A stretch of 64,000 nt of DNA from Azorhizobium caulinodans ORS 571. GTDB lineage: Bacteria > Pseudomonadota > Alphaproteobacteria > Rhizobiales > Xanthobacteraceae. The notes under the pieces were generated by a model that was not told the DNA's origin, did not search any database, and was given only the letters and a program-made list of their open reading frames with translations. The stretch is taken from the NCBI RefSeq assembly GCF_000010525.1, contig NC_009937.1, positions 4,345,501 through 4,409,500 of the forward strand, written 5' to 3'. Both the position numbers and the translations under genes were made by a program. Position 1 is the first letter of the stretch; every line of letters begins with the position of its first letter. This document shows, piece by piece, positions 1 through 64,000 of the stretch.

Positions 1-339
1 GGTGCCGAGAAGCTGTGGGCCGGCACGGTTCATATCCATCCCGACGCCAAGACGGGCGCGCACCACCATGGCGACCTCGAAAGCGTGATCTTCGTCGTGA
101 AGGGCCGCGCCCGCATGCGCTGGGGCGACAATCTGGAATTCACCGCCGAGGCTGGACCGGGCGATTTCATCTACGTGCCGCCCTATGTGCCGCATCAGGA
201 GATCAACGCCTCGCCGGATGAGGTGCTGGAATGCGTGCTGGTGCGCTCCGGCCAGGACCCGGTGGTGGTCAATCTCGACATTGAGCCGGTGGAAAAGCCC
301 ACAACAGTGAAGTGGATCGATCCCATCCACCGCACCTGA
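1..339 (+). CDS. Cupin-domain protein, C-terminal part
   Basis: The reading frame is open from the first base and ends with TGA at 337-339, so the start lies outside the window. The translation shows a cupin beta-barrel: a metal-binding His cluster (GAHHHGDLE) near the start, then a glycine-rich turn and the second motif PGDFIYVPPYVPHQE with its late histidine. Small single-domain cupins bind a metal and act as sugar or acid isomerases, dioxygenases or ligand sensors; the substrate cannot be read from this fragment. It sits just outside the tRNA-Gly and is probably core chromosome rather than island DNA. Confidence 0.8.
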   Translation, partial: GAEKLWAGTVHIHPDAKTGAHHHGDLESVIFVVKGRARMRWGDNLEFTAEAGPGDFIYVPPYVPHQEINASPDEVLECVLVRSGQDPVVVNLDIEPVEKPTTVKWIDPIHRT

Positions 340-560
340 CCTCGCCGCGGAGCGCCAGCGCAACGCCGGTGCGGTGAAAAATCCGCATCGGCGGCGCTCG
401 GGCCGGGTGGGCAGCCATCTGTCCACAGCGAGAAGTGTTGCCCGGCAAAGGATTTGAGATTTTTCCGCAGGGCGCATGCGGAAGCGTGTTGCAATCCCCC
501 GAGGGTTTTGGCAAAAGGTCGCCACTGGCCGCCGACGAAACGCGGCGCCGCCAGATGGAT

Positions 561-635
561 GCGGGTGTAGCTCAGGGGTAGAGCACAACCTTGCCAAGGT
601 TGGGGTCGAGGGTTCGAATCCCTTCGCCCGCTCCA
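561..635 (+). tRNA. tRNA-Gly (anticodon GCC)
   Basis: A full cloverleaf can be drawn. The acceptor stem pairs 561-567 (GCGGGTG) with 625-631 (CGCCCGC, one G-T pair). The D-arm is GCTCAGGGGTAGAGC. The anticodon stem is CAACC/GGTTG around TTGCCAA, giving anticodon GCC. The T-arm carries GGTTCGAATCC, and CCA is encoded at 633-635. The gene is intact. Everything downstream is mobile, IS-rich and symbiotic, which fits a tRNA-Gly serving as the integration site of the island. Confidence 0.97.
611..635 (+). other. Candidate attachment site (3' end of tRNA-Gly)
   Basis: Tyrosine recombinases of tRNA-targeted islands usually use the T-arm and 3' end of the tRNA as attachment core, leaving the tRNA intact at one end and a copy of its 3' end at the other. 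This gene borders the switch from chromosome to island DNA, so the segment is the natural attL. No second copy of this sequence and no integrase gene were seen in the window, so the assignment is an inference from position. Confidence 0.5.
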
Positions 636-939
636 TTTTTAGCGAGACAAGCCAGGCACATAGAAGAAAATTTTAATGGGTTTTTGTGCTTCCATTTTTT
701 TGTCCGCTCATTTTGGAAGCGGAAAGGAAGCAGCGTATTGAAAGTCGGCGGCCATCCTTAGGCAAGTGGTGGCCTTGTTCTGCGCGGCGAGCGGAACCCA
801 CTCTGGACCTACACCTGATTAGCAGTTCAGATTGCGTCTGATACATTGTGGGCCGGTGGGCAGCATTTGATGCTTGCGGAGCCGACGGAACGACAACGAC
901 CTCTTCGTAGCCCGGTACTTACGTACAGAGCGCATCGGC
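636..939. other. Gene-free stretch at the island edge
   Basis: About 300 bases between the tRNA and the first transposase fragment. I see no credible coding frame, structured RNA or repeat. A short A/T-rich stretch directly follows the tRNA (around 636-710). It may hold recombinase or excisionase binding sites, but nothing in it shows that directly. Confidence 0.4.
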
Positions 940-1125
940 TCCACGTCGTGGTGCTGGCGCCAGCCCGTCGGTGATTATCCACGCCTCGGCTAGGCTTAAG
1001 AAGATCTCTTCGTCGAGCGGCTCATCCCAGAGCTTGGAGTTGAAGCTCTCGCAATGGCCGCTCTTCCACGGCGAGCCGGTCTCGCTGAAGGCTATACCGA
1101 GCCCGACGGCCGCGATCCAGTCAGC
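940..1125 (-). pseudogene. IS3-family transposase (orfB) C-terminal fragment
   Basis: The minus-strand translation contains GSPWKSGHCESFNSKLWDE followed by EEIFLSLAEAW, the conserved end of an IS3-family integrase domain (usual form GSPWENGYCESFNSKLRDELL). The catalytic Glu region is present but the fragment has neither the upstream DDE residues nor an intact 3' end. It abuts an IS30-type fragment, so this is decayed IS debris. Confidence 0.7.
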
Positions 1126-1127
1126 GT

Positions 1128-1298
1128 ACCGCCGTGGGTGGCGGCGTTGCGCCGTAGCTCGCGGGAGATCGTCGAGGCGGAGCGACCAATGCGGCGCCCG
1201 ACCTCCTGCATGGAATGACCTTGCACACGCAGAAGCGCGATCTCCTCACACTTGAAAGCGGCGCGGCTGTGGGTCTGAACTTCACTGGCGGCATACCA
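1128..1298 (-). pseudogene. IS30-family transposase N-terminal fragment
   Basis: The minus-strand translation has FKCEEIALLRVQGHSMQEVG followed by RRIGRSASTISRELRRNA, the helix-turn-helix start of IS30 transposases. The catalytic domain is missing. A separate IS30 catalytic fragment lies at 27235-27412 next to the nodA nod box; the two could be pieces of one element type, but this cannot be shown from the sequence. Confidence 0.65.
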
Positions 1299-1311
1299 CC
1301 CCCCCCCCCCC
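1299..1311. repeat. Homopolymer tract C13
   Basis: Thirteen consecutive C on the plus strand, at the edge of the IS30 fragment. A second, longer C tract lies about 300 bp away at 1609-1623. Confidence 0.9.
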
Positions 1312-1384
1312 GAAACCAACAGGCTCCGATAGACTGCGACACGCCAGCCTCCAGCGCAGCATTCCAGTTGGTCATCCCCTTCGC

Positions 1385-1725
1385 GAGGCCGGACCAGAAC
1401 CGCTGCTCCGCCTAGGCGAAATAGGCCGACGCCTTGCGCAGAATCTCGTTGGCCTGGCGCAACTTGCGGCCTCCCGCTCCAGCGCCTTCATCTTCTCGGC
1501 CACGTCGCTGGCACGCCCGCTCGCCAACCCGCGTCGACATCGCCTTCTTGACCCACTCGTTGGGGGTCTAGGCCGTCCACCCGATCTTCTCGGCCATCGA
1601 CACCATCGCCCCCCCCCCCCCCCAACGAGAGGGAAGATCCCTCTCGTGGCCCAGCACCATCCGCACCGCGCTCTCGCGCACCTCAGGCGAATATCTGTTC
1701 GTCGCCGCGCGCTCATAACGGCCCC
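1385..1725 (-). pseudogene. IS3-family orfA fragment, frameshifted
   Basis: Minus-strand frames give NRYSPEVRESAVRMVLGHER, then after a break VSMAEKIGWTA, DVAEKMKALERE and finally a stretch matching the FCARRRPIS end of IS3 orfA. These are successive parts of one IS3-type orfA now in different frames. The break falls on the poly-C tract at 1609-1623, which replaces codons between the helix-turn-helix and the AEKIG motif. Not functional. Confidence 0.7.
1609..1623. repeat. Homopolymer tract C15
   Basis: Fifteen consecutive C on the plus strand, inside the IS3 orfA fragment, flanked by CACCATCG and AACGAG. Such a run is unusual for this genome, and a similar run of 13 lies at 1299-1311. Confidence 0.9.
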
Positions 1726-1787
1726 CATCTCTCTGGAGTTGGAGCCTCCGGCAAACCCGCGGATGTTCTTGAGCGGAGTCGTTATCG

Positions 1788-1802
1788 ATCTCGTGCAGAG
1801 AT
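1788..1802 (+). promoter_or_regulatory. Possible NodD-binding half-site upstream of nodD
   Basis: The sequence ATCTCGTGCAGAGAT has the ATC-N9-GAT form that makes up nod boxes and is also a short palindrome (ATCTC/GAGAT). It lies 115 bp upstream of the TTG start of nodD. Only one ATC-N9-GAT unit is present and the rest of the 47-bp nod box is not recognisable. It may be an autoregulatory NodD site, or chance. Confidence 0.35.
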
Positions 1803-1916
1803 ACCATGCGCTGTGCGCCTACAGCGAAGCAAGATGTGACGCTGGACAATCTTTCGTAGCTACGGCAAAATTCACCGTGGGACGACACTGCGGATGCTGG
1901 GTAGATGGAGAGTTAG

Positions 1917-2861
1917 TTGCGATTTAAGGGACTTGATCTGAATCTGCTTGTCGCACTGAATGCTCTGCTTAGCGAGCACAGCGTGACATCTGCAGCGAAG
2001 AGCATCAATCTCAGTCAGCCAGCCATGAGCGCCGCAGTCCAGAGACTGCGGATATATTTCAACGACGATCTATTCACGATTAATGGGCGGGAGCGCGTAT
2101 TTACGGCTCGCGCCGAGTCCCTCGCACCCGCCGTACGAGACATCCTTTCTCGTATACAGTCCACCATTATTAAAGGGGATCTGTTCGAGGCCGACAGAAG
2201 TGAGCGGGTATTTCGGATAATTTCATCAGATTATTCGACATCCATATTCATTAGAGGGGTTATTTCCGCCGCCAGCACCTCATTACCCCTACTGAGATTT
2301 GAATTGATTTCACCCGATGACAATTGCCATGATTTACTCAACAAGTCAGAGGTGGACGCTTTGATTATGCCGGAAATATTTATGTCGTCAGCCCATCCAT
2401 TTGTACCACTGTTTGAGGAGAAAATGGTTTGCGTTGGATGCGCCAGAAATCATGAAGATCGGAACATTTCTAGCATTCAGGAGTATTTGTCAATGCGCCA
2501 CGTTGTTGCGAAGTTTGGTCGTGGGATGCGTCCCTCTCTTGAGGAATGGTTTATGGCGGAAAACGGAATGAGGAGGCGCATTGATATAGTAGTACAGTCG
2601 TTTTCGATGATTCCGCCTGTTATTCAGGGAACGGAGCGTATTGCGATAATGCCATATCGTCTTGTTGAACATTTTTCAAAATTTATGCCATTAAAAGTCT
2701 TTGCGCTACCATTTCCTCTTCCGAGATTCACAGAATGCCTGCAATGGCCTTCCATTGCAACCCCCGATCTGGGTAATCGCTGGTTGCGAGCATACCTAGC
2801 GGACCATGCATCCCAAATGATGATTTTGGACAGCGCAGAATATTCGGGAGCTTCCATATAG
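1917..2861 (+). CDS. nodD: LysR-family nodulation regulator NodD
   Basis: A 314-residue LysR-type regulator. The N-terminus (RFKGLDLNLLVALNALLSE, then SVTSAAKSINLSQPAMS) is the typical NodD winged-helix region, followed by a flavonoid-binding effector domain. NodD proteins bind nod boxes and activate nod operons when plant flavonoids are present. The start is TTG, supported by GGAG 6-7 bases upstream and by alignment of the first residues with other NodD proteins; no in-frame ATG fits. Its GC content is lower than that of the chromosome-like flank. It stands alone between IS fragments, about 24 kb from the nodA promoter. Confidence 0.95.
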   Translation: MRFKGLDLNLLVALNALLSEHSVTSAAKSINLSQPAMSAAVQRLRIYFNDDLFTINGRERVFTARAESLAPAVRDILSRIQSTIIKGDLFEADRSERVFRIISSDYSTSIFIRGVISAASTSLPLLRFELISPDDNCHDLLNKSEVDALIMPEIFMSSAHPFVPLFEEKMVCVGCARNHEDRNISSIQEYLSMRHVVAKFGRGMRPSLEEWFMAENGMRRRIDIVVQSFSMIPPVIQGTERIAIMPYRLVEHFSKFMPLKVFALPFPLPRFTECLQWPSIATPDLGNRWLRAYLADHASQMMILDSAEYSGASI

Positions 2862-3081
2862 TCGTTTTCCGATATGCAGAGATCAAGAGCTCTCAATCGC
2901 GATTGTGGAGCGCGTTTGACAAATGTTGTTCATCGGAAAATTCATAGAACTGCTGCTTAACAGGCGATGAGCATGAAGATCCAGAAACTGAGGCGACCTA
3001 CTCATGGTGGCTAATTACCCTTGATAGACCCTCCGTGAGTAGGCTTTTTTAGCCTTAGGACCCAGACTCATAACGAATAGC

Positions 3082-3468
3082 TTACGGCTGCGGCGGTGGA
3101 GACGGGAGCCAGGAAGTTGGTCGCGAGCGGGTCATATCGTGTGGCGAAGCGCCTGAAATCCTTGAGGGGTGTGTGTGGTGCCGGAAGGCGACGATGATCG
3201 CCTCTTCCTCGCCAGACAGAACCGTTGACTTCGGGGCTTTCGGGCCGGTCGGCAGGTCAGCAACTGAATTGCGCTGCTTCCACCTGGGGGCTGTTTTCTG
3301 GTTAATCCCGTCGCGCTTCGCCCGGGCCCTTAGGCTCTCTTGACTATGCTGTATCGCTCGACGGACCGCATCTGTCGTCGTGGCGCACCGATGGAGAACC
3401 TGGCCCATAGCGCATCCTTCCATTCCTGCGAAAAGACTGCACCATCAAAGTCCGGGATCAAACACCTA
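3082..3468 (-). pseudogene. IS481-type transposase, N-terminal fragment
   Basis: The minus-strand frame begins MEGCAMGQVLHRCATTTDAV and continues ARAKRDGINQKTAPRWKQR, the N-terminal helix-turn-helix of an IS481-like transposase. After about 85 residues the sequence diverges into an unrelated tail. A longer copy of the same start lies at 57715-58270. The left end of the element is probably near 3468, where GTGTTTGATC (minus strand) adjoins CCTAGG. Truncated and non-functional. Confidence 0.7.
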
Positions 3469-3494
3469 GGCTGCTTCCTGATGAGCTATAGCAG

Positions 3495-4541
3495 TCATCC
3501 TGAGGCAATGGATACATTGGCGAGCCCCCTCGCGTGAGGTGCGAGGGCAGGTCGAGCCGCGCGCCCACTCGCCGGCTGCGCATTCGTTTGGTTCACGTTA
3601 TGGAAACGGCTGCGATAGGCCGCCGGGGTCACGCCGATCGTCTTGGCGAAGAGGCGGCGCATCGTGTTCATGTCCGCGAAGCCGCAACTGGCGGCGATGC
3701 GCTGCAAGGGCTGGGTGGTGTCCTCGAGCAGCCGGCGGGCGGCGTCAATCCGCGCCACAGCGACGAAATCGGCCGGCGTCATCCCCACGTCGCGGCGAAA
3801 CACGCGGGCGAAGTTGCGCGCACTCATACCGACCGCGTGAGCCACGTTATCCACCGACAATGAATGCGCTATATTCGCGAGGATGTATGCCTGCGCCTTC
3901 TGGATCACAGAGGTCTCAGCCATCTGGCCGACCAGATGCGCACTGAACTGGGACTGCCCACCAGGCCGGCGCAGGAACACCACCATATAGCGTGCGGTGA
4001 TCATGGCGATGTGCCGCCCGTGATCCTCCTCCACTAGTGCCAGGGCGAGGTCGATGCCCGCCGTGACACCGGCGGCGGTGATCAAAGGTCCATCGCGCAA
4101 GTAGATGGCGTCGGTATCCACCTCAATGTCAGGGAATTGCCGGCAGAACCGTTCAGCGCACTCCCAATGGGTGGTCACGCGCCTGTTCTGCAGCAGCCCT
4201 GCGGCGGCGAGCAGGAATGCGCCCGTACAGATGGATCCGTAGCGCCGCACGGTCGGCACGCGGCGGCGCAGCCAGCCAATGACGTTCGGATCGATGTCCT
4301 GAAACGAGGGATCACCAGCCACCAGCAATGTATCGATCGGTTCGTCTGGATCGAAGATCGAGCGATCGGCGAGGAAGCGCAACTGCCCGGTGCCACCGAT
4401 GGACGGGGCCCCGGTGGAGATGACCTGAACGTCATAGGCGCCCGGATCGCCGATGCGGCGGGCGGCTTCCCAGAAGACCTCCGCAGGACCAACCACATCC
4501 AGCGACTGCACGCCCGGCGGGGCGAGTATTGCAATCCGCAT
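3495..4541 (-). CDS. GlxA-family transcriptional regulator (DJ-1/PfpI + AraC)
   Basis: 348 residues with two domains. The first ~170 are a DJ-1/PfpI-like amidotransferase fold (RIAILAPPGVQSLDVVGPAE; nucleophile-elbow region YGSICTGAFLLAAAG). The second (about 210-320) is an AraC-type double helix-turn-helix (VDNVAHAVGMSARNFARVFR and AASCGFADMNTMRRLF). Such proteins are regulators whose first domain senses small metabolites. The start is an ATG with GGAGGG about 7 bases upstream. It is the last leftward gene after the nitrile hydratase cluster, 90 bp from the permease, and could regulate that cluster; this is inferred from position only. Confidence 0.9.
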   Translation of the reverse strand: MRIAILAPPGVQSLDVVGPAEVFWEAARRIGDPGAYDVQVISTGAPSIGGTGQLRFLADRSIFDPDEPIDTLLVAGDPSFQDIDPNVIGWLRRRVPTVRRYGSICTGAFLLAAAGLLQNRRVTTHWECAERFCRQFPDIEVDTDAIYLRDGPLITAAGVTAGIDLALALVEEDHGRHIAMITARYMVVFLRRPGGQSQFSAHLVGQMAETSVIQKAQAYILANIAHSLSVDNVAHAVGMSARNFARVFRRDVGMTPADFVAVARIDAARRLLEDTTQPLQRIAASCGFADMNTMRRLFAKTIGVTPAAYRSRFHNVNQTNAQPASGRAARPALAPHARGLANVSIASG

Positions 4542-4631
4542 GTCGTTCCCTCCAACCGACAGACGCGGATGCAGCTACCGCGTCGAGCGAGCCCGATACG
4601 GTAGCATGATTTGGACCTAGTCCCGCGCGGC

Positions 4632-5321
4632 TCAACCAGGCTGGAACAGCCGCCGTGCGACCGCCGCACGCCAGCCGAGACCTTCATGGCTGCCGCTGAG
4701 CGCCTTGGCCCCCGCCAGAACCGCCAGATCCAGCAGCGGCTCCACTGTTATCACCAAGAGGTAGGCGCCGCCAAACGACGCGATAGCTGCGACATTCGAC
4801 ATCGTAATCCCCTGGCCGTAGACCGCCCAGAACGCCACCCAAGCGACGATGCCGCCTTGATAGGCCGCCGAGAGGGCGAAGCCCTGCCGGTAGCTCAAGT
4901 CCACATAGGGCGTGCCCGGAGCGATGATACGGCGGGCAAGCCCTGAAAGCGCGAACAGCGGCACCAGCAGCGTCGTGACGTTCATGCCGTACTGCGGAAG
5001 ATCGAAGGGGGCAAAGAAAAGGCCTTGGACCAGCAGGCCGAGGGCTAGGCCGACGGCCGCGGACGCGGCGCCGAACACGAGGAACAGGGCTGAGCCGAGG
5101 ATGAGGTGCACCTCGGAGACGCCGACCGGGTAATGTGGCAGGATCTCGAAAAAGGAGAACACCAGCGCCGTCGTAGCAAGGCTGCGCACGAGCAGCGAAA
5201 GCGGTTCACGCGTGCGAGCAGCCTCAAGGCAGAGCTTGGCGGTGTAGAGGAGGGCGGCGGCGCCGGTGGCATAGCTGAGGATGATCTTGGTACCGCCCAC
5301 GAGGCCAGGTTCGATATGCAT
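4632..5321 (-). CDS. CbiM-like energy-coupling-factor metal permease
   Basis: 229 residues, mostly hydrophobic, with about six membrane segments. It starts MHIEPGLVGG; the Met-His N-terminus is the hallmark of CbiM/NikM, whose His2 and free N-terminus bind Co2+ or Ni2+. A CbiQ/CbiO partner is not adjacent, so it works alone or with units encoded elsewhere. Lying directly after cobalt-type nitrile hydratase genes, it most likely supplies cobalt for that enzyme. ATG start, with GGAG 8 bases upstream. Confidence 0.8.
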   Translation of the reverse strand: MHIEPGLVGGTKIILSYATGAAALLYTAKLCLEAARTREPLSLLVRSLATTALVFSFFEILPHYPVGVSEVHLILGSALFLVFGAASAAVGLALGLLVQGLFFAPFDLPQYGMNVTTLLVPLFALSGLARRIIAPGTPYVDLSYRQGFALSAAYQGGIVAWVAFWAVYGQGITMSNVAAIASFGGAYLLVITVEPLLDLAVLAGAKALSGSHEGLGWRAAVARRLFQPG

Positions 5322-5369
5322 GGATTGTACTCCGTCAGGTCGGAATGGTCTGGGAGGCTGCGGCCGCGG

Positions 5370-5720
5370 TCAGGCCGCGTGCGGTTCAGCGGCAGCCTCG
5401 GCAAAGGCAGAGGAAAGCTCCGCCGGATCGATGAGGGCGGTCTTCACCACCGCCCTTTCAAGAGCCGCGAGCCAGCGCTCGTAGTAGTTCCAGGACGATC
5501 GGTCGCCAGGGGGGTACGGCTCCCAGGCGCCGATTTCCGCGATGAGCTCGTCGCGGAAGTCGTCCCATTCGAAATAGCCGTTACGCGCGAGGGCGAGGGC
5601 GACACCGAAGGCCGTGCGCTCCCATTCGCTACTGAAGCACAGCGTGCCATTGGCGCGCGGCGGGGTATCCGTCTTCCCCATCATCTCGGTAACGGCAAAC
5701 TGCTCGAAGCTAGTGAGCAT
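5370..5720 (-). CDS. Nitrile hydratase accessory (activator) protein
   Basis: 116 residues. FEWDDFRDELIAEIGAWE followed by WNYYERWLAALERAV is characteristic of the small nitrile hydratase accessory proteins that resemble the beta-subunit N-terminus and help insert cobalt into the alpha subunit. A longer open frame runs upstream but overlaps the alpha gene. The ATG at 5720 with GAGGG in front gives the normal family length and leaves an 11-bp gap after the alpha stop. Same operon as the alpha and beta genes. Confidence 0.9.
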   Translation of the reverse strand: MLTSFEQFAVTEMMGKTDTPPRANGTLCFSSEWERTAFGVALALARNGYFEWDDFRDELIAEIGAWEPYPPGDRSSWNYYERWLAALERAVVKTALIDPAELSSAFAEAAAEPHAA

Positions 5721-5731
5721 CGGACCCTCGC

Positions 5732-6349
5732 CTATGCCGCCCGGGCGACAGCAACGCCGATCATCGCCTCTGGCGTGACGAGGACTTCCAACTCCGCCTC
5801 GCTCAAGCCCTCCGTGCCGGCAGGGCGCTCTGGCACCACGAACCAGCGGATTTGGGCGCTGGAATCCCACACCTTCACCCGCGTGCTTTCGGGCACGGCG
5901 AGGCCGAACTCTTTCAGAACCGCCCTCGGTTCGCGCGCCGCGCGGCTGCGGAAGGTGGGGTCTTTGTACCAGTAGGGCGGCAGACCCAGCACTGGCCAAG
6001 GATAGCAGGAGCAGAGGGTACAGATGATGAGGTTGTGGACGCCCGGCGCATTGGCGACCGCCCGCATATGCTCGCCCTCGGCACCCGCCATGCCCTCCGG
6101 CAGCGCCAACTCAGCAATGGCGCTGGGCGTGTCGGCCACGAGACGTTCCTTGAAGGCGGAATCGACCCACGCGCGGGCTACGATCTTGGCGCCGTTGAAC
6201 GGCCCCATCTTCGTTTCGAAATAGTCGAGCACCGTGTCCACCGATCGATCGGTGATGATGCCCTTCTTGATGAGCAGAGCCTCAAGGGCGCGTACGCGGG
6301 CGGCACTGTAGGCCTCGCGATCCTCGCGATAGTTGAACTGATCGGCCAT
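5732..6349 (-). CDS. nthA: Nitrile hydratase alpha subunit, cobalt type
   Basis: 205 residues. The metal site is CTLCSC at about residues 110-115; Thr in the second position marks the non-corrin cobalt form (iron enzymes have Ser). It is followed by YPWPVLGLPPYWYKDP and RSRAAREPRAVLKEFG, both conserved. The enzyme hydrates nitriles to amides; two of the cysteines become oxidised in the mature protein. I start at the ATG at 6349 (MADQFNYRED), preceded by GGAG; a start 10 codons earlier is possible. No amidase gene is adjacent, so the amide product must be used elsewhere. Product certain; natural nitrile unknown. Confidence 0.95.
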   Translation of the reverse strand: MADQFNYREDREAYSAARVRALEALLIKKGIITDRSVDTVLDYFETKMGPFNGAKIVARAWVDSAFKERLVADTPSAIAELALPEGMAGAEGEHMRAVANAPGVHNLIICTLCSCYPWPVLGLPPYWYKDPTFRSRAAREPRAVLKEFGLAVPESTRVKVWDSSAQIRWFVVPERPAGTEGLSEAELEVLVTPEAMIGVAVARAA

Positions 6350-6379
6350 GGAAGGGGCTCCCCGTTGAGTGCACGCCAC

Positions 6380-7117
6380 TCACGCGGCCTGCTGCGCGGC
6401 GGCAGGCGCGGCGATGTAGTGGGCGTAGAGGTCGGCATAGATGGCAAAGTTCGGCTCGGCATTACCGGGCCAGATCGTCACTGGGTCGAACCGGACGCAA
6501 TAGACCGGCATGGCCGCGCCGATTCCGTCCGGCCCGGTGTTGCACAGATAGGTGTAGGTTCCTTCGTAGACAGTCTCCACCGTGCCGGTGCGGTTGCGCA
6601 GGTAACCCGGCAGTCGGGTGTGCTCGACGGTGGGCACGTCGCAGACCGCCACCGCATCGCCCACGGCAAAGGCGTGATTCACGGCCGCCCCGCGTTTCGG
6701 GCTGTCGCCCTCTACCAGATACTGCACGATGCGAGCGTCGACGACCGCGCACCCTGCCGACGGCCGAGGCTTAGAGAAGTCAGCGTAGTATTCCTTGGTC
6801 AGCGCGTCGAGTTCAGCCTCGGTGATATAGCCGTGAGAAATGAAGTAGCTGGAAATTCCGCCGATCCACTTCTCATAATAGCGGAAGCGGAAGTAATCGA
6901 GGGGATTGAGGGATTCTGCGCCCTTGCGAAGGTCCGCCCAGGTCCAAACCGTTCGGAAGGAGGAGGGCGTGGCCGGCAGCGACAGTTGGGTGGAGAGCGC
7001 CATCATCGCGGTGTGGATACCGAAGATGCGCTTTTCCCACGGCTCCACGAACACGCGCGTTTCGGTACTGACAGGCCCGAGGCCTTCAAGACCACCAAGA
7101 TAATGCTGGAGTTTCAT
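6380..7117 (-). CDS. nthB: Nitrile hydratase beta subunit
   Basis: 245 residues. The N-terminus MKLQHYLGGLEGLGPV and the segment YFRFRYYEKWIGGISSYFIS are typical of the beta subunit. The C-terminal half (GDAVAVCDVPTVEHTRLPGY, then LRNRTGTVETVYEGTY) is the SH3-like barrel that packs against the alpha subunit. It forms the alpha-beta heterodimer whose interface holds the active site. The order beta-alpha-activator is the usual one for cobalt enzymes. A good ribosome site (AAGGAAG) precedes the ATG. Confidence 0.95.
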   Translation of the reverse strand: MKLQHYLGGLEGLGPVSTETRVFVEPWEKRIFGIHTAMMALSTQLSLPATPSSFRTVWTWADLRKGAESLNPLDYFRFRYYEKWIGGISSYFISHGYITEAELDALTKEYYADFSKPRPSAGCAVVDARIVQYLVEGDSPKRGAAVNHAFAVGDAVAVCDVPTVEHTRLPGYLRNRTGTVETVYEGTYTYLCNTGPDGIGAAMPVYCVRFDPVTIWPGNAEPNFAIYADLYAHYIAAPAAAQQAA

Positions 7118-7144
7118 TAGAAGGCTTCCTTTGACGCAAGGTGA

Positions 7145-7648
7145 TCAGGCACTGGCCGGCGTCTTGGTCGTCAGCATCTGGGTCCCACGCTCGGAGACCA
7201 AGCCGAAAAGGGCGCCGGCCAGCATTGCCGCCATGGCGACGAGAGTGGGGTGCGAAAAGCCCGCAGCGCCTGCAATAGTAGCGCCAGTGGCAGCGCCAGT
7301 GCCCACTAGAGAGGCAAATCCGAGCACGATCGCCGGGGGGAAATCGAGCACACGCTCGGCTGATACTAGGATCATGACGGACGTACCTAGGCCAACAAGA
7401 ATAGCAGCGAAAGCCGAATTAACCGGTCCAGTCTCGATGACCAGCAGCGTCAGGGAAGCGATAAGGATGCCGACCCAATTAGAAGCAACCGACTTCACCA
7501 GCCCGTGCCGGCCGCCGCCGCAGGCGAAGAACGACGCCCAAGCGACGAACGTTACCCAGACAGGAACAGGAAAGATGGTCGCGGTGAGATAGGTATCGAT
7601 GGCGCCGAGAACGCCGAGACTGACCATGGCAGCAACAAGCGGAGGCAT
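7145..7648 (-). CDS. DUF1097-like inner-membrane protein
   Basis: 167 residues with five or so membrane helices, rich in Ala, Gly, Val and Leu (FPVPVWVTFVAWASFFACGG near residue 30). It resembles small DUF1097 membrane proteins, which have no established function. It lies between the CobW-like GTPase and the beta subunit, 27 bp upstream of the latter, in the same direction. That suggests a role in uptake of the nitrile or metal, or export of product; this is inference. AGAGGAG precedes the ATG. Confidence 0.7.
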   Translation of the reverse strand: MPPLVAAMVSLGVLGAIDTYLTATIFPVPVWVTFVAWASFFACGGGRHGLVKSVASNWVGILIASLTLLVIETGPVNSAFAAILVGLGTSVMILVSAERVLDFPPAIVLGFASLVGTGAATGATIAGAAGFSHPTLVAMAAMLAGALFGLVSERGTQMLTTKTPASA

Positions 7649-7720
7649 ATAATTCTCCTCTGGGAAGGTCGTTTTAATTTTGTTTGCTTTGCGTTCCGAC
7701 GACGCGCGTTGCCCTGCCTG

Positions 7721-8710
7721 TCAGCCGGCGCGTGCGGTGCGCTCGGACGGTGCGCGCGTGTCCCGGCAGGCGTCGAGGCTCCGGCGTAACGCCGCCTCAT
7801 CGAGGTTGCGGCCGATGAAGACGATCTCGCTGCAGCGCGCCTCATCCGCACGCCAGGCGCGCCCAGGGCGGCCTTCCAGCGTCATGTGCACGCCGTGGAA
7901 CACATAGCGCCGCGGCTCCTCGGCGAAGGCGAGCACACCCTTGATGCGGAACAGATCCTTGCCGGCCGCCTGTACCAACCGGTTGATCCAGATGTTGAAG
8001 GCCGCCGGATCGAGCTGTGTGGCCTCGCGGAGCGCAACGTATGCAATGCTCGCGTCGTGCTCATGGGCGTGGTCCGCGAGAATTTCGGGATCGACGGCAA
8101 GCGCGTTCCGAAGGTCGAAGGCGCGAACATCGAGCACGGCGTCACGGGGGACGGCGCAGGCCTGCGTGCGGATGATGCGGGCCAGCGGGTTCAGGCGTCG
8201 CAGCATGTCCTGCGTTGCGGCAAGGCTCGCCTCGTCCACCAAGTCGATCTTGTTGAGCAAGAGCACGTCGGCGAAGCAGATTTGCTCGCGCGCCTCGTCG
8301 AGAGCGATCTGGTCGGTGATGTGGCGCGCATCCACTACGGTGACGATAGCATCGAGAGCCAGCCGCTCACGCAGCACCTCATCCAGCATGAAGGACTGGA
8401 TGACCGGCGCTGGATCTGCAAGGCCCGATGTCTCGATGATAATCCGGTCGATTGGCCGGCCGGAAGCGAGCACCCCCTGCATGGCAGCGATGAGATCACC
8501 GCGCACCGTGCAGCAGACGCAGCCGTTATTCAACTCGACCACCTCGTCCTGTGTCTCGACGACTAGCTTTCCGTCAATGCCGACCTCGCCGTATTCATTA
8601 ACGATAACGAGGGCCCGCTCGCCAGGAGAAGCCTCCAAAAGGATATTCAGGAGTGTGGTCTTGCCGCCCCCCAGAAAACCAGTGAGGATTGTGGCCGATA
8701 TTTTGCTCAT
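7721..8710 (-). CDS. CobW/COG0523-family metal-chaperone GTPase
   Basis: 329 residues. Walker A is GFLGGGKTT near residue 12, the metal-binding CxCC motif is NNGCVCCTVRGDL near residue 62, and the guanine-specificity NKID motif appears as LLNKIDLVDE. A CobW C-terminal domain follows (RIKGVLAFAEEPRRYVFHGV). This family delivers metal ions to client enzymes in a GTP-dependent way, and some members are nitrile hydratase activators. As first gene of the cluster it probably helps load cobalt into the hydratase. The 73-bp gap to the next gene contains only its ribosome site. Confidence 0.9.
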   Translation of the reverse strand: MSKISATILTGFLGGGKTTLLNILLEASPGERALVIVNEYGEVGIDGKLVVETQDEVVELNNGCVCCTVRGDLIAAMQGVLASGRPIDRIIIETSGLADPAPVIQSFMLDEVLRERLALDAIVTVVDARHITDQIALDEAREQICFADVLLLNKIDLVDEASLAATQDMLRRLNPLARIIRTQACAVPRDAVLDVRAFDLRNALAVDPEILADHAHEHDASIAYVALREATQLDPAAFNIWINRLVQAAGKDLFRIKGVLAFAEEPRRYVFHGVHMTLEGRPGRAWRADEARCSEIVFIGRNLDEAALRRSLDACRDTRAPSERTARAG

Positions 8711-9114
8711 CGATTTCGCCTAGCCTCAAATATTCGTGTCACATTCGAGATAATTCAAAGTCAAGCAGAGCATCAGGGCAATACGGGAGAGGCTGCAGAT
8801 TCTGCCAAAGCCGCGCCAAAAACGGACAGGGCTTTGAAGAATCTGAATATTGATGACGCATAAGGCGCAGAGATTATTATTTGACCACTGAATGCGCAAT
8901 GTAAGGGCATATCCACGCTCCGGATGCCACTCGCGTCAGCTGTGAAATGATCATCTCCGCTGCCCATTGGCCATCTCGGGAAGGGGCCTAGGCGTGAGTT
9001 CTGATCAGGTTGTTCGGGCGTGAGCCTGAGCGGGTGCCCTTGGGGGGATGGAGCCTGTGATCGAGGTCAGTATGGGAAAGTCTGACAAGGGAATATCAAC
9101 CTAGGTCACTAATA
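8711..9114. other. Intergenic region upstream of nitrile hydratase cluster
   Basis: About 400 bp between the CobW-like gene and the IS481 element, presumably holding the promoter of the leftward cluster. It is comparatively A/T-rich near 8730-8880. I see no coding frame with support, no clear operator and no riboswitch-like structure. Confidence 0.4.
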
Positions 9115-9120
9115 CCTAGA

Positions 9121-10146
9121 TGTGGCTTCCGGAGAGGTTGTTCATCGCCCGTGAGAGCCTGAAGGTGGTTGTTGCGACACGACCGACCGCAGGACACGAG
9201 GATGAACAACCCGCACCAGAATGCGCGAACGACGCCGCTTGGTCGAGCCGAGATGGTTCGGCGGATCGTCGAGGAAGGCCGGCCAGTCGCCGAAGTGGCG
9301 GCCGGCTTCGGGATCAGCGAAAGGACGGCCCGCAAGTGGCTCGCCCGCTGGCGGGCCGAGGGGACGTCGGGCCTTCAGAACCGCTCGTCCCGCCCGCACG
9401 CCGCTGACGATGAGGCTGGCCGGTTCTGGCGGGCAATGGCAGCTCGCCTGCGTCGGGAGTATCGGTTGAGCGGCGAGGAGATCGCCGTCCGGCTGGGCTT
9501 TGCCCGCTCCACGGTGGCCGGATGGCTGACGCGGATGCGGCTCGGAAGCCTTGCCGCGCTGATGCCCCAGGAGCCGGTCCGACGCTATCAGCGCGAGCGG
9601 CCGGGCGAGCTGATCCATCTCGACATCAAGAAGCTCGCCCGCTTCGCGGGTGTCGGCCACCGCATCACCGGCAACCGGCGCGGGGCGAGTGAAGGCATGG
9701 GCTACGACTTCCTGCATGTGGCCATCGATGACGCCACCCGTCTTGCCTATGTGGAAGTGCTGCCGGATGAGCGGCGGGGATCGACGACAGGCTTCCTCAT
9801 TCGCGCCCTGCGCTGGTTCCGGGCGCGCGGCATCCGGGTCGAGCGGGTGATGACCGACAATGGGGCCGGCTACATCGCCAGGCTGTTCCGCAAGGTGCTG
9901 CGGATACTGGGCATCCGGCACATCCGCACCCGACCCTACACGCCGAAGACCAATGGCAAGGCCGAGCGTTTCATTCAGACCCTGCTGCGCGAATGGGCCT
10001 ATGCCATCCCGTTCCCGTCTTCTGAACGCCGCGCCGCCGACCTGCCCCGATGGCTCGCCTGGTACAATCACCAAAGGCCACATGGTAGCCTCGACCGCAG
10101 AACGCCAGCTCAGGCTCTCGCCGGAACAACCTGATCAGAAGTCACA
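9121..10146 (+). mobile_element. IS481-family element, copy 1, intact
   Basis: 1026 bp. The left end TGTGGCTTCCGG and the right end, whose complement reads TGTGACTTCTGA, form imperfect inverted repeats of about 23 bp, both followed by GGTTGTTC. The element is flanked by a perfect 6-bp direct repeat CCTAGA (9115-9120 and 10147-10152), which marks a clean transposition. A second copy of equal length lies at 50242-51267, differing at one base that I noticed. Confidence 0.93.
9202..10134 (+). CDS. IS481-family transposase (copy 1)
   Basis: 310 residues from MNNPHQNART; a TTG 11 codons upstream is an alternative start. A double helix-turn-helix (VAEVAAGFGISERTARKWLA and LSGEEIAVRLGFARSTVAGW) is followed by a DDE integrase core: HLDIKKLARF, AIDDATRLAYVEVL, VMTDNGAGYI, then the Glu region TPKTNGKAERFIQTLLREW. 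All three acidic residues are present, so the enzyme should be active. Its product is identical to that of copy 2. Confidence 0.95.
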   Translation: MNNPHQNARTTPLGRAEMVRRIVEEGRPVAEVAAGFGISERTARKWLARWRAEGTSGLQNRSSRPHAADDEAGRFWRAMAARLRREYRLSGEEIAVRLGFARSTVAGWLTRMRLGSLAALMPQEPVRRYQRERPGELIHLDIKKLARFAGVGHRITGNRRGASEGMGYDFLHVAIDDATRLAYVEVLPDERRGSTTGFLIRALRWFRARGIRVERVMTDNGAGYIARLFRKVLRILGIRHIRTRPYTPKTNGKAERFIQTLLREWAYAIPFPSSERRAADLPRWLAWYNHQRPHGSLDRRTPAQALAGTT

Positions 10147-10224
10147 CCTAGAGGATCGCCAAGGCTTTAGTAGTAAGGCTAATGGTACGGTCCGTCACAA
10201 CGCTGTCGTCAGCCATTGGTGGCT

Positions 10225-10830
10225 TCATTGTGGGAGTAATAGTCTTGCTGCTGTAATCCACATCACGAGCCCAATCCCTCCATCGAGAACCCGCCACGTT
10301 CCCGGACGAGCAAAGAACGGACGCAGCAGGCGTGCGCCGTATCCAAGTGAAAAGAAGAAGGTGAATGATGAGAGCATGGCTCCGAGTGCGAACAGCCCCC
10401 GCCCCTCATTGAATTGGGTCGAGATGGACCCAATCAGTACCACCGTATCGAGGTAGACGTGAGGATTGAGCCAGGTGAGCGCCAAGCAGGTCAGCAAAGC
10501 GCCTTGAAGAGTGATTGTGGTCGTCCCCGTCACCTGAAGGCCGGTCTCAGCCGTGAACGCTGATCTAAAGCTGCGGGCACCGTACAGGACGAGAAAGGCC
10601 GCGCCTGCATATCGCATGACCGGCTCGGCCCAGGGCATTATGGCGCTGACCTGGGCAAATCCGAGGACACCGACCAGGATCAGCGCGGCATCGGACACAG
10701 CGCAGATTAAGACCACCGGCAGGACATGCTCGCCCCTCAGACCCAGGCGCAGCACGAAGGCGTTCTGTGCTCCAATGACGAGGATCAAGCTCAGGCCCAG
10801 CAGGAAGCCTGAAAAGAGAGGGATGGTCAT
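10225..10830 (-). CDS. LysE/ArgO-type amino-acid exporter
   Basis: 201 residues with six predicted membrane helices. The N-terminal stretch GFLLGLSLILVIGAQNAFVL is the LysE/ArgO signature (GAQNAFVLRLGL), and LNPHVYLDTVVLIGS is also conserved. These proteins export basic amino acids (arginine, lysine) when intracellular levels rise. The ATG has GGAG 6-7 bases upstream. It is transcribed divergently from a LysR regulator 92 bp away, the classic lysE-lysG / argO-argP arrangement. Confidence 0.92.
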   Translation of the reverse strand: MTIPLFSGFLLGLSLILVIGAQNAFVLRLGLRGEHVLPVVLICAVSDAALILVGVLGFAQVSAIMPWAEPVMRYAGAAFLVLYGARSFRSAFTAETGLQVTGTTTITLQGALLTCLALTWLNPHVYLDTVVLIGSISTQFNEGRGLFALGAMLSSFTFFFSLGYGARLLRPFFARPGTWRVLDGGIGLVMWITAARLLLPQ

Positions 10831-10922
10831 GTCGAACTCCGACTAAGGATCGACATGAGGTACGCCAGGGCTCATGATTAGGGCACTTAAACCTTCTCAG
10901 CCCGCATTAGAGTTTCTAATCT

Positions 10923-11816
10923 ATGCTCGATTACGCCCACCTCACTGCACTCGCGGCCGTGATCCGAACCGGCAGCTTTGAGCGGGCAGCACAGCAGCTC
11001 AACGTCACGCCTTCAGCAGTCTCGCAGAGGATCAAGCTGCTTGAGGAACGGCTTGGGGTGGTGCTGGTGGTCCGAGATCAGCCCTGCACAGCAACCGAGG
11101 TAGGTCAGCGCCTGTGCCAGCACGTCGAGCAGGTTGCCCTACTTGAGAGCTCCTTGAAGGGGAGCCTTCCGGGCCTTCAGGCTGAGAGCCTGCCAGTGAC
11201 CCTGCGGATTGCGGTGAATGCCGACAGTCTCGCGACTTGGTTCATTCCTGCCATGGCCAAGACGGAAGGGTATCTATTCGACTTGGTGCTGGATGATCAG
11301 GACCACAGCGCAGAATGGCTGCGGCGCGGCGAGGTTGTGGCGGCAGTGACGGGGCACGACACACCGATCCAGGGATGTGACTGCCATCCTCTCGGAGCCT
11401 TGCGCTATGTTGCAACTGCAAGCCCGGAGTATTGCGGCCGATGGTTTACCGACGGCTTTAACGAACTTACGGCGGCTCGCGCCCCGTGTCTGATCTTCAA
11501 CCAGAAAGATCGGCTCCAGGTCGAATGGCTGCGGCAGGTGCTCGGAGCTGATGTTCATCCCCCGCTGCACTTGCTCCCCTCCTCCCAAGCTTTTGTGGAT
11601 GCAGCCCTGGCTGGGATCGGGTGGGGCATGAACCCGGAGCCACTCGTGATCGACCATCTTCGCACCGGGAGGCTCGTTGCGCTCAAGCCGGACAAGTCTT
11701 TGGACGTTCCGCTGTTCTGGCAGCAGAGCCGTATTGTGAGCCGAGTGATGGGCAATGTGACCCGCGCTGTCGTGAGCGAGGCCAGAACCATGCTGGCCTT
11801 CGCGATCGGGACATGA
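10923..11816 (+). CDS. ArgP/LysG-type LysR regulator of the exporter
   Basis: 297 residues. The N-terminal helix-turn-helix (LAAVIRTGSFERAAQQLNVT followed by PSAVSQRIKLLEERLG) matches the ArgP/IciA/LysG branch of LysR regulators. The effector domain (TLRIAVNADSLATWFIPAM) is also typical of that branch. Such proteins sense lysine or arginine and activate the divergent exporter gene. The 92-bp spacer should hold the operator. The ribosome site is weak, so translation is probably modest. Confidence 0.92.
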   Translation: MLDYAHLTALAAVIRTGSFERAAQQLNVTPSAVSQRIKLLEERLGVVLVVRDQPCTATEVGQRLCQHVEQVALLESSLKGSLPGLQAESLPVTLRIAVNADSLATWFIPAMAKTEGYLFDLVLDDQDHSAEWLRRGEVVAAVTGHDTPIQGCDCHPLGALRYVATASPEYCGRWFTDGFNELTAARAPCLIFNQKDRLQVEWLRQVLGADVHPPLHLLPSSQAFVDAALAGIGWGMNPEPLVIDHLRTGRLVALKPDKSLDVPLFWQQSRIVSRVMGNVTRAVVSEARTMLAFAIGT

Positions 11817-11999
11817 GAGTTCGATAGGCAGGATGCTTTGCCAACCTGAAGGGGGTGCTGGGCCAAATCCCGCCCTGACGCACCTAGGATACCATTTTGG
11901 GCTACCACTGGATACCACAGCACCACGGAGCCTTGGCAAGCGTCTTTTTTGTTAGCTTTTTTGAGATGGAAAAGCCTAGCTGGGGCGCCAAGACGCCCA

Positions 12000-12575
12000 G
12001 TATTCGCAGCACTTTACGGAACAGCCTGGCGATGTAGCGGCCCCATTGTCAGTCATCACCCGCCCGACCCGGATGCCGCGCGCCCGGAACCAGCGCAGGG
12101 CGCGAATGAGGAAGCCTCTCGTCGATCCCCGCCGCTCATCCGGCAGCACTTCCCCATAGGCAACACGGGTGCGTCATCGACAGCCACACGCAGGATGTCG
12201 TAGCCCATGCCTTAACTGACTCCACGCCGGCTGCCGGTGATGCGGTGGCCGACACCCGCGAAGCGGGCGATCTTCTTGATGCCGAGATGGATCAGCTCGC
12301 CCTGCCGCTCGTGCTGATAGCGGCCGACCGGCTCCTTGGGCATCAGCGCGGCAAGACTTCCGAGCCGCATCCGCGTCAGCCATCCCGCCGCCGTAGAGTG
12401 GGCAACGCCCAGCCGGACGGTGATTTGCTCGCCACTGAACCGCTACTCCCGCCGAAGGTGTGCCGTCCCATTCACGCCGGAACCGGCCAGCCTCATCGTC
12501 ACCGACATGCGGGCGAGACGAGCGGTTCTGAAGGCCCTACGCCCCCCTCGGTCCGCAGTCCTGACGTTTGCGCCA
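12000..12575 (-). pseudogene. Degenerate IS481 transposase remnant
   Basis: The minus strand is related base-by-base to the middle and N-terminal half of the intact IS481 transposase copies, in inverted orientation to copy 1. The complement-strand reading GPIVSHHPPDPDAARPEPAQ parallels the same antisense reading of the intact element. The coding frame is broken by several frameshifts and lacks both ends. An older insertion, later interrupted on its left by IS701. Confidence 0.75.
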
Positions 12576-12588
12576 CCTGCCTAGCTAG

Positions 12589-14022
12589 CACTACTTTGGC
12601 ATATTTTTAGATTCGATCGGTCTACGGCAGTGCGGACATCGTATTCTCGGTGACGGTTCGAGCCTGGCGATGATGGCCGCGCGGATCGCCGGCAGGGTGG
12701 GCTGGGGCGGCGGACCCTGGTTTCTTTTTTTCCCGCTTTGCCTGCTTGAGGCGGCGGGATTGGAGGAAGGCGTAGGCGATCATGGTCATGAGTGCATGCC
12801 GGTGAAGCCCCGTCCATGATCGTCCCTCGAAGTGATCGAGGCCGAGTTCCTCCTTCAGTTGCTGATGCGCCTGCTCGCAGATCCAGCGGGCTTTGATCGC
12901 GCCGGCCAGGCGCTTGAGCGGTGTGCCAGCCGGCAGGTTCGAGAGATAGTATTTGCGCTCCCCATTCGAGCGGCGCTCGCCGATCAGCCAGGCCTCTTCG
13001 CCCGGCAGATGCTGCTGTCCCATGGCGCCGATGCGCTGGGGTGGCCCGTCCGCCACCCTGATCCGCACGGCAGCGAAGCGGGCTCTCAGGGGCACCTTGG
13101 TGCCACGCCGCCAACTCAACGCGCGCCAGCGTGCCGTCGCCAGCGTCTTCTCCGCGGAGACCGACGTGGCATCGGGCACGGGGTTCTTGCGCGGGCGGCC
13201 ACGCCCGGAGACGGGAAAGACAAGAGCCACGTCGGCCGGATAGACCTTCTGGCGCGCCCCGATGCCGACGGCCCAGGTGAGGCCGCGCGCACTCAAAGCC
13301 TGCCGGAACGACGCGGAGAGGCTATATCCAGCATCAGCCAGCACGCAGCCGAAGCGCAGGCCCGCCGTGCGTGCCCGATCAATCTCGGCGAGCGCGATCT
13401 CGGGCTTGCTCCGATAGCCTGCATGATCATCCGGCACACCCGCGCGGGCCAATCGTGCCGGATCGCTTGTCCAGCTCTCGGGCAGGAACAGGCGCAACCC
13501 CACCATGACCGGAACTTCGCCGGACGCCAGCGTCAGCGATACCAGGGTCTGGCAGTTGGCGGTCTTACCCAGGGCCGAGGCGTATTGCGGCGCGACGCCG
13601 ACCGAGCGCTCTCCCTTCTTCGGCAGCGCCGTGTCATCAACGATCAGCCAGGCCTCGGCGCCGCCGATCATCCTGTCGGCCTCGGCGAGCAGGACCTTCT
13701 CCAATGGCGCGGCATCCCAAACGCCACTGGTGATGAAGTGATGGAGCTGGTCGTAGCCAACCTCGCCGTTGCGGGCCGCCATCGGCTGGATGCTCTTGCG
13801 CTCGCCCGCTCCGATCAGCCCCGCCACATAGGCCGGACACATCCGCGCCCGAACCTTGTGCCGCAGGGCACCAAGAAAGGGCGCAAGCCACTGTTCGAGG
13901 TCGGACTTCCAACTCTCATCCATGGTCGGCCCTCCAGAAAGCCGACCACCCATGAATCACGCAAACACCGCCGCGGGAATCCCAAAAACGCCTCACGCTC
14001 CCAAAAATATGCCAAAGTAGTG
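12589..14022 (-). mobile_element. IS701-family element, intact
   Basis: 1434 bp. Its ends are CACTACTTTGGCATATTTTT at 12589 and the inverted copy ending AAAGTAGTG at 14022. A 4-bp target repeat CTAG is present at 12585-12588 and 14023-14026, as expected for IS701. A truncated relative is at 57194-57668. Both copies are preceded by the same bases TTGCGCCACCTGCCTAGC, so this left flank is shared. Confidence 0.9.
12622..13923 (-). CDS. IS701-family transposase
   Basis: 433 residues. The DDE domain includes AWLIVDDTALPKKGERSVGV (first Asp) and FGCVLADAGYSLSASFRQAL (second Asp), and the C-terminal region has RWICEQAHQQLKEELGLDHF with the conserved Glu. I chose the ATG at 13923 (MDESWKSDLEQWLAPFLG), preceded by GGAGGG, over an upstream in-frame start. 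Full length for the family and without internal stops, so probably functional. Confidence 0.93.
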   Translation of the reverse strand: MDESWKSDLEQWLAPFLGALRHKVRARMCPAYVAGLIGAGERKSIQPMAARNGEVGYDQLHHFITSGVWDAAPLEKVLLAEADRMIGGAEAWLIVDDTALPKKGERSVGVAPQYASALGKTANCQTLVSLTLASGEVPVMVGLRLFLPESWTSDPARLARAGVPDDHAGYRSKPEIALAEIDRARTAGLRFGCVLADAGYSLSASFRQALSARGLTWAVGIGARQKVYPADVALVFPVSGRGRPRKNPVPDATSVSAEKTLATARWRALSWRRGTKVPLRARFAAVRIRVADGPPQRIGAMGQQHLPGEEAWLIGERRSNGERKYYLSNLPAGTPLKRLAGAIKARWICEQAHQQLKEELGLDHFEGRSWTGLHRHALMTMIAYAFLQSRRLKQAKREKKKPGSAAPAHPAGDPRGHHRQARTVTENTMSALP

Positions 14023-14026
14023 CTAG

Positions 14027-14857
14027 GCGTCGGATTCATAACGCATTGATCCAGATGCGTGTTGCGGCGAGCTTGAGGGCCGCGAGGAAATTGTCCGGGC
14101 GGCGAACGTATCGCGTGGCGAGGCCTCGCATCTGCTTGAAGCGGTTGAAGAAGCGCTCGATCTGCTTCCTCTGGCGATAGAGCCATGGGTTGAAGGGGAA
14201 GGTCCGCTTGCGGATAACACGTGGCGGCACATTGGCGAAGGCGCCGCGTTCTGCCGTCTCGGCGCGGATGGCGTCGGTGTCGTAGGCCTTGTCGGCGAGA
14301 AGGATGCTGCCGGTTGGGGCGTGAGCCAAAAGTTCGCGGCCCACAGGCGCATCGCCGGCCTGGCCGGCGGTGAGCCGGAAGTGGATCGGCCGGCCCTCAG
14401 CGTCGACCAAGGCGTGGATCTTCGTGGTCAGTCCACCCCTGGAGCGTCCCATGCAACGATCATCATCGCCCCCTTTTTGACCGCCGTGCTGGTGAACGCG
14501 AACGCAGGAGCTATCGATCATGACGATGTCCCCGTCATAGGCCGTCGAGACAGCTTCCAGCAACTTGTCCCAGACCCCCGCCGCCCGCCAGCACACGAAG
14601 CGGTTATAGAGGGTTGTGCGCGGACCATAGCGCTCTGGCACGTCCCGCCACGGCGCGCCGGTTCGAAAGCGTCAGAGGATACCGTTGATCACCCGGCGGT
14701 CGTCCACCCTCGCCACGCCCCGCACCTTGTTCGGCAGCAGCGGCGCGATGATCGCCCATTCCTCGTCCGACAGTTCGTGGCGGCGCATCTCTCTTACTCC
14801 CAGTTCGGGAGCTTGAATCACGACACGCTCACGCGCGCAAATTTATGGGGCAACTGC
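14027..14857 (-). mobile_element. IS5-family (IS427-like) element, copy A
   Basis: 831 bp, immediately next to IS701 and sharing its CTAG: CTAG at 14023-14026 and again at 14858-14861. Copy B at 28755-29585 has the same length and orientation; I saw only three differences, all within the terminal ~20 bp at the two ends. The two copies bracket the whole nod operon. The transposase gene carries an in-frame stop (see the separate entry). Confidence 0.85.
14036..14788 (-). pseudogene. IS5-family transposase with in-frame TGA (copy A)
   Basis: One frame runs from the ATG at 14788 (MRRHELSDEEWAIIAPLL) to 14036, with a TGA at 14672-14674 (codon 39) in VINGIL-stop-RFRTGAPWRD. Relatives have Trp (TGG) there. 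Downstream the DDE residues are intact: GDIVMIDSSCVRVHQHGG, ILLADKAYDTDAIRA and RQRKQIERFFNRFK. A GTG at 14641 could restart translation after the stop but would lose the N-terminal domain. Copy B has the same TGA. Confidence 0.85.
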
Positions 14858-14953
14858 CTAGCCAACCGCTAAAGCGAGCTCAGGGCTGGATAAAGGCTGG
14901 GGGCAACGTCATCCAGAACGGCGGAGGATCAATACGGGGCAAGCGGACGACGG

Positions 14954-16246
14954 TCACACGCCGCCCTCTTTAGCTGCCTTGGCGCTCCCGCGGGGCATCC
15001 ACCCTGAGCTATCCGTCAGCACACCCTCGTGCGCTGCACTGGACATATCCATGCTTGCTCGAAGTCGCGCCGCCCCCCGGCAGATACACCCCAGGACTAG
15101 CCAGACACCGATCGTCTGAAGCGCCACCGACGGACCCGCATAGTCTGGGAATTGAGAAAAGAACCCCGTAAGATACCCCCCCTCGTTACGGTAACCCGGC
15201 TGCCAATAAGACTGAAGAACCCGATTCGTGAGAACCCAACCCACGCACGCGCACAAATACTCTATTTTACCAGCATACCTCAGAGCGCGAATTATCAACG
15301 GCGCATATAGCGGACTAAAACCATAAAATATACGCGCCACATCCGAACCGCCACACACAGCCAAGACCACAGCCCACACTATCGCAAGACGAGAGAAAGC
15401 GAGGACGTGATCGCGACCGGAGCAGAGGCTCGCCGACCCGGAAATAAGCCATAGGGGGCCCGCGGTTAGCGAGACCGACGCAACAGCAGACAGGAAGTGT
15501 TCTGGATCCGACAATGCACGCAATAACCAGTATGCGCCAGTCACCAATTGCACTTCTCCGCTACAACCTAGCATGTAAGGAACGATCACCTTAATGCCCA
15601 CGGCACCACATATTAAAACACAATACAGGCCAGACTTCTTCCGACTAGGCGCTTTCACCATGACATCATATAAAATCACGATCGGAATAACGTAGAAGGC
15701 AGCCTCCTTGACCGGAATCGCCACTATGCACACCAATATCGCACAGGTGAATCTAGCCATCACAACAAAATACATGGACAGCAACATAAGCAGCATAAAT
15801 GGCGGATCCACATAGATGGGATAAAAACTCGAAAATCTGAGCGGCGAGAAATAGCAAAACGAAGAAAGAAACATTGTCGACGCCACGACCCTCAGATCCA
15901 CCCCAAATATCTCACAGGCAAACCGACACGACAGGATCGATAATAATATCGACACAGCAATATTACAAAAATAGAACGAGCTCACATGATTGGATATAAG
16001 CGATAGGATCCATGGGATAGCCAGACGAGCGCAGTACGGGAACGCCGCAGTGGAGTGCCCAATAGCGCCTCCGCCGAAATAATTGAACAACCTTTCGTAA
16101 TGAACACCGTCCCACCCCGAACCATCCGAGAATTCGATGCGCTCTTGGAACATAACGCCCCATGCGACTCTCCCTATACCAATGGCTAGGATCAAAGTCG
16201 ATACGAGCGTTAGCCCCCACCTCTCGAGACCATACGTGCGCATCAA
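14954..16246 (-). CDS. noeP: NoeP, membrane protein of Nod-factor arabinosylation
   Basis: 430 residues with about ten hydrophobic membrane segments and few charged stretches (start RTYGLERWGLTLVSTLILAI). Known context: noeP is the last gene of the A. caulinodans nod operon and is grouped with noeC, noeH and noeO in transfer of D-arabinose to the Nod factor; the polytopic form fits a membrane glycosyltransferase using a lipid-linked arabinose donor. No catalytic residue can be pointed to with certainty. Its start overlaps the noeO stop (ATGA), so the two are translationally coupled. Confidence 0.85.
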   Translation of the reverse strand: MMRTYGLERWGLTLVSTLILAIGIGRVAWGVMFQERIEFSDGSGWDGVHYERLFNYFGGGAIGHSTAAFPYCARLAIPWILSLISNHVSSFYFCNIAVSILLSILSCRFACEIFGVDLRVVASTMFLSSFCYFSPLRFSSFYPIYVDPPFMLLMLLSMYFVVMARFTCAILVCIVAIPVKEAAFYVIPIVILYDVMVKAPSRKKSGLYCVLICGAVGIKVIVPYMLGCSGEVQLVTGAYWLLRALSDPEHFLSAVASVSLTAGPLWLISGSASLCSGRDHVLAFSRLAIVWAVVLAVCGGSDVARIFYGFSPLYAPLIIRALRYAGKIEYLCACVGWVLTNRVLQSYWQPGYRNEGGYLTGFFSQFPDYAGPSVALQTIGVWLVLGCICRGAARLRASMDMSSAAHEGVLTDSSGWMPRGSAKAAKEGGV

Positions 16247-16971
16247 AACTTACTCCACTTAAAAATACTTTCGGGTATCAGGCGAACCATCATCATTATG
16301 ATCCGCCATATCGGCCTCACGTACACAACATCTTTTTTATGGATTACTGCACGATGAATCGCGTCCGCAACTTCCATTGGTTCCGCTGTCAATAATGCCG
16401 GGAGCGATGCCCCCGCAGTCATAGGCGTCCGCACATATCCCGGGAGCACGGTTACCACCCGTACTCCGCTTCTTGCCACACTCGCTCGCAACCCCGACAA
16501 GAACGCCGTGAAGCCAGCCTTGGCGGCCCCGTATATATAGTTTGAGCTGCGCCCCCTTTCTCCAGCTACCGAACTAATACCAACAATTATCCCACCCCCG
16601 GCCCCCACGAATAACCGGGCTATATCTGACAGAACGCAGGCCGGCCCTTCGAAATTCGTGCGCACCGTCAGCGCAACTGCAGCCGCGTTACTGCCACCGA
16701 GGTCGGGCGGGTGCAGTCGCCCAACAACGCAGATGACGATCTGGGGCATCGTCGGCAGCCGCGACAAAATTCCGTCGCCATACTCCAACACATCGAATTC
16801 GACGCAATTTACCGCCACACCGTACCTATTACGCAGATACTCGGCCTCTGCGCCCAGCGAATGGGCGAATCTAGCCGCGAGTTGGATAGGGTGTCCTAGT
16901 TCCGCGAATCTTCGGGCGATCGCGATCCCTATAGCCGATCGCGCGCCAAGAATTAGAACAGGCCTTTTCAT
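16243..16971 (-). CDS. noeO: NoeO, short-chain dehydrogenase (DprE2-like)
   Basis: 242 residues. Rossmann motif GARSAIGIAIA at residues 9-19, catalytic Ser in IIVGISSVAG and the YxxxK pair in YIYGAAKAGF: a classical SDR. It resembles mycobacterial DprE2, which reduces the 2-keto intermediate of decaprenyl-phosphoryl ribose to the arabinose form, working with the DprE1-like NoeH just upstream. Overlaps noeH by one base (TGATG) and noeP by four. Acts at the inner face of the cytoplasmic membrane. Confidence 0.9.
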   Translation of the reverse strand: MKRPVLILGARSAIGIAIARRFAELGHPIQLAARFAHSLGAEAEYLRNRYGVAVNCVEFDVLEYGDGILSRLPTMPQIVICVVGRLHPPDLGGSNAAAVALTVRTNFEGPACVLSDIARLFVGAGGGIIVGISSVAGERGRSSNYIYGAAKAGFTAFLSGLRASVARSGVRVVTVLPGYVRTPMTAGASLPALLTAEPMEVADAIHRAVIHKKDVVYVRPIWRIIMMMVRLIPESIFKWSKF

Positions 16972-18347
16972 CAGATCTTTAGCCTCTCAGACAGCACTGA
17001 GTTGAACACTCGATCCCAACCACAGTTCGCACGCACTTGCTCAAAACGGGCGACCCGCGAGTCACATTGCCGAAGCACGACTGCCGACATGCGACTATCT
17101 TTGGCGAGATATATGCGCCCCCCGTGCTGGATAACGATATCATCCAGCCGCGCCAGCAAATTTAATGCTCGCCCAGAGACAGCAAAGTCGAACGCGATCG
17201 AATAACCCTCCATGGGAAACGAGAACGGCCCGGCTTCGGCACCCATCCTCTTCAATACCGCAAGAGGTACGCTTACATTGGACTTTCTTATCTCACCTAA
17301 CAGTTCTCGTATCCCTTCCTCAGCGTTTTTCAGGGGGATTACGCATTGATGCTGAATAAATCCAGCGCGTCCATACAGTCTATTCCATCGCGGCAACCTG
17401 TCGAGTGGGAAGAAGAAGGCATCCCAGTCTACGACATCATCGGGCGGGAGAAGCCGCGATTTTCTGGCATATACGCCGTTCAATATTCCCATTAGAGGCG
17501 CCGAGGGCACGAGCCGCGGCGAACAGCGCGGCACAGACATGCACTTATCTAACGCTGGTGGATACCTTTCATACACGTTGTGCGATAGCTCCGCTTCTGA
17601 AAGGTGACTACCCGATATTACAATCCCTCGCCCTAATTCCTTCCCGCGAGCGAGAGCGTCAACCCAGGCGACTGTATATTGTGGATCTCGCAGCGATTCC
17701 ATCACTTCCAATGTGCAACTAAGACTATTCGTTGGAGCCTTGACCCTCCGCATCCAACCCGTTTCTACTCTGCGAAGTTGGATGGTTGCACGTAGAATAA
17801 CCCCCGTAAGGCCCATTCCGCCGATGGTGAAATTAAACAGCAACGCTTCGCGATGCCGGGAGCAACGTCGAACGAGGCCCTCTGCCCCCATGACCTCTAT
17901 CCACTCAACACATTCGCGAAAGCTTCCGCCCGTTCGGTGGTTCTTGCCGTGAACATCGGCAGCGATCATACCGCCTAGCGTCACACCTTTTGTTCCAGGC
18001 ACGACCGCCGGAAACCATCCGCGAGGAAGCACCAGGTCGATGATATCCTCCAACGTCACGCCCGCTTGGGCAGTGAGAATACCCGCCGCATCGTCGAAAA
18101 GCTCAATCCCCGCGAGACGTCTCATTTCGACAGTGGCACCAACGCTTATGGCGCAATCACCGTACGCCAATCCGGCACCTCTTCCTATCAGAGTTCGCTG
18201 ACTACGAATTACTTGCTCGATTTCAGTTTCCACACGGGGAGCGAAGACCCGTGCGTCGACACGAGGATAGCGTCCCCAGCCTGACAAAATCATCCAACGC
18301 CTCCAATCCGTCGCCGAACGAGCTCCTCGAAATGCATCCCCGCGCAT
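16971..18347 (-). CDS. noeH: NoeH, FAD-dependent oxidase (DprE1-like)
   Basis: 458 residues from the ATG at 18347. N-terminal FAD-binding domain of the vanillyl-alcohol-oxidase type: LSGWGRYP aligns with the start of DprE1, RGAGLAYGDCA is the flavin loop, PAVVPGTKGVTLGGMIAADV and HGKNHRTGGSF are typical. DprE1 oxidises the 2-OH of decaprenyl-phosphoryl ribose; NoeO completes the epimerisation. The open frame continues ~100 codons upstream but overlaps noeC, and the length with my start matches DprE1. A TTG overlapping the noeC stop is another possible start. Confidence 0.88.
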   Translation of the reverse strand: MRGDAFRGARSATDWRRWMILSGWGRYPRVDARVFAPRVETEIEQVIRSQRTLIGRGAGLAYGDCAISVGATVEMRRLAGIELFDDAAGILTAQAGVTLEDIIDLVLPRGWFPAVVPGTKGVTLGGMIAADVHGKNHRTGGSFRECVEWIEVMGAEGLVRRCSRHREALLFNFTIGGMGLTGVILRATIQLRRVETGWMRRVKAPTNSLSCTLEVMESLRDPQYTVAWVDALARGKELGRGIVISGSHLSEAELSHNVYERYPPALDKCMSVPRCSPRLVPSAPLMGILNGVYARKSRLLPPDDVVDWDAFFFPLDRLPRWNRLYGRAGFIQHQCVIPLKNAEEGIRELLGEIRKSNVSVPLAVLKRMGAEAGPFSFPMEGYSIAFDFAVSGRALNLLARLDDIVIQHGGRIYLAKDSRMSAVVLRQCDSRVARFEQVRANCGWDRVFNSVLSERLKI

Positions 18348-18373
18348 CTTAGCGCGCAGTCGGACACCCTCAC

Positions 18374-19297
18374 TCAACCAATCGATTGCGACCGGCAGTA
18401 CATGAGAAAGACCAATCCTAAGGCCAGTCCGAGAATGCACACTAGGCTGGAGCCATCCGTAACAGCGTAGCAGAGAGTATCGCTGCGCATATCGCCCCGA
18501 TGAGCCTGCACTACAGCCCTGGAAATCCAGTACGCAACCACCACGCACATGGCGTTCGATACAAATATCGGCGCGGGACCCTGCGCTACACTGGACATCT
18601 GAACAAACAGCTCCAAGAACACCACCGCGGCATATCCCGCCGACACACATATCAACGCGACAATCGAATGATCCGACAATTCGTAACCTCGACCGTATAG
18701 GTCCGGCGCACCGTCACGCCGCAGTTGCGTCAATTCGTTCAGCCTCTTTATCGACGCCAAAGATACAAATGCCATGGCTGAAAATGCAAGAAAGGATGCC
18801 GGGACAGGTATGTTTGCCGCGGTCGCGCCCGCCAATATCCGCGTGGTATAAAGCGCTGATAGGACAAAAAGGTCGAGAACATACTCGCCTCTCACCTTTC
18901 CTACGTAGATCACCGAGAGTGCGACATACGATGCTGTGATCGCAAAAAGGCGCTCACCGCAGTTGATCGCACAAACGCCGCCGAGGGCAATTAACACCAG
19001 GCACATCCACACCCCGGTGAGGCCGGATAACTTACGGGAGGCAAATGGTCGGTGACGCTTTGACGGATGACGTCTGTCATGCGCTCGATCCATGAGGTCG
19101 TTTAGAACGTAAATGCCGGACGCTACAGAGCAAAAAGTCATGAACGCGAGCCAAAGAGGAGCCTGCAGCAGGTCTTCTGCCCGCCCGCATATAAGGACGG
19201 GGACGAACAACAGACCATTCTTCAACCAGTGATGCGGTCGGCACGCCTCGCAGTACGTCATAAACGGTATTTTGGCGGCCCATTCCTTATTCCACAT
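18374..19297 (-). CDS. noeC: NoeC, UbiA-family phosphoribosyl-lipid synthase
   Basis: 307 residues, eight or so membrane helices. The first Asp-rich motif is GIYVLNDLMDRAHDRRHPSK and the N-terminus CRPHHWLKNGLLFVPVL is shared with decaprenyl-phosphate 5-phosphoribosyltransferase of mycobacteria. It would transfer phosphoribose to a polyprenyl phosphate, making the substrate for NoeH and NoeO. It lies 180 bp downstream of nodZ, a larger gap than elsewhere in the operon, and precedes noeH by 26 bp. Genetic work in A. caulinodans links noeC to arabinosylated Nod factor. Confidence 0.92.
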   Translation of the reverse strand: MWNKEWAAKIPFMTYCEACRPHHWLKNGLLFVPVLICGRAEDLLQAPLWLAFMTFCSVASGIYVLNDLMDRAHDRRHPSKRHRPFASRKLSGLTGVWMCLVLIALGGVCAINCGERLFAITASYVALSVIYVGKVRGEYVLDLFVLSALYTTRILAGATAANIPVPASFLAFSAMAFVSLASIKRLNELTQLRRDGAPDLYGRGYELSDHSIVALICVSAGYAAVVFLELFVQMSSVAQGPAPIFVSNAMCVVVAYWISRAVVQAHRGDMRSDTLCYAVTDGSSLVCILGLALGLVFLMYCRSQSIG

Positions 19298-19477
19298 TCA
19301 TCCACCTAGCGTGTATCCATGGCGGCCAAGATCGCGCGGGCGCTATCCGGGACACTCTGCCATCTTCCCTGGCGGTAGCACCCCCTAGCCTACCACCGAC
19401 AAACTGCGACCGGACTTCGCCGTTACCTTCGCAAATACAAACGATGCAACACAGCGTTATCCGCGCGGCACTCGTTA

Positions 19478-20464
19478 TTAACCGCTCGATGCGCCGCCGG
19501 CTTTCCTGTCTGCTTGGCAGAATACTCCACGCGCTAGATCAAAATCAAAAACGCGCTCAACCAACAAACTCGGCCACCGCGAAAAAGCACTCGTCGGCGG
19601 ATATCGAATCAGGACGTCACACCGTGAAAGCAGTTGCATATCGACCAGCGCAGCAACGGCGCCACCTAGACCAAAGTGGGCTGAATGCAGCTCTCCCTCG
19701 CCCCTTTGCCGAAACTCCTTTTCGGTGGCGAACAGCCCCGGCATTTCTCGCCTGAACCACTCGCTCACTGCTGGACTGTCCGTGCATAAAAATATCTTCG
19801 TTGATCGAAAAGGGAATTTTCGTCGCTCCTCACGGATCTTGTGCGCTACTAAATTCATGGCCGCATTTTCTTCGCACCAGTAGCGATCATGATCCAATAT
19901 ATCTTCGCCATTACCGTGCCTTATATGGACGCCGATCACGACGTTACCCAAAAATCTCTCGGCGTACACCCGATCAACCTCTTGGCGCACATACTGATTC
20001 ACAATTAGGTGATCATAGAACTCGCGCTCCAGATCCTCGTCACAGCACCACATGAGACAGCAATCACAGATGACGGCCGCAGCATCAGCGTCACGCCGGG
20101 AAAAAAACAAATTTCGCAGCTCATCACGCTCCCGAAATATTTGCGCATCCGATCTCGTCCCTCTCTGCTTTACTGGCAGGCGCCACCACGCTGGAATTAC
20201 AGATGATTCAAGCGCCAGACTCGATGTTCTCGACACGTAATGGACAGAAACCCCGCCGATATCGTTGATATTATCGAACAAAACCGGGAATAGATTGATA
20301 TTGGGGTCCGCTGAATAGCAGGATTCACTCCAATCCACCACGAGACTGCGCCGAGTGTGCCTTGCGTATGACCAGGCCGCAGCGAGAGACCAAAGGCAGT
20401 CACCCAACCCAGTCCGCCTCCTTGAGATGACGGATCGCCCCTCAGGACAGGCAGAGTTATACAT
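19478..20464 (-). CDS. nodZ: NodZ, Nod-factor alpha-1,6-fucosyltransferase
   Basis: 328 residues. The start MYNSACPEGRSVISRRRTGL followed by GDCLWSLAAAWSY fits other NodZ proteins, and the donor-binding motif VIGVHIRHGNGED is present. NodZ transfers fucose from GDP-fucose to C-6 of the reducing-end N-acetylglucosamine. I use the ATG at 20464 because GGAGG lies 10 bases upstream; the frame is open for 17 more codons, overlapping nodJ. The GDP-fucose would come from NolK, encoded 38 kb away in this window. Confidence 0.94.
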   Translation of the reverse strand: MYNSACPEGRSVISRRRTGLGDCLWSLAAAWSYARHTRRSLVVDWSESCYSADPNINLFPVLFDNINDIGGVSVHYVSRTSSLALESSVIPAWWRLPVKQRGTRSDAQIFRERDELRNLFFSRRDADAAAVICDCCLMWCCDEDLEREFYDHLIVNQYVRQEVDRVYAERFLGNVVIGVHIRHGNGEDILDHDRYWCEENAAMNLVAHKIREERRKFPFRSTKIFLCTDSPAVSEWFRREMPGLFATEKEFRQRGEGELHSAHFGLGGAVAALVDMQLLSRCDVLIRYPPTSAFSRWPSLLVERVFDFDLARGVFCQADRKAGGASSG

Positions 20465-20493
20465 AATCAGACCCCTCCAGTTAGCCGCGAAAC

Positions 20494-21258
20494 CTAATCG
20501 TCCAGCCGGACGCAAATCACCTTTGCCGAAATGAAGACCATTACTGAGGCATAAAGTAGAGATAGCAATAATAATGGGCCGACCTGCGTGCCACGGCCTT
20601 CATATACTACGTTCCGCACATCGTTCACCGCGCGGTATAGGGGCGAAAAGTGAATCATCCCAGATATGACGTCGTTACCTGTAAAGCGCGGCACAATAAC
20701 GCCACTCAGAAACACCAACGGGGCGATAGCGATCGACTGGTAGAACGCGAACAATGCATATCCGCGCGAAATGGCGGCTACAAGAAGCGATGTCGAAGAA
20801 AATATTAACGCAACGAATAATATATCCGGCAGTATGTAAATTACAGACCATCCAGGAATATAGCCCAAGAAAGCCGTGCACACAGCCACAATTGTACCGG
20901 CTACGACGCCCTCGTACGCAGCCCAGAGGACTTCACCTATTAGGTAGTCTGAAACGCAGATCGGCGCATAGCGCATTGACTTCAGCGTTCCCGTAACATA
21001 TATACGACTGTAAGTGCCGTATAGCATTTCGTAATTCGAAGCGGACATGGCGCTTGTGAGTATTAAACCGCACGCTAGAAATTCTGCATATGAGCGCCCG
21101 TCCACCGAGTCTACGATTTTACCGAGACCCACTCCGAGCCCAAATAACATTATCAGTGGATCGATGACGCTGCCGAGGACAGAGGCGGCCATTTCGCGGC
21201 GCCACGACATAGCGTTCCGTTGAAATACAGCCGCCCAGGTGACCATTCTCTCTCTCAT
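20494..21258 (-). CDS. nodJ: NodJ, ABC-2 transporter permease for Nod factors
   Basis: 254 residues with six membrane segments; typical NodJ start (RERMVTWAAVFQRNAMSWRR) and the stretch LASGLILTSAMSASNYEMLY-like region near residue 60. Together with the ATPase NodI it exports lipochitooligosaccharides across the inner membrane. Its start overlaps the nodI stop by four bases (ATGA), so the pair should be made in equal amounts. Confidence 0.94.
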   Translation of the reverse strand: MRERMVTWAAVFQRNAMSWRREMAASVLGSVIDPLIMLFGLGVGLGKIVDSVDGRSYAEFLACGLILTSAMSASNYEMLYGTYSRIYVTGTLKSMRYAPICVSDYLIGEVLWAAYEGVVAGTIVAVCTAFLGYIPGWSVIYILPDILFVALIFSSTSLLVAAISRGYALFAFYQSIAIAPLVFLSGVIVPRFTGNDVISGMIHFSPLYRAVNDVRNVVYEGRGTQVGPLLLLSLLYASVMVFISAKVICVRLDD

Positions 21259-22217
21259 TTTTCGCCGTTCACCCCGCCAACGCCAGTCCAGGGAAACCCT
21301 GGAAAGCGGATTATGTCGTCTAATGTTGCGAAGCGTGTGGTCGTGGGAACTGCTTCCTTCTTAAGGACGGCCTCTAGGGCAAAGTCGCTCGATGGGTGCA
21401 CTGCACTCAAGCGGCCATCATTTTCGTGAACATGCAAGCCGTGATTGCAGAACAGCTCTTTTCCCCGTGGGCTAACAGAATGATCTATCTCGAGGATTTT
21501 TAGCGCACCGAGGGCCTTTAACAGAGCCGCCGTTTCCCATTCCGCCCGCACAGTCCCCGCGCAGATGCAGGCGATTCTATCCGTCATGCGCTCTAAATCT
21601 TCGGCGAGGTGTGAAATCACAAGTACCGTGGCCCCTGTCGCGTTTGACGCCTCAATTTGCTGCCACAAGGCTGAACGCGACTTAGCATCCAGCCCGACCG
21701 TAGCTTCATCGAGTATGATGACGTAGGGGTCATTTACTAGCGCACGCGCCACCATCGTTAAGCGCCGCATACCACCGGACAGCAATCTAACGGGCCGGTT
21801 GGCACAGTCCATCATGCTAAATTTTTCGAAGATCTGGTCCGCCCTTTTTCTTGCCTCGGACGCCGTCATCCGACACAGCCGTCCATAAAGCATCACATTT
21901 TCGTAAGGCGTCATATTTTGCTCAAGGCAGTCGTCCTGCGGAACAACTCCGATCCTAGCGCGAGCCAAATGACCTTGCCGCCTCATATCTTTTCCGAACA
22001 CAGTTACAGTTCCCCTATCGGGCGGCGTCAGACCTAGGATAATATTTATTAGACTACTCTTTCCTGCGCCGTTTGTGCCCATTATTCCATATCTCTCCCC
22101 TCTCCTGACATACATGTCGAGTCCTCTTAGGACGTCGATGCCGCCCCTTTTCTTCCAGACCCCCGTCGCTGAGACGGTATAGTGCCTATCGTCAGGGGAT
22201 TCGCGCATCAACATCAT
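21255..22217 (-). CDS. nodI: NodI, ABC transporter ATPase for Nod factors
   Basis: 320 residues. Walker A GTNGAGKSS at about 47-55, signature LLSGGMRRLTMVARAL, Walker B VIILDEATVGLD, then the H-loop LVISHLAEDLERMTDRI. Partner of NodJ. The frame is open 33 codons upstream, but those codons overlap nodU; the ATG at 22217 gives the usual NodI length, though the next ATG (22214) has the better-spaced GGAG. The 26-base overlap with nodU suggests coupled translation. Confidence 0.93.
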   Translation of the reverse strand: MMLMRESPDDRHYTVSATGVWKKRGGIDVLRGLDMYVRRGERYGIMGTNGAGKSSLINIILGLTPPDRGTVTVFGKDMRRQGHLARARIGVVPQDDCLEQNMTPYENVMLYGRLCRMTASEARKRADQIFEKFSMMDCANRPVRLLSGGMRRLTMVARALVNDPYVIILDEATVGLDAKSRSALWQQIEASNATGATVLVISHLAEDLERMTDRIACICAGTVRAEWETAALLKALGALKILEIDHSVSPRGKELFCNHGLHVHENDGRLSAVHPSSDFALEAVLKKEAVPTTTRFATLDDIIRFPGFPWTGVGGVNGEK

Positions 22218-23874
22218 TGCTCCATAGGACGTTTTCCGCCCAAACTTTCGCGATCCTTCCCCAAGTGCAGGCTGACGCAACGTCTGGGAAAAAGCCCCGA
22301 CCGAGCGCATTCGCACTTGTATTGCAGAGCAAGGGGATATTCGTAAGTTTCTCGTATTCTACGAGTAGCTTCGCCACCGGATGCGCCGACGTACGCGCGA
22401 TGGTTTGCACTCGCGCCGAGCCATCAAGGTGCATAATGGCCGGCACCCTATCGCGCCAGCCTTCACGAACCTTGTGATCGTACAACATGTAGCGATCGTT
22501 CGATCCCGGTTCAAAGATCTCAGGCGCACGATCTTCTAGGCATATTGGAGCCACTGGGCGAAAGTATTCTCTCTGCTTCGCGGCATTGAGCCGGTCTTTC
22601 ATCGAGCGATCGGATGCAGGGGCTAGGATACTCCGAGCGCCGAGCGCCCTAGGCCCCAGCTCGGCGCGGCCAGCCAGAAATACGACCGGCTCGCCGTCCG
22701 CCAACAAGGCCGCGAGTTCTGAAAGCTCGCATGCAGATCCGCGCCAATTGGCATCTGGCGTTGACTTCACCAGATGGGGCCCGCTGAATACGGACCAGTT
22801 AATGGGAACTAGGCCGTCGTTCGCGACAAGTGCGCTGCACGCCGCCCCGATGGCAGATCCGCTATCATTTGGGAAGGGTGAAACCCAAACATCTCTGAAC
22901 AGGCCGCTGGATCTAAGCGCGCTGTTCCATTTGATGTTTAAGCCGCACCCCCCCGATATGCACAAGTTGCGCGACATGTTGCGCCCCGCACGAGCAAGCT
23001 CATGCCGGAGCGTTTCGATCAAAAGACGCTCCACGAAATAATGAAATGTGGCCAGAATATCGTGCTCCGGCGCGCCGGCGACTAGAACACCTATCTCTTC
23101 GAAGAATCGATGGGTCTGTATCAGGGCGACGCTAGTATTCGCAGACATCCTACGGTAGGATAACGCATTGGGCGAGTGTCCCGCGAGGTTATTTTGATAG
23201 CTCGTCTGTATGGCAGCCGTGATTCGGCTATCTACAGTCCCTGTACTCATGTACGACATCAGTTTGCCGGCTAGATCGAGCTTCCAACTGGTTCTGTCCG
23301 CATTCTTATAGGGTCCAAAATGGTGGCCGGCGCAGGCGTAGGCATGGCCGATCATGGGGAACAGCGTATTAATAAACCTAATCCCTCCGTCCGAAATCTC
23401 GTACAGTCGCGGCCAAATACTACCATCCCACACCAAGCAGAGCGCCTTTTGTTTGAAAATCGCGAACGGGCTTGTGCAATATACCGACGCGATATGACCC
23501 ATTACATGAGGTGCGCTTTTGTACGTATAGTCTCGCCCAAGTATGTTCAAACCGAACCCTTGCGTGAATTCGTTTGCGCGATCCGGCTCCTTTTCCACGT
23601 ACGGGGCAACCTTAAGCTGGACGCGTCCCGCCGCGCCGAGTAACTCCACCCATGCATCAACCTCGCCATCCCATCCATCGATGATGTACTCGTCGATGTC
23701 TGATGGTTGAAAGCCGGATCGATGCAAAGCCAAAGCAATTTCGTCGGTATGTTCAATTCTTCTATATCGCTCATTGTTTGTCAGCTTTTCCATCTCGATG
23801 CAGGCCACGAGATCGCGCCCATCCAACACCGCAACTCCACCGTCGTGGGTCAACTTCAAACCGCACCGCTTCAT
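22192..23874 (-). CDS. nodU: NodU, Nod-factor carbamoyltransferase
   Basis: 560 residues of the NodU/CmcH family. The N-terminal Kae1/YrdC-like part starts KRCGLKLTHDGGVAVLDGRD, has the metal-binding HVMGHIASVY segment and the ISGGCGLNIKWNS motif. The C-terminal part holds GRAELGPRALGARSIL and REYFRPVAPICLEDRAPEIF. The enzyme adds carbamoyl groups to the non-reducing end of the Nod factor using carbamoyl phosphate and ATP. Lies 36 bp after nodS. Confidence 0.95.
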   Translation of the reverse strand: MKRCGLKLTHDGGVAVLDGRDLVACIEMEKLTNNERYRRIEHTDEIALALHRSGFQPSDIDEYIIDGWDGEVDAWVELLGAAGRVQLKVAPYVEKEPDRANEFTQGFGLNILGRDYTYKSAPHVMGHIASVYCTSPFAIFKQKALCLVWDGSIWPRLYEISDGGIRFINTLFPMIGHAYACAGHHFGPYKNADRTSWKLDLAGKLMSYMSTGTVDSRITAAIQTSYQNNLAGHSPNALSYRRMSANTSVALIQTHRFFEEIGVLVAGAPEHDILATFHYFVERLLIETLRHELARAGRNMSRNLCISGGCGLNIKWNSALRSSGLFRDVWVSPFPNDSGSAIGAACSALVANDGLVPINWSVFSGPHLVKSTPDANWRGSACELSELAALLADGEPVVFLAGRAELGPRALGARSILAPASDRSMKDRLNAAKQREYFRPVAPICLEDRAPEIFEPGSNDRYMLYDHKVREGWRDRVPAIMHLDGSARVQTIARTSAHPVAKLLVEYEKLTNIPLLCNTSANALGRGFFPDVASACTWGRIAKVWAENVLWSNDVDARIP

Positions 23875-23910
23875 CGTCCGGCCCCTGGTCCTTGTTAGAG
23901 ATTGCCTTGC

Positions 23911-24534
23911 TCAACGTCGGGTGAGTTTCGCGATGACACAATCCTGCCCCGGCAGTCCACCGTTGATGCGCCGTAGATCAACTATGCGGAGGCGGCTCTG
24001 TGCCAGCTCGAGCACCGCCTCCGCCCCAAACAAATGCCCCCAACTTCGGCATACCGCATTACGAGGAGAGCCAAATATAAATTGCCCATCGGATCGTAAC
24101 AGCTGAACAATATTCTCCAATGCACCTCTGAGTCTCTCTTTCTCATGTATATAATACAAAACTTCGGTGCAGATTATAGTGTCATACTTTGCGTTCAAAT
24201 CCATTTGGCAGACATCTTGTTCATGCCAAATTATATCCGAGTTGTTGACGCGTTCTTGCGCTTTGGCTATCGCCTCAGTCATAAGTTCGACGACCGTTAG
24301 ACTCTGACTATATATAGACAGCCGTTCGGTGAGCGCCCCAGCCGCGCAGCCGATTTCGAGTACATCTCCTAGCGTCCGGCCGCCAAGACACAGCTCCATG
24401 ATTGCATGGAGACGTTTTTGCTCGTACTCGCACGAGCTGATGTTCCACGGATCTCGCGCGTCGAGATCCTTTCTAAGCAGGTCCTTGACGCCAGCGGGGC
24501 TCAGATTCGTAGCTACCAAATCAGGGTCTTCCAT
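23911..24534 (-). CDS. nodS: NodS, SAM-dependent N-methyltransferase
   Basis: 207 residues from the ATG at 24534. SAM-binding motif I is VLEIGCAAGALTERL, with LTVVELMTEAIAKAQERV as motif II and YDTIICTEVLYYI as motif IV. NodS methylates the free amino group left by NodB on the non-reducing sugar before NodA adds the acyl chain. The frame extends 17 codons upstream to a GTG that overlaps nodC; the ATG behind GGGAAAAAG fits better, but the longer form cannot be excluded. Confidence 0.93.
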   Translation of the reverse strand: MEDPDLVATNLSPAGVKDLLRKDLDARDPWNISSCEYEQKRLHAIMELCLGGRTLGDVLEIGCAAGALTERLSIYSQSLTVVELMTEAIAKAQERVNNSDIIWHEQDVCQMDLNAKYDTIICTEVLYYIHEKERLRGALENIVQLLRSDGQFIFGSPRNAVCRSWGHLFGAEAVLELAQSRLRIVDLRRINGGLPGQDCVIAKLTRR

Positions 24535-24560
24535 CTTTTTCCCACAAATTAACTGATGTT

Positions 24561-25754
24561 TTAGGAACTCTCGCGTGATAGCCACCGACTATCCCGAATG
24601 GTTAACAGGGCATAGAGTTTTAACGGCGTTAAAATTAGAACATTCAACGCTGAGTGAACGATGAAGTATAGAAACCGAAAATCTTTCGCTATAAGGGCGA
24701 CAGAACAACATCTTATTATAGACATCCCCACAACGACACCCAGAATGATAACGGGCGTTTGCGACCCTGATGTAGTCAGCGAAAGCGAAATCATGGTCAT
24801 CACAAGTAAGAGAGCCGTACCCAAATTCTGTGCGCATATCTCAAAGGTGATATATTTGCTTAGATTTTTCTTTATACGTAAGGCGAGGGCGGTGTCGCGA
24901 TAAGTGCTGCGGGCCCAGCGGAGTTGCTGGCGCAGGTACGGCGCCAGCCCATCCGGAACCAACGTCCTCGCTACGGCACCTGGGACGTACCCGGTCCGAA
25001 ATCCCGCCTTCAGCATCAGGATTGTGAGATGGCGATCCTCACCAAAGTTGCTCGGACGCCCTAGGAATGTCTGGTGCTCATATTCTGCCAATAGTGGCGT
25101 AATTGCAGATCTTCTATACATGGCGCACGGCCCACAACAACACATCACGGAGCCAAACCTCGACTGCGCAATGCGCTCCTCGTTACACGCAAGCCAGTAC
25201 TCCATATCGATTAATCTGGTAAGCCAAGATCTTTCTCGATTCTTTGCAACGAGCTGCCCCATGACACCACCGACATTCGGGGCTCTCATGGACGACGCAA
25301 GCTTTGTAACAACATCCTTATCTATAACCGTGTCCGAGTCTACGTTTAGTATCAGGTCTCCGTCTGTTCTCCTGATGGCCTCCATTTGCGCGGCGCGCTT
25401 CCCCTTGTTTTGATCAAGTTCGACAAATATGAACCTTTCGTCGCTCGCGTACTTGTCGCATACTGCGTGAAATGATGTTTTGTTGGTCGACCCATCGTCT
25501 ACCACGACAATCGTTATTGGTCCGCGGTAGTCTTGTGCGCATATAGAAGCGACGCACTCGAGCAATGTGCTGGAGTTCTCATTGAATGTCGGCACGATAA
25601 CGTCAACCCTTGGAGTGAGCGGCAAAGCATCACTTTCGAGACCAGCGACATCCGTTACGCTCGACACGTTAATGAACTGGACCACCTTGTATGCGCTCGC
25701 CAACGTCACGTAGGCTGCAGTCGCAAGCAAACCGATCACATCTACGACACTCAT
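24561..25754 (-). CDS. nodC: NodC, chitin-oligomer synthase
   Basis: 397 residues, a GT2 N-acetylglucosaminyltransferase. An N-terminal membrane helix (VVDVIGLLATAAYVTLASAY) is followed by the catalytic domain with VDVIVPTFNENSSTLLECVA, the DSD motif in LILNVDSDTVID and the processivity motif QQLRWARSTYRD; C-terminal membrane helices follow. It builds the N-acetylglucosamine backbone from UDP-GlcNAc. The ATG at 25754 gives the usual NodC N-terminus; the upstream frame overlaps nodB. Confidence 0.96.
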   Translation of the reverse strand: MSVVDVIGLLATAAYVTLASAYKVVQFINVSSVTDVAGLESDALPLTPRVDVIVPTFNENSSTLLECVASICAQDYRGPITIVVVDDGSTNKTSFHAVCDKYASDERFIFVELDQNKGKRAAQMEAIRRTDGDLILNVDSDTVIDKDVVTKLASSMRAPNVGGVMGQLVAKNRERSWLTRLIDMEYWLACNEERIAQSRFGSVMCCCGPCAMYRRSAITPLLAEYEHQTFLGRPSNFGEDRHLTILMLKAGFRTGYVPGAVARTLVPDGLAPYLRQQLRWARSTYRDTALALRIKKNLSKYITFEICAQNLGTALLLVMTMISLSLTTSGSQTPVIILGVVVGMSIIRCCSVALIAKDFRFLYFIVHSALNVLILTPLKLYALLTIRDSRWLSRESS

Positions 25755-25782
25755 CTGGCATCTCTTTTCTTGTCGACTCGCC

Positions 25783-26415
25783 TCATGGCAACGGCTGAAG
25801 CGCAAATCCGCGCGCCTGAAGAGCTGGAACGACGTACCGGAGCGCCGCTAATGTCTGAGCTCGGCCACCACGCACGTCCCACATCGCAGCTTCATCTGGA
25901 GGGCACCCGTCGTGCAGAAGAATTATCGAGCCAGGTCGAGCGTTATCTAATATCTCATTGATGAGATTTTCTATTCTCGGCGCCTCCCAATCTCTCGGGT
26001 CGACAGACCACGAGACAGGCCGCAAGCCGATTTTATTCACAACGTTTAATATCTGGGTGCTCCACGCGCCGTATGGGGCACGGAAGTGCCGAACAAATCC
26101 GCGACCACAGATATGCTCGAGGCATTTTTGCGCAGACGATATTTGATACTCTACTTCCTCGCCGGCCCGGTCTTGTAGATTGGGATGGTCGAACGTATGA
26201 TTTCCAATAGCGTGACCGTCCAATTGGCACTGTCGTGATATACTAGGGTATTCTTTTGCAAACCGGCCTATTTGAAAAAATGTCGCAAGAGCCGAGTGCT
26301 CTCTCAGTATTTCGCATACTGCTGGCGTCACGCTCGGGTGCGGCCCATCATCGAACGTGATGTATATTGAACTCTGATTCTGCGTGATTCGTGCAGCTTG
26401 CCCAAGGACACTCAT
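25783..26415 (-). CDS. nodB: NodB, chitooligosaccharide deacetylase
   Basis: 210 residues, a CE4 (NodB homology) domain. Conserved motifs in order: YITFDDGPHP (catalytic base and metal Asp), HAIGNHTFDHPNL (metal His pair), FRAPYGAW, WSVDPRDW and IILLHDGCPP (catalytic His). NodB removes the acetyl group from the non-reducing sugar of the NodC product. Overlaps the nodA stop by four bases; nodC starts 28 bp downstream. Confidence 0.96.
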   Translation of the reverse strand: MSVLGQAARITQNQSSIYITFDDGPHPSVTPAVCEILREHSALATFFQIGRFAKEYPSISRQCQLDGHAIGNHTFDHPNLQDRAGEEVEYQISSAQKCLEHICGRGFVRHFRAPYGAWSTQILNVVNKIGLRPVSWSVDPRDWEAPRIENLINEILDNARPGSIILLHDGCPPDEAAMWDVRGGRAQTLAALRYVVPALQARGFALQPLP

Positions 26416-27002
26416 AGCTCTGGCCCATTCCTTTCGATGTCAACACCCTCTGGCCAACGATCTAAGGTCTCGGTAAGCGGGAGTATAACGGCGGCTTTTT
26501 TCTCGATTTTGGTCGGTGGGAGATCCGGATATATATCTGGCTGAGTCGATTTTATATTTACGTTGTCGACTATTGCGCCCTTACCGTTGCGACAGAAGCG
26601 CTGAAAATGGATCCGCAGTTCATTTCGGAAGCAACCAAACGCAAATGGAACCCCGAGCGCCTTTAGCACGGGAAGCATCGCCAAAGTAGAATGACCTATA
26701 CCAAGGCCCTCAAGGTCTCTCCGCACGCCGTACAGGCCCAACTCCGCGACGGCTATCTGCTCCCCCCCCACTTTGATGAAGCGGCGGAGCACCCCCATAT
26801 GCGCCGCGACCCCGGATTCGTCATATGCGATCCCGCGCAACTCTGGACGAGCTCCGGCCCAGCTGCGCCCTCCCGCAAACGGTAAAGCGTTGAACGCACC
26901 AGTCGCGCCATAAACGCTCTTGAAGAAGTCCGATAGCTCAGCGTGGTCACCATTCGTGAGATCACTCTCCCAAGCGACGCGCCAAGTCACCTTAGATATC
27001 AT
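26412..27002 (-). CDS. nodA: NodA, Nod-factor N-acyltransferase
   Basis: 196 residues, the standard NodA length. The start ISKVTWRVAWESDLTNGDHA and the stretches GAFNALPFAGGRSWAGARPE and VAELGLYGVRRDLEGLGIGH are diagnostic. NodA transfers a fatty acyl chain to the free amine made by NodB. The frame is open for 36 codons further upstream, but the ATG at 27002 has GAGG seven bases in front and leaves about 93 bp between the nod box and the start, as in other nod operons. First gene of the 12-gene operon. Confidence 0.97.
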   Translation of the reverse strand: MISKVTWRVAWESDLTNGDHAELSDFFKSVYGATGAFNALPFAGGRSWAGARPELRGIAYDESGVAAHMGVLRRFIKVGGEQIAVAELGLYGVRRDLEGLGIGHSTLAMLPVLKALGVPFAFGCFRNELRIHFQRFCRNGKGAIVDNVNIKSTQPDIYPDLPPTKIEKKAAVILPLTETLDRWPEGVDIERNGPEL

Positions 27003-27094
27003 TCGGATACCTCGTTTATTATACTGCGTCACGCGGCTTACATGAGGCGGCGCAGTAACATTCTCTGGTGCACAGTAATTATGCACCATCATTC

Positions 27095-27141
27095 TACCGG
27101 TCAATTCCAATTACCGAATACAGCCAATCCACGTGATCGAT
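27095..27141 (-). promoter_or_regulatory. nod box of the nodA operon
   Basis: Read on the minus strand from 27141, the sequence starts ATCGATCACGTGGAT, an exact ATC-N9-GAT unit, and over the next 32 bases keeps consensus positions of the 47-bp nod box (TAT-C, AAT and ACC blocks). It lies 93 bp upstream of nodA. NodD with inducer should bind here. The DNA just beyond it is an IS30 fragment, so the promoter lies close to an insertion boundary. Confidence 0.85.
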
Positions 27142-27234
27142 GGCACAATCTTGCTGCGTGCCCCCCTTCTTCGCGCGCGTACCACGTTGCCGCTGAGGAC
27201 GCGCCAGCCCCCGCAGTCGTTGCCACGTTGGCGG

Positions 27235-27412
27235 TTTCGTTCGCGCCGCGCTGCCACGGACTCTGAGGGTCGCAGAAGTTGACGTGGACGTCAGTGTCGA
27301 TCATCAGCCGAGGATACTGGGACATCTCGACACCCTGATCTCGGGTCAGCGACCGACGCAGATCCGGCGGCAGGGTTGCGATGGCTCGGGTGATCGCGTT
27401 GCGCTCCGCCTG
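27235..27412 (-). pseudogene. IS30-family transposase catalytic fragment
   Basis: The minus-strand reading IATLPPDLRRSLTRDQGVEM followed by FCDPQSPWQRGANE is the second-Asp-to-Glu region of IS30 transposases (usual form FCDPHSPWQRGSNENTNG). Both ends are missing. It begins about 95 bp upstream of the nodA nod box. Confidence 0.7.
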
Positions 27413-27413
27413 A

Positions 27414-28468
27414 GACTGCCAGGAATTTCGTGTGCGGGGCGGTCATAGTAGACCTGAAGGAGGCTTCCGATGGCACGACGCAAGTCGCCCGGCCTTTCTG
27501 GTGCGCTTCTGGACCATCTTCTTGGCGGCGCGGGTCCCAAGACGGCCATTGACGCCAATGGCTTCTCGACGATCTGAAGAAGGCTCTGGCCGAGCGGCCC
27601 TGAACGCCGAGATGGATCATCATCTGGCGGGCGACGAAGCCGACAACAGCCGCAACGGATATGGCCGCAAGGCGGTGACGACCGAGATCGGCCGGATCGA
27701 GCTGGACATCCCGCGCGACCGGCAGGCAACCTTCGATCCGCAGCTGATCGCCAAGTACCAGCGGCGCTTCCCAGGGTTCGACGACAGGATCGCGTCCATG
27801 TATGCCCGCGGCATGAGCGCCTGCGAGATCGTCGGGCATTTGCGCGAGCTCTACGGCATCGAGGCCTCGCCTGATCTCGTCAGCGCCGTCACGGATCCCG
27901 TGCTGGAGGAGATTGCCGCCTGGCAGGCGCGGCCGCTGGAGCCGGCCTATCCCCAGGTGTTCTTCGATGCCTGTGCGTCAAGGTCCGCGACGAGGGCATC
28001 GTGCGCTCACCAAGGCTGTCCATATCGCGCTCGGCGTCCGCGCCGATGGGACCAAGGAGATCCTGGGCCTCTGGCTGGAGCAGAACGAGGGCGCTAAGTT
28101 CTGGCTGCGGGTCTGAACGAACTCAGGAACCACGGCACCGAGGACATCCTGCTGGTCGTCGTCGATGGCCTGAAGGGCTTCCCGGACGAGATACGCGCCG
28201 CGTTCCCCGAAGCGACGGTCCGGACCTGCATTGTCCATCTGCCGCGTCACAGCCTAGACTTCGTCTCCTACAAGGACCGCAAGGCCGTCGCGGCCGCGCT
28301 GAAGGCATTTATCGCGCGGTGGACGCCGCTGCCGGCGAAGTCGCGCTCGGGGCCCTCGAGGACAGCCTGTTGGGCCGCCGCTACCCGGCCATCGGCCAGA
28401 GCTGGCGACGGGCCTGGGCCGAGGTTGTCCGTTCTATGCCTTTCTGGCCGATGTCCGCCCCATCCTCT
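27414..28468 (+). pseudogene. IS256-family (mutator type) transposase, frameshifted and truncated
   Basis: Starts with the terminal sequence CAGGAATTTCGTGTGCGGGG also found in the element at 59547-60166. The ATG near 27471 is followed by frameshifted pieces: EIGRIELDIPRDRQATFDPQ and [20 protein letters not shown] in frame 3, later [20 protein letters not shown]-type readings in other frames. The third catalytic part and right end are missing from about 28468. An inactive remnant. Confidence 0.75.
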
Positions 28469-28754
28469 CAGGAGTTGGGCCCTCCGACAAATCTGGGGCG
28501 ATTCAAAGTCAAACACCTAGGCAGCATATTCAGTGCCACCGCCCACTGCAGCCCGACAGCAGGTGCTTGCGTCACTCGGCCCGCATCTCGCGCAGCACCG
28601 GTAGGCGACGATGTATTGTGAGTATTGGATCGAATGCGCTCGGAGCGGCCACGGGGATCGCAATTGTTATAAGCACCATGCAGAGCATCTTCTGTATATC
28701 GATATACTATGAGATGAGGCGAATGAGGCGAATCTGAAGGGGATGATGCCGCAG

Positions 28755-29585
28755 GCGTCGGACTCATAACGCATTGATCCAGATGCGTGTTGCGGCGAGC
28801 TTGAGGGCCGCGAGGAAATTGTCCGGGCGGCGAACGTATCGCGTGGCGAGGCCTCGCATCTGCTTGAAGCGGTTGAAGAAGCGCTCGATCTGCTTCCTCT
28901 GGCGATAGAGCCATGGGTTGAAGGGGAAGGTCCGCTTGCGGATAACACGTGGCGGCACATTGGCGAAGGCGCCGCGTTCTGCCGTCTCGGCGCGGATGGC
29001 GTCGGTGTCGTAGGCCTTGTCGGCGAGAAGGATGCTGCCGGTTGGGGCGTGAGCCAAAAGTTCGCGGCCCACAGGCGCATCGCCGGCCTGGCCGGCGGTG
29101 AGCCGGAAGTGGATCGGCCGGCCCTCAGCGTCGACCAAGGCGTGGATCTTCGTGGTCAGTCCACCCCTGGAGCGTCCCATGCAACGATCATCATCGCCCC
29201 CTTTTTGACCGCCGTGCTGGTGAACGCGAACGCAGGAGCTATCGATCATGACGATGTCCCCGTCATAGGCCGTCGAGACAGCTTCCAGCAACTTGTCCCA
29301 GACCCCCGCCGCCCGCCAGCACACGAAGCGGTTATAGAGGGTTGTGCGCGGACCATAGCGCTCTGGCACGTCCCGCCACGGCGCGCCGGTTCGAAAGCGT
29401 CAGAGGATACCGTTGATCACCCGGCGGTCGTCCACCCTCGCCACGCCCCGCACCTTGTTCGGCAGCAGCGGCGCGATGATCGCCCATTCCTCGTCCGACA
29501 GTTCGTGGCGGCGCATCTCTCTTACTCCCAGTTCGGGAGCTTGAATCACGACACGCTCACGCGCGCAAATTTATAGGGCCACTGC
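28755..29585 (-). mobile_element. IS5-family (IS427-like) element, copy B
   Basis: 831 bp, same orientation and length as copy A at 14027-14857. The flanks do not match each other (GCAG on the left, CTAA on the right), unlike the CTAG pair of copy A. That suggests one side was replaced by recombination after insertion. About 230 bp of unassigned DNA lie to its left. With copy A it brackets the nod operon. Confidence 0.85.
28764..29516 (-). pseudogene. IS5-family transposase with in-frame TGA (copy B)
   Basis: Same gene as at 14036-14788. The TGA lies at 29400-29402, codon 39, in VINGIL-stop-RFRTG. The rest of the frame, including the DDE residues, is open. Sharing of the stop by both copies means the mutation predates the duplication. 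Confidence 0.85.
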
Positions 29586-29817
29586 CTAAGGGCTATTCTG
29601 GCGCATGTGGCAGGCACGCCGGCGGCTTATTCGCCACCCACGCCCCAAGGAAGGCTACACCGCGATGGCGCGAACGCAGCAGCTCACTAAGCGCTTTTAT
29701 CGGCCTCTATTTGCGTTTTTAATGTAAAATTTCATGGGATGTTTAATTTTTATTGCATTAGTTCAAAATGAGTCACACACTTGCGACATCGCAATTTATC
29801 CTCGAAGGATCGCAAAC

Positions 29818-31038
29818 ATGCGCGATAGTGGAATCATAGAAGCAGCATCAATCGTGTCGCCATTTATTCTTCTGGCGCTAGCTTTGGTAACAACCCTAGA
29901 CGATGATTCCGGCCCTCTTGCAAGCTATGTAGTGAACAAGAGCTACGGTCAATCGTGCATTGATAGTTCTCGATCGTGTGAAATAATGACAAATCTCGGC
30001 CAAGCACTCTTTTTTGACGTAAATCTTTCAGCGAAGAGAACGCAGTCCTGTGCTACGTGCCACGATCCCGAACGTGCCTTCACCGATGCGCGCCCTGACC
30101 CGAAGCGCGGCGCCGTTTCTCTAGGTGCTGATGGGCACTCCTATGGCGCACGTAACGCTCCTAGCGTTGCCTATGCCCGCTTCAGCCCGCCCTTTCGTCG
30201 CACAATTTCTGGCGATTTCTTTGGTGGCCAGTTTTGGGATGGGCGCGCAGACACCCTCGAGGCTCAAGCCGGCGGACCCATTCTCAATCCTGTAGAGATG
30301 GGGATGGCGAGCAAAGCCAGCGTAGTGGCCCGCCTGAGGGAGAACGAGGACTATGTCGCCGCGTTCCAGGAACTGTTTGGCCCAGATATTTTTACAACTT
30401 CGGATACCGCCTTTGCCGCACTCAGAATGACGCTCGCGACGTATGAGCGCAGCGCTGAGGTGTCGCCATTCGACTCAAAATATGATCGGTTTCTTAAGGG
30501 GGAATACCAGATGACCCCACAGGAGGGGCTAGGGCGTATGCTCTTCTTCTCCGAACAGCAGACCAGTTGCAGCCATTGTCATTGGTCCGCCGTGAAAGAC
30601 TCCGTATCGGAGACCTTTTCAAATTACAGTTTTCATAACATTGGTGTGCCGCGAAACCCCCTTCTGGACAACATTGTCCCAGACCACGGCCTTCGTGACG
30701 GGAGAGGCCTTCGCGACGCACGTCAAGATGGGCGCTTCAAGGTACCGAGCCTGCGCAATGTCGCGGTCACGGCACCCTACATGCATAATGGCGCCTTCGC
30801 CAACCTACGAACCGCTGTCCTCTTCCATGATAAGTACAATTCACGAAACCAAGCAGCGCAGCTCAATCCCGAGACAGGGCAACCTTGGGGCGTACCGGAG
30901 TTGGAGGAGACTGTGTCGGCGACGGAACTACATGCTAGCCGGCCACTTGAATCGTCCGAGGTCGATGCCTTGGTGGCTTTTCTGAAAACATTGACCGATA
31001 AACGGTACGAACCCCTGCTGCCGCCGCAGCCAGGATAA
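29818..31038 (+). CDS. Di-heme cytochrome c peroxidase (CcpA/MauG family)
   Basis: 406 residues. Two heme c motifs: SCATCHD (residues 77-83) and SCSHCHW (about 250-256). Family signatures include GQALFFDVNLSAKRTQSC, PDPKRGAVSLGADGHSYGAR, GGQFWDGRADTLEAQA, and KVPSLRNVAVTAPYMHNGAF near the C-terminus. An N-terminal hydrophobic segment (IVSPFILLALALVTT) exports or anchors it in the periplasm. It reduces H2O2 with electrons from a c-type cytochrome, or acts like MauG. I start at the ATG at 29818 behind GAAGGA; an upstream in-frame ATG at 29734 lacks a ribosome site. Neighbours are IS elements. Confidence 0.9.
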   Translation: MRDSGIIEAASIVSPFILLALALVTTLDDDSGPLASYVVNKSYGQSCIDSSRSCEIMTNLGQALFFDVNLSAKRTQSCATCHDPERAFTDARPDPKRGAVSLGADGHSYGARNAPSVAYARFSPPFRRTISGDFFGGQFWDGRADTLEAQAGGPILNPVEMGMASKASVVARLRENEDYVAAFQELFGPDIFTTSDTAFAALRMTLATYERSAEVSPFDSKYDRFLKGEYQMTPQEGLGRMLFFSEQQTSCSHCHWSAVKDSVSETFSNYSFHNIGVPRNPLLDNIVPDHGLRDGRGLRDARQDGRFKVPSLRNVAVTAPYMHNGAFANLRTAVLFHDKYNSRNQAAQLNPETGQPWGVPELEETVSATELHASRPLESSEVDALVAFLKTLTDKRYEPLLPPQPG

Positions 31039-31075
31039 CGTCGCTCCCAGATTCTACGCAATTCTGAGCTTGCCC

Positions 31076-31224
31076 TTTATGCTGGCGCAAGGAGTTCGGC
31101 GGGCTGAAGAGCGACCAGGTGAAGCGGCTTCCAGGATTTGGAAAAGGAGAACGAATGGCTGCGCAAGGCGGTATCGGACCTGACGCTGGAGAAGCTGAAA
31201 GAAGCTGCGTCGGGAAACTTCTAA
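31076..31224 (+). pseudogene. IS3-family orfA fragment
   Basis: Frames give RKEFGGLKSDQVKRL, then DLEKENEWLRKAVSDLTLEK and LKEAASGNF with its stop: the C-terminal half of an IS3 orfA (IS407-like), with a frameshift. The TAA stop is the target site of the IS5-family element that follows. The orfB remainder is at 32103-32375. Confidence 0.7.
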
Positions 31225-32099
31225 GAGCCCGTTTGGAAATTCGTGATCCGGGGATTCCTCTTTGTCCGTGCTTATGATTCAAGCTGTGGATGTGGACAGC
31301 AGACCAGCGGGGCCGGATGGCCAGGATCGCCCGGAAGACGAAACGCTATCCCTCGGACCTGACGGATGAAGTATGGGACCGGATGGCGCCGTTGATGCCG
31401 GCTCCCGGACGCCGGGGGCGGCCCCGCGAGGTGGAGTTTCGGGAAGTCATCAATGCGGTGCGCTATCTGGTGCGGTCAGGCGGCGGCTGGCGGATGCTGC
31501 CGATCCATTTCGGTCACTGGCGCACCGTCTACGGCTGGTTCCGGGAACTGGCGCGCCGGTTCCTATTCCAGACCATCCACGATGTCGAACTGATTCTGGA
31601 CCGCGAGCGGGCGGGGCGTGAAGCGAGCCCGAAGGGGGCGGTGATCGACAGTCAGACAATCAAGGCGCCGCAAGCCGAAGCCAGGGGCTACGACGCCGGC
31701 AAGAAGATCATCAGGCGCAAGCGCCACATCGCGGTCGACACGACGGGCGGCTCCTGATGGTCCATCTGACGAGCGCGGACATCTCCGACAGCGCCGGCGC
31801 ACAGATGATGCTCGATGCGATCCGCAAGCGCTGGCCGTGGGTGAAGCACCTCTTCGCCGACGCCGCCTACGATCGGCTCAAGCTCATGGACAAGGCCGCC
31901 TATCTCGACTTCGTCGTCGAGATCATCCGCCGCGATGGCAAGGCTTCGAAGTCCTGCCGAGCCGCTGGGTTGTCGAGCGCAACCTTCGGCTGGATGACCC
32001 GATGGCGCCGCATCGACGTTTCAACCGCGATGATCCTCGTCGCCATGAGCGCCAATTTGGCCCGAAGAAATGCACATCCCTGAATTTCCAAACGGGCTC
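31225..32099 (+). mobile_element. IS5-family (IS1031-like) element inside an IS3 remnant
   Basis: 875 bp, bounded by inverted repeats GAGCCCGTTTGGAAATTC (left) and its complement (right). The 3-bp target repeat TAA is at 31222-31224 and 32100-32102, typical of the IS1031 group. The IS3 orfA fragment on the left and the orfB fragment on the right are the two halves of the interrupted element. Confidence 0.87.
31290..32083 (+). pseudogene. IS5-family transposase, frameshifted
   Basis: The first frame (31290-31757) has MWTADQRGRMARIA, YPSDLTDEVWDRMAPLM and the first Asp in GAVIDSQTIKAP. A shift near 31750 moves to a second frame starting MVHLTSADISDSAGAQMMLD with HLFADAAYDRLKLMDKA (second Asp). 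Near 31945-32040 the expected RRWVVERTFGWMTRWRR region is disturbed by another frame change and a deletion. Inactive. Confidence 0.8.
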
Positions 32100-32102
32100 T
32101 AA

Positions 32103-32375
32103 GCCCCGCCCGTCGCCGTCGATGCATCGCGCACGTCGTGGTCAAGCTCGGCGTATCCGAGCGGCTCGCGTGCCGGTTCTGGGCAGCATCGATCCAAGCA
32201 GCGCAAGTGCCAATGGGCCGTGCCGATGAGGCGGAGCTGACTGCCGACATCATCGAACTGACCACGCGATAAGGCCGCTATGGCTATCGGCGGATCACGG
32301 CATTGCTGCAGGCGGGCGGCTGGGCAGTGAACGTGAAGCGGCTCGAGCGGGTCTGGCGGCGGGAGGGTGTCGAAG
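32103..32375 (+). pseudogene. IS3-family orfB N-terminal fragment
   Basis: Frames give ARRRRCIAHVVVKLGVSERL, then after a shift RADEAELTADIIELTTR, a TAA in place of Tyr, and GRYGYRRITALLQAGGWAVN followed by VKRLERVWRREG: the start of an IS3 (IS407-type) integrase. Interrupted by mutations and truncated before the DDE core. Confidence 0.7.
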
Positions 32376-32560
32376 TGAGCTACTCCCCGATCCTTGGACA
32401 GGTTCGCGGGTGTTTTAAGCTACTCTGCGGGCCTGCTGATCGGTTTCGATACCGTTGAAGTAGACCACAGCGGGCGGCTGCCCGCCATGGGCGGCGGGAG
32501 GCCGCTGGTGGTTGTAAAAGGCGATCCAAGGGGACGCTCGGGCCATGACGAGACGGCATC
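32376..32560 (-). pseudogene. IS3-family orfB C-terminal fragment
   Basis: The minus strand reads AAHGGQPPAVVYFNGIETDQ followed by QARRVA and a stop, the same end as the IS3 element at 60288-62101. The right terminus GGACAGGTTCGCGGGTGTT is also shared. Only the last ~50 codons remain. Confidence 0.7.
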
Positions 32561-32714
32561 AAATGATGCAGAAAAGTTCCTGCTGCCGGTCGATCCGACT
32601 ATTGCCGCGAGCAAGATGAATGAACGGCGAGTTTCGGGCCTCTGCCAAACCCGGCCGAATGGCCGATATGGAAAGCGGACGTCGCTGAAAGGGTTGTCGA
32701 GAGGCTGCTATAGG

Positions 32715-33161
32715 TCAACTCCGTCCGCCCCTGTCGTTCTCCGTTCCTGCTAAATCCTCCTCAATCTCCCGCCGAAGCGGGGGCCCCTTCGCAAGGCGCC
32801 GGCCGAGTGCGCGGGTGTAGGCTGTATAGCGCTCGGAGACCTTGGCTCGCGCGGCCTGGGCGGCCGGTTCGGGCAAAGCGGGGGTGGTGGCGAGCCAGAA
32901 GCGGATGAAGGTGGCGAAGGCCTCGGTCGAGATGCCGAGATCCCGCTCCAGCCGGGCAAGGCGGCGATCGATCTGGCCGAGGCGCCGGGCAAGAGCGGCT
33001 TCCTGGCGCTCGGCGCTGTCGGGCGACAGGAAGGAGGCGATCGCAGCCTGGGCGATCAGGGACATGGACTGGTCGCGTTGAGCGGCGTAGTGCGCGAGCA
33101 GGTCCAAGACATCTGGCTCGAGATAGACGGAGATCTGCGCTTTCTTCGTGCGGCCTGCCAT
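32715..33161 (-). CDS. CopG/RHH-type protein next to traG
   Basis: 148 residues. The N-terminal ribbon-helix-helix (KKAQISVYLEPDVLDLLAHY) is followed by a charged helical stretch with predicted coiled-coil character (RRLGQIDRRLARLERDLGIS). Homologous genes sit next to traG in ICEs and plasmids of Rhizobiales and probably encode auxiliary relaxosome or regulatory proteins. I use the ATG at 33161; a GTG overlapping the traG stop is an alternative. Last gene of the leftward transfer block. Confidence 0.78.
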   Translation of the reverse strand: MAGRTKKAQISVYLEPDVLDLLAHYAAQRDQSMSLIAQAAIASFLSPDSAERQEAALARRLGQIDRRLARLERDLGISTEAFATFIRFWLATTPALPEPAAQAARAKVSERYTAYTRALGRRLAKGPPLRREIEEDLAGTENDRGGRS

Positions 33162-33166
33162 GGCGA

Positions 33167-35158
33167 TCACAACTCCATGCCGTCATTGGGATTGAGGCTG
33201 ACCTGACGGGCCACGCCTTGCATCAGTCCTTTCATGCGCCGGTTCCGGGCGGGGACGTCGTCCATCTCGTCGTCGCGATCCAGATCGAACTCGAACTCGT
33301 TCTCGATGGGCGCGCTTCTCTCGACCGGCTTGACGCGGCTGAGCTCGGGCTGATGCCGGTGTTCGGAGCCTGTAGGGTCATCGTCTCGACCTTCGACGGC
33401 GGCGCCCCTGCCGGCGCCGTTATGGGGCCTGGGCAACGGCAGCGCAGTCCAGTCATCGTGTTGGACGGTCAGGCCACGAGAGGGCATTGGCGGCGGCAGG
33501 AGCCGGTCCCGGAGGCGCGCGTCCTCGTAGTATCGCACCTTCTTCGCGCGGATCGGCGGGGTACCGGCGACCAGGACGATCTCGTCCGTAGGCGGTAGCT
33601 GCATGACCTCGCCGGGGGTGAGCAACGGGCGGGCGGTCTCGGAACGCGACACCATGAGGTGACCGAGCCAGGGCGAGAGCCGATGGCCGGCATAGTTCTT
33701 CATCGCCTTCATCTCGGTCGCGGTGCCGAGCGCATCGGAGACGCGCTTCGCGGTGCGCTCGTCGTTCGTGGCGAAGCTCACGCGGACATGGCAGTTGTCG
33801 AGGATGGAGTTGTTCGGGCCATATGCTTTCTCGATCTGGTTCAGCGACTGGGCGATGAGGAAGGCTTTCAGGCCATAGCCGGCCATGAAGGCGAGCGCTG
33901 ATTCAAAGAAGTCGAGCCGGCCGAGCGCGGGGAACTCGTCCAGCATGAGCAGCAGTCGGTGCCGTCCGGCCTTTGCCTGCAGGTCCTCGGTGAGGCGCCG
34001 GCCGATCTGGTTGAGGAGCAGGCGGATCAGCGGCTTGGTGCGATTGATGTCGGAGGGCGGCACCACGAGGTAGAGGGTCGACGGTCGCTTGCCGCCGATG
34101 ATGTCAGCGATGCGCCAGTCGCAGCGCCGCGTCACCTCGGCAATCACCGGATCGCGGTAGAGGCCAAGGAACGACATGGCGGTGGAGAGCACGCCCGAGC
34201 GCTCGTTGTCGGATTTGTTCAGCAGTTCGCGCGCGGCGCTGGCGATGACGGGATGTGGGCCAGCCTCACCCTGGTGTGCCGTCTTCATCATGGCGTCGAG
34301 CGTGGTCTCGATCGGCCGCTTTGGATCGGACAGGAAGGCGGCGACGCCGGCGAGCGTCTTGTCCTTTTCGGCATAGAGCACGTGGAGGATGGCGCCGACG
34401 AGCAGCGCGTGGCTGGTCTTCTCCCAGTGGTTTCGCTTTTCCAGCGAGCCTTCGGGATCTACCAGGATGTCGGCGATGTTCTGGACGTCCCGCACTTCCC
34501 ATTCGCCGCGGCGCACCTCCAGCAGCGGATTGTAGGCGGCTGACCTGGCATTGGTCGGGTCGAACAATAGCACACGGCCATGCCGGGCGCGGAAGCCGGC
34601 GGTGAGCTGCCAGTTCTCGCCCTTGATGTCATGGACGATGGCCGATCCCGGCCAGGTCAGCAGCGAGGGCACGACCAAGCCGACGCCCTTGCCGGACCGG
34701 GTCGGCGCGAAGCACAGCACGTGCTCCGGCCCGTCATGGCGCAGATAGTCTCGTTCATACCGGCCGAGGACAACGCCATCGGTGCCGAGCAGCCCGGCGG
34801 CCCGGACTTCCTCCCTCTCGGCCCAGCGCGCTGAACCATAGGTCTCGACCCGGGAGGCCTCGCGGGCCCGCCAAACCGACAGGGCGATGGCGACGGCGAT
34901 GGAGAGGAAGCCGCCAGAGGCGGCGATCAGCGCGCCGCGAAAGAACACACCCGGCGCATAGGCATCGAAAAAGTACCACCACCAGAAGAAGGCCGGCGGG
35001 TAGTAGATGGGCAGCCCGACAAGCGCGAACCACGGCGCGCCGAGCTGCGCCTGATAGCCGAGGCTCCAGGCCACATATTGTGTGGCGCCCCAGATCGCCG
35101 CCAGCACGATCAGCGGCACGGTGAGGATCTGCCCCCAGAGGATTTTCGTCGCCGACAT
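33167..35158 (-). CDS. traG: TraG/VirD4-type conjugative coupling protein
   Basis: 663 residues. Membrane helices in the first ~100 residues (ILTVPLIVLAAIWGATQYVA; ALIAASGGFLSIAVAIALSV), Walker A at about 151-160 (APTRSGKGVG) and Walker B LLMLDEFPALGRLDFFESAL. It is the ATPase linking the relaxase-DNA complex to the type IV secretion channel. It follows the relaxase gene by 21 bp in the same direction. Full length for the family. The trb mating-pair genes are not in the window. Confidence 0.96.
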   Translation of the reverse strand: MSATKILWGQILTVPLIVLAAIWGATQYVAWSLGYQAQLGAPWFALVGLPIYYPPAFFWWWYFFDAYAPGVFFRGALIAASGGFLSIAVAIALSVWRAREASRVETYGSARWAEREEVRAAGLLGTDGVVLGRYERDYLRHDGPEHVLCFAPTRSGKGVGLVVPSLLTWPGSAIVHDIKGENWQLTAGFRARHGRVLLFDPTNARSAAYNPLLEVRRGEWEVRDVQNIADILVDPEGSLEKRNHWEKTSHALLVGAILHVLYAEKDKTLAGVAAFLSDPKRPIETTLDAMMKTAHQGEAGPHPVIASAARELLNKSDNERSGVLSTAMSFLGLYRDPVIAEVTRRCDWRIADIIGGKRPSTLYLVVPPSDINRTKPLIRLLLNQIGRRLTEDLQAKAGRHRLLLMLDEFPALGRLDFFESALAFMAGYGLKAFLIAQSLNQIEKAYGPNNSILDNCHVRVSFATNDERTAKRVSDALGTATEMKAMKNYAGHRLSPWLGHLMVSRSETARPLLTPGEVMQLPPTDEIVLVAGTPPIRAKKVRYYEDARLRDRLLPPPMPSRGLTVQHDDWTALPLPRPHNGAGRGAAVEGRDDDPTGSEHRHQPELSRVKPVERSAPIENEFEFDLDRDDEMDDVPARNRRMKGLMQGVARQVSLNPNDGMEL

Positions 35159-35179
35159 GGTGATGATCCTTCTCTGCGG

Positions 35180-36919
35180 TCAAAGGCCAAGGCCGCGCTT
35201 GCGGCCGAAGCTCCAGTCGACGCCGCCATCGTCACGGGCGACGCCGGAGACATGCTTGCCGAGCTGGCGCTCCAATGAGGGCGACCAGGGCACGAGCTGG
35301 AAGCCGAGCCCATCGTCGAGCATGGCGAAGCGACCGGAGGCGAGCACAAGGCGCTGGCGATACGTCCCGGCGACATACTCGCCGGTGCCGGCCTTGTTGA
35401 ACGGCAGGCCACTCTCGGCGGCGAGCTTGTCGCCGACGGCCTCCAGTTCCCGGCGGCGCAGCGTCTCGATGAGGTTGCGGGCGAAGACGACGCGCCGTCC
35501 TTGTCGCTCGGCCAGACCTTCCCCGACGAGATGCTCGGCGCGCCGGTCGAGTGCCTGACTCACCTCCGCGCCGAAGCCGCCGTCCGACAGAGCAACGGGG
35601 TCACGCGCGATGGCCTGCCGGTCGAGCCAGGTGGCGCCGGTAGCAGTCACCTGATGGGCGATATCCAGATCGGAGCGCACGGCGAGTGCCACACGCCGCT
35701 TGCCGTGGGCATCGTCGAACGTCCTAAGTTCGACGATGGAGCCGGCCGCCCCGTCACCGGCGGCATCGAGATCTGGCAGCCGGATGTGATGGGAGCGCCC
35801 GTCCACGCCATCGACGATGGCATAGGCGGAGCCGCGGAGTTCATCATCGAGGCCGCGCGCGACCAGCCGGCCGATCACCGGCACGTCGAGACTCTCGGCG
35901 GCGAGGACGTAGCTGGCCGTGCCGCGCTCGATACCGCGGTCGGTCAGGGCGCGGTGCATGCGCTTGATGATATCGCCGCGCTCACCGAGCGCGCGCAATG
36001 TAGCCTCGGCTTCCGGCTCCACCACCCATTGCGCGTTGCCGATCTCGGTGGCGAGGCCAAGCGCCTCCAGCTTCCTGAGACGCCCGATCTTCAGCGCATG
36101 GTAGTCGTCGGGCTTCCGGCCGGGAACCGTCGCCATGTCGATGATGCCGCTCTCGCGGGTCTCGCGCACGAGCTGCCGATCGAGCTCGGTCCACCGCTCG
36201 GCCTCGATCTGGCGTTCCAAACCCCGGCGGATATCGAGCTCGGTGCGCGGGCCGAATTCCTGGGTGATCAGGTCACGGGCGCGATCGCGCATGCCCTCCT
36301 TGATGTAGTCGCGGGAGATCACGAGATCCTGGCCATCGTCGCGGCGGCCACGGACGATCAGGTGCACATGGGGATGCTCGGTGTTCCAGTGATCGACGGC
36401 GACCCAGTCGAGACGGGTGCCGAGGTCCTTTTCCATCTGCCGGGCGAGGTCACGGGTGAAGGCCCGCAGGTCCTCCATCTCCAGGGCGTCGTCGGGCGAC
36501 ACGATGAAGCGGAAATGGTGACGGTCCTCGCGGCAGCGCTTGGTGAAGGCGTCGACATCCACGCTTTCGATCTCGGGACCAAACATCCGCGCCTTCTCCC
36601 CGTCGCGGGTGACGCCCTCGCGGCGTAGATAGTTGAGGTGCTGACTGAGGGAGCCCGCGCGGGCCGTGTGTCGGACGACGCGGGCCTTGACCACGGCGCC
36701 GCGCGAGCGCGGCGTGATCCGGCGGCTGGCCTGAAGGCTGGCGACCTGCCCGCTGCCGAAACGCGAGCGGTTGCCAGACGCGATCTTGCCGGAGCGTGAG
36801 ACCCCGCCGCCGGCCTTCCGGGCCGCGGCGAGCGCCTGGGCGACGAAGGGGCGGGCCTGCTGGGCGCGGGTCGAGCGGATGCGGCCGGGACGGACGCGGA
36901 ACTCGCGGTTATCGCTCAT
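35180..36919 (-). CDS. Relaxase, VirD2/MobP type with DUF3363
   Basis: 579 residues from the ATG at 36919 (SDNREFRVRPGRIRS). The N-terminal relaxase domain has the histidine motif WNTEHPHVHLIVRG and LVISRDYIKEGM; a DUF3363-type C-terminal region follows (DVPVIGRLVARGLDDELRGS; WLDRQAIARDPVALSDGGFG). It should nick the ICE at oriT, stay bound to the 5' end and be exported by the coupling protein. The upstream open frame (to 37054) is excluded because it runs through the candidate oriT. Confidence 0.93.
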   Translation of the reverse strand: MSDNREFRVRPGRIRSTRAQQARPFVAQALAAARKAGGGVSRSGKIASGNRSRFGSGQVASLQASRRITPRSRGAVVKARVVRHTARAGSLSQHLNYLRREGVTRDGEKARMFGPEIESVDVDAFTKRCREDRHHFRFIVSPDDALEMEDLRAFTRDLARQMEKDLGTRLDWVAVDHWNTEHPHVHLIVRGRRDDGQDLVISRDYIKEGMRDRARDLITQEFGPRTELDIRRGLERQIEAERWTELDRQLVRETRESGIIDMATVPGRKPDDYHALKIGRLRKLEALGLATEIGNAQWVVEPEAEATLRALGERGDIIKRMHRALTDRGIERGTASYVLAAESLDVPVIGRLVARGLDDELRGSAYAIVDGVDGRSHHIRLPDLDAAGDGAAGSIVELRTFDDAHGKRRVALAVRSDLDIAHQVTATGATWLDRQAIARDPVALSDGGFGAEVSQALDRRAEHLVGEGLAERQGRRVVFARNLIETLRRRELEAVGDKLAAESGLPFNKAGTGEYVAGTYRQRLVLASGRFAMLDDGLGFQLVPWSPSLERQLGKHVSGVARDDGGVDWSFGRKRGLGL

Positions 36920-36962
36920 GGCGAAGCCTCGCAATGTGCAGAAAATCGTTGATGCGGAGCCA

Positions 36963-37080
36963 TTTGCGGCACGCGCAAACCTTGTGGTTCGGCTCCGCAA
37001 GGTGCCGAAGGCGAAGGAAACACCTGCAGAAACAACACCCCGACCGCCGCGCAATGTGCGCGCTTTTATCCTGCCCTCGT
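36963..37080 (+). other. oriT: Candidate oriT
   Basis: The gap upstream of the relaxase gene holds ATCCTG-C at 37068-37074, the core of the RP4/IncP nic consensus (YATCCTG|Y), in the context TTTTATCCTGCCCTCG. Just upstream is a short hairpin GCGCA-ATG-TGCGC (37049-37061). Farther upstream a larger inverted repeat pairs ACCTTG with CAAGGT (about 36979-37003). A nic motif preceded by a hairpin next to a MobP relaxase is the expected layout. The predicted nick is between 37073 and 37074. Confidence 0.6.
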
Positions 37081-37162
37081 GCGGTCGTGGTCCCGGTCCT
37101 ACGCCTCCTTGCTCACCAAGGAACGCCAGAGCCCGACACCATGCGAAAGCGGGCCCGCCTGC

Positions 37163-37825
37163 TCATGGCGCCCTCCGCGATGGCAACGGTGCGACGAACA
37201 GCGCGTCCGATCGCGGCGCGAGGAACCCGGAATCGACTGGATTGCTGCGCTCGGGCGGCGTGGCGAACAGCGGAGCCTCGCGCCAGCTTTGCGTCATTGG
37301 CCGCACCGATGCGGTGGCGCCGGCCGCAGACTGATTGTCGATGATCGGCGCCAGAGCCGCGATGTAAGTGCGCGTCTCTGGCGGCAGCGGTTTGCCGGCA
37401 AGCGACGCTTCATAGCGCGCCGGCCCGGCATTGTAGGCCGCGAGCATGGCGCGGATGCTGCCATAGCGGTCATGGAGCTGGCGCAGATAGGCCGCGCCAG
37501 CGAGGATGTTGTCGCGCGGGTCGAACGGATCGACGCCGAGACCATGATGGATGCGAAGCTCGTTCCAGGTCGTGGGCATGATCTGCATCAGCCCCATGGC
37601 ACCGGCCGATGAGGCGGCGTGCGGATCGCCGCTGCTCTCGGCTTGCATGACTGCACGGATCCAGCTGGCCGGAAGCTCGAAGCGCTGCGCAGCCTCGTCG
37701 ATATAGGCGGCGTAGGCATTGTCTGAGGCCTTCATAACCGGCGGCGCGTTTTGCGCGTTGCCGATGGAGGAAAACACGCAGCTGAATGACAGCACGGCTG
37801 CGAGCAAAGAAGCGGAGCGACGCAT
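37163..37825 (-). CDS. Lytic transglycosylase (VirB1/TrbN-like)
   Basis: 220 residues from the ATG at 37825. Signal peptide RRSASLLAAVLSFSCVFSSI, cleavage near GNAQ. SLT domain: WIRAVMQAESSGDP with the catalytic Glu, then SAGAMGLMQIMPTTWNELR, DPRDNILAGAAYLRQL and MLAAYNAGPARYE. It would open the peptidoglycan for the secretion channel. It directly follows the TraF-like peptidase gene. Upstream in-frame starts overlap that gene. Confidence 0.92.
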   Translation of the reverse strand: MRRSASLLAAVLSFSCVFSSIGNAQNAPPVMKASDNAYAAYIDEAAQRFELPASWIRAVMQAESSGDPHAASSAGAMGLMQIMPTTWNELRIHHGLGVDPFDPRDNILAGAAYLRQLHDRYGSIRAMLAAYNAGPARYEASLAGKPLPPETRTYIAALAPIIDNQSAAGATASVRPMTQSWREAPLFATPPERSNPVDSGFLAPRSDALFVAPLPSRRAP

Positions 37826-37826
37826 G

Positions 37827-38372
37827 TCAGCGCACCGCCGCGCGCCAGACGAAGTCACTGTTGCCGGCTTCATCCGTGAGGAGTGGCATCGCACGGCCGA
37901 TGACGGTGCCGTCTGAAATCGGCCCGAAATACCGTCCGTCGAGACTGTCGCCGACGTCCGGGTTCATCAGGAACAGATGACCGGGAGCGATACGCCGGCA
38001 GCCCTGCCAGACCGGCAGATCGCGGCCCATGCGGTCGCGCGGCAGCGCTTCGCCAAGCGGCACGCCATCGACGGTGATGGCGTCATGGAGGCGGCAGACC
38101 TCCTGTCCCGGAAGCCCCATCACGCGCTTCAACAGCGGCGTGCCCTCACCGAGATAGCCGCGCCCGATGAGGAACGCGGCGAGCGGCGGTGGTGGCATTA
38201 CCACGACCAAATCGGTGATCTCGAGGGCATCGGCCGGCTCGACCGAGTAGAGCCCGATAGGGACGCTCGCCGAGATATTCCAGATCAGCTTGAGTGGCGT
38301 CGGCAGCGTTGCGGCGTAGGCCATGCCGACGCTGGTGGCCGCAGCCATCAGCACATAGGCGGCGCGGTTCAT
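37827..38372 (-). CDS. traF: TraF-type S26 signal peptidase
   Basis: 181 residues from the ATG at 38372, which overlaps the DUF2840 stop by four bases. One N-terminal membrane helix (AAYVLMAAATSVGMAYAATL), the catalytic Ser in ISASVPIGLYSV and Lys in LLKRVMGLPGQEVCRL; LFLMNPDVGDSLDGRYFGPI matches the box E region. In conjugation systems TraF matures and cyclises the pilin. The longer frame to 38471 lies over DUF2840 and is rejected. Confidence 0.9.
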   Translation of the reverse strand: MNRAAYVLMAAATSVGMAYAATLPTPLKLIWNISASVPIGLYSVEPADALEITDLVVVMPPPPLAAFLIGRGYLGEGTPLLKRVMGLPGQEVCRLHDAITVDGVPLGEALPRDRMGRDLPVWQGCRRIAPGHLFLMNPDVGDSLDGRYFGPISDGTVIGRAMPLLTDEAGNSDFVWRAAVR

Positions 38373-38890
38373 TGACCGCACTCCTGCCGCTTCAGCCACG
38401 CCTGATGGCGCTCTGCTGTATAAGCACGTGGCTCGAAGCCGACGCTGGTGCGGTGGGCGACATGCCCCCAATGGTCAGGAGCGACTTTCGCCGGATCAAT
38501 GCCGATTGCCTCGATCGCATCGATGTGCTGCAGGAATTTCTCGACCTTCGGCCAGCCATCCACTCGCAGCAGGATTTCGCCGCCGGGCCGGATGAAGGGC
38601 AGCGTCTGGTAGCCGTCGCCCGGCGCCACGCAGCGCACGATATCGAGGCGGGAGGCCACGGTGCCGAAGTCGTTCGACGCCCATCGGACAAAGCCGAAGA
38701 TGCAGCCGGGAGGGAAAGAGAGGATGCGCCGGCGGCGATCCAGAAGCTGCTCATGTGCGTGATGGCCGAAGCGGATCCAGTTCTCGATGCGCTTCTCGAT
38801 ATGGGTCAGCTCGACATGGGTCAGGGTATCGGACGGGGGGCTGGACGCGGAAGCCGTGCTTGCCGCACGGGGTGCAAACGCCGCGCTCAT
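38369..38890 (-). CDS. DUF2840-family ICE protein
   Basis: 173 residues. The segments LTHVELTHIEKRIENWIRFG, PPGCIFGFVRWASNDFGTVA and HRTSVGFEPRAYTAERHQAW match DUF2840, found beside traF and parA in proteobacterial ICEs. The function is not known. It overlaps its upstream and downstream neighbours by four bases each, so it belongs to one tightly coupled operon. Confidence 0.85.
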   Translation of the reverse strand: MSAAFAPRAASTASASSPPSDTLTHVELTHIEKRIENWIRFGHHAHEQLLDRRRRILSFPPGCIFGFVRWASNDFGTVASRLDIVRCVAPGDGYQTLPFIRPGGEILLRVDGWPKVEKFLQHIDAIEAIGIDPAKVAPDHWGHVAHRTSVGFEPRAYTAERHQAWLKRQECGQ

Positions 38891-39138
38891 GGCTGGTCTC
38901 CTGATGTGGGAGGGAATTCACGCGCGAGGAGGTCGCGCAGCATCTCTGCGACGGTGACGCCGCGCCGGAAGGCGGCGACCTTGATCCGGCCGCGCAGTTC
39001 GGACGTCACATCGATGGTGAGGCGCGCGGCGAACGCGGCGCCCGGGCGGCGTTCGGTCGAGACATCCGCCGCCTTGACCCAGTGCTCGGGATCGGCAGGT
39101 CGAGAGGCGAAGTCCCGGCGGATCGGGCGTTCGCTCAT
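38887..39138 (-). CDS. Ribbon-helix-helix partner of ParA
   Basis: 83 residues. A disordered basic start (SERPIRRDFASRP) is followed by a ribbon-helix-helix motif (AARLTIDVTSELRGRIKVAA, then GVTVAEMLRDLLAREFP). A short RHH protein directly after ParA, with 4-base overlaps on both sides, resembles ParG/Omega-type centromere-binding proteins and probably acts as ParA's DNA-binding partner. Role inferred from context. Confidence 0.78.
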   Translation of the reverse strand: MSERPIRRDFASRPADPEHWVKAADVSTERRPGAAFAARLTIDVTSELRGRIKVAAFRRGVTVAEMLRDLLAREFPPTSGDQP

Positions 39139-39788
39139 CGCGCTTGCCTCCCGAGGTCGAGACCATTGATCTCGGCGGAAAGCGCGGCGATCTCGCGCGT
39201 GGCTGGGCCGGCATCGTCGCGTTCGAAGACAAGACGCCCGGACTGCGCGGCCGCTGCAAAGGCAATGCGCTGGCCGACGGTGCTGGCGAGCACCGGGGGA
39301 TCGTGATCGGCCAGCGTCCGCGCGGTCTCGCGCGCGAGAACCGTGCGCGCGCCGCAGCGGTTCAGGACGAAACGAACCAACAGCGCCGGGCGGTAGATCC
39401 GGGCCTCGCGGATGAGCGCCAGCATCTCGGCCGAAGCCCAGCCGTCGAAGGGCGAAGGCTGCACCGGGATCAGCACCAGGTCGGCGGCGAGCAGCGCCGA
39501 TCGCATCAGCCCGGCGACGCGGGGCGGTCCATCGATGACGATGTGATCCGCGTCACGCGCAAGCTCGGGCGCCTCCCGGTGCAGCGTGTCGCGGGCGAGC
39601 CCGACGACACCGAACAGCCGTGGCAATGCCTCGCGGCTGCGTTGCTGCGACCAGTCGAGACTCGAGCCCTGAGGGTCGGCGTCGATCAGCGTGATCCGCT
39701 GTCCCTGCCGGGCCCATTGCCCGGCGAGATGCAGCGCCAGGGTCGTCTTGCCGACCCCGCCTTTCTGGTTGAGGAGCGCGATGATCAT
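39135..39788 (-). CDS. parA: ParA-family partition ATPase
   Basis: 217 residues with the deviant Walker A LNQKGGVGKTTLALHLAGQW at the N-terminus, Walker A' LIDADPQGSSLDWSQQR and Walker B HIVIDGPPRVAGLMRSALL. Such short ParA proteins segregate plasmids or stabilise excised ICEs. It sits between the replication initiator gene and the RHH gene with overlapping stops and starts, forming a plasmid-like replication and partition module. Confidence 0.93.
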   Translation of the reverse strand: MIIALLNQKGGVGKTTLALHLAGQWARQGQRITLIDADPQGSSLDWSQQRSREALPRLFGVVGLARDTLHREAPELARDADHIVIDGPPRVAGLMRSALLAADLVLIPVQPSPFDGWASAEMLALIREARIYRPALLVRFVLNRCGARTVLARETARTLADHDPPVLASTVGQRIAFAAAAQSGRLVFERDDAGPATREIAALSAEINGLDLGRQAR

Positions 39789-40894
39789 CGATGCCCCCTT
39801 GAGTGAGGGGGCATCTGCGAGGGCCTGTCAGGCGGCGCTTTTCCAGGCCACTTTGCCCCCAGCCGGTGCTGATCTGCGGCGCTCACAAAAGCGCTCGCAC
39901 GCCTCTTAAAGTTAGATTCTGGGTTAGACTCTAAGTTAAAGGCGCGATTTCCTGATGCAGGACAGGGAGTTAAGGCCTGTTTGGGTTCCTGATAGCACGA
40001 GGCACCGGTTCCCGATGGCACGATAGTCCGGGTTCCCGATAGCACGAGCCTATCCACAGGCTGTCCACAGGGGGAGGCTGGCTCGAAGGCGAGCAGCAGC
40101 CGGCCGCCAACCTCGACCTCGACGAACAGCATGTAGCCGGGAAGCGGCTGGCGCCGGATCAGATCCTTGAGTTCGAAGGCGAAGCGCTTGAACGGCGACA
40201 GGCTGCCCGACTTCTGGTGCAGGTGCCGGAAATCGAAACGCCACCCATCCTGTTGCCGCCCGCCATGCTTGCGCACCAACCGGTAGAGCCAGCGTTCAAG
40301 CCCGCCCGTCAGCCCGAAATAGGCCCGGTCGATGGTGAGCACGAGGGCGTCGTCGAGCACGGCGCGGTAGAACCAGTCCGGCAGGATGAGGTCGACGCCG
40401 TCGGGCCGGCCGTTGCGATCGGTGCGCTCCTGCCATTCATTGATCCAGGAGAAGCGGTGCCGGCGTCCCTCCGCTGGCTGGCGGATGCTGGTCGAGACTG
40501 TCGTCGACTGGAGACGGTCGAGCGCGGCCTTGAGGCGCTGATAGTCGCGTAGAGAAGTGCCCCGCCCGACAAAGGTGAGGATCTCATAGGGCGTCGCCGC
40601 CATCAGGCGCGAGGTGCGCAGCCCCGCGTCGCGGGCTTCCACGATCTGGCTCGCGGCCCAGATGAGAATGTCGGCGTCCCAGATGGTCGCCATGCCGTGG
40701 TCGGGCACGGCCTCGACCCGGATGGCGATGTTGCCGGTCCGGAAATCGATCGGCGCCACGCGATGGGTCTTGGAGAGGGAGAAGAAGGGATAGGCCATGA
40801 GATCCTGCGCATCTCGTGGCGCGAAGTCGCCCGGCAGGGCGCGGAACAGATCGAGCTGTCCGCGCTCCGAGAGGCTGTGATGCCGCGCCGCCAT
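39785..40894 (-). CDS. repA: Replication initiator protein A (RPA family)
   Basis: 369 residues. GQLDLFRALPGDFAPRDAQD, MAYPFFSLSKTHRVAPIDF and TPYEILTFVGRGTSLRDYQR are characteristic of RPA-type initiators of alphaproteobacterial plasmids and ICEs. Further conserved parts are TSIRQPAEGRRHRFSWINEW and LIRRQPLPGYMLFVEVEVGG. It may allow the excised circle to replicate. The last ~90 codons are poorly conserved in composition and contain iteron-like repeats at the DNA level. Overlaps parA by four bases. Confidence 0.9.
   Translation of the reverse strand: MAARHHSLSERGQLDLFRALPGDFAPRDAQDLMAYPFFSLSKTHRVAPIDFRTGNIAIRVEAVPDHGMATIWDADILIWAASQIVEARDAGLRTSRLMAATPYEILTFVGRGTSLRDYQRLKAALDRLQSTTVSTSIRQPAEGRRHRFSWINEWQERTDRNGRPDGVDLILPDWFYRAVLDDALVLTIDRAYFGLTGGLERWLYRLVRKHGGRQQDGWRFDFRHLHQKSGSLSPFKRFAFELKDLIRRQPLPGYMLFVEVEVGGRLLLAFEPASPCGQPVDRLVLSGTRTIVPSGTGASCYQEPKQALTPCPASGNRAFNLESNPESNFKRRASAFVSAADQHRLGAKWPGKAPPDRPSQMPPHSRGHR
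39984..40070. repeat. Iteron-like repeats and DnaA-box-like sites (oriV candidate)
   Basis: Three 17-bp direct repeats GGTTCCYGATRGCACGA lie at 39984-40000, 40007-40023 and 40031-40047, spaced 23 and 24 bp, about two helical turns. Right beside them are TATCCACAG (40051-40059) and TGTCCACAG (40062-40070), resembling DnaA boxes. An A/T-rich stretch with repeated GTTAGA-TCT lies at 39906-39940. All are inside the 3' part of repA. The layout is that of a plasmid origin. Confidence 0.65.
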
Positions 40895-40902
40895 GGGGGC
40901 GT

Positions 40903-41184
40903 TCAGCGCGCGGCGCGCCCGGCGAACGAACCGGCGGCAAGCGCATGGCGCTTGGCCGGCAGGACGGTGCCGCGCGGATCGGAGGTCGAGGTGACCGCGC
41001 CGCGATCGGTCCAGGCCTGCAGGTCGTCGATGGAATAGACGACGCGTCCGCCCAGCTTGCGATAGGCGGGACCGGTGCCATAGGTGCGGTGCTTTTCCAG
41101 CGTGCGGGCCGACAGGCTGAGAAACTCGGCGGCTTCCTTGGTGCGCAGGTAGCGCGGCGGGAGGGTGGCGAGATCAGGTCGCAT
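40903..41184 (-). CDS. AlpA/excisionase-like helix-turn-helix protein
   Basis: 93 residues from the ATG at 41184. LRTKEAAEFLSLSARTLEKH followed by GPAYRKLGGRVVYSIDDLQA is the winged helix-turn-helix of AlpA/MerR-like excisionase proteins. In ICEs such proteins control the transfer module or direct excision. It lies eight bases upstream of repA in the same direction, so regulation of the rep-par-tra operon is likely. The open frame continues 20 codons upstream without a better start. Confidence 0.85.
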   Translation of the reverse strand: MRPDLATLPPRYLRTKEAAEFLSLSARTLEKHRTYGTGPAYRKLGGRVVYSIDDLQAWTDRGAVTSTSDPRGTVLPAKRHALAAGSFAGRAAR

Positions 41185-41479
41185 GGAGCGGGCCTCCGTG
41201 GGCGTGGCGGGAGCCACCGGAGTGCGGCGGCGGACGGGGACCACGGTGGCGGAGGAGGAATGTCGGGAGGGATGGGGAAGATTGGGGGGCTAAAATCCCC
41301 ACCCCGTCACGCCCGGCGGCGGTGAGGCCTCCGACCTGCTCCTGCGTCGGCCGACGGGCACGACCGAGACCGATCCCGAGGACGACACATAGGGCTCGAT
41401 TGTAGACATCATCGCGATCTTCGCCGCTTGGCGATGGAGTGCGTCCCCGGCCTCAGTGGCCGGGGACGCGGTCCGCGCT

Positions 41480-41806
41480 TCAGTCGCTGCGGCGCCCGTT
41501 GGGGCGGGACCAGATGAGGGAGAAGTTCTCGCCGTCCTCGTCATCGAAGAGGTTGGCGTAGATGGCGGCGGTGAAGCTCGGATCGTCGAGCTTGAGGCCC
41601 AGATAGTCGCGGCCCTCGGTGGAGCGCTTGGACCAGGCGGCGCCGATCTCGGCGCGGCCGACCAGGACCCGGTGGCTGGGGGCGTTCTCGCCGGTGGCGC
41701 GGGTGTCGGGGATGATGCGCACGCCCCGGGCCTGCACGCCGAGGGTCACGATGTCGCCGGTGAACTCGTTGGTTCCGGTCTTCTTGAAGGTGCCAATGGT
41801 GGCCAT
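41480..41806 (-). CDS. DUF736-family protein
   Basis: 108 residues from the ATG at 41806. The start MATIGTFKKTGTNEFTGDIV, then VRIIPDTRATGENAPSHRVL and SKRSTEGRDYLGLKLDDPSF, identify DUF736, a family common on rhizobial ICEs and plasmids. These small proteins are thought to bind DNA or single-stranded DNA, but no activity is established. The upstream extension of the frame has no family match and is rejected. Confidence 0.88.
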   Translation of the reverse strand: MATIGTFKKTGTNEFTGDIVTLGVQARGVRIIPDTRATGENAPSHRVLVGRAEIGAAWSKRSTEGRDYLGLKLDDPSFTAAIYANLFDDEDGENFSLIWSRPNGRRSD

Positions 41807-42436
41807 GTTCCGTCTCCGTCCTGTCTTCTGAGCCCGCACGATTGCGGCCTCGATGGCGATCTGCAGGCCGGAGGCGAGCGACGCCACATCGCCTCGGGGT
41901 CCCCGTCGCGTTCGCGATGGGGTGAGGATTGCGACCGCAGCACAGTGGAGGACGGCGCAGGCGCGACTTTGTTGTTTCGCGAGGAATGACGGCGATCCGG
42001 GGTCCCCGCGCAGCGCGCGGGGTGGGCGTCGGCAGGGGAAGAAAGTCGGGCCTAGCCGTTGTGGCATAGGCGCTCGAGGCGCAGCCGTCCTTCGGCCAGA
42101 TCAGGCCATTGAAGAGGCCGTTAGGAGCGGGCACGGACGGATGGATGACGGAGAGGCCGTAGCCCTCGCGCCGGTTACACAGACCCGACCGGCCAATATG
42201 AGCGGACGATGCCCTGAGGCTGGCCAAGCTGCGCATTCCCCGTCCCTCCAACGTCGCGAATGCTCTGCCCCAAGAGGTCTTTCGGCTGCGACGCGGCCGC
42301 CGTCCTCCACGCGCACCAATCTTGCCGCATCAGAGGGCAAAGCCGGCGCGCCGGTTCTCCGCTCCCTCCCGGCCCAGCCAGGTGACGCGGACGGTATGCC
42401 GTTCGTTGTCTGGTGCGCTGAACGGCTATCGCGGCG
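41807..42436. other. Gene-free GC-rich stretch upstream of DUF736
   Basis: About 630 bp in which all open frames look like shadows with no family features or ribosome sites. It contains a hairpin CCCCGTCGCG-TT-CGCGATGGGG near 41901-41922 and GGGGTCCCCGCGC-type repeats near 42000. The promoter of the leftward transfer operon may lie here. Confidence 0.4.
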
Positions 42437-42877
42437 TCAGGGAGGGGAGCTGTGCCCGTCAGAAGGGCGGAACGCCTTCCTTCCGGTGATGCGCACGAAG
42501 GCGACGACGCCGACCACGCCGGCTCCGAGGATCGAAAACACCATCTGCCACGGCCGGGAGGGCATGGTGTGTTTCAGGATGCCATGGGTGGCGTGAAAGC
42601 CTGCCGCCACGGCCGGGACGACGAACAGGGCAGTGATGAGCAGACGCGCCCAGATCGGGCGGACGATCGCGAAGAGGAACTGGCCGAGGGCGAAGGTCAG
42701 GGCTGCGGCAGCAAAGCCGACAAGGATAGCGCCGGGCCATCCGGCGCCGGTGCCATAGGCCCATGTGCCCGCCGTGATGCCCGCAAACAGCGGCAACGCG
42801 AATACCGCCAGCGTGAAGAGCAGCCAGCAGAGGAATGCGATCGTCGCCATGCTGAGGAGAATGCCGATGAAGATCAT
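42437..42877 (-). CDS. Small polytopic membrane protein
   Basis: 146 residues with four membrane helices (MATIAFLCWLLFTLAVFALP, ILVGFAAAALTFALGQFLFA, LLITALFVVPAVAAGFHATH, MVFSILGAGVVGVVAFVRIT). GGAG precedes the ATG. I do not recognise a named family; comparable small membrane genes occur on ICE backbones. It stands between DUF736 and the toxin-antitoxin region. Confidence 0.7.
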   Translation of the reverse strand: MIFIGILLSMATIAFLCWLLFTLAVFALPLFAGITAGTWAYGTGAGWPGAILVGFAAAALTFALGQFLFAIVRPIWARLLITALFVVPAVAAGFHATHGILKHTMPSRPWQMVFSILGAGVVGVVAFVRITGRKAFRPSDGHSSPP

Positions 42878-43005
42878 GGGGGCGGCTCCATAAAATCAGA
42901 TCGATGCGCCTCCACCACCTCAGTCACACCGGCACGATGGGCAGAGTTGGAGCAGTCTCGGTGTGGAGGCGACCGGCCACCATTCACAGCCGCCTGTTCG
43001 CCTGC

Positions 43006-43173
43006 TCACGAGGGGAAGGGGTCTATTTCGCTGACGATGGCGGCTTCTTCGCCGTCATATTCGGCAGCCGGGGTAACGGAGAGCGTGCCGTCGCCGGCGC
43101 GGAAGATAACGACGGTGGCCATCAGGGTGGTTGCGAGGCTGAAGGCGAAGGCGTGAGCGATCTGGGCGGACAT
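43006..43173 (-). CDS. Short predicted protein (55 aa)
   Basis: Start MSAQIAHAFAFSLATTLMAT, one hydrophobic segment and a strongly acidic tail (EYDGEEAAIVSEIDPFP). AGGAGCCAGG lies upstream of the ATG. The hydrophobic-then-acidic make-up looks like a real small membrane-associated or exported protein rather than a shadow frame, but there is no family I can name. A longer frame upstream lacks any such pattern. Confidence 0.5.
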   Translation of the reverse strand: MSAQIAHAFAFSLATTLMATVVIFRAGDGTLSVTPAAEYDGEEAAIVSEIDPFPS

Positions 43174-43455
43174 CGACCTGGCTCCTGCGCGAGCGGAGGT
43201 CCATCCCCCGCTGACAGGCGCCCGAAAGGGCCGGCCGGTGGCCGCAATCACCACGTGAGGCGCAGCCGGAGCGGCGGCACGCGTAGCGTAGTCCGACCCT
43301 TCATGGGTTGATGGCGTCAGGCCATCGGCTGGACCCAAGGATCAGCGTCGTGAAGCGGGGGTGATCGTCCGGTCAGGAGACCTTGATGGCGGGTTACTGC
43401 GCAGGTCGCTTCCCCAGCGTTGCCGGGTTCCACACGTGCTGACCGTGGCAGGTCG

Positions 43456-43878
43456 TCAGCGGTCCACGTTCCACGGATTGATGACCACCACACCGGCGGC
43501 GTCGAACGCGCTGGTATCGCGCGTGGCCACAGTGAAGCCCCGGGAGGCTGCGATTGCGGCGATATAGCCGTCGGGCGTCGGAAAGCCCTTCCCGGCCGTG
43601 CGCGCTTGCACGGCGAGGTCGGCATAGCGTCGTGCGGCAGCGACATCGAACGGCAGAACGCGGTCGGCGAACAGCTCCATCACCCCGTCCAGGGCTTCGG
43701 TGAGCCTGTCCTTGCGCTTGCCCGCGGGTAGCGCACCGATGCCGTACAACAGTTCGGCGATGGTGACGCTGGAGAGATAGAGCGTCTCGGCCGCCTGCTC
43801 GTCGAGCCATGCCCGCACGTTGTCTTCGGGCGCGGGCTTCATCGCCTCCGATATGACATTGGTGTCGAGAAGGATCAT
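43456..43878 (-). CDS. PIN-domain toxin (VapC/FitB type)
   Basis: 140 residues. Acidic residues of the PIN nuclease are in place: Asp5 in MILLDTNVISEAMKP, Glu in SVTIAELLYGIGALP, Asp in FPTPDGYIAAIAA and Asp in VATRDTSAFDAAGV. VapC/FitB toxins cleave tRNA or rRNA unless bound by their antitoxin. The start overlaps the antitoxin stop by four bases. In an ICE such a pair commonly stabilises the element. Confidence 0.93.
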   Translation of the reverse strand: MILLDTNVISEAMKPAPEDNVRAWLDEQAAETLYLSSVTIAELLYGIGALPAGKRKDRLTEALDGVMELFADRVLPFDVAAARRYADLAVQARTAGKGFPTPDGYIAAIAASRGFTVATRDTSAFDAAGVVVINPWNVDR

Positions 43879-44129
43879 TCGAAGCTCATGGGCTCGGCAG
43901 GTGTCCTGTCACGCGCCGGGCTGAGGGCGTCGATGTCCTCATTCGTCAGCCCGAGGCGACGGCTGCGCTCCGCGAGCACCGTGCCGAGCCGAAGACGCGT
44001 GTCAGGGCGAACGGCTGTCTCCAGGATGTCGCGCATCTCGGCTTCGGTGCTGCGGCCATGCTGGGCCGCGCGCACCTTGAGGGCACGGTGCGTCGCCTCG
44101 GAGAGGTTGCGGATGGTCACTGCGGGCAT
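43875..44129 (-). CDS. Ribbon-helix-helix antitoxin (FitA/VapB type)
   Basis: 84 residues from the ATG at 44129, with GGGAGG upstream. MPAVTIRNLSEATHRALKVR followed by HGRSTEAEMRDILETAV is the FitA-type ribbon-helix-helix; the C-terminal tail (LGLTNEDIDALSPARDRTPA) would wrap the toxin. It should also bind and repress its own promoter. A frame open 13 codons upstream has no ribosome site. Confidence 0.92.
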   Translation of the reverse strand: MPAVTIRNLSEATHRALKVRAAQHGRSTEAEMRDILETAVRPDTRLRLGTVLAERSRRLGLTNEDIDALSPARDRTPAEPMSFE

Positions 44130-44214
44130 GATGGCGCCTCCCAGTACATCTGATAGCATTGATAGCAAAATAGAGAATTTGCCATCACATTCAAGATGGC
44201 GGGTGTGGCGGCGC

Positions 44215-45141
44215 TTATGCGCCGCCGGAACTGAGGCGATAGACCGGAATGCCCATCTTGCGGGCCTTGTCCGCGAGATTGTCCTGAATGCCGGTGCCGG
44301 GGAAGATCACGACCCCGATCGGCACGACGTTCAGCATCTGGTCGTTGCGCTTGAAGGGCGCGGCCTTGGCGTGCTTCGTCCAGTCGGGCCTGAAGGCCAC
44401 CTGCGGCACCTTGCGGCTGTCGGCCCAGAGGGACGCGATCTTTTCGGCACCCTTTGGGGAGCCGCCATGCAGGAGCACCATGTCCGGGTGCTTGGCGTGG
44501 ATCTGATCGAGCTTGGCCCAGATCTGCCTGTGATCGGCGGTGTCGCCGCCCGAGAAGGCGATCTTTGGCCCGGCGGGCACGAGCACCTCAGTATCTGCGC
44601 GCCTCCTGGCGGCGAGAAAATCCCGGCTGTCGATCAGCGATGCGGTGAGATGGCGATGGTTGACCCGTGATCCGGCCCGTGGCGTCCAGGGAGAGCCGGC
44701 GGCGATATGGTAGCGGTCGGCGGCGGCCTCGCGGAAGGTTTCCATGCCGTCGCGCCGGCCAATCAGGTTCATGCCGATGTCGATCAGGCGCTCGAGCTCG
44801 AGTGACTTCACCTCCGAGCCGTCCTGTTCGCGCTGAAGCTGCTTCTGGGCCTGCTCATTGTCGTCAAGCTTCTGCTCGATCCGGTCCACGGCGCGGTGGA
44901 ACATATTGACGGTCGACCAGAGGAGATCTGGAAGCTCGGCATCGAGGCCGGTGTCGGTGATCGTGGCGACCAGGGCGTCGAAGATATCGGCGATGGCGCC
45001 TTCGATGAGGCGCTCCTCCGGTGGCGGGCGCTGGTCGCGCTCGTCTTCGGAAGGACGATGGCCGTGGAGCTGCAATTCCTGGATCAGGTGGTCGGTCGGG
45101 GATGAGACGTGGTGCGGCTCGTGGTCGTCATGCGCGCTCAT
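44215..45141 (-). CDS. DUF2493-domain protein
   Basis: 308 residues. An N-terminal helical region (DIFDALVATITDTGLDAELP; IEQKLDDNEQAQKQLQRE, probably coiled coil) precedes a DUF2493 Rossmann-like (SLOG superfamily) domain: KIAFSGGDTADHRQIWAKLD, DMVLLHGGSPKGAEKIASLW and VVIFPGTGIQDNLADKARKM. SLOG domains bind nucleotides or nucleotide-derived ligands; the role on ICEs is unknown. It follows the primase gene in the same direction. Confidence 0.85.
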   Translation of the reverse strand: MSAHDDHEPHHVSSPTDHLIQELQLHGHRPSEDERDQRPPPEERLIEGAIADIFDALVATITDTGLDAELPDLLWSTVNMFHRAVDRIEQKLDDNEQAQKQLQREQDGSEVKSLELERLIDIGMNLIGRRDGMETFREAAADRYHIAAGSPWTPRAGSRVNHRHLTASLIDSRDFLAARRRADTEVLVPAGPKIAFSGGDTADHRQIWAKLDQIHAKHPDMVLLHGGSPKGAEKIASLWADSRKVPQVAFRPDWTKHAKAAPFKRNDQMLNVVPIGVVIFPGTGIQDNLADKARKMGIPVYRLSSGGA

Positions 45142-45454
45142 GGGATGCTCCGTCGGTTTGGACCGCTTGCCGTGGCGGCCTTCATGGCGACGAAGCCGTC
45201 AGGCGGGACGGACCTGCACCCGGAGCGCGGGCATGGTCCCCGAAAGTGGGAACCGGTTTCGGGACAAGACCATGCCGGAAAGGCGCAGAGGGCCGAAGCG
45301 GCAGCGGAGGATGGCGAGAAGCAGGCGATTTTGCTTCGCGGTGGAAAGCGGCCCGAAGGCCGCGCCGGAAAATCGTCGGCGGCAGCCATTGCTGATCCGG
45401 CCCGGCTGACGGCCGATCGCCCTCTCGAAGGCGCAAGGCGCAGTCCTCTTGCCG
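45142..45454. other. Intergenic region with a 44-bp inverted repeat
   Basis: A 313-bp gap without a gene. It contains an inverted repeat at 45231-45274, GCATGGTC...GACCATGC, around CCCGAAAGTGGGAACCGG and TTTCGGGAC. This resembles a dispersed intergenic repeat common in Rhizobiales genomes, which would suggest it was acquired from the host chromosome. No coding frame is supported. Confidence 0.5.
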
Positions 45455-46546
45455 TTACTGACGCATCCTTGAAGGCATGGCGGCCACGCATCGCGGTTCA
45501 GCCCGTTTCGGCCATGGGGTCAGGCTCATAAAACGTACGACGTCCTCCGGGGCGAGTTGCACCCGAACACCCGTCCGCAGGGCATCGATACCGAGCCGCT
45601 GCAGATCGTCGTTGAAGTCCCCGAGCGCTGGCGACAATGGGATGGCCTCGATACCCTCGGAGTTCGCCCGCTCGAGCAGCGTGTCCCGCGCGGCGTCGCC
45701 TGCCGGATCCTTGTCGCGGACGATGTAGAGCCGCCGCAGCCTCAGTGGGAATAGGATGGCGGCCAGATGCGCGGCCGAGAGCGCGGGCGCCATCGCCATG
45801 CTCGGCAGAACCTGCCGGAGCGACAGCATCGTCTCGATGCCTTCGCCAACTGCCATCACGCTGTCGGGCACGCCGATGCGAACGGTAGACCCAAGCAGAT
45901 TACCCATCGCCTTGCGCGGCGTGTCGACCGGAGCCTTGTCCGAACCGTCGGGTGATAGCCAGGTGCGGTGTACCCCGGTGATCCTGCCTGTGAGATCGGT
46001 GACGGCGGCGATCATGGCGGGCCAGGTCTTGGTCGGGCCGTCGTCAGGCTTATAGTAGCAGCGTGGATGAAAGCGCAGGTTTCCGGTTCCGTGCAAAAGC
46101 GTAATGCCGCGTTGGCGCAGATACGTTTCTGCAATGGTCCCGGCGATGGGCTGCGACATGGCGAATAGCCGGCGTGCCGCTTCGACCGACCCTGATGGAG
46201 CCGGTTTGACAAAGCGACGTGGTGCTGAGGGCTCCGGTTCGGGATGCGGCAGGTTGAGAAAGGTCCGCGCTTCCTTGGCAACATCTGCGAAGTCGAGGAG
46301 CCCCAGCGATCCGCGGATGACGTCGAGAAGGTCGCCATGTTCTCCGGTGGCGGCATCGGTCCATTTGCCCGCCGGCCCTTTCGCGGATGCCTGCAGGCGG
46401 ACAAAGAGCGAGCGGCCGAGCGTGTTTCTGATATCGCCGACCAGCCAGTAACGACCCTCCCGGCGTCCATTGGACAGATAGTGACGGCAGGCCGCTTCCG
46501 CTCGATCGGCAAGCCGGAGCGACAGATCGTGAGCAATCCCGGACAT
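45455..46546 (-). CDS. Toprim-domain primase-like protein
   Basis: 363 residues. The N-terminal part (WTDAATGEHGDLLDVIRGSL) matches the DUF7146/CHC2-less primase family of ICEs and phages. The Toprim fold has VMAVGEGIETMLSLRQVLPS (catalytic Glu) and LYIVRDKDPAGDAARDTLL (DxD-type motif). It could prime complementary-strand synthesis after transfer. It lies after a terminator that ends the parB-like gene, so it has its own promoter or depends on read-through. Confidence 0.87.
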   Translation of the reverse strand: MSGIAHDLSLRLADRAEAACRHYLSNGRREGRYWLVGDIRNTLGRSLFVRLQASAKGPAGKWTDAATGEHGDLLDVIRGSLGLLDFADVAKEARTFLNLPHPEPEPSAPRRFVKPAPSGSVEAARRLFAMSQPIAGTIAETYLRQRGITLLHGTGNLRFHPRCYYKPDDGPTKTWPAMIAAVTDLTGRITGVHRTWLSPDGSDKAPVDTPRKAMGNLLGSTVRIGVPDSVMAVGEGIETMLSLRQVLPSMAMAPALSAAHLAAILFPLRLRRLYIVRDKDPAGDAARDTLLERANSEGIEAIPLSPALGDFNDDLQRLGIDALRTGVRVQLAPEDVVRFMSLTPWPKRAEPRCVAAMPSRMRQ

Positions 46547-46556
46547 GGCGAGCTTT

Positions 46557-46591
46557 TCAAAACAAAGGCCCGCCGACAGAGCCGGCGGGCC
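46557..46591 (-). terminator. Rho-independent terminator after the parB-like gene
   Basis: The minus strand reads GGCCCGCCGG-CTCTGT-CGGCGGGCC followed by TTTGTTTTG: a strong hairpin at 46567-46591 with a U-rich tail, 17 bases after the stop of the parB-like gene and just before the primase gene. Confidence 0.85.
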
Positions 46592-46607
46592 GAGATCGTG
46601 TTGAGCG

Positions 46608-48671
46608 TTACTCCGCCGCCACGGCAGGGGGGATGTCCGTGGCGTCCTCAGTATCCCCTGGGCTTTCGTCTTCGCCCATGGCCGTTGTGCCGTCCTGCAC
46701 CGCCGTTTCTTCGCCTGCCGCCGGTTCGGCTCCGCGCAGCGGTTCCGGCAGCCAGCCGGTGTCGGCCAGCAGCGTTTCGGCCTCGCGGGCCATGTCGCCC
46801 TTCTTCAGATGCGCGATGCGTTCCGCCGCACGTGCGCCCTTCGCCTCGCTCACCGCCTGCAGGATGCGGGCCTTGATGACCCGGCCGAGGAAATTGTCCA
46901 CGGTCGGCCTCCACCCGGCGGCAGCCATGTCGAGGTCGACGGCGCGCGCGAGTTGATCCGCATGGTGGAGGGCACGGGGCCGCCGGTTCCAGGCCTCATG
47001 AACAGCATTCACCGACAGGCTCAACACATGGGCGAATAGGCGGGAGCGGCTTTCGCTCTCCCAGTCCTGCAGCGCCTCCCAAAGGTCGGCCGAGTCCTTC
47101 GGCAGGACCTTCGCCCATCCCCCATGCCGGGCGTGGATTGCCGCAGCCGAGGCGCTGTCGTTCAGCCCCGGCGCCTGCGCGCTGAACGCCACGCTCTTCA
47201 GGTCGAGTTCGAGGCAGCTATCCGAGTCGTAGTGGTAGAAGCTCTTCAGCGTCAGGGCATGCAGGGCCGCGAGGAAGGCGACATCGGGCCGTTCGCCTAG
47301 CGCCTGGCGCAGGCCGAGCGTGCGATGCGAGGTCAGCTCGGTCATCAGCCGGTCCGAGAGCGCAGACAGCCCTTCGTCCTCCTCGGACTCGGGCGTCGGC
47401 GCGTCTGCCATGACGGCCTTGCCGGTACGCATAGCCGCCGCCACGATGTGGTGCGGGCCGGCGTCTTCCACCGCGACTTCGGGCTCCACCGGCAGTTCGT
47501 CCTCGGGCCGGACATAACCGCGCTCAATGCGCACCGCGCCGTCATGGGCGATGCTGACGAAGGCGCCGGCGCGCGCCATCTCCACCGGATCGAAAGTGAT
47601 CGGACGCGCCTCGAAAGCGTCGATTGCCGTCTCGATCTCGCCGAGCCGTGCGTCGACCTCCTCCGGCAACTCGTCCGCCTCAGCGTATTCAGTGGACAGG
47701 CGATGATATTCCGCCTGCAGGGCGTCGTGGCTGACTTCTTCCTCGGCGGTGAGCGTGATGGTCTCGCCGCGCAGCTGCCGCAGGCCGTAGGTGTGGCCAT
47801 AGGCGAAGTCGGGGGCCATCTCGACCCACTTCCACCCCTCCATGGCGACAGCGTCGGCCTCGGCCTTGAGCTTCTCGGCCACCAGCCGGTCGACCAGCGC
47901 GACATCCTGCAGCCAGCCGCCATCATCGCCCTGGAACAGGTCGCGCAGGATGATCCCGCCGGCCTCGACATAGGCCTGGAGGCCGATGAACTGGGCCCGC
48001 TTGTCGCAGGCGCGGACAGCCCCTTCGGTCAGCATGCGACGGATGGCATAGGGATGCTTGTCATAGGAGGTCTTCAGCCGCTCGAAGACCTGTTCCTGGC
48101 GCGCAGGGTCGCCGGAGACGGTGAAGGCCATGAGTTGGTCGAGCGTCAGGCCGTCCTCGGCATAGACCTCCAGCAGCACCGGCGAGACCGAGGCGAGCTT
48201 GAGGCGCTGCTTCACCACGTTGACCGAGACGAAGAAGGCGGCGGCGATCTCTTCTTCGGACTGGCCCTTCTCACGCAGGGCGAGGAAGGCGCGGAACTGG
48301 TCGAGCGGGTGCAGCGGCGCGCGCTGGACGTTCTCAGCGAGCGAATCCTCTTCGGCGATGCCGCCCTCTCGGATGACGCAGGGCACCGGCGCGGTCCTTG
48401 CGAGGCGCTTCTGCTTCACCAGCAGTTCCAGCGCCCGATAGCGCCGCCCGCCGGCCGGGATCTCGAACATGCCGGTCTCGACGCCGGCGCCATCGACGAC
48501 GGGGCGAACGCTGAGGCCCTGCAGCAGGCCGCGGCGGGCGATGTCCTCGGCCAGTTCCTCGATCGAGACGCCGGCCTTGACGCGCCGGACGTTCGACTGG
48601 CTGAGCAAGAGCTTGTTCAAGGGGATGTCACGCGAGGGCGAGAGCGTGATCTTCTGAACAGTGGTCGCCAT
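46608..48671 (-). CDS. ParB/RepB/Spo0J-type partition protein
   Basis: 687 residues, far longer than chromosomal ParB. The N-terminal ParB nuclease-fold domain has IPLNKLLLSQSNVRRVKAGV, IPAGGRRYRALELLVKQKRL and the SLAENVQRAPLHPLDQFRAF box; a helix-turn-helix follows (SEEEIAAAFFVSVNVVKQRL). The long C-terminal region is typical of the ParB-like proteins on ICEs and conjugative plasmids of Rhizobiales. It may act in regulation or stable maintenance. Start: ATG at 48671 with GGAGG upstream. A structured leader precedes it. Confidence 0.9.
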   Translation of the reverse strand: MATTVQKITLSPSRDIPLNKLLLSQSNVRRVKAGVSIEELAEDIARRGLLQGLSVRPVVDGAGVETGMFEIPAGGRRYRALELLVKQKRLARTAPVPCVIREGGIAEEDSLAENVQRAPLHPLDQFRAFLALREKGQSEEEIAAAFFVSVNVVKQRLKLASVSPVLLEVYAEDGLTLDQLMAFTVSGDPARQEQVFERLKTSYDKHPYAIRRMLTEGAVRACDKRAQFIGLQAYVEAGGIILRDLFQGDDGGWLQDVALVDRLVAEKLKAEADAVAMEGWKWVEMAPDFAYGHTYGLRQLRGETITLTAEEEVSHDALQAEYHRLSTEYAEADELPEEVDARLGEIETAIDAFEARPITFDPVEMARAGAFVSIAHDGAVRIERGYVRPEDELPVEPEVAVEDAGPHHIVAAAMRTGKAVMADAPTPESEEDEGLSALSDRLMTELTSHRTLGLRQALGERPDVAFLAALHALTLKSFYHYDSDSCLELDLKSVAFSAQAPGLNDSASAAAIHARHGGWAKVLPKDSADLWEALQDWESESRSRLFAHVLSLSVNAVHEAWNRRPRALHHADQLARAVDLDMAAAGWRPTVDNFLGRVIKARILQAVSEAKGARAAERIAHLKKGDMAREAETLLADTGWLPEPLRGAEPAAGEETAVQDGTTAMGEDESPGDTEDATDIPPAVAAE

Positions 48672-48675
48672 GGAA

Positions 48676-48755
48676 GGCACCTCCGTGACGGGCGGCCAAG
48701 AGCCTCTCTCTCGGCCTCCAACCCGTCACGAAGCGCAGCGCCGCCCTCTCACTCT
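48676..48755 (-). promoter_or_regulatory. Structured 5' leader of the parB-like gene
   Basis: On the RNA (minus strand) the outer stem CGUGACGGG/CCCGUCACG is 9 bp (48722-48730 with 48684-48692). The inner stem GGCCGAGAG/CUCUUGGCC encloses loop AGAGG (48708-48716 with 48694-48702). The 3' strand of the outer stem runs directly into the GGAGG ribosome site. A conserved box GAGAGGGCG lies upstream (48742-48752). The same architecture, with a compensatory change, precedes the DUF932 gene. Confidence 0.65.
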
Positions 48756-48853
48756 GGAGGGCGACGCCGCAGAACTGCAGATCCGCACAAACGGAAAGAC
48801 ACAAAGCCGGAGACACGAATTTCCGGATGTCCGCATCTCCGGCTTTCCGGAAG

Positions 48854-50047
48854 TCAGGCGGCCCGATCGAGCAGCTTCTTGGCCCGACCCTCGAGGTCGA
48901 GCCGCGCATCCTGGTGCGGCTTGTCGCGTGCGAACGCGGTGATGCCCTGCACGAAGTCGAAGATGCTCTCGGGCTTGCGCCCTTCCTCGGCCAGCACCGT
49001 GTCGATGATCCTGGCCGTCTCTACCCTGGAGAAGCCCCGGTTGCGCAGGAAGTCGCTGCGGTCCTCGTCGGTGCGCGCGACGATCTTCTCCCGTGCGGCC
49101 TTGATGCCGTTGACGAAGGGCATCGGCGAGGAATTGGCGAAGCGGGTGAGTGCCGGCGCTGCCTCGTGCGCGAAGCGGGAGGCGGCGTATTTGGAGTGGC
49201 GGATGGTGATCTCCTGGAAGTCCTCGACGCCCCAGAGATTGCGGTTCTGGCACACGGCACGCAGATAGAAACTCGCGATGCCGAGCGTCTTGGCCCCCAC
49301 CTCCGAGTTCCAGCAGTAGAAGCCCCGAAAATAGAGGTCCGGCGAGCCGTCGGGCAGCCGCCCGGCCTCGATCGGGTTGAGGTCGTCCACCAGGAAGAGG
49401 AAGACGTCGCGGTCGGAGGCGTAGAGCGTCGTCGTATCCTTGGTGATGTTGACACACGGATTATAGACGCCCGTCGACCAGTCGAGCACGCCCGGCACCT
49501 TCCAGCGCGTGTCGCCGGTGCCGTTGCCCGCAATGCGCTGCACGGCCTCGACCAGCTCATGATCATAGATCCGGCCATAGTCCGGGCCCGTCACCGCGCG
49601 CAGCTCGACGCGGCCATTGTCGGTTTCGAACGTCTTGATCTGCTCGGCGCGGTGCGCGGTCAGGCCATATTGCAGATTGATGCCGGCCAGCGCGGCGGGA
49701 AGCTGGCGCAGATAGGCGGCCGGCGCCCCGATCTGGGCCGCGAGCTGGCCGAACGACCAATGGTTCGGTTCGACGGGTGCATCCGCCCCGGGCAGCACCA
49801 GCGCCAGCCGCTCGGCATTGGAACGGCTCGCCTCCACATGGATGCGCGACGTCTCGACGAGGCGCGACCGGCTGTGATCAGCCCGGCCCAGCACCATCGC
49901 GGCCAGCTCGCCGAGCGACAGGAAGCGCTCGTCATCCGGCCGGGAGAACCACTCCGACGACACGCGGCCGACCCGCTCGCCGCGCGTGACATCCACCTTG
50001 TAGCCGCCGCTGGCATCACGACCGGCACCCAGAACCTTCATGTTCAT
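48854..50047 (-). CDS. DUF932-domain protein
   Basis: 397 residues. VTRGERVGRVSSEWFSRPDD, SQTNHWSFGQLAAQIGAPAA-like (NHWSFGQLAAQIGAPAAYLR), GPDYGRIYDHELVEAVQRIA and SDRDVFLFLVDDLNPIEAGR are typical of DUF932, a family of phage- and plasmid-associated proteins of unknown function. I start at the ATG at 50047 behind GGAGGG. It is transcribed towards the parB-like gene, and both carry the same RNA leader, suggesting shared regulation. Confidence 0.85.
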   Translation of the reverse strand: MNMKVLGAGRDASGGYKVDVTRGERVGRVSSEWFSRPDDERFLSLGELAAMVLGRADHSRSRLVETSRIHVEASRSNAERLALVLPGADAPVEPNHWSFGQLAAQIGAPAAYLRQLPAALAGINLQYGLTAHRAEQIKTFETDNGRVELRAVTGPDYGRIYDHELVEAVQRIAGNGTGDTRWKVPGVLDWSTGVYNPCVNITKDTTTLYASDRDVFLFLVDDLNPIEAGRLPDGSPDLYFRGFYCWNSEVGAKTLGIASFYLRAVCQNRNLWGVEDFQEITIRHSKYAASRFAHEAAPALTRFANSSPMPFVNGIKAAREKIVARTDEDRSDFLRNRGFSRVETARIIDTVLAEEGRKPESIFDFVQGITAFARDKPHQDARLDLEGRAKKLLDRAA

Positions 50048-50049
50048 GG

Positions 50050-50125
50050 GGATCACCCTCCATGACCGGCGCCGGAAGACTCTCTCCCGACCCTCAACCC
50101 GTCACGGAGATCCCATTCGCCCTCT
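50050..50125 (-). promoter_or_regulatory. Structured 5' leader of the DUF932 gene
   Basis: On the minus strand the outer stem CCGUGACGGG/CCGGUCAUGG (50098-50107 with 50060-50069) has one mismatch and one G-U pair. The inner stem GUCGGGAG/CUUCCGGC around loop AGAGU (50084-50091 with 50071-50078) has 8 pairs. The upstream box GUGAGAGGGCG is shared with the parB leader, and GGAGGG follows the stem directly. Confidence 0.62.
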
Positions 50126-50241
50126 CACTTTTAGCGGCGCGGTCAGGTACCAATAGATGCGCCATGTCGAGCGGAGCCTTCTCTTCCGGCGCTTGCTGAA
50201 CGGTCGGTGGATGACGTCATTGATAGGCAGAACGGCCTAGC

Positions 50242-51267
50242 TGTGGCTTCCGGAGAGGTTGTTCATCGCCCGTGAGAGCCTGAAGGTGGTTGTTGCGACA
50301 CGACCGACCGCAGGACACGAGGATGAACAACCCGCACCAGAATGCGCGAACGACGCCGCTTGGTCGAGCCGAGATGGTTCGGCGGATCGTCGAGGAAGGC
50401 CGGCCAGTCGCCGAAGTGGCGGCCGGCTTCGGGATCAGCGAAAGGACGGCCCGCAAGTGGCTCGCCCGCTGGCGGGCCGAGGGGACGTCGGGCCTTCAGA
50501 ACCGCTCGTCCCGCCCGCACGCCGCTGACGATGAGGCTGGCCGGTTCTGGCGGGCAATGGCAGCTCGCCTGCGTCGGGAGTATCGGTTGAGCGGCGAGGA
50601 GATCGCCGTCCGGCTGGGCTTTGCCCGCTCCACGGTGGCCGGATGGCTGACGCGGATGCGGCTCGGAAGCCTTGCCGCGCTGATGCCCCAGGAGCCGGTC
50701 CGACGCTATCAGCGCGAGCGGCCGGGCGAGCTGATCCATCTCGACATCAAGAAGCTCGCCCGCTTCGCGGGTGTCGGCCACCGCATCACCGGCAACCGGC
50801 GCGGGGCGAGTGAAGGCATGGGCTACGACTTCCTGCATGTGGCCATCGATGACGCCACCCGTCTTGCCTATGTGGAAGTGCTACCGGATGAGCGGCGGGG
50901 ATCGACGACAGGCTTCCTCATTCGCGCCCTGCGCTGGTTCCGGGCGCGCGGCATCCGGGTCGAGCGGGTGATGACCGACAATGGGGCCGGCTACATCGCC
51001 AGGCTGTTCCGCAAGGTGCTGCGGATACTGGGCATCCGGCACATCCGCACCCGACCCTACACGCCGAAGACCAATGGCAAGGCCGAGCGTTTCATTCAGA
51101 CCCTGCTGCGCGAATGGGCCTATGCCATCCCGTTCCCGTCTTCTGAACGCCGCGCCGCCGACCTGCCCCGATGGCTCGCCTGGTACAATCACCAAAGGCC
51201 ACATGGTAGCCTCGACCGCAGAACGCCAGCTCAGGCTCTCGCCGGAACAACCTGATCAGAAGTCACA
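50242..51267 (+). mobile_element. IS481-family element, copy 2, intact
   Basis: 1026 bp, the same as copy 1 at 9121-10146 except for one synonymous G-to-A change that I noticed (50883). A 6-bp target repeat CCTAGC is at 50236-50241 and 51268-51273. Both copies therefore inserted at CCTAG-type sites. Same orientation as copy 1, about 41 kb away. Confidence 0.93.
50323..51255 (+). CDS. IS481-family transposase (copy 2)
   Basis: 310 residues, identical in sequence to the transposase of copy 1, with complete helix-turn-helix and DDE core. Near-identity at the DNA level means recent transposition or ongoing sequence homogenisation. Confidence 0.95.
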   Translation: MNNPHQNARTTPLGRAEMVRRIVEEGRPVAEVAAGFGISERTARKWLARWRAEGTSGLQNRSSRPHAADDEAGRFWRAMAARLRREYRLSGEEIAVRLGFARSTVAGWLTRMRLGSLAALMPQEPVRRYQRERPGELIHLDIKKLARFAGVGHRITGNRRGASEGMGYDFLHVAIDDATRLAYVEVLPDERRGSTTGFLIRALRWFRARGIRVERVMTDNGAGYIARLFRKVLRILGIRHIRTRPYTPKTNGKAERFIQTLLREWAYAIPFPSSERRAADLPRWLAWYNHQRPHGSLDRRTPAQALAGTT

Positions 51268-51442
51268 CCTAGCTGACCGCCTGAGCTCGGATGGGTCGCA
51301 GATCCTGACGAATTGATGCCTGGGAGCGCCCGGCATTCTGGGACTGTAGGGCAGCTGACGCAGAGACCACTTTCCAGCGCTTTGAACCGCCCCTAGATTC
51401 CTGGAAGCCTTCTTCCGTAAATTTTCAGGCAAGGAGGCCCCG

Positions 51443-51950
51443 ATGGGCAAAGCGAACTTCACGGAGGACTTTACGGGACCCGGTCCTTCAGATCACGGAG
51501 CGGGGCTATCCGGTTGCGGAGGTGGCGCACCTGCGGCACGATGACGGCCGGTGCAGACTTGTCGCCGAGCGCGGTGGGTGGCCGCTCGGTGTTGTGGTGC
51601 TGGCGCCAGTCCTCGATGACGATCCTCGCCTAGGCCAAGCTGTTGAATATCTCGCCGTTGAGCAGTTCATCCCGGAGCTTGGAGTTGAAGCTCTCGCAAT
51701 AGCCCTTCTCCCACGACTAGCAGGGCTCGATCAAGGCCGTCCTGGCCCTGACTGCCGTGATCCAGTTCTGCACCGCCTTGGCGATGAACTCCGGCCATTG
51801 TCGGAACGGATATGGCTCGGCACGCCCGCAGTACGAACAGGTCCGTCAGCACGTCGATGACCGCGGTCGAGTTCGGCTTGCGCTCAATGCGGATGGCCAA
51901 GCACTCCCGCGCGAACTCGTCGAGCACGTGGCCGTCTGTAGGTTAAGCTC
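51443..51950. pseudogene. IS3-family remnants (orfA start and orfB end)
   Basis: The plus strand at 51443 reads MGKANFTEDF and then LQITERGYPVAEVA in a shifted frame: an IS3 orfA start. From about 51540 the minus strand carries the integrase end: DEFARECLAIRIERKPNSTA, VIDVLTDLFVLR, then frameshifted parts of GSPWENGYCESFNSKLRDE. The two pieces are in opposite orientation, so at least one rearrangement occurred. The fragment stops at the end of the chemoreceptor gene. Confidence 0.7.
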
Positions 51951-54048
51951 AGGATGAACGTATAGTGTTCAAGAAGCGGCGCATCTCCACTTCCAACTGC
52001 TTGGCCTGATCGCTGAGGGCCGAGGAGGCGCTGAGCACCTCGTGGGCCGCGGCTCCCGTTTCCTGTGCCGTGCGGGCGACATCGGCGATATGGCCGGTCA
52101 CGGAATTGGTGCCGGTGGCCGCCTGATCCACATTGCGGACGATCTCGCGCGTGGCGATGCCCTGTTCCTCCACGGCGGCCGAAATGCCGGTGGCCACGTC
52201 GCTCATGCTGCGGATCTGCTGGCCCACGCTCTCGATGACCTTCACCGCCTCCTGCGTGGTGGACTGGATGGCATTCACCTGCGCGGCGATCTCTTCCGTC
52301 GCCTTGCCGGTCTGGTTGGCCAGTTCCTTCACTTCGGAGGCGACCACGGCGAAGCCCTTGCCGGCGTCTCCGGCGCGGGCGGCCTCGATGGTCGCGTTCA
52401 GCGCCAGAAGGTTGGTCTGGGAGGCGATGGTGTTGATGAGCTCCACCACCGCGCCGATGCGGGCCGCGGCCTGGGCGAGCTCGCGCATCACCGCGCCGGT
52501 CCGGTCCGCCTCGGCCACGGCGCTCGAGGACATCTGCGAGGACTGCATCACCTGGCGGGAAATCTCCTCCACCGAGGCACCCAGCTCCTCCGCCGAAGAA
52601 GCGACCATGATCACGTTGGTGGAGGCCTCCTCCGCCGCCGCGGCCACGGCTGTGGAGCGGGTGGAGGTCTGCTCCGCCGCCCGGCTCATGGACTGGGCGG
52701 TCTGGAACAGGACGCCGGACGAACTGGCCACCTGACCGATGATGCCGCCGACGGCCGTCTCGAAGCGCGCGGCGAGGTCCAGCATGGCGGCGCGGCGCTG
52801 GGCCTCCGTGGCGCGACGGTTTTCCTCCGCCTCGCGCTCCATCTGCCGGTTGCGCAGCAGGCTCTCCTTGAAGATGAGGAGCGTCTTGGCCATGGCGCCG
52901 ATCTCGTCGTGGCGGGCCGTGCCCGGTACCTCGACCTCCAGATGCCCGCCGGCGACGTCCTCCATCACGGCGGTGAGGCGCGAGATGGGCCGCACCACGC
53001 GGCCGACGACCACCGCGAGGCCCGCGCCCGCGAGGGCAAGGGAAACGAGCAGCACGACGGCATAGATGAGGGCCGTGGTGCGGGCTGTGTCCTCATTGGC
53101 GTCGGCGATATCGGCGAGGCTGTTCACGGCGACGCCCGCCACATCGGCGAAGTTGGCGAGACCGATCTCGATGGGCTGGCGCCAGTCCGGAAGGGAGACG
53201 CCGCTCTTCTCGCCACGGGTGATGCGGTTGACGATGCCGTCGCGCAGCGTCTTGAACGTGCCCGCGAAATAGAAGTCCTGCGCGGTCTGGGCGGCCTTGC
53301 GCAGAGCGGGCGGTGCATTGTCGGCCATAGCGATCTCGACCACCGCGCCCCAGGCCACATCCGCCTTGGCGTCATTGGCGAAGAGCGACTTCGTCTCCTC
53401 GGCGGTGAGGGGGCGGTCCTGCGCGACGGCGGCATTGATGAGCAGCGTGGAGATGCCGGTATAGGTGCGCGTGGCCCAACCCATGGCGCGGGCGAGGATG
53501 AGCTGCGACAGCGTGGGATCGAGCGAGCGGATGTCGGCCTCCACTTCCGTGGACAGGCGCTCCAGCGTGTCCAGCAGCTTGCCGCCGTCGGCGGCGAACC
53601 GCTGGCCCACCGAGCCATCGCGGCGCTCCGGCGCCAGCGCGAGCTGGTCGTCCACCTGGCGGCGCAGGTCCTTCACGGTCTCGAACTGGCTTTCTATGTC
53701 CCGCATAAGCACTACCGATTTGGCATCCGCCAAGGGATAGGTCTTAAAGGCAACGAGCGCGGCCTCGAGCGCGTGCTTCACCTTCTCGCGGCGGCTCGCG
53801 ATGTTGGCAACATTGCGCTGGTTCTTGTCGCTGGCGAGCGCGAGGGCGATGCCGACCTCGCCGCGCTCGAAGCGGAAATTAGCGAGTGCCACATAGATAT
53901 CTCTGTCGATATGGGCGACGGCGGTCGCCTGTCTGGCTGAGGCATACGCGCCGTAAGCGCTTCGCAGCGCCACGGCGCAGAGCATCGTAACTATGAGGGT
54001 GGTGAAGCAGAAAAGGCTGAGCAGCGTTGCATTAATCGACAAACGCAT
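51949..54048 (-). CDS. Methyl-accepting chemotaxis protein
   Basis: 699 residues. N-terminal membrane helix (TLLSLFCFTTLIVTMLCAVA), a long periplasmic helical sensor region (about 30-330), second helix (TTALIYAVVLLVSLALAGAG), HAMP (VVGRVVRPISRLTAVMEDVA) and a signalling domain with the hairpin tip INTIASQTNLLALNATIEAA. The sensor region is predicted to be all-helical; the ligand is unknown. I start at the ATG at 54048 behind GGAG. No che genes are adjacent, so it must plug into chromosomal arrays. It may guide movement to host exudates (inference). Confidence 0.93.
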   Translation of the reverse strand: MRLSINATLLSLFCFTTLIVTMLCAVALRSAYGAYASARQATAVAHIDRDIYVALANFRFERGEVGIALALASDKNQRNVANIASRREKVKHALEAALVAFKTYPLADAKSVVLMRDIESQFETVKDLRRQVDDQLALAPERRDGSVGQRFAADGGKLLDTLERLSTEVEADIRSLDPTLSQLILARAMGWATRTYTGISTLLINAAVAQDRPLTAEETKSLFANDAKADVAWGAVVEIAMADNAPPALRKAAQTAQDFYFAGTFKTLRDGIVNRITRGEKSGVSLPDWRQPIEIGLANFADVAGVAVNSLADIADANEDTARTTALIYAVVLLVSLALAGAGLAVVVGRVVRPISRLTAVMEDVAGGHLEVEVPGTARHDEIGAMAKTLLIFKESLLRNRQMEREAEENRRATEAQRRAAMLDLAARFETAVGGIIGQVASSSGVLFQTAQSMSRAAEQTSTRSTAVAAAAEEASTNVIMVASSAEELGASVEEISRQVMQSSQMSSSAVAEADRTGAVMRELAQAAARIGAVVELINTIASQTNLLALNATIEAARAGDAGKGFAVVASEVKELANQTGKATEEIAAQVNAIQSTTQEAVKVIESVGQQIRSMSDVATGISAAVEEQGIATREIVRNVDQAATGTNSVTGHIADVARTAQETGAAAHEVLSASSALSDQAKQLEVEMRRFLNTIRSS

Positions 54049-54415
54049 AATAAACACTCCTACACGAATTCCCGGTAATTCTGATGACTTTTGTGGGGGC
54101 TGGCATTTAGTTCTGAGAAATCAGAAGTTTTTTGCTCGGTCCAATAATCATATTTGGAAGATTTATAATAATTTAATAATATAGCAAGAGGCTCGGAAAT
54201 TTGCGCATTTTATTTGCTAATACGCCGTGGGGAATCGGCGATCTGGCCAAACGCTACCCGCACAGGAGAGGGTGCCGTTCAATTGTGCGCTACCATCGTT
54301 CATCAAATAATGATGTCGATTAGCATGATTATTGAGCGCATGACAAAATAGGACAAGAGCATATCGCATCTTTTATATAAGCAGCGTGATGCTAATGCGA
54401 GAATAATTGTGATTG
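54049..54415. other. AT-rich intergenic region
   Basis: 367 bp with long A/T stretches (for example 54120-54185 and 54355-54420), between the chemoreceptor start and the end of an unknown gene. It should contain the chemoreceptor promoter. No coding frame is supported. Confidence 0.4.
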
Positions 54416-54802
54416 TTAATAAAGCGGCCGCAGATCAATCATGGCCTCAAATCCCATCGGCGCACCTGTTCCATCACCCTGCTTTAGGATGCTGCCAGCG
54501 GACAGAGTTTCCGAATCCTTTCCATTAGGCGTATAAATATTCAGCAGCACAGGAGAACCCGTACAATGTGAGAAAATTCGAATGTGGAGTCGCGTGATCG
54601 AGGTGGCAGAGTTCGCTTTAACGCAGACGGAAGAGGATCTGCCAGAAGAGATACCTGCGCCAAATACTATCATCTGCCCGTTGACTCTGCACAATTCTAA
54701 ATCTACGGATAGCTCCCTGCCGTCGACTATTGGGCAGCGTCCACCGGGTTGTGCGCATTGAAGTTCTTGTCGGCGCACATCAATTGGTTCGTAATGCACC
54801 AT
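54416..54802 (-). CDS. Hypothetical protein (128 aa), unknown cassette gene 3
   Basis: I do not recognise this protein. It reads VHYEPIDVRRQELQCAQPGG at the start, is rich in Ser, Gly and Cys (six Cys), and ends GAPMGFEAMIDLRPLY. The pattern of alternating hydrophobic residues (LSVDLELCRVNGQMIVFGAG) suggests a beta-rich fold. GAGG lies four bases before the ATG; a GTG three codons upstream is possible. Low GC, like its two upstream neighbours. Confidence 0.5.
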   Translation of the reverse strand: MVHYEPIDVRRQELQCAQPGGRCPIVDGRELSVDLELCRVNGQMIVFGAGISSGRSSSVCVKANSATSITRLHIRIFSHCTGSPVLLNIYTPNGKDSETLSAGSILKQGDGTGAPMGFEAMIDLRPLY

Positions 54803-54979
54803 TGGCCTCACTTCGCTGTCCCAGGAGCATTGATAGAGGTGACATTAGACTATTTCGCACACTATAACCAATATGGACGCTATTTATTTATCGAACTATT
54901 GCGGATACAACACGGCAGCCACGCAATTGAGATGCAAGCAGAATATAAGTATACAAGGTTGCGGTATAATATTAATTAT

Positions 54980-55393
54980 TCACGTACTGGCGACAACCTC
55001 TAGTGAAAAATCAAGTTCGGGCCGGCATAGTGGCGAAGGTTTACGATCGCTGAAGCAAGCGTGGATATTCTCAATATACTCAGTTGGGCAGGTCCAGCGA
55101 AGTGGTATGTATAACTCGGAATTATGACCTCGGCAACTCATGCTGGCGTACATATCGGCGCGGTCCGCCTTTATAGGTGCGCCCGCTACATGAAGGACGT
55201 CGATGTAGGATGTTGATCTAGTGAGGCAGATGTTTCCGCCGACCAACATCACTCCTGTCGATGTGACATAACCTTCGTGGAACAAGCTGGATCGGAGACG
55301 ACACCTGAATTGATTTACGATCCATCTAGCACTATTATTGGTAACCCTCACTATTTTCGTCCGCTTCTGCGAGTAGCGACTGTGCATCGTCAT
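54980..55393 (-). CDS. Hypothetical protein (137 aa), unknown cassette gene 2
   Basis: Unrecognised. Basic N-terminus (HSRYSQKRTKIVRVTNNSAR), then a beta-rich middle (GYVTSTGVMLVGGNICLTRS). Cys residues are at positions near 30, 56, 87, 101, 112 and 122. The start overlaps the end of the upstream gene by 59 bases, with GGGAG in front, so the two are probably translated together. Not a shadow frame, since the upstream gene ends inside it. Confidence 0.5.
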   Translation of the reverse strand: MTMHSRYSQKRTKIVRVTNNSARWIVNQFRCRLRSSLFHEGYVTSTGVMLVGGNICLTRSTSYIDVLHVAGAPIKADRADMYASMSCRGHNSELYIPLRWTCPTEYIENIHACFSDRKPSPLCRPELDFSLEVVAST

Positions 55394-56090
55394 CTCCCAT
55401 TCTACCAGAAAATATGTCGAAATCAGTATTTATAGAAACCAGACTCTCTATTTCTATAATTATCTGTGAAGTCCTCGACTTCTTAACGATGGACGATCTA
55501 TTTCGTCCCATTCTCTTTATGTTCGAGATTTTGGATATCAGGCTTTGAACTAGAATAAGGTGTTTTTTTTCAGCACATCCAGCATCCACTAGCTTTCGGA
55601 AGGATGGGATGGTTCCGTCGAATTCAACATTGTTGCGAGTACATATGCTCAAAACAAAGAAATCTATTATAATAGTCGCTATCGATAGTGACGATTGCAC
55701 TCGACCGCCATTTAGTGCGGCTCGTGCGGCTCTTATATTATTGTAAATCGCTCGACGTACATACAAATCCGCGCAAACAGTGGCGACGTTATTCTTGAAA
55801 TCGTCCCGAGCCGACTCAATCACCGACTTAAGAAGTATAAGCTCATAATAATCAGCCGGAATGATGCTTATAGGTGACCTGACCCGAAATCGATCCAAAT
55901 GTATCGTGTAACTATCCCCTAAATCCCTTAGTAGGTGCTCGGCGCAAAGACGCCATCTTGTAAAATCGACGTCATTTATGACGTAGCCAGATCGATATGT
56001 TCCGCTGACGTAAATTTTATCGCGATCGATGCGTTCGGATTCTTCAAGAAGCGCATCGAATCGGCTCAGTATTATCTCTCTGCTGTCCAT
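55335..56090 (-). CDS. Hypothetical protein (251 aa), possible HEPN-like fold
   Basis: Start MDSREIILSRFDALLEESER with GAGGGACGAG upstream. The middle (VIESARDDFKNN, IRAARAALNGGRVQSSLSIA, TIIIDFFVLSICTRNNVEFD) and the following helical part (SFRKLVDAGCAEKKHLILVQ) remind me of a family of hypothetical proteins with a DUF4145/HEPN-like helical C-terminal domain, but no catalytic RxxxxH is visible. Function unknown. First gene of a leftward three-gene set with low GC and no sign of decay. Confidence 0.6.
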   Translation of the reverse strand: MDSREIILSRFDALLEESERIDRDKIYVSGTYRSGYVINDVDFTRWRLCAEHLLRDLGDSYTIHLDRFRVRSPISIIPADYYELILLKSVIESARDDFKNNVATVCADLYVRRAIYNNIRAARAALNGGRVQSSLSIATIIIDFFVLSICTRNNVEFDGTIPSFRKLVDAGCAEKKHLILVQSLISKISNIKRMGRNRSSIVKKSRTSQIIIEIESLVSINTDFDIFSGRMGDDDAQSLLAEADENSEGYQ

Positions 56091-56575
56091 CTCGTCCCTC
56101 AAATATACCCGGCCGCCCGGCCTGTATCTCCCACCCATTTAAGGTCTCAAGACCAGAAGTCTCGGGCGGACAGTTTGATGGGCGCTATCGTTGGAAAGTG
56201 TATTCCATGATTTGTGTTCGAGTCAAACATAACGCGAAGATATTATTGCGGTATTTTGGTAGGATATTCCAATAATTGTATTTACGGTCCAAAGACTAAA
56301 AGTGTAGGGCATTGACAATGAAATCATTCATATGCAACCCTATTATACAGGAGTCGTGTGGGTGGTCTTGGGGCAGTATTGCTGGCGGAAGGCTGTGCTG
56401 AGAGAGGGGGGGCGTCGGTCGGGCTGGGCCGCGGCGGCGGTGCCAGCTTGTGCGCTTTTGCGTCTGCGGGGTGCTGAAACGAATGGTTCGCCTTCCGGCT
56501 GTGATTAGAGGGGCCGTAGTTTGGCTGCCCACGAGAGAGGGGGGCGATGCGCTTGGCTCATTTCCTGAATGAGGA
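56091..56575. other. Intergenic region upstream of the unknown cassette
   Basis: About 485 bp without a supported gene. It is A/T-rich near 56215-56300, which would suit the promoter of the leftward cassette. It becomes GC-rich near 56380-56500, where the right side belongs to IS5-type debris. Confidence 0.4.
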
Positions 56576-57034
56576 ATGCCGATGGATGGCGAGCTGTTTT
56601 GGATATCCCACATTGAGTTTAATCGCATACGTACATTGTTGCCTCGTACGCGCCGGGGGCGCCCTCGTTCGGATGATCGAATGGTAATTAGTGGTATATT
56701 TCATGTATTGAGTTCTGGATGCGCATGGAAGGATGCGCCGTCAGGCTATGGTCCGCACCGAACGCTATATAATCGTTACGTGCGGTGGTCCGATATGGGG
56801 GTTTGGAGGGAAATTGTGACCGCGTTGCTGGCTTTGGAAACAATTTCGCAGCGATTGCCTAGAAAGGCCTGTGTTGGAGGTAATGAAGAGGAAGTCAATA
56901 AAGCAGATATCGGCTTCCCTGGGCGGTTCGATATCGGCACTCCTGCATTCTGTGAACTTCAGCGCTGCCCATATGTGAGGAGGGCGCCGCTGAGGCGCGA
57001 TCTGGAGGACTCCCCCGCACCTAACGTAAAGTAG
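56576..57034 (+). pseudogene. IS5-family transposase, N-terminal fragment
   Basis: The frame starts MPMDGELFWISHIEFNRIRT, then TRRGRPRSDDRMVISGIFHV and GPHRTLYNRYVRWSDMGVWR, the N-terminal domain of IS5/IS427 transposases. After about residue 90 the sequence no longer matches and no DDE residues follow. Different from the 831-bp IS5 copies and lower in GC. Confidence 0.75.
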
Positions 57035-57193
57035 TCGCGTGGTTTGGCTTTATCGTTCCTTCATGCCTGATCGCGCCACTTTGGCCGCGAGAGTAATATA
57101 TGTATTCGGTGCTAAATGATAATTCCCCCCCCCTCAGGGGGGCTTGTGAGGTCGTACTTCCGGCTACCGGTGGCAACAGTAGTTGCGCCACCT

Positions 57194-57668
57194 GCCTAGC
57201 GCTACTTTGTCATATTCTGGAGCATGAAGCATTTTTGGGATTCTCGCGTCGGTATTTGCGTGATTCATAGGCGGTCGGCTTTGTGGAGGGCCCACCATGG
57301 ACGCGACCTTGGAGTTGGGCCTGGAGCGTTGGCTTGCGTCCTTTCTCCATGCCCTGCGGCGCAAGGCGCGGATGTGTCGGGGCTGCGGGCGAGCGCAAGA
57401 GCATCCAGCCGATGGCGGCCTGCAACGGCGAGGTTGGCTACGACCAGCTCCATCACTTCGTCATCAGTGGCGTTTGCGATGCCGCGCCATCGGAGAGGGT
57501 CCTGCTCGCTGAGGTCGACAGGATGATCTGCAGCGCCGAGGCCTGGCTGATCGTCGATGACACGGCGCTGCCGAAGAAGGGAGAGCGTTCGGTCGGCGTC
57601 GCTCCGCAATACGCCTCGGCCCTGAGCAAGATCTCCAACTGCCAGACCCTCGTATCGCTGACGCTGGC
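57194..57668 (+). pseudogene. IS701-family transposase, truncated
   Basis: The left end GCTACTTTGTCATATTC resembles the intact IS701 at 12589. The start near 57297 (MDATLELGLERWLASFLHAL) shifts frame and continues ERKSIQPMAACNGEVGYDQL and AEAWLIVDDTALPKKGERSV in another frame. It ends at LVSLTLA, where a tandem repeat starts. The N-terminal third only. Confidence 0.8.
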
Positions 57669-57696
57669 GGCCGACGGCCGACGGCCGACGGCCGAC
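57669..57696. repeat. Tandem repeat (GGCCGAC)x4
   Basis: Four perfect 7-bp units GGCCGAC, exactly at the end of the IS701 fragment and before an IS481 fragment in the opposite strand. Probably slippage at a deletion junction. Confidence 0.9.
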
Positions 57697-57714
57697 GCTG
57701 TCACCCTGTTCGCG

Positions 57715-58270
57715 CTGTCCACCAGTTGCACGGAGGCAACTTGCTCGAGCCATCGACGGCTACGAACAGGTAGAGCTCGCCCTCGGCGGTCTGAACCTCG
57801 GCGATGTCGATGTGGAAGACACCGATCGGGTAGGATTTGAACCGCTTCTTCGTCTCCTTGTCGCCTGCGATCTCTGGTAGCCGGCTAATGCCTTGGCGCT
57901 GCAGGCAGCAATTCAGGGACGTGCGCGTCAGATGCGGGATCGTCGCCTGCAGCGCGTACAGGCAATCGTCCCGCGGCAGCAACGTGTGGTGCCGGAAGGC
58001 GACGATGATCGCCTCTTCCTCGACAGACAGAACCGTTGACTTCGGGGCTTTCGGGCCGGTCGGCAGGTCGGCAACTGAATTGCGCTGCTTCCACCTGGGG
58101 GCTGTTTTCTGGTTAATCCCGTCGCGCTTCGCCCGGGCCCTTAGGCTCTCTTGACTGTGCTGTATCGCTCGACGGACCGCATCTGTCGTCGTGGCGCACC
58201 GATGGAGAACCTGGCCCATAGCGCATCCTTCCATTCCTGCGAAAAGACTGCACGATCAAAATCCGGGATC
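57715..58270 (-). pseudogene. IS481-type transposase, N-terminal two thirds
   Basis: Starts MEGCAMGQVLHRCATTTDAV (as at 3082-3468), continues HHTLLPRDDCLYALQATIPH and SLNCCLQRQGISRLPEIAGD and reaches the first catalytic Asp: FHIDIAEVQTAEGELYLFVA. It then breaks off into unrelated codons. Right end of the element near 58270, again next to CCTAG. Confidence 0.78.
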
Positions 58271-58349
58271 AAACCTAGACTCGCGTCCGAAGGTGACGGA
58301 ACCGAAGTAGCCCGTGGGTCAAGCTAAAATCGAAAATTCCAAATCGGCC

Positions 58350-58396
58350 ATCCATCGGATGGATAATTCGGATAATCAAAAAGGATTTTGTTTTTT
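58350..58396 (+). promoter_or_regulatory. nod box of nolK
   Basis: Starts ATCCATCGGATGGAT, an exact ATC-N9-GAT unit, and keeps further consensus positions (AAT, ATTTTG) over 47 bp. It lies about 50 bp before the ribosome site and 97 bp from the first base of the box to the ATG of nolK, the same geometry as at nodA. NodD target. Confidence 0.85.
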
Positions 58397-58446
58397 GAAA
58401 TTCAATCACCAGTATCGCGAGAAGTGGGCATTAACAAAGGTCAGAC

Positions 58447-59433
58447 ATGCGCGAGAGCGAAGGGCTTTACGGCGACAGGGAGGGAATCCCCCGCGTGGGT
58501 AAAGGTAAAAAACTCTTGATCACCGGTGGTCGAGGTATGGTCGGGCGAAACTTGATTGCATGCGCGGCGCGCTCGGGCTGGGAAATAATAGCGCCCACCT
58601 CAGTCGATCTGGATTTGCGGAATGCAGAGGCGGTCGAGCAATATATCCGTCGTCAGCTACCGGATGTTGTGGTTCACGCCGCTGGCGTAGTCGGTGGCAT
58701 CCACGCAAATATCGCCGATCCGATACATTTTCTCGCAGATAATGCGGCGATGGCTCTAAATGTCGTCATGTCGAGCTTTCGTTCGGAAGTGGTTACATTG
58801 ATCAACTTGTCCTCGAGTTGCATGTATCCTGCCTGCATCGAGGGGCCTTTAAAAGAGTGCGACATCCTGCGTGGCCCGTTTGAAGTGACTAATGAAGGAT
58901 ATGCTCTAGCGAAGACGGTTGGTCTTAAGATTTGTGAATACATTGACAAGCTGCCGAATTTTAATTACAAAACACTGATTGCATGCAATTTATATGGAGT
59001 GGGCGACAATTTTGATCCAAGAAGATCGCATCTTCTGCCTGCAATAATAGAAAAAATTCACAAAGCCTCTCAATGTGGTAGCGAAAGTGTGAGTATCTGG
59101 GGCGATGGGACTGCTAGGCGTGAGTTTATGTTCGCGTACGATTTTGCAAAAATTATCATTAAGGCATTGGAAGTTCCGGAATTAATACCTAGTTCAATGA
59201 ATGTCGGTGTTGGGAAAGATTTGTCTGTGTTAGAATATTACAGCTTGGTGGCTCGTGTAATTGGGTGGAGCGGTGAATTTGTCTATGACTTGAATAGGCC
59301 TGTGGGTATGCGTAGTAAATTGATGGATATCACGCATCTTACGGCATTAGGTTGGGTCCCAGAACGGTCGCTTGAAGGGGGGATTCGATCGACATACCAG
59401 TATTATATCACCGGGAATGAGGTCTACGAGTAG
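58447..59433 (+). CDS. nolK: NolK, GDP-L-fucose synthase
   Basis: 328 residues, extended SDR. Nucleotide motif GGRGMVG at 27-33; SSSCMYPA near 122-129; YALAK with catalytic Tyr152 and Lys156. The enzyme converts GDP-4-keto-6-deoxymannose to GDP-L-fucose, the donor for NodZ. The partner that makes its substrate (GDP-mannose dehydratase, NoeL/Gmd) is not in the window. AAAGGT precedes the ATG. The first 18 codons extend beyond the usual start of this family; a start at codon 18 would be GTG. Confidence 0.94.
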   Translation: MRESEGLYGDREGIPRVGKGKKLLITGGRGMVGRNLIACAARSGWEIIAPTSVDLDLRNAEAVEQYIRRQLPDVVVHAAGVVGGIHANIADPIHFLADNAAMALNVVMSSFRSEVVTLINLSSSCMYPACIEGPLKECDILRGPFEVTNEGYALAKTVGLKICEYIDKLPNFNYKTLIACNLYGVGDNFDPRRSHLLPAIIEKIHKASQCGSESVSIWGDGTARREFMFAYDFAKIIIKALEVPELIPSSMNVGVGKDLSVLEYYSLVARVIGWSGEFVYDLNRPVGMRSKLMDITHLTALGWVPERSLEGGIRSTYQYYITGNEVYE

Positions 59434-59546
59434 AGTCGTTCTATCGGTGTCTCGTGCGGGAATGGGGTGCTCGGTCGGGGAGACCTGAGTGCGCCTTCAG
59501 GATTTGACATTCCCGGTCGATGACGTAGACGGCACGCAGTTCATAG

Positions 59547-60166
59547 GGGAGTGTCAGGAATTTCGTGTGCGGGGCGGCCATAGTGGACCTGATAGAGGTT
59601 TCCGATGGCACGACGCAAGGCACCTCGTAGTCCTGACGCGCTTCTGGATCAGCTTCTGGCCGGCGCCGATCCCAAGACGGCCTTTGACACCAATGGGCTG
59701 CTCGATGATCTGAAGAAGGCGCTGGCCAAGCGGGCGCTGAAGGGCATTTATCGCGCCGTGGACGCAGCGGCCGGCGAGATCGCGCTCGGGGCCTTCGAGG
59801 AAAGCCTGTTGGGCCTCCGCTACCCGGCTATAGGCCAGAGCTGTCGACGGGCCTGGGGCGAGGTCCTTCCCTTCTATGCCTTTCCGGCGGACGTCCGCCG
59901 CATTCTCTACACGACGAATGCGATCGAGGCCCTGAACGCCAAGCTGCGTCGCGCTGTGCGCGCCAGGGGCCACTTCCCGACCGAGAGGCGGCGATGAAGC
60001 TCCTCTTCCTGGTCTTGAACCGCGCCGAGAAGGAGTGGAAGATGGCCCCTCGTGAATGGGCGATGGCAAAGGCTCAATTCGCCGTTCTCTTCGCAGAGCG
60101 TTTCACAAGGGCCATGGCGGCCTGATCTTCAACCGCCGCCCCGCACACGAAATTCCTGACACTCCC
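59547..60166 (+). mobile_element. IS256-family internal-deletion derivative (MITE-like)
   Basis: 620 bp with intact terminal inverted repeats GGGAGTGTCAGGAATTTCG at both ends and a perfect 9-bp target repeat AGTTCATAG (59538-59546 and 60167-60175). Inside, the transposase start (ARRKAPRSPDALLDQLLAGA) is joined directly to its C-terminal part (EESLLGLRYPAIGQSCRRAW; RILYTTNAIEALNAKLRRAV), removing the middle with the catalytic core. Its clean repeat implies that it moved as a short element or was deleted after insertion. Confidence 0.85.
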
Positions 60167-60613
60167 AGTTCATAGATGCATCGAGTCGCACACCATGGGG
60201 GCGTCCCGGCGCTGTGCTTAGGCGCCGGTCCTCCTCTTCGCCGCGAAGAGGCCGCAAGCGTGTCAACATTGATCCTCCCTCGGTTTTGTGGACACCCATG
60301 TTAGCTTTTGCGAGCCTCACAGGAGTGTTCGATGGGCCCACGGCGTCGGGTTTTTCCAGAGGCGTTCAAGCAGGAGGCCGTTGACCGGGTGACCTCCAGC
60401 GGCCTTTCCACTGTTCAGGTGGCGCAGGAGCTGGGGCTGCACGAGACCGTGCTGCGCCGGTGGGTGAGAGATTTCGCACCCCAGGCGACGGGGCCGGCGC
60501 GGCGCCCGGTCCCGCAGGCGGCGGCCCCGTCGCCGGCCGACCTTGCGGCGGAGAACGCCCGGCTCAGGCGGGAGAACGAGCGCCTGCGGATGGAGCGCGA
60601 CATCTTAAAAAAA

Positions 60614-61444
60614 GGTAATGCCTATCGAAGCTGGACCAAATCCGCGAGGATTTGGCGATGTCTCGATGCCCTGACTGTGGTTTGGCTGGAGCTGGCGCCT
60701 CGGAGATGGCCGGCGGAAATGCCGCCGCTGCGGACGACGCTTCCGGGAGCGGACCCTGTGGGATACCTCGCGTCTGGACAGTCGGACGAAGACGGAGCTG
60801 GTTCAGCGCTTTGCCTGGGGCGTGCCGGTCTATCGGCAGCGGTTCTCCCAGATGGCGAGCCGGCCGGCGACAGAGCGCTTCTACCGCCTGATCCGGTTTG
60901 CGATGGCTTACGCGGAGCATCTGCGCGAGCCGTTCGACGGCAGCCTGGAATGCGATGAAACCACGTTCGGCGGCGCCCGCAAGGGCAAGCGGGGCTGGGG
61001 CGCAGCCGGCAAGGTGATCGTATTCGGGATCATCAAGCGCAACGGCCTGGTGAAGGCAGAGCCAATCCCGGCCCATGACCGCGCCTCGATCATGCAGGTG
61101 ATCCAGGCACAGAGCCGCGAGGGCTCGCTCTACTACACGGACGAGTGGCAGACCTATGCCACGCTGCGTTTGCGGGGCGACCATGTGGTGATCCGCAAGG
61201 AGAAGGGACGGCCGGTCGGACGCTACCACATCAACGGGATCGAGGGGTTCTGGTCCTATGCGAAGAACTGGCTCTATCCGTATCGCGGCGTGCCGAAAAA
61301 TTTCTTCCATCTCTATCTGGGTGAAACCTGTTATCGGTTCAATCACCGGGACGAGGATTTGAAGCCGTTGATTATCAAGCTTTTGAAGAGCACGGCGCTG
61401 GACCGGATCCAGCAGAATCTGGTCCAGCTTGATTAGGCATTACC
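60614..61444 (+). mobile_element. IS1595-family (ISXO2-like) element
   Basis: 831 bp with inverted repeats GGTAATGCCTA...AAGCTGGACCA at both ends. The 8-bp target flanks are TAAAAAAA (60606-60613) and TAAGAAAA (61445-61452), one base different. It inserted into the A-rich frameshift signal region at the end of the host IS3 orfA. Confidence 0.85.
60680..61436 (+). pseudogene. IS1595-family transposase, frameshifted at its N-terminus
   Basis: The C-terminal frame (from about 60690) reads RRKCRRCGRRFRERTLWDTS, PFDGSLECDETTFGGARKGK with the first catalytic Asp, IEGFWSYAKNWLYPYRGVPK and RFNHRDEDLKPLIIKLLK, an ISXO2-like DDE domain. The zinc-ribbon start MSRCPDC at 60658 is in another frame, so one frameshift near 60680 separates the two knuckles. 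An ATG at 60822 gives only the catalytic part. Confidence 0.75.
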
Positions 61445-62101
61445 TAAGAAAAAGCCGCGCTCATCTTCGGAGCGGCCTCCCGATGAAGTTCGGGTTCGTC
61501 GATGAGCATCGCGCTGTGTGGCCGGTTCGGTGATGTGCGGGGCCCTCGGGCTGTCGGCCAGCGGCTATTATGCCTGGCGCGCCCGGCCGGAGAGCTTGCG
61601 CGCGCAGACCAACCGGGCACTCACCGACGACATCCGGCTGATCCACGCGCAGAGCAGCGGGATCTATGGCGCGCCCCGGATCCATGCAGTCCTGAGGGGA
61701 CACGGTCGGCGCGTGGGCCGGTCCCGGATCGAGCGGCTCATGCGCCACGCCGGCATCCGGGGCCTGGCCGCCGTGCCACGGCGCACGCGGCACGTCCTTC
61801 GCCTGGACCGATCGGCTGAAGCGGGCCGGCGGCCGGATCTCGATGGACGGTAAGGGCCGCTGCCTCGACAACATCTTCATCGAACGCCTGTGGCGGTCCC
61901 TGAAGCACGAGTGCGTCTACCTCCACGCCTGGGAAACCGGCTCGCAGGCCAAGGCTGGCGTCGGGCGGTGGATCGCCTTTTACAACCACCAGCGGCCTCA
62001 CGCCGCCCATGGCGGGCAGCCGCCCGCTGTGGTCTACTTCAACGGTATCGAAACCGATCAGCAGGCCCGCAGAGTAGCTTAAAACACCCGCGAACCTGTC
62101 C

Positions 62102-62512
62102 AAGGATCGGGGAGTAGCTCAACCCGTTCCCGAGGCGATTGGGGACTAAGTTCGAGAAGGTCCGCAAGCGCGACTGCGGCGACGCTGTTCTGATAAAATA
62201 TTCCGGCCTGCATGGTGCCCCCTGCTTCGGTCATCGTTTAGCGCCACCGTTTCTATTTGTAGCCTCAGTTATGACGTAGTGCATTTGGGGCAACATCCGT
62301 TTCCAGCTTGATTCCTGGAGATTCACTATAACAGTGTCTGAATGAGCAAAATCAAATCTGAAAGCAGACTGGCAGCTTCCGGCCCCAAACCGGACGTTAA
62401 GACGTCCATTGGGAAAGGTCCGTTCTTGGCGCATCCTGCAGGATGAAGTGGATGCCCAGTGGGCGATCGGAAGGACAGAATGGTTGCACCACATGCTGCC
62501 CGCTCACCGCTT
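62102..62512. other. Intergenic region with no recognised gene
   Basis: About 410 bp between the IS3 end and the Fic gene. Short frames are unconvincing. It may include debris of older insertions; nothing in it could be assigned. Confidence 0.35.
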
Positions 62513-63616
62513 TTACGGCAGATTCAGGTGGTAGCGCGTGTAGCGGCGATCGCCGGTGCGCGTCAGGGCGCCTTTCTCGACCAGATCGTGCAGATCGCGC
62601 GTGGCGGTGGGGCGTGAGGTGCCGGTGATGGCGAGGTAGTTTTCCGCGCTCAGGCCGCCCGTGAAGCCACCGGGGCCCTCGCGGAACAGGCGGGCGATCA
62701 CCTTCTCCTGCCGTTCGTTCATCATGTCGCGGAAGCGATCATAAAAATGCGCCTTGGCGATGTGGAAGGCGACGCGGCCGAGCGTCGTCTGCTGGGCTGC
62801 TATGATCGTTTCCGCAAAATAGACCAGCCACCCCGTGACATCGAGCGTCTGCTGATGGACCTCGAGCTGATCGTAATAGGCCTTGCGATGCTGCTCGATG
62901 GTATGGGCGAGCGCGATCAGGGTCGGCTGCCCGATGTTCTGGGCGAGGGATTTTTCTGCGAGCGTTCGCCCGATGCGGCCATTGCCATCCTCGAAGGGAT
63001 GGATGCTCTCGAAATAAAGATGTCCGATCCCGGCTCGGGTAAGTGCTGGCAATGGCTCGTCCCCGTTCGGGGCCGAGCCATTGAACCAGGTGAGATAGGC
63101 GGCCATCTCGTCCGGAACCCGGGAGGATGGCGGCGCCTCGAAATGCACAGTCGGCCGATCCTGGCGGCCGGACACGATCTGCATCGCGTCTTCATGGCGA
63201 CGGTAGCCGCCGATCGTTTCCAGATGCCGGCTATCCGCCATCAGCATGCGGTGCCAGCGGAATAGCGTGTCGGCGTCGAGGGGATCGGCCCAGCTCCTAT
63301 AGAGATCGACCATCATCTCCGCGATGCCACGCTCTTTCGGCTTCACGTTGCGATTGTCGGTGTCGAGGCCGAGCTGACGGCGCAGGGAGGATTGCACGCT
63401 GAGGCGATCCAGCGTCTCCCCTTCGATCGCGCTGGTCTTGACCGCCTCGTCGCTGAGGAGTTCGATCCGCAGCAGGTCCCGCTCGTCATCGCTCACATGC
63501 CGGACCGCACCGATCACCTCGCCGGTGAGCAGCAGGAACCGCCGCTCCAGCGGTTCGAGGGCAACCGGATCATAGACAAAATGCGGCCAGCCGTGCTGGG
63601 TCCAGTTCCAAGCCAT
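62513..63616 (-). CDS. Fic-domain protein (predicted AMP transferase)
   Basis: 367 residues. An N-terminal DUF4172-like region contains the inhibitory motif TSAIEGETL (61-69), the Fic core has HPFEDGNGRIGR (206-217), and a winged-helix C-terminus ends FTGGLSAENYLAITGTSRPT, ATRDLHDLVEKGALTRTG. Class II Fic proteins transfer AMP or other nucleotide moieties to target proteins; the Glu of the inhibitory helix keeps activity low. In mobile elements they can be toxins or regulators; no separate antitoxin gene is adjacent. Confidence 0.93.
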   Translation of the reverse strand: MAWNWTQHGWPHFVYDPVALEPLERRFLLLTGEVIGAVRHVSDDERDLLRIELLSDEAVKTSAIEGETLDRLSVQSSLRRQLGLDTDNRNVKPKERGIAEMMVDLYRSWADPLDADTLFRWHRMLMADSRHLETIGGYRRHEDAMQIVSGRQDRPTVHFEAPPSSRVPDEMAAYLTWFNGSAPNGDEPLPALTRAGIGHLYFESIHPFEDGNGRIGRTLAEKSLAQNIGQPTLIALAHTIEQHRKAYYDQLEVHQQTLDVTGWLVYFAETIIAAQQTTLGRVAFHIAKAHFYDRFRDMMNERQEKVIARLFREGPGGFTGGLSAENYLAITGTSRPTATRDLHDLVEKGALTRTGDRRYTRYHLNLP

Positions 63617-63823
63617 GAGCGATAGAATTCCTCTCTATAGCTCACATAATAGCGAATGTGTGATTGATAGATAGCCTTCCTATCGCTCACGGCAGCGCCA
63701 AGGAGACTGAGAGCGTGATGCCGGGTCGATAACGTGATGCGCGCGACCAGGGGTGAAAAGGTCCACCTGCTGCCGAACGATACCCATTGTGCGCTACGAT
63801 CGAATGGGGATCAGGGATGGCAC

Positions 63824-64000
63824 ATGGGATTCGGCGTCTTCATTCACCGCTCAGACTCGATTTATGACGACAGCCCGGCTGAGCGGTATCAGTTCCCGCG
63901 CCCATATCTGGGACGCGTCGAGGCCTGCGTCGGCGACTGGATCGTTTATTACGAACCCCGGAAAGTGGCGGAGACCCGCGGCTATTTCGCGATCGCCAGA
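63824..64000 (+). CDS. HNH-endonuclease-like protein, N-terminal part
   Basis: Starts MGFGVFIHRSDSIYDDSPAE and continues RYQFPRPYLGRVEACVGDWI to the window edge (59 codons). This N-terminal domain occurs in bacterial proteins with a C-terminal HNH nuclease domain; that part would lie beyond the window. AGGGATGG precedes the ATG. Divergent from the Fic gene with a gap of about 200 bp. Confidence 0.7.
   Translation, partial: MGFGVFIHRSDSIYDDSPAERYQFPRPYLGRVEACVGDWIVYYEPRKVAETRGYFAIAR

Follow-up and report, generated by a model that had tools for sequence, protein, structure and literature searches.

The locus raises the question of whether two neighbouring genes on the minus strand of Azorhizobium caulinodans ORS 571, one parB-like and one of DUF932 type, are headed by a common RNA structure and, if so, what that structure does. 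Both lie in the window, by which we mean the whole 64-kb stretch of DNA that was analysed. The parB-like gene (46608-48671, ATG at 48671-48669) is identified by Pfam ParB_N and by its homologues; the DUF932-type gene (48854-50047, ATG at 50047-50045) is named from the annotation of its homologues, and its protein gave no Pfam match at E <= 0.001. The full leaders, counted into the start codon, occupy 48755-48671 (parB-like) and 50131-50047 (DUF932) on the minus strand. Each is composed, in order, of an AGAG box, a spacer, the 5' arm CGTGACGGG of an outer stem P1, a short stretch, an inner stem P2 with a pentaloop, the 3' arm of P1, GGAGG and ATG.

In the parB-like leader, conservation among 115 leaders places the upstream box AGAGTGAGAG, which holds the motif AGAGNNAGAG, at 48746-48755. 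Folding and sequence place the 5' arm of P1 at 48722-48730 and its 3' arm CCCGTCACG at 48684-48692, and folding and conservation place the pentaloop AGAGG, closed by P2, at 48703-48707. The last G of the 3' arm is the first G of the Shine-Dalgarno (SD) sequence GGAGG at 48680-48684, which by folding and opening energy is partly paired in the base of P1. In the DUF932 leader, the pentaloop AGAGT folds at 50079-50083 and the SD GGAGG at 50057-50061 is paired in P1, again by folding and opening energy. The 5' arms of P1 are identical in the two leaders, P1 of the DUF932 leader has one unpaired position, and GGAGG is separated from ATG by 8 bases (parB) and 9 bases (DUF932).

An earlier reading of the sequence alone (the sequence-only reading) had proposed that both leaders form the same two-part hairpin, and folding against shuffled sequences bears this out on the minus strand. 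The 88-base leaders, in the listed order parB-like and DUF932-type, fold at -50.8 kcal/mol (z -5.1, 0 of 200 shuffles as good) and -38.5 kcal/mol (z -2.8, 2 of 200), and the hairpins alone give z values of -5.4 and -3.4 (0 of 200 shuffles each). The covariance model R1, which was built from relatives plus the window's own two leaders, matches the parB-like leader from the box to just past the SD at 48678-48754 (-) with 87.2 bits and E 4.6e-20, and the DUF932 leader at 50055-50130 (-) with 77.1 bits and E 1.5e-17, filters off; the next-best site in the window has E 0.046 under the same setting. The corresponding scores of a broader model, R2, are 86.3 and 77.9 bits. When the 5.37 Mb genome was searched with R1 at E <= 1, the window's two sites alone were reported among the first-pass candidates, and CGTGACGGGTT occurs without mismatch only at the two leader sites within the 64-kb window. 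It is confirmed that both genes share one folded RNA leader. That the leaders run into a GGAGG ribosome site, as had been described, is likewise correct, the start codon following after it. The upstream box had been misjudged: with at most one mismatch allowed, the window holds 42 copies of GAGAGGGCG where 34.3 would be expected, and the conserved box is AGAGNNAGAG.

Homologous leaders had been expected before other genes of mobile elements, and the covariance-model search returned many of them. We examined the downstream gene of 135 matches, a set that is diverse rather than random and includes a few weak matches: 61 precede ParB-like genes, 29 ArdC, 18 DUF932-type genes and 9 a gene of 172-201 aa, with 4 before a 120-131-aa protein, 1 before an AlpA-like regulator, 1 before another gene and 12 unassigned (123 assigned). 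ArdC was identified by Pfam ArdcN plus MPTase-PolyVal in one representative. The 172-201-aa gene is annotated as RadC in one plasmid and is here called RadC-adjacent; the two pieces of it that were searched gave no Pfam match. Of 135 leaders examined, 130 could be given a start codon, and in 122 of these it lies 4-6 nt beyond the model end. One leader, in Paracoccus saliphilus, was found by DNA likeness alone and precedes an annotated zincin-like metallopeptidase resembling these ArdC genes.

The association with the ParB-like gene depends on relatedness. In the class sample, among homologues whose N-terminus is present, the leader stands before 26 of 30 with at least 45% identity (G189, where it lies 61 bases away, is included) and before 1 of 10 with less than 45%. 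In ten regions before leaderless ParB relatives there was no model match better than E 0.15, filters off, and of the 8 whose upstream sequence is long enough, 7 show an ordinary SD by eye. Two leaderless relatives, L285 and L286, have a different GC-rich hairpin right before the SD. Six plasmids (L091, L251-L255) were picked for their distance, their DUF932-type proteins having 71-77% identity; the DUF932 leader is present in two of the six (L253, L255) and every annotated parB (4/4: L091, L252, L253, L255) has its leader. L251 gave no model match below E 0.02, and the one match in L254 falls in an unannotated stretch. Most of these distant DUF932 and ParB relatives lack it, so the leader belongs to one lineage of the module and the genes do not depend on it.

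Within that lineage the leader is widespread. A protein search of species genomes yielded at least 572 relatives of the DUF932-type protein; among the best 80 of these, an R1 match lies directly before the gene in 80 of 80, R1 having been trained on 51 leaders, most of them from those same DUF932 loci. The record titles of the 80 name Rhizobiales, Sphingomonadales, Rhodobacterales, Acetobacteraceae and others, including one MAG labelled Thauera. Over 84 sources, R1 gave 176 matches, 170 with E < 2e-5 and 6 weak. Its matches occur in 52 of 149 genomes of the family sample (up to 12 per genome), in 27 of 385 of the class sample and in 33 of 398 of the phylum sample, a sample of unstated class make-up in which all 33 are from Alphaproteobacteria. 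R2 found 29 of 385 genomes in the class sample, two of them weak and doubtful. In a viral-contig collection a DNA pattern picked out 8 contigs, of which 3 carry strong model matches. The R2 match L306 was rejected as a member, being weak and without the hairpin-SD-start layout. A second weak R2 match, L307:1501-1580 (E 0.004), from a small genome of the same class, has a hairpin, a pentaloop AATGG, GGAG and ATG; it was left out of the members, is possibly a distant relative and may deserve a second look.

For the structure tests, 115 leaders below 90% identity were aligned over 86 columns, L229:774, L229:1755, L227:4581, L240:2440 and L230:4889 (the last truncated by the end of its contig) having been left out beforehand. 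Paired cells make up 93.5%, compared with 85.1% in shuffles and 36-50% when the structure is slid, and both-sided changes are seen in 16 of the 17 pairs, with both helices contributing. A tree from the same 86 columns, used also for the single-pair and strand tests, gave 39 compensatory double events, where 300 simulations averaged 6.3 and never exceeded 16; pair-breaking changes stood at 31.5% against 64.4% expected. Homologous leaders thus keep their pairs through many compensatory changes, and the earlier suggestion of selection on RNA structure is upheld. The covariation statistics divide: the event counts are positive, but a strict home-made phylogenetic null for single column pairs gave none at E < 0.3. 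The top six of the 2648 column pairs in that strict test are all structure pairs. We think that the E-values above 0.3 arise from substitutions re-dealt over columns on the 86-column tree, with a heavy tail; as they stand, they count against calling single pairs significant.

The wobble pairs indicate which strand folds. In the 115 leaders, G.U occupies 253 cells and A.C 45; among one-sided changes in pairs, 102 lead to G.U and 25 to A.C, whereas the same change types in unpaired columns number 144 and 231 (odds ratio 6.5). This bias implies that the coding strand folds, as mRNA or as coding-strand single-stranded DNA, which argues for mRNA and against a template-strand hairpin or a double-stranded palindrome. 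Covariation therefore shows a structure conserved on the mRNA strand, as expected of a cis-regulatory leader. A pairing of the box with the 3' arm of P2 was considered and dropped, because by eye the arm varies while the box does not.

The SD is part of this structure. It had been described as next to the stem; the adjacency holds, but the first two G's of the SD belong to the stem itself. The first two bases of GGAG are paired in 104 and 108 of the 115 leaders, and the A and last G in 79 and 89, so that full occlusion is not universal. Opening the SD costs on average 6.27 kcal/mol, against 2.93 kcal/mol with the upstream part shuffled; the cost exceeds the leader's own shuffled control in 102 of 113 scorable leaders and is 4.95 and 4.97 kcal/mol for the window's two. 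The SD is thus held within the structure, with the start codon at a fixed distance, without the whole SD being paired in every leader. While the stems vary, the box retains AGAGNNAGAG and the pentaloop retains AGAG, neither having a pairing partner. The base following AGAG differs from G in 38 of 115 leaders in the box (column 11) and in 28 of 115, plus one gap, in the loop (column 58), so the conserved unit is AGAG rather than GAGG. If a factor read the stem, the P1 sequences of one element might be expected to change in concert; by eye, in L037, the two P1 stems differ.

The explanation that we hold to be fairly probable is that of a cis-acting mRNA leader, conserved in alphaproteobacterial conjugative plasmids and integrative elements, that lowers translation until a trans factor reads AGAG, giving establishment and anti-defence genes one switch. 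The P1+P2 hairpin would bury the GGAG of the SD at the bottom of P1, only a short way ahead of the start codon, and we propose that translation is low by default because of this burial. The box contributes two single-stranded AGAG motifs and the pentaloop a third; a putative trans factor, either a protein or a CUCU-bearing RNA, would read them and change access to the SD. Since the same leader stands before ParB-like, DUF932, ArdC and RadC-adjacent genes, and in looser form before strawberry-notch genes, we suppose that establishment and anti-defence genes are placed under one post-transcriptional switch, their proteins probably being produced once the element has entered a new cell and later held at a low level. 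A hidden SD, conserved unpaired motifs and genes with little in common beyond their module make up the arrangement of a shared translational switch. The timing is suggested by passages of two sources, according to which anti-defence genes are among the first to enter in other plasmids (PMC11541004) and ArdC is believed to shield single-stranded DNA as it comes in (PMC5512222). Control of translation had been suggested from the sequence; the burial of the SD supports it. Structure, covariation, folding strand, SD burial and the use of one leader by unrelated genes are results of computation, whereas the regulation of translation, its factor and its timing are what we infer. A stronger form, in which one element-encoded factor binds the triple AGAG and switches translation of scattered establishment and anti-restriction genes in concert when the element enters a new cell, as an RNA-level counterpart of leading-region single-stranded DNA promoters throughout the alphaproteobacteria, is put forward tentatively and may well not hold.

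Several other explanations have to be weighed against this leader switch. It is extremely improbable that the likeness of the two copies reflects a double-stranded DNA operator palindrome or a recent duplication with no RNA function, even though the 5' arms of P1 are identical in the window and leaders of different genes resemble each other slightly more within one locus than between loci (0.580 vs 0.551; in a smaller set, 0.571 vs 0.522). The covariation with its coding-strand G.U bias opposes it, as does the comparison of 257 leaders whose gene is known: 213 of them share their locus with the leader of a different gene, and for 210 of these 213 a leader of the same gene elsewhere is closer than the neighbour. 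Mean similarity over the 257 is 0.580 for co-resident leaders of different genes and 0.640 for the same gene at different loci, while in a smaller nearest-leader comparison between loci both means are 0.571. The window's parB leader reaches 0.97 with the parB leaders of L009, L012, L013 and L015, compared with 0.57 with its DUF932 neighbour, and the two window leaders rank each other 177th and 124th of 256. Because same-gene leaders elsewhere are closer, the likeness of the two copies is old and has been maintained. A recent duplication of the 5' region, which the sequence-only reading had named as its own refutation, thus fails to refute it; both duplication and operator are disfavoured by the nearest-leader test and the strand bias. 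Action as single-stranded DNA during transfer, as a Frpo/ssi-like promoter or a priming site, would be in keeping with the relaxase and coupling-protein genes 11-17 kb from the window leaders and with leader genes of the anti-defence type that parts of PMC11541004 describe for leading regions. The Frpo/ssi promoters, as treated there, are also hairpins before early anti-defence genes of conjugative elements, but the present leader folds on the coding strand, has no sigma-70-like boxes and is fixed in position to the SD and ATG. Selection for folding acts on the coding strand, whereas leading-region genes are, on one reading of the relevant part of PMC11541004, transcribed from the transferred strand; if that applied to this element, it would speak against the role. 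A scan of both strands of 48650-50350, limited to sigma-70-like promoters, found none, and with that no -35/-10 pair of this type in a hairpin stem there. We consider this role very unlikely.

The two remaining alternatives concern the RNA itself. The leader could be a constitutive 5' stabiliser or ribosome standby site, whose hairpin protects the mRNA and whose AGAGG loop and box draw in the 30S subunit through their likeness to an SD, without any switch. The hairpin does stand just before the start codon of each gene, and loop and box resemble an SD, with AGAGG as pentaloop in 68 of 115 leaders and a G after the last GAG of the box in 77 of 115. A pure enhancer, however, would have no need of an SD buried beyond its controls, and it is AGAG rather than GAGG that is kept, the following base often not being G; this role is rather unlikely. 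The leader might instead be a target or a source of small RNA, a CUCU-rich antisense pairing with AGAG or the leader itself being cleaved off. The unpaired AGAG kept beside variable stems would agree with this, as would the strawberry-notch leaders, in which GAGAG faces a conserved CUCUC, but Rfam scans gave no candidate at the leaders, and we regard such a role as quite improbable.

No Rfam 15 family matches the leaders, as had been anticipated. A scan of the window at the gathering threshold gave only a tRNA at 561-632, and at E <= 5 the region 48600-50200 gave six matches, all below gathering, those touching the leaders having E 0.94-2.8. At 18 leader loci, E <= 0.5, there was one match, to P10 inside a DUF932-type gene; at 9 further loci, the gathering threshold left a tRNA and an RT-13 RNA, neither at the leaders. 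P10, a Pseudomonas sRNA family, is also the best of the six sub-threshold matches in 48600-50200, where it lies within the window's DUF932-type coding sequence (49347-49421 (-), 26.7 of 37 bits, E 0.00048); the P10 match among the 18 loci, L101:2212-2286 (22 bits), is at a similar place, and the family possibly derives from a DUF932-like gene. The earlier impression that no RNA of this form had been described agrees with the literature searched, in which we found none; many journals lie outside its coverage, so that this silence is no proof of absence.

Nearest in kind is the radC RNA motif, which is located upstream of radC and of further DNA-related genes carried by mobile elements. It is likewise a structured Proteobacteria RNA before mobile-element genes, but it has 149 model positions versus 76 in the leader. 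The motif (Rfam RF01754) is tabulated in a part of Weinberg et al. 2010 (PMC2864571). A search with RF01754 put 0 of 58 genomes over the cut-off; three of these (G000, G004 and G051) are known to bear the leader and have their weak RF01754 matches elsewhere. One weak match in the window's genome is away from the leaders, and RF01754 is absent from the Rfam-scan matches at leader loci. SD-sequestering cis-regulatory hairpins include ROSE-type thermometers and ribosomal-protein leaders. They resemble the present leader in being hairpins just before a gene with the SD in the 3' arm; the leader differs in its conserved box and pentaloop, its use by several unrelated mobile-element genes and its lack of an Rfam match. 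Polyvalent-protein conflict genes, in the portions of PMC5512222 that concern ArdC and ParB-like domains, are related to the leader genes (ArdC-N with MPTase), but those portions deal with proteins and "hairpin" there denotes protein folds. The leader probably controls translation, and unrelated genes of conjugative elements share it. The sequence-only interpretation is thereby supported, its observation having been right and understated. If the switch proposed here is true, the ParB-like/DUF932/ArdC module of rhizobial, sphingomonad and rhodobacterial elements would have a common RNA switch, and the leader would mark such genes in unannotated elements. To our knowledge, the timing of anti-restriction and establishment proteins in conjugative elements has been studied mainly in enterobacterial plasmids and at the promoter level.

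The surrounding genes are those of such an element. Among annotated ORFs, some of those between giving no family or lying outside the search, the minus-strand order is DUF932-type, ParB-like, toprim (DUF7146), YspA-like, a VapBC-like pair (PIN plus FitA-like antitoxin), DUF736, HTH_17, RPA replication initiator, ParA-like, transglycosylase, relaxase (DUF3363) and coupling protein TraG. An IS481-type insertion sequence with imperfect terminal inverted repeats occupies 50236-51281 (transposase 50290-51255); about 105 bases separate it from the box of the DUF932 leader, which lies downstream. Since the genome holds a second, identical copy at another place, the insertion is probably recent, and it may have changed the promoter region upstream of that leader. 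Inspection by eye showed an inverted repeat resembling a terminator, AAAGCCGGAGA..TCTCCGGCTTT at 48795-48850 (-), in the gap that separates the DUF932 gene from parB, and several relatives have a similar one, so that parB may be transcribed from a promoter of its own. This repeat is absent from the results of the terminator scan, and no sigma-70-like site was found.

The annotated gene adjoining parB in the window is the toprim gene rather than a strawberry-notch helicase. In many rhizobial loci, a looser leader stands before strawberry-notch-like helicase genes; it shares the box, contains a GAGAGAGAGCG segment and has CGCTCTC immediately ahead of the SD (L126:8132-8204, L234:1739-1840, L240:2446-2541 and 23 more); the sphingomonad loci inspected are without it. 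In an alignment of 25 distinct strawberry-notch leaders, RNAalifold supported ten pairs, one with a both-sided change. This looser leader suggests that the regulon is defined by the AGAG motifs rather than by a single hairpin.

In many elements, a block made up of three hairpins (GGGGAAAGCCTTCCCC; CGGCCGAG..CTCGGCCG or GTCGGCA..TGCCGAC; TGCGGGGAGACCCCGCAACGCCCC) immediately precedes the box where the leader belongs to a DUF932 or an ArdC gene. The block end CCCCGCAACGCC is absent from the window, also when one mismatch is allowed; of its 103 copies at the scanned loci, of which some overlap, 73 are followed by the box. The block is seen at L028 (about 9800-9912) and many Rhizobiales loci, and at L018 (about 9570-9660), and in sphingomonads it lies about 260 bases further upstream. 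By eye, its second hairpin seems to covary.
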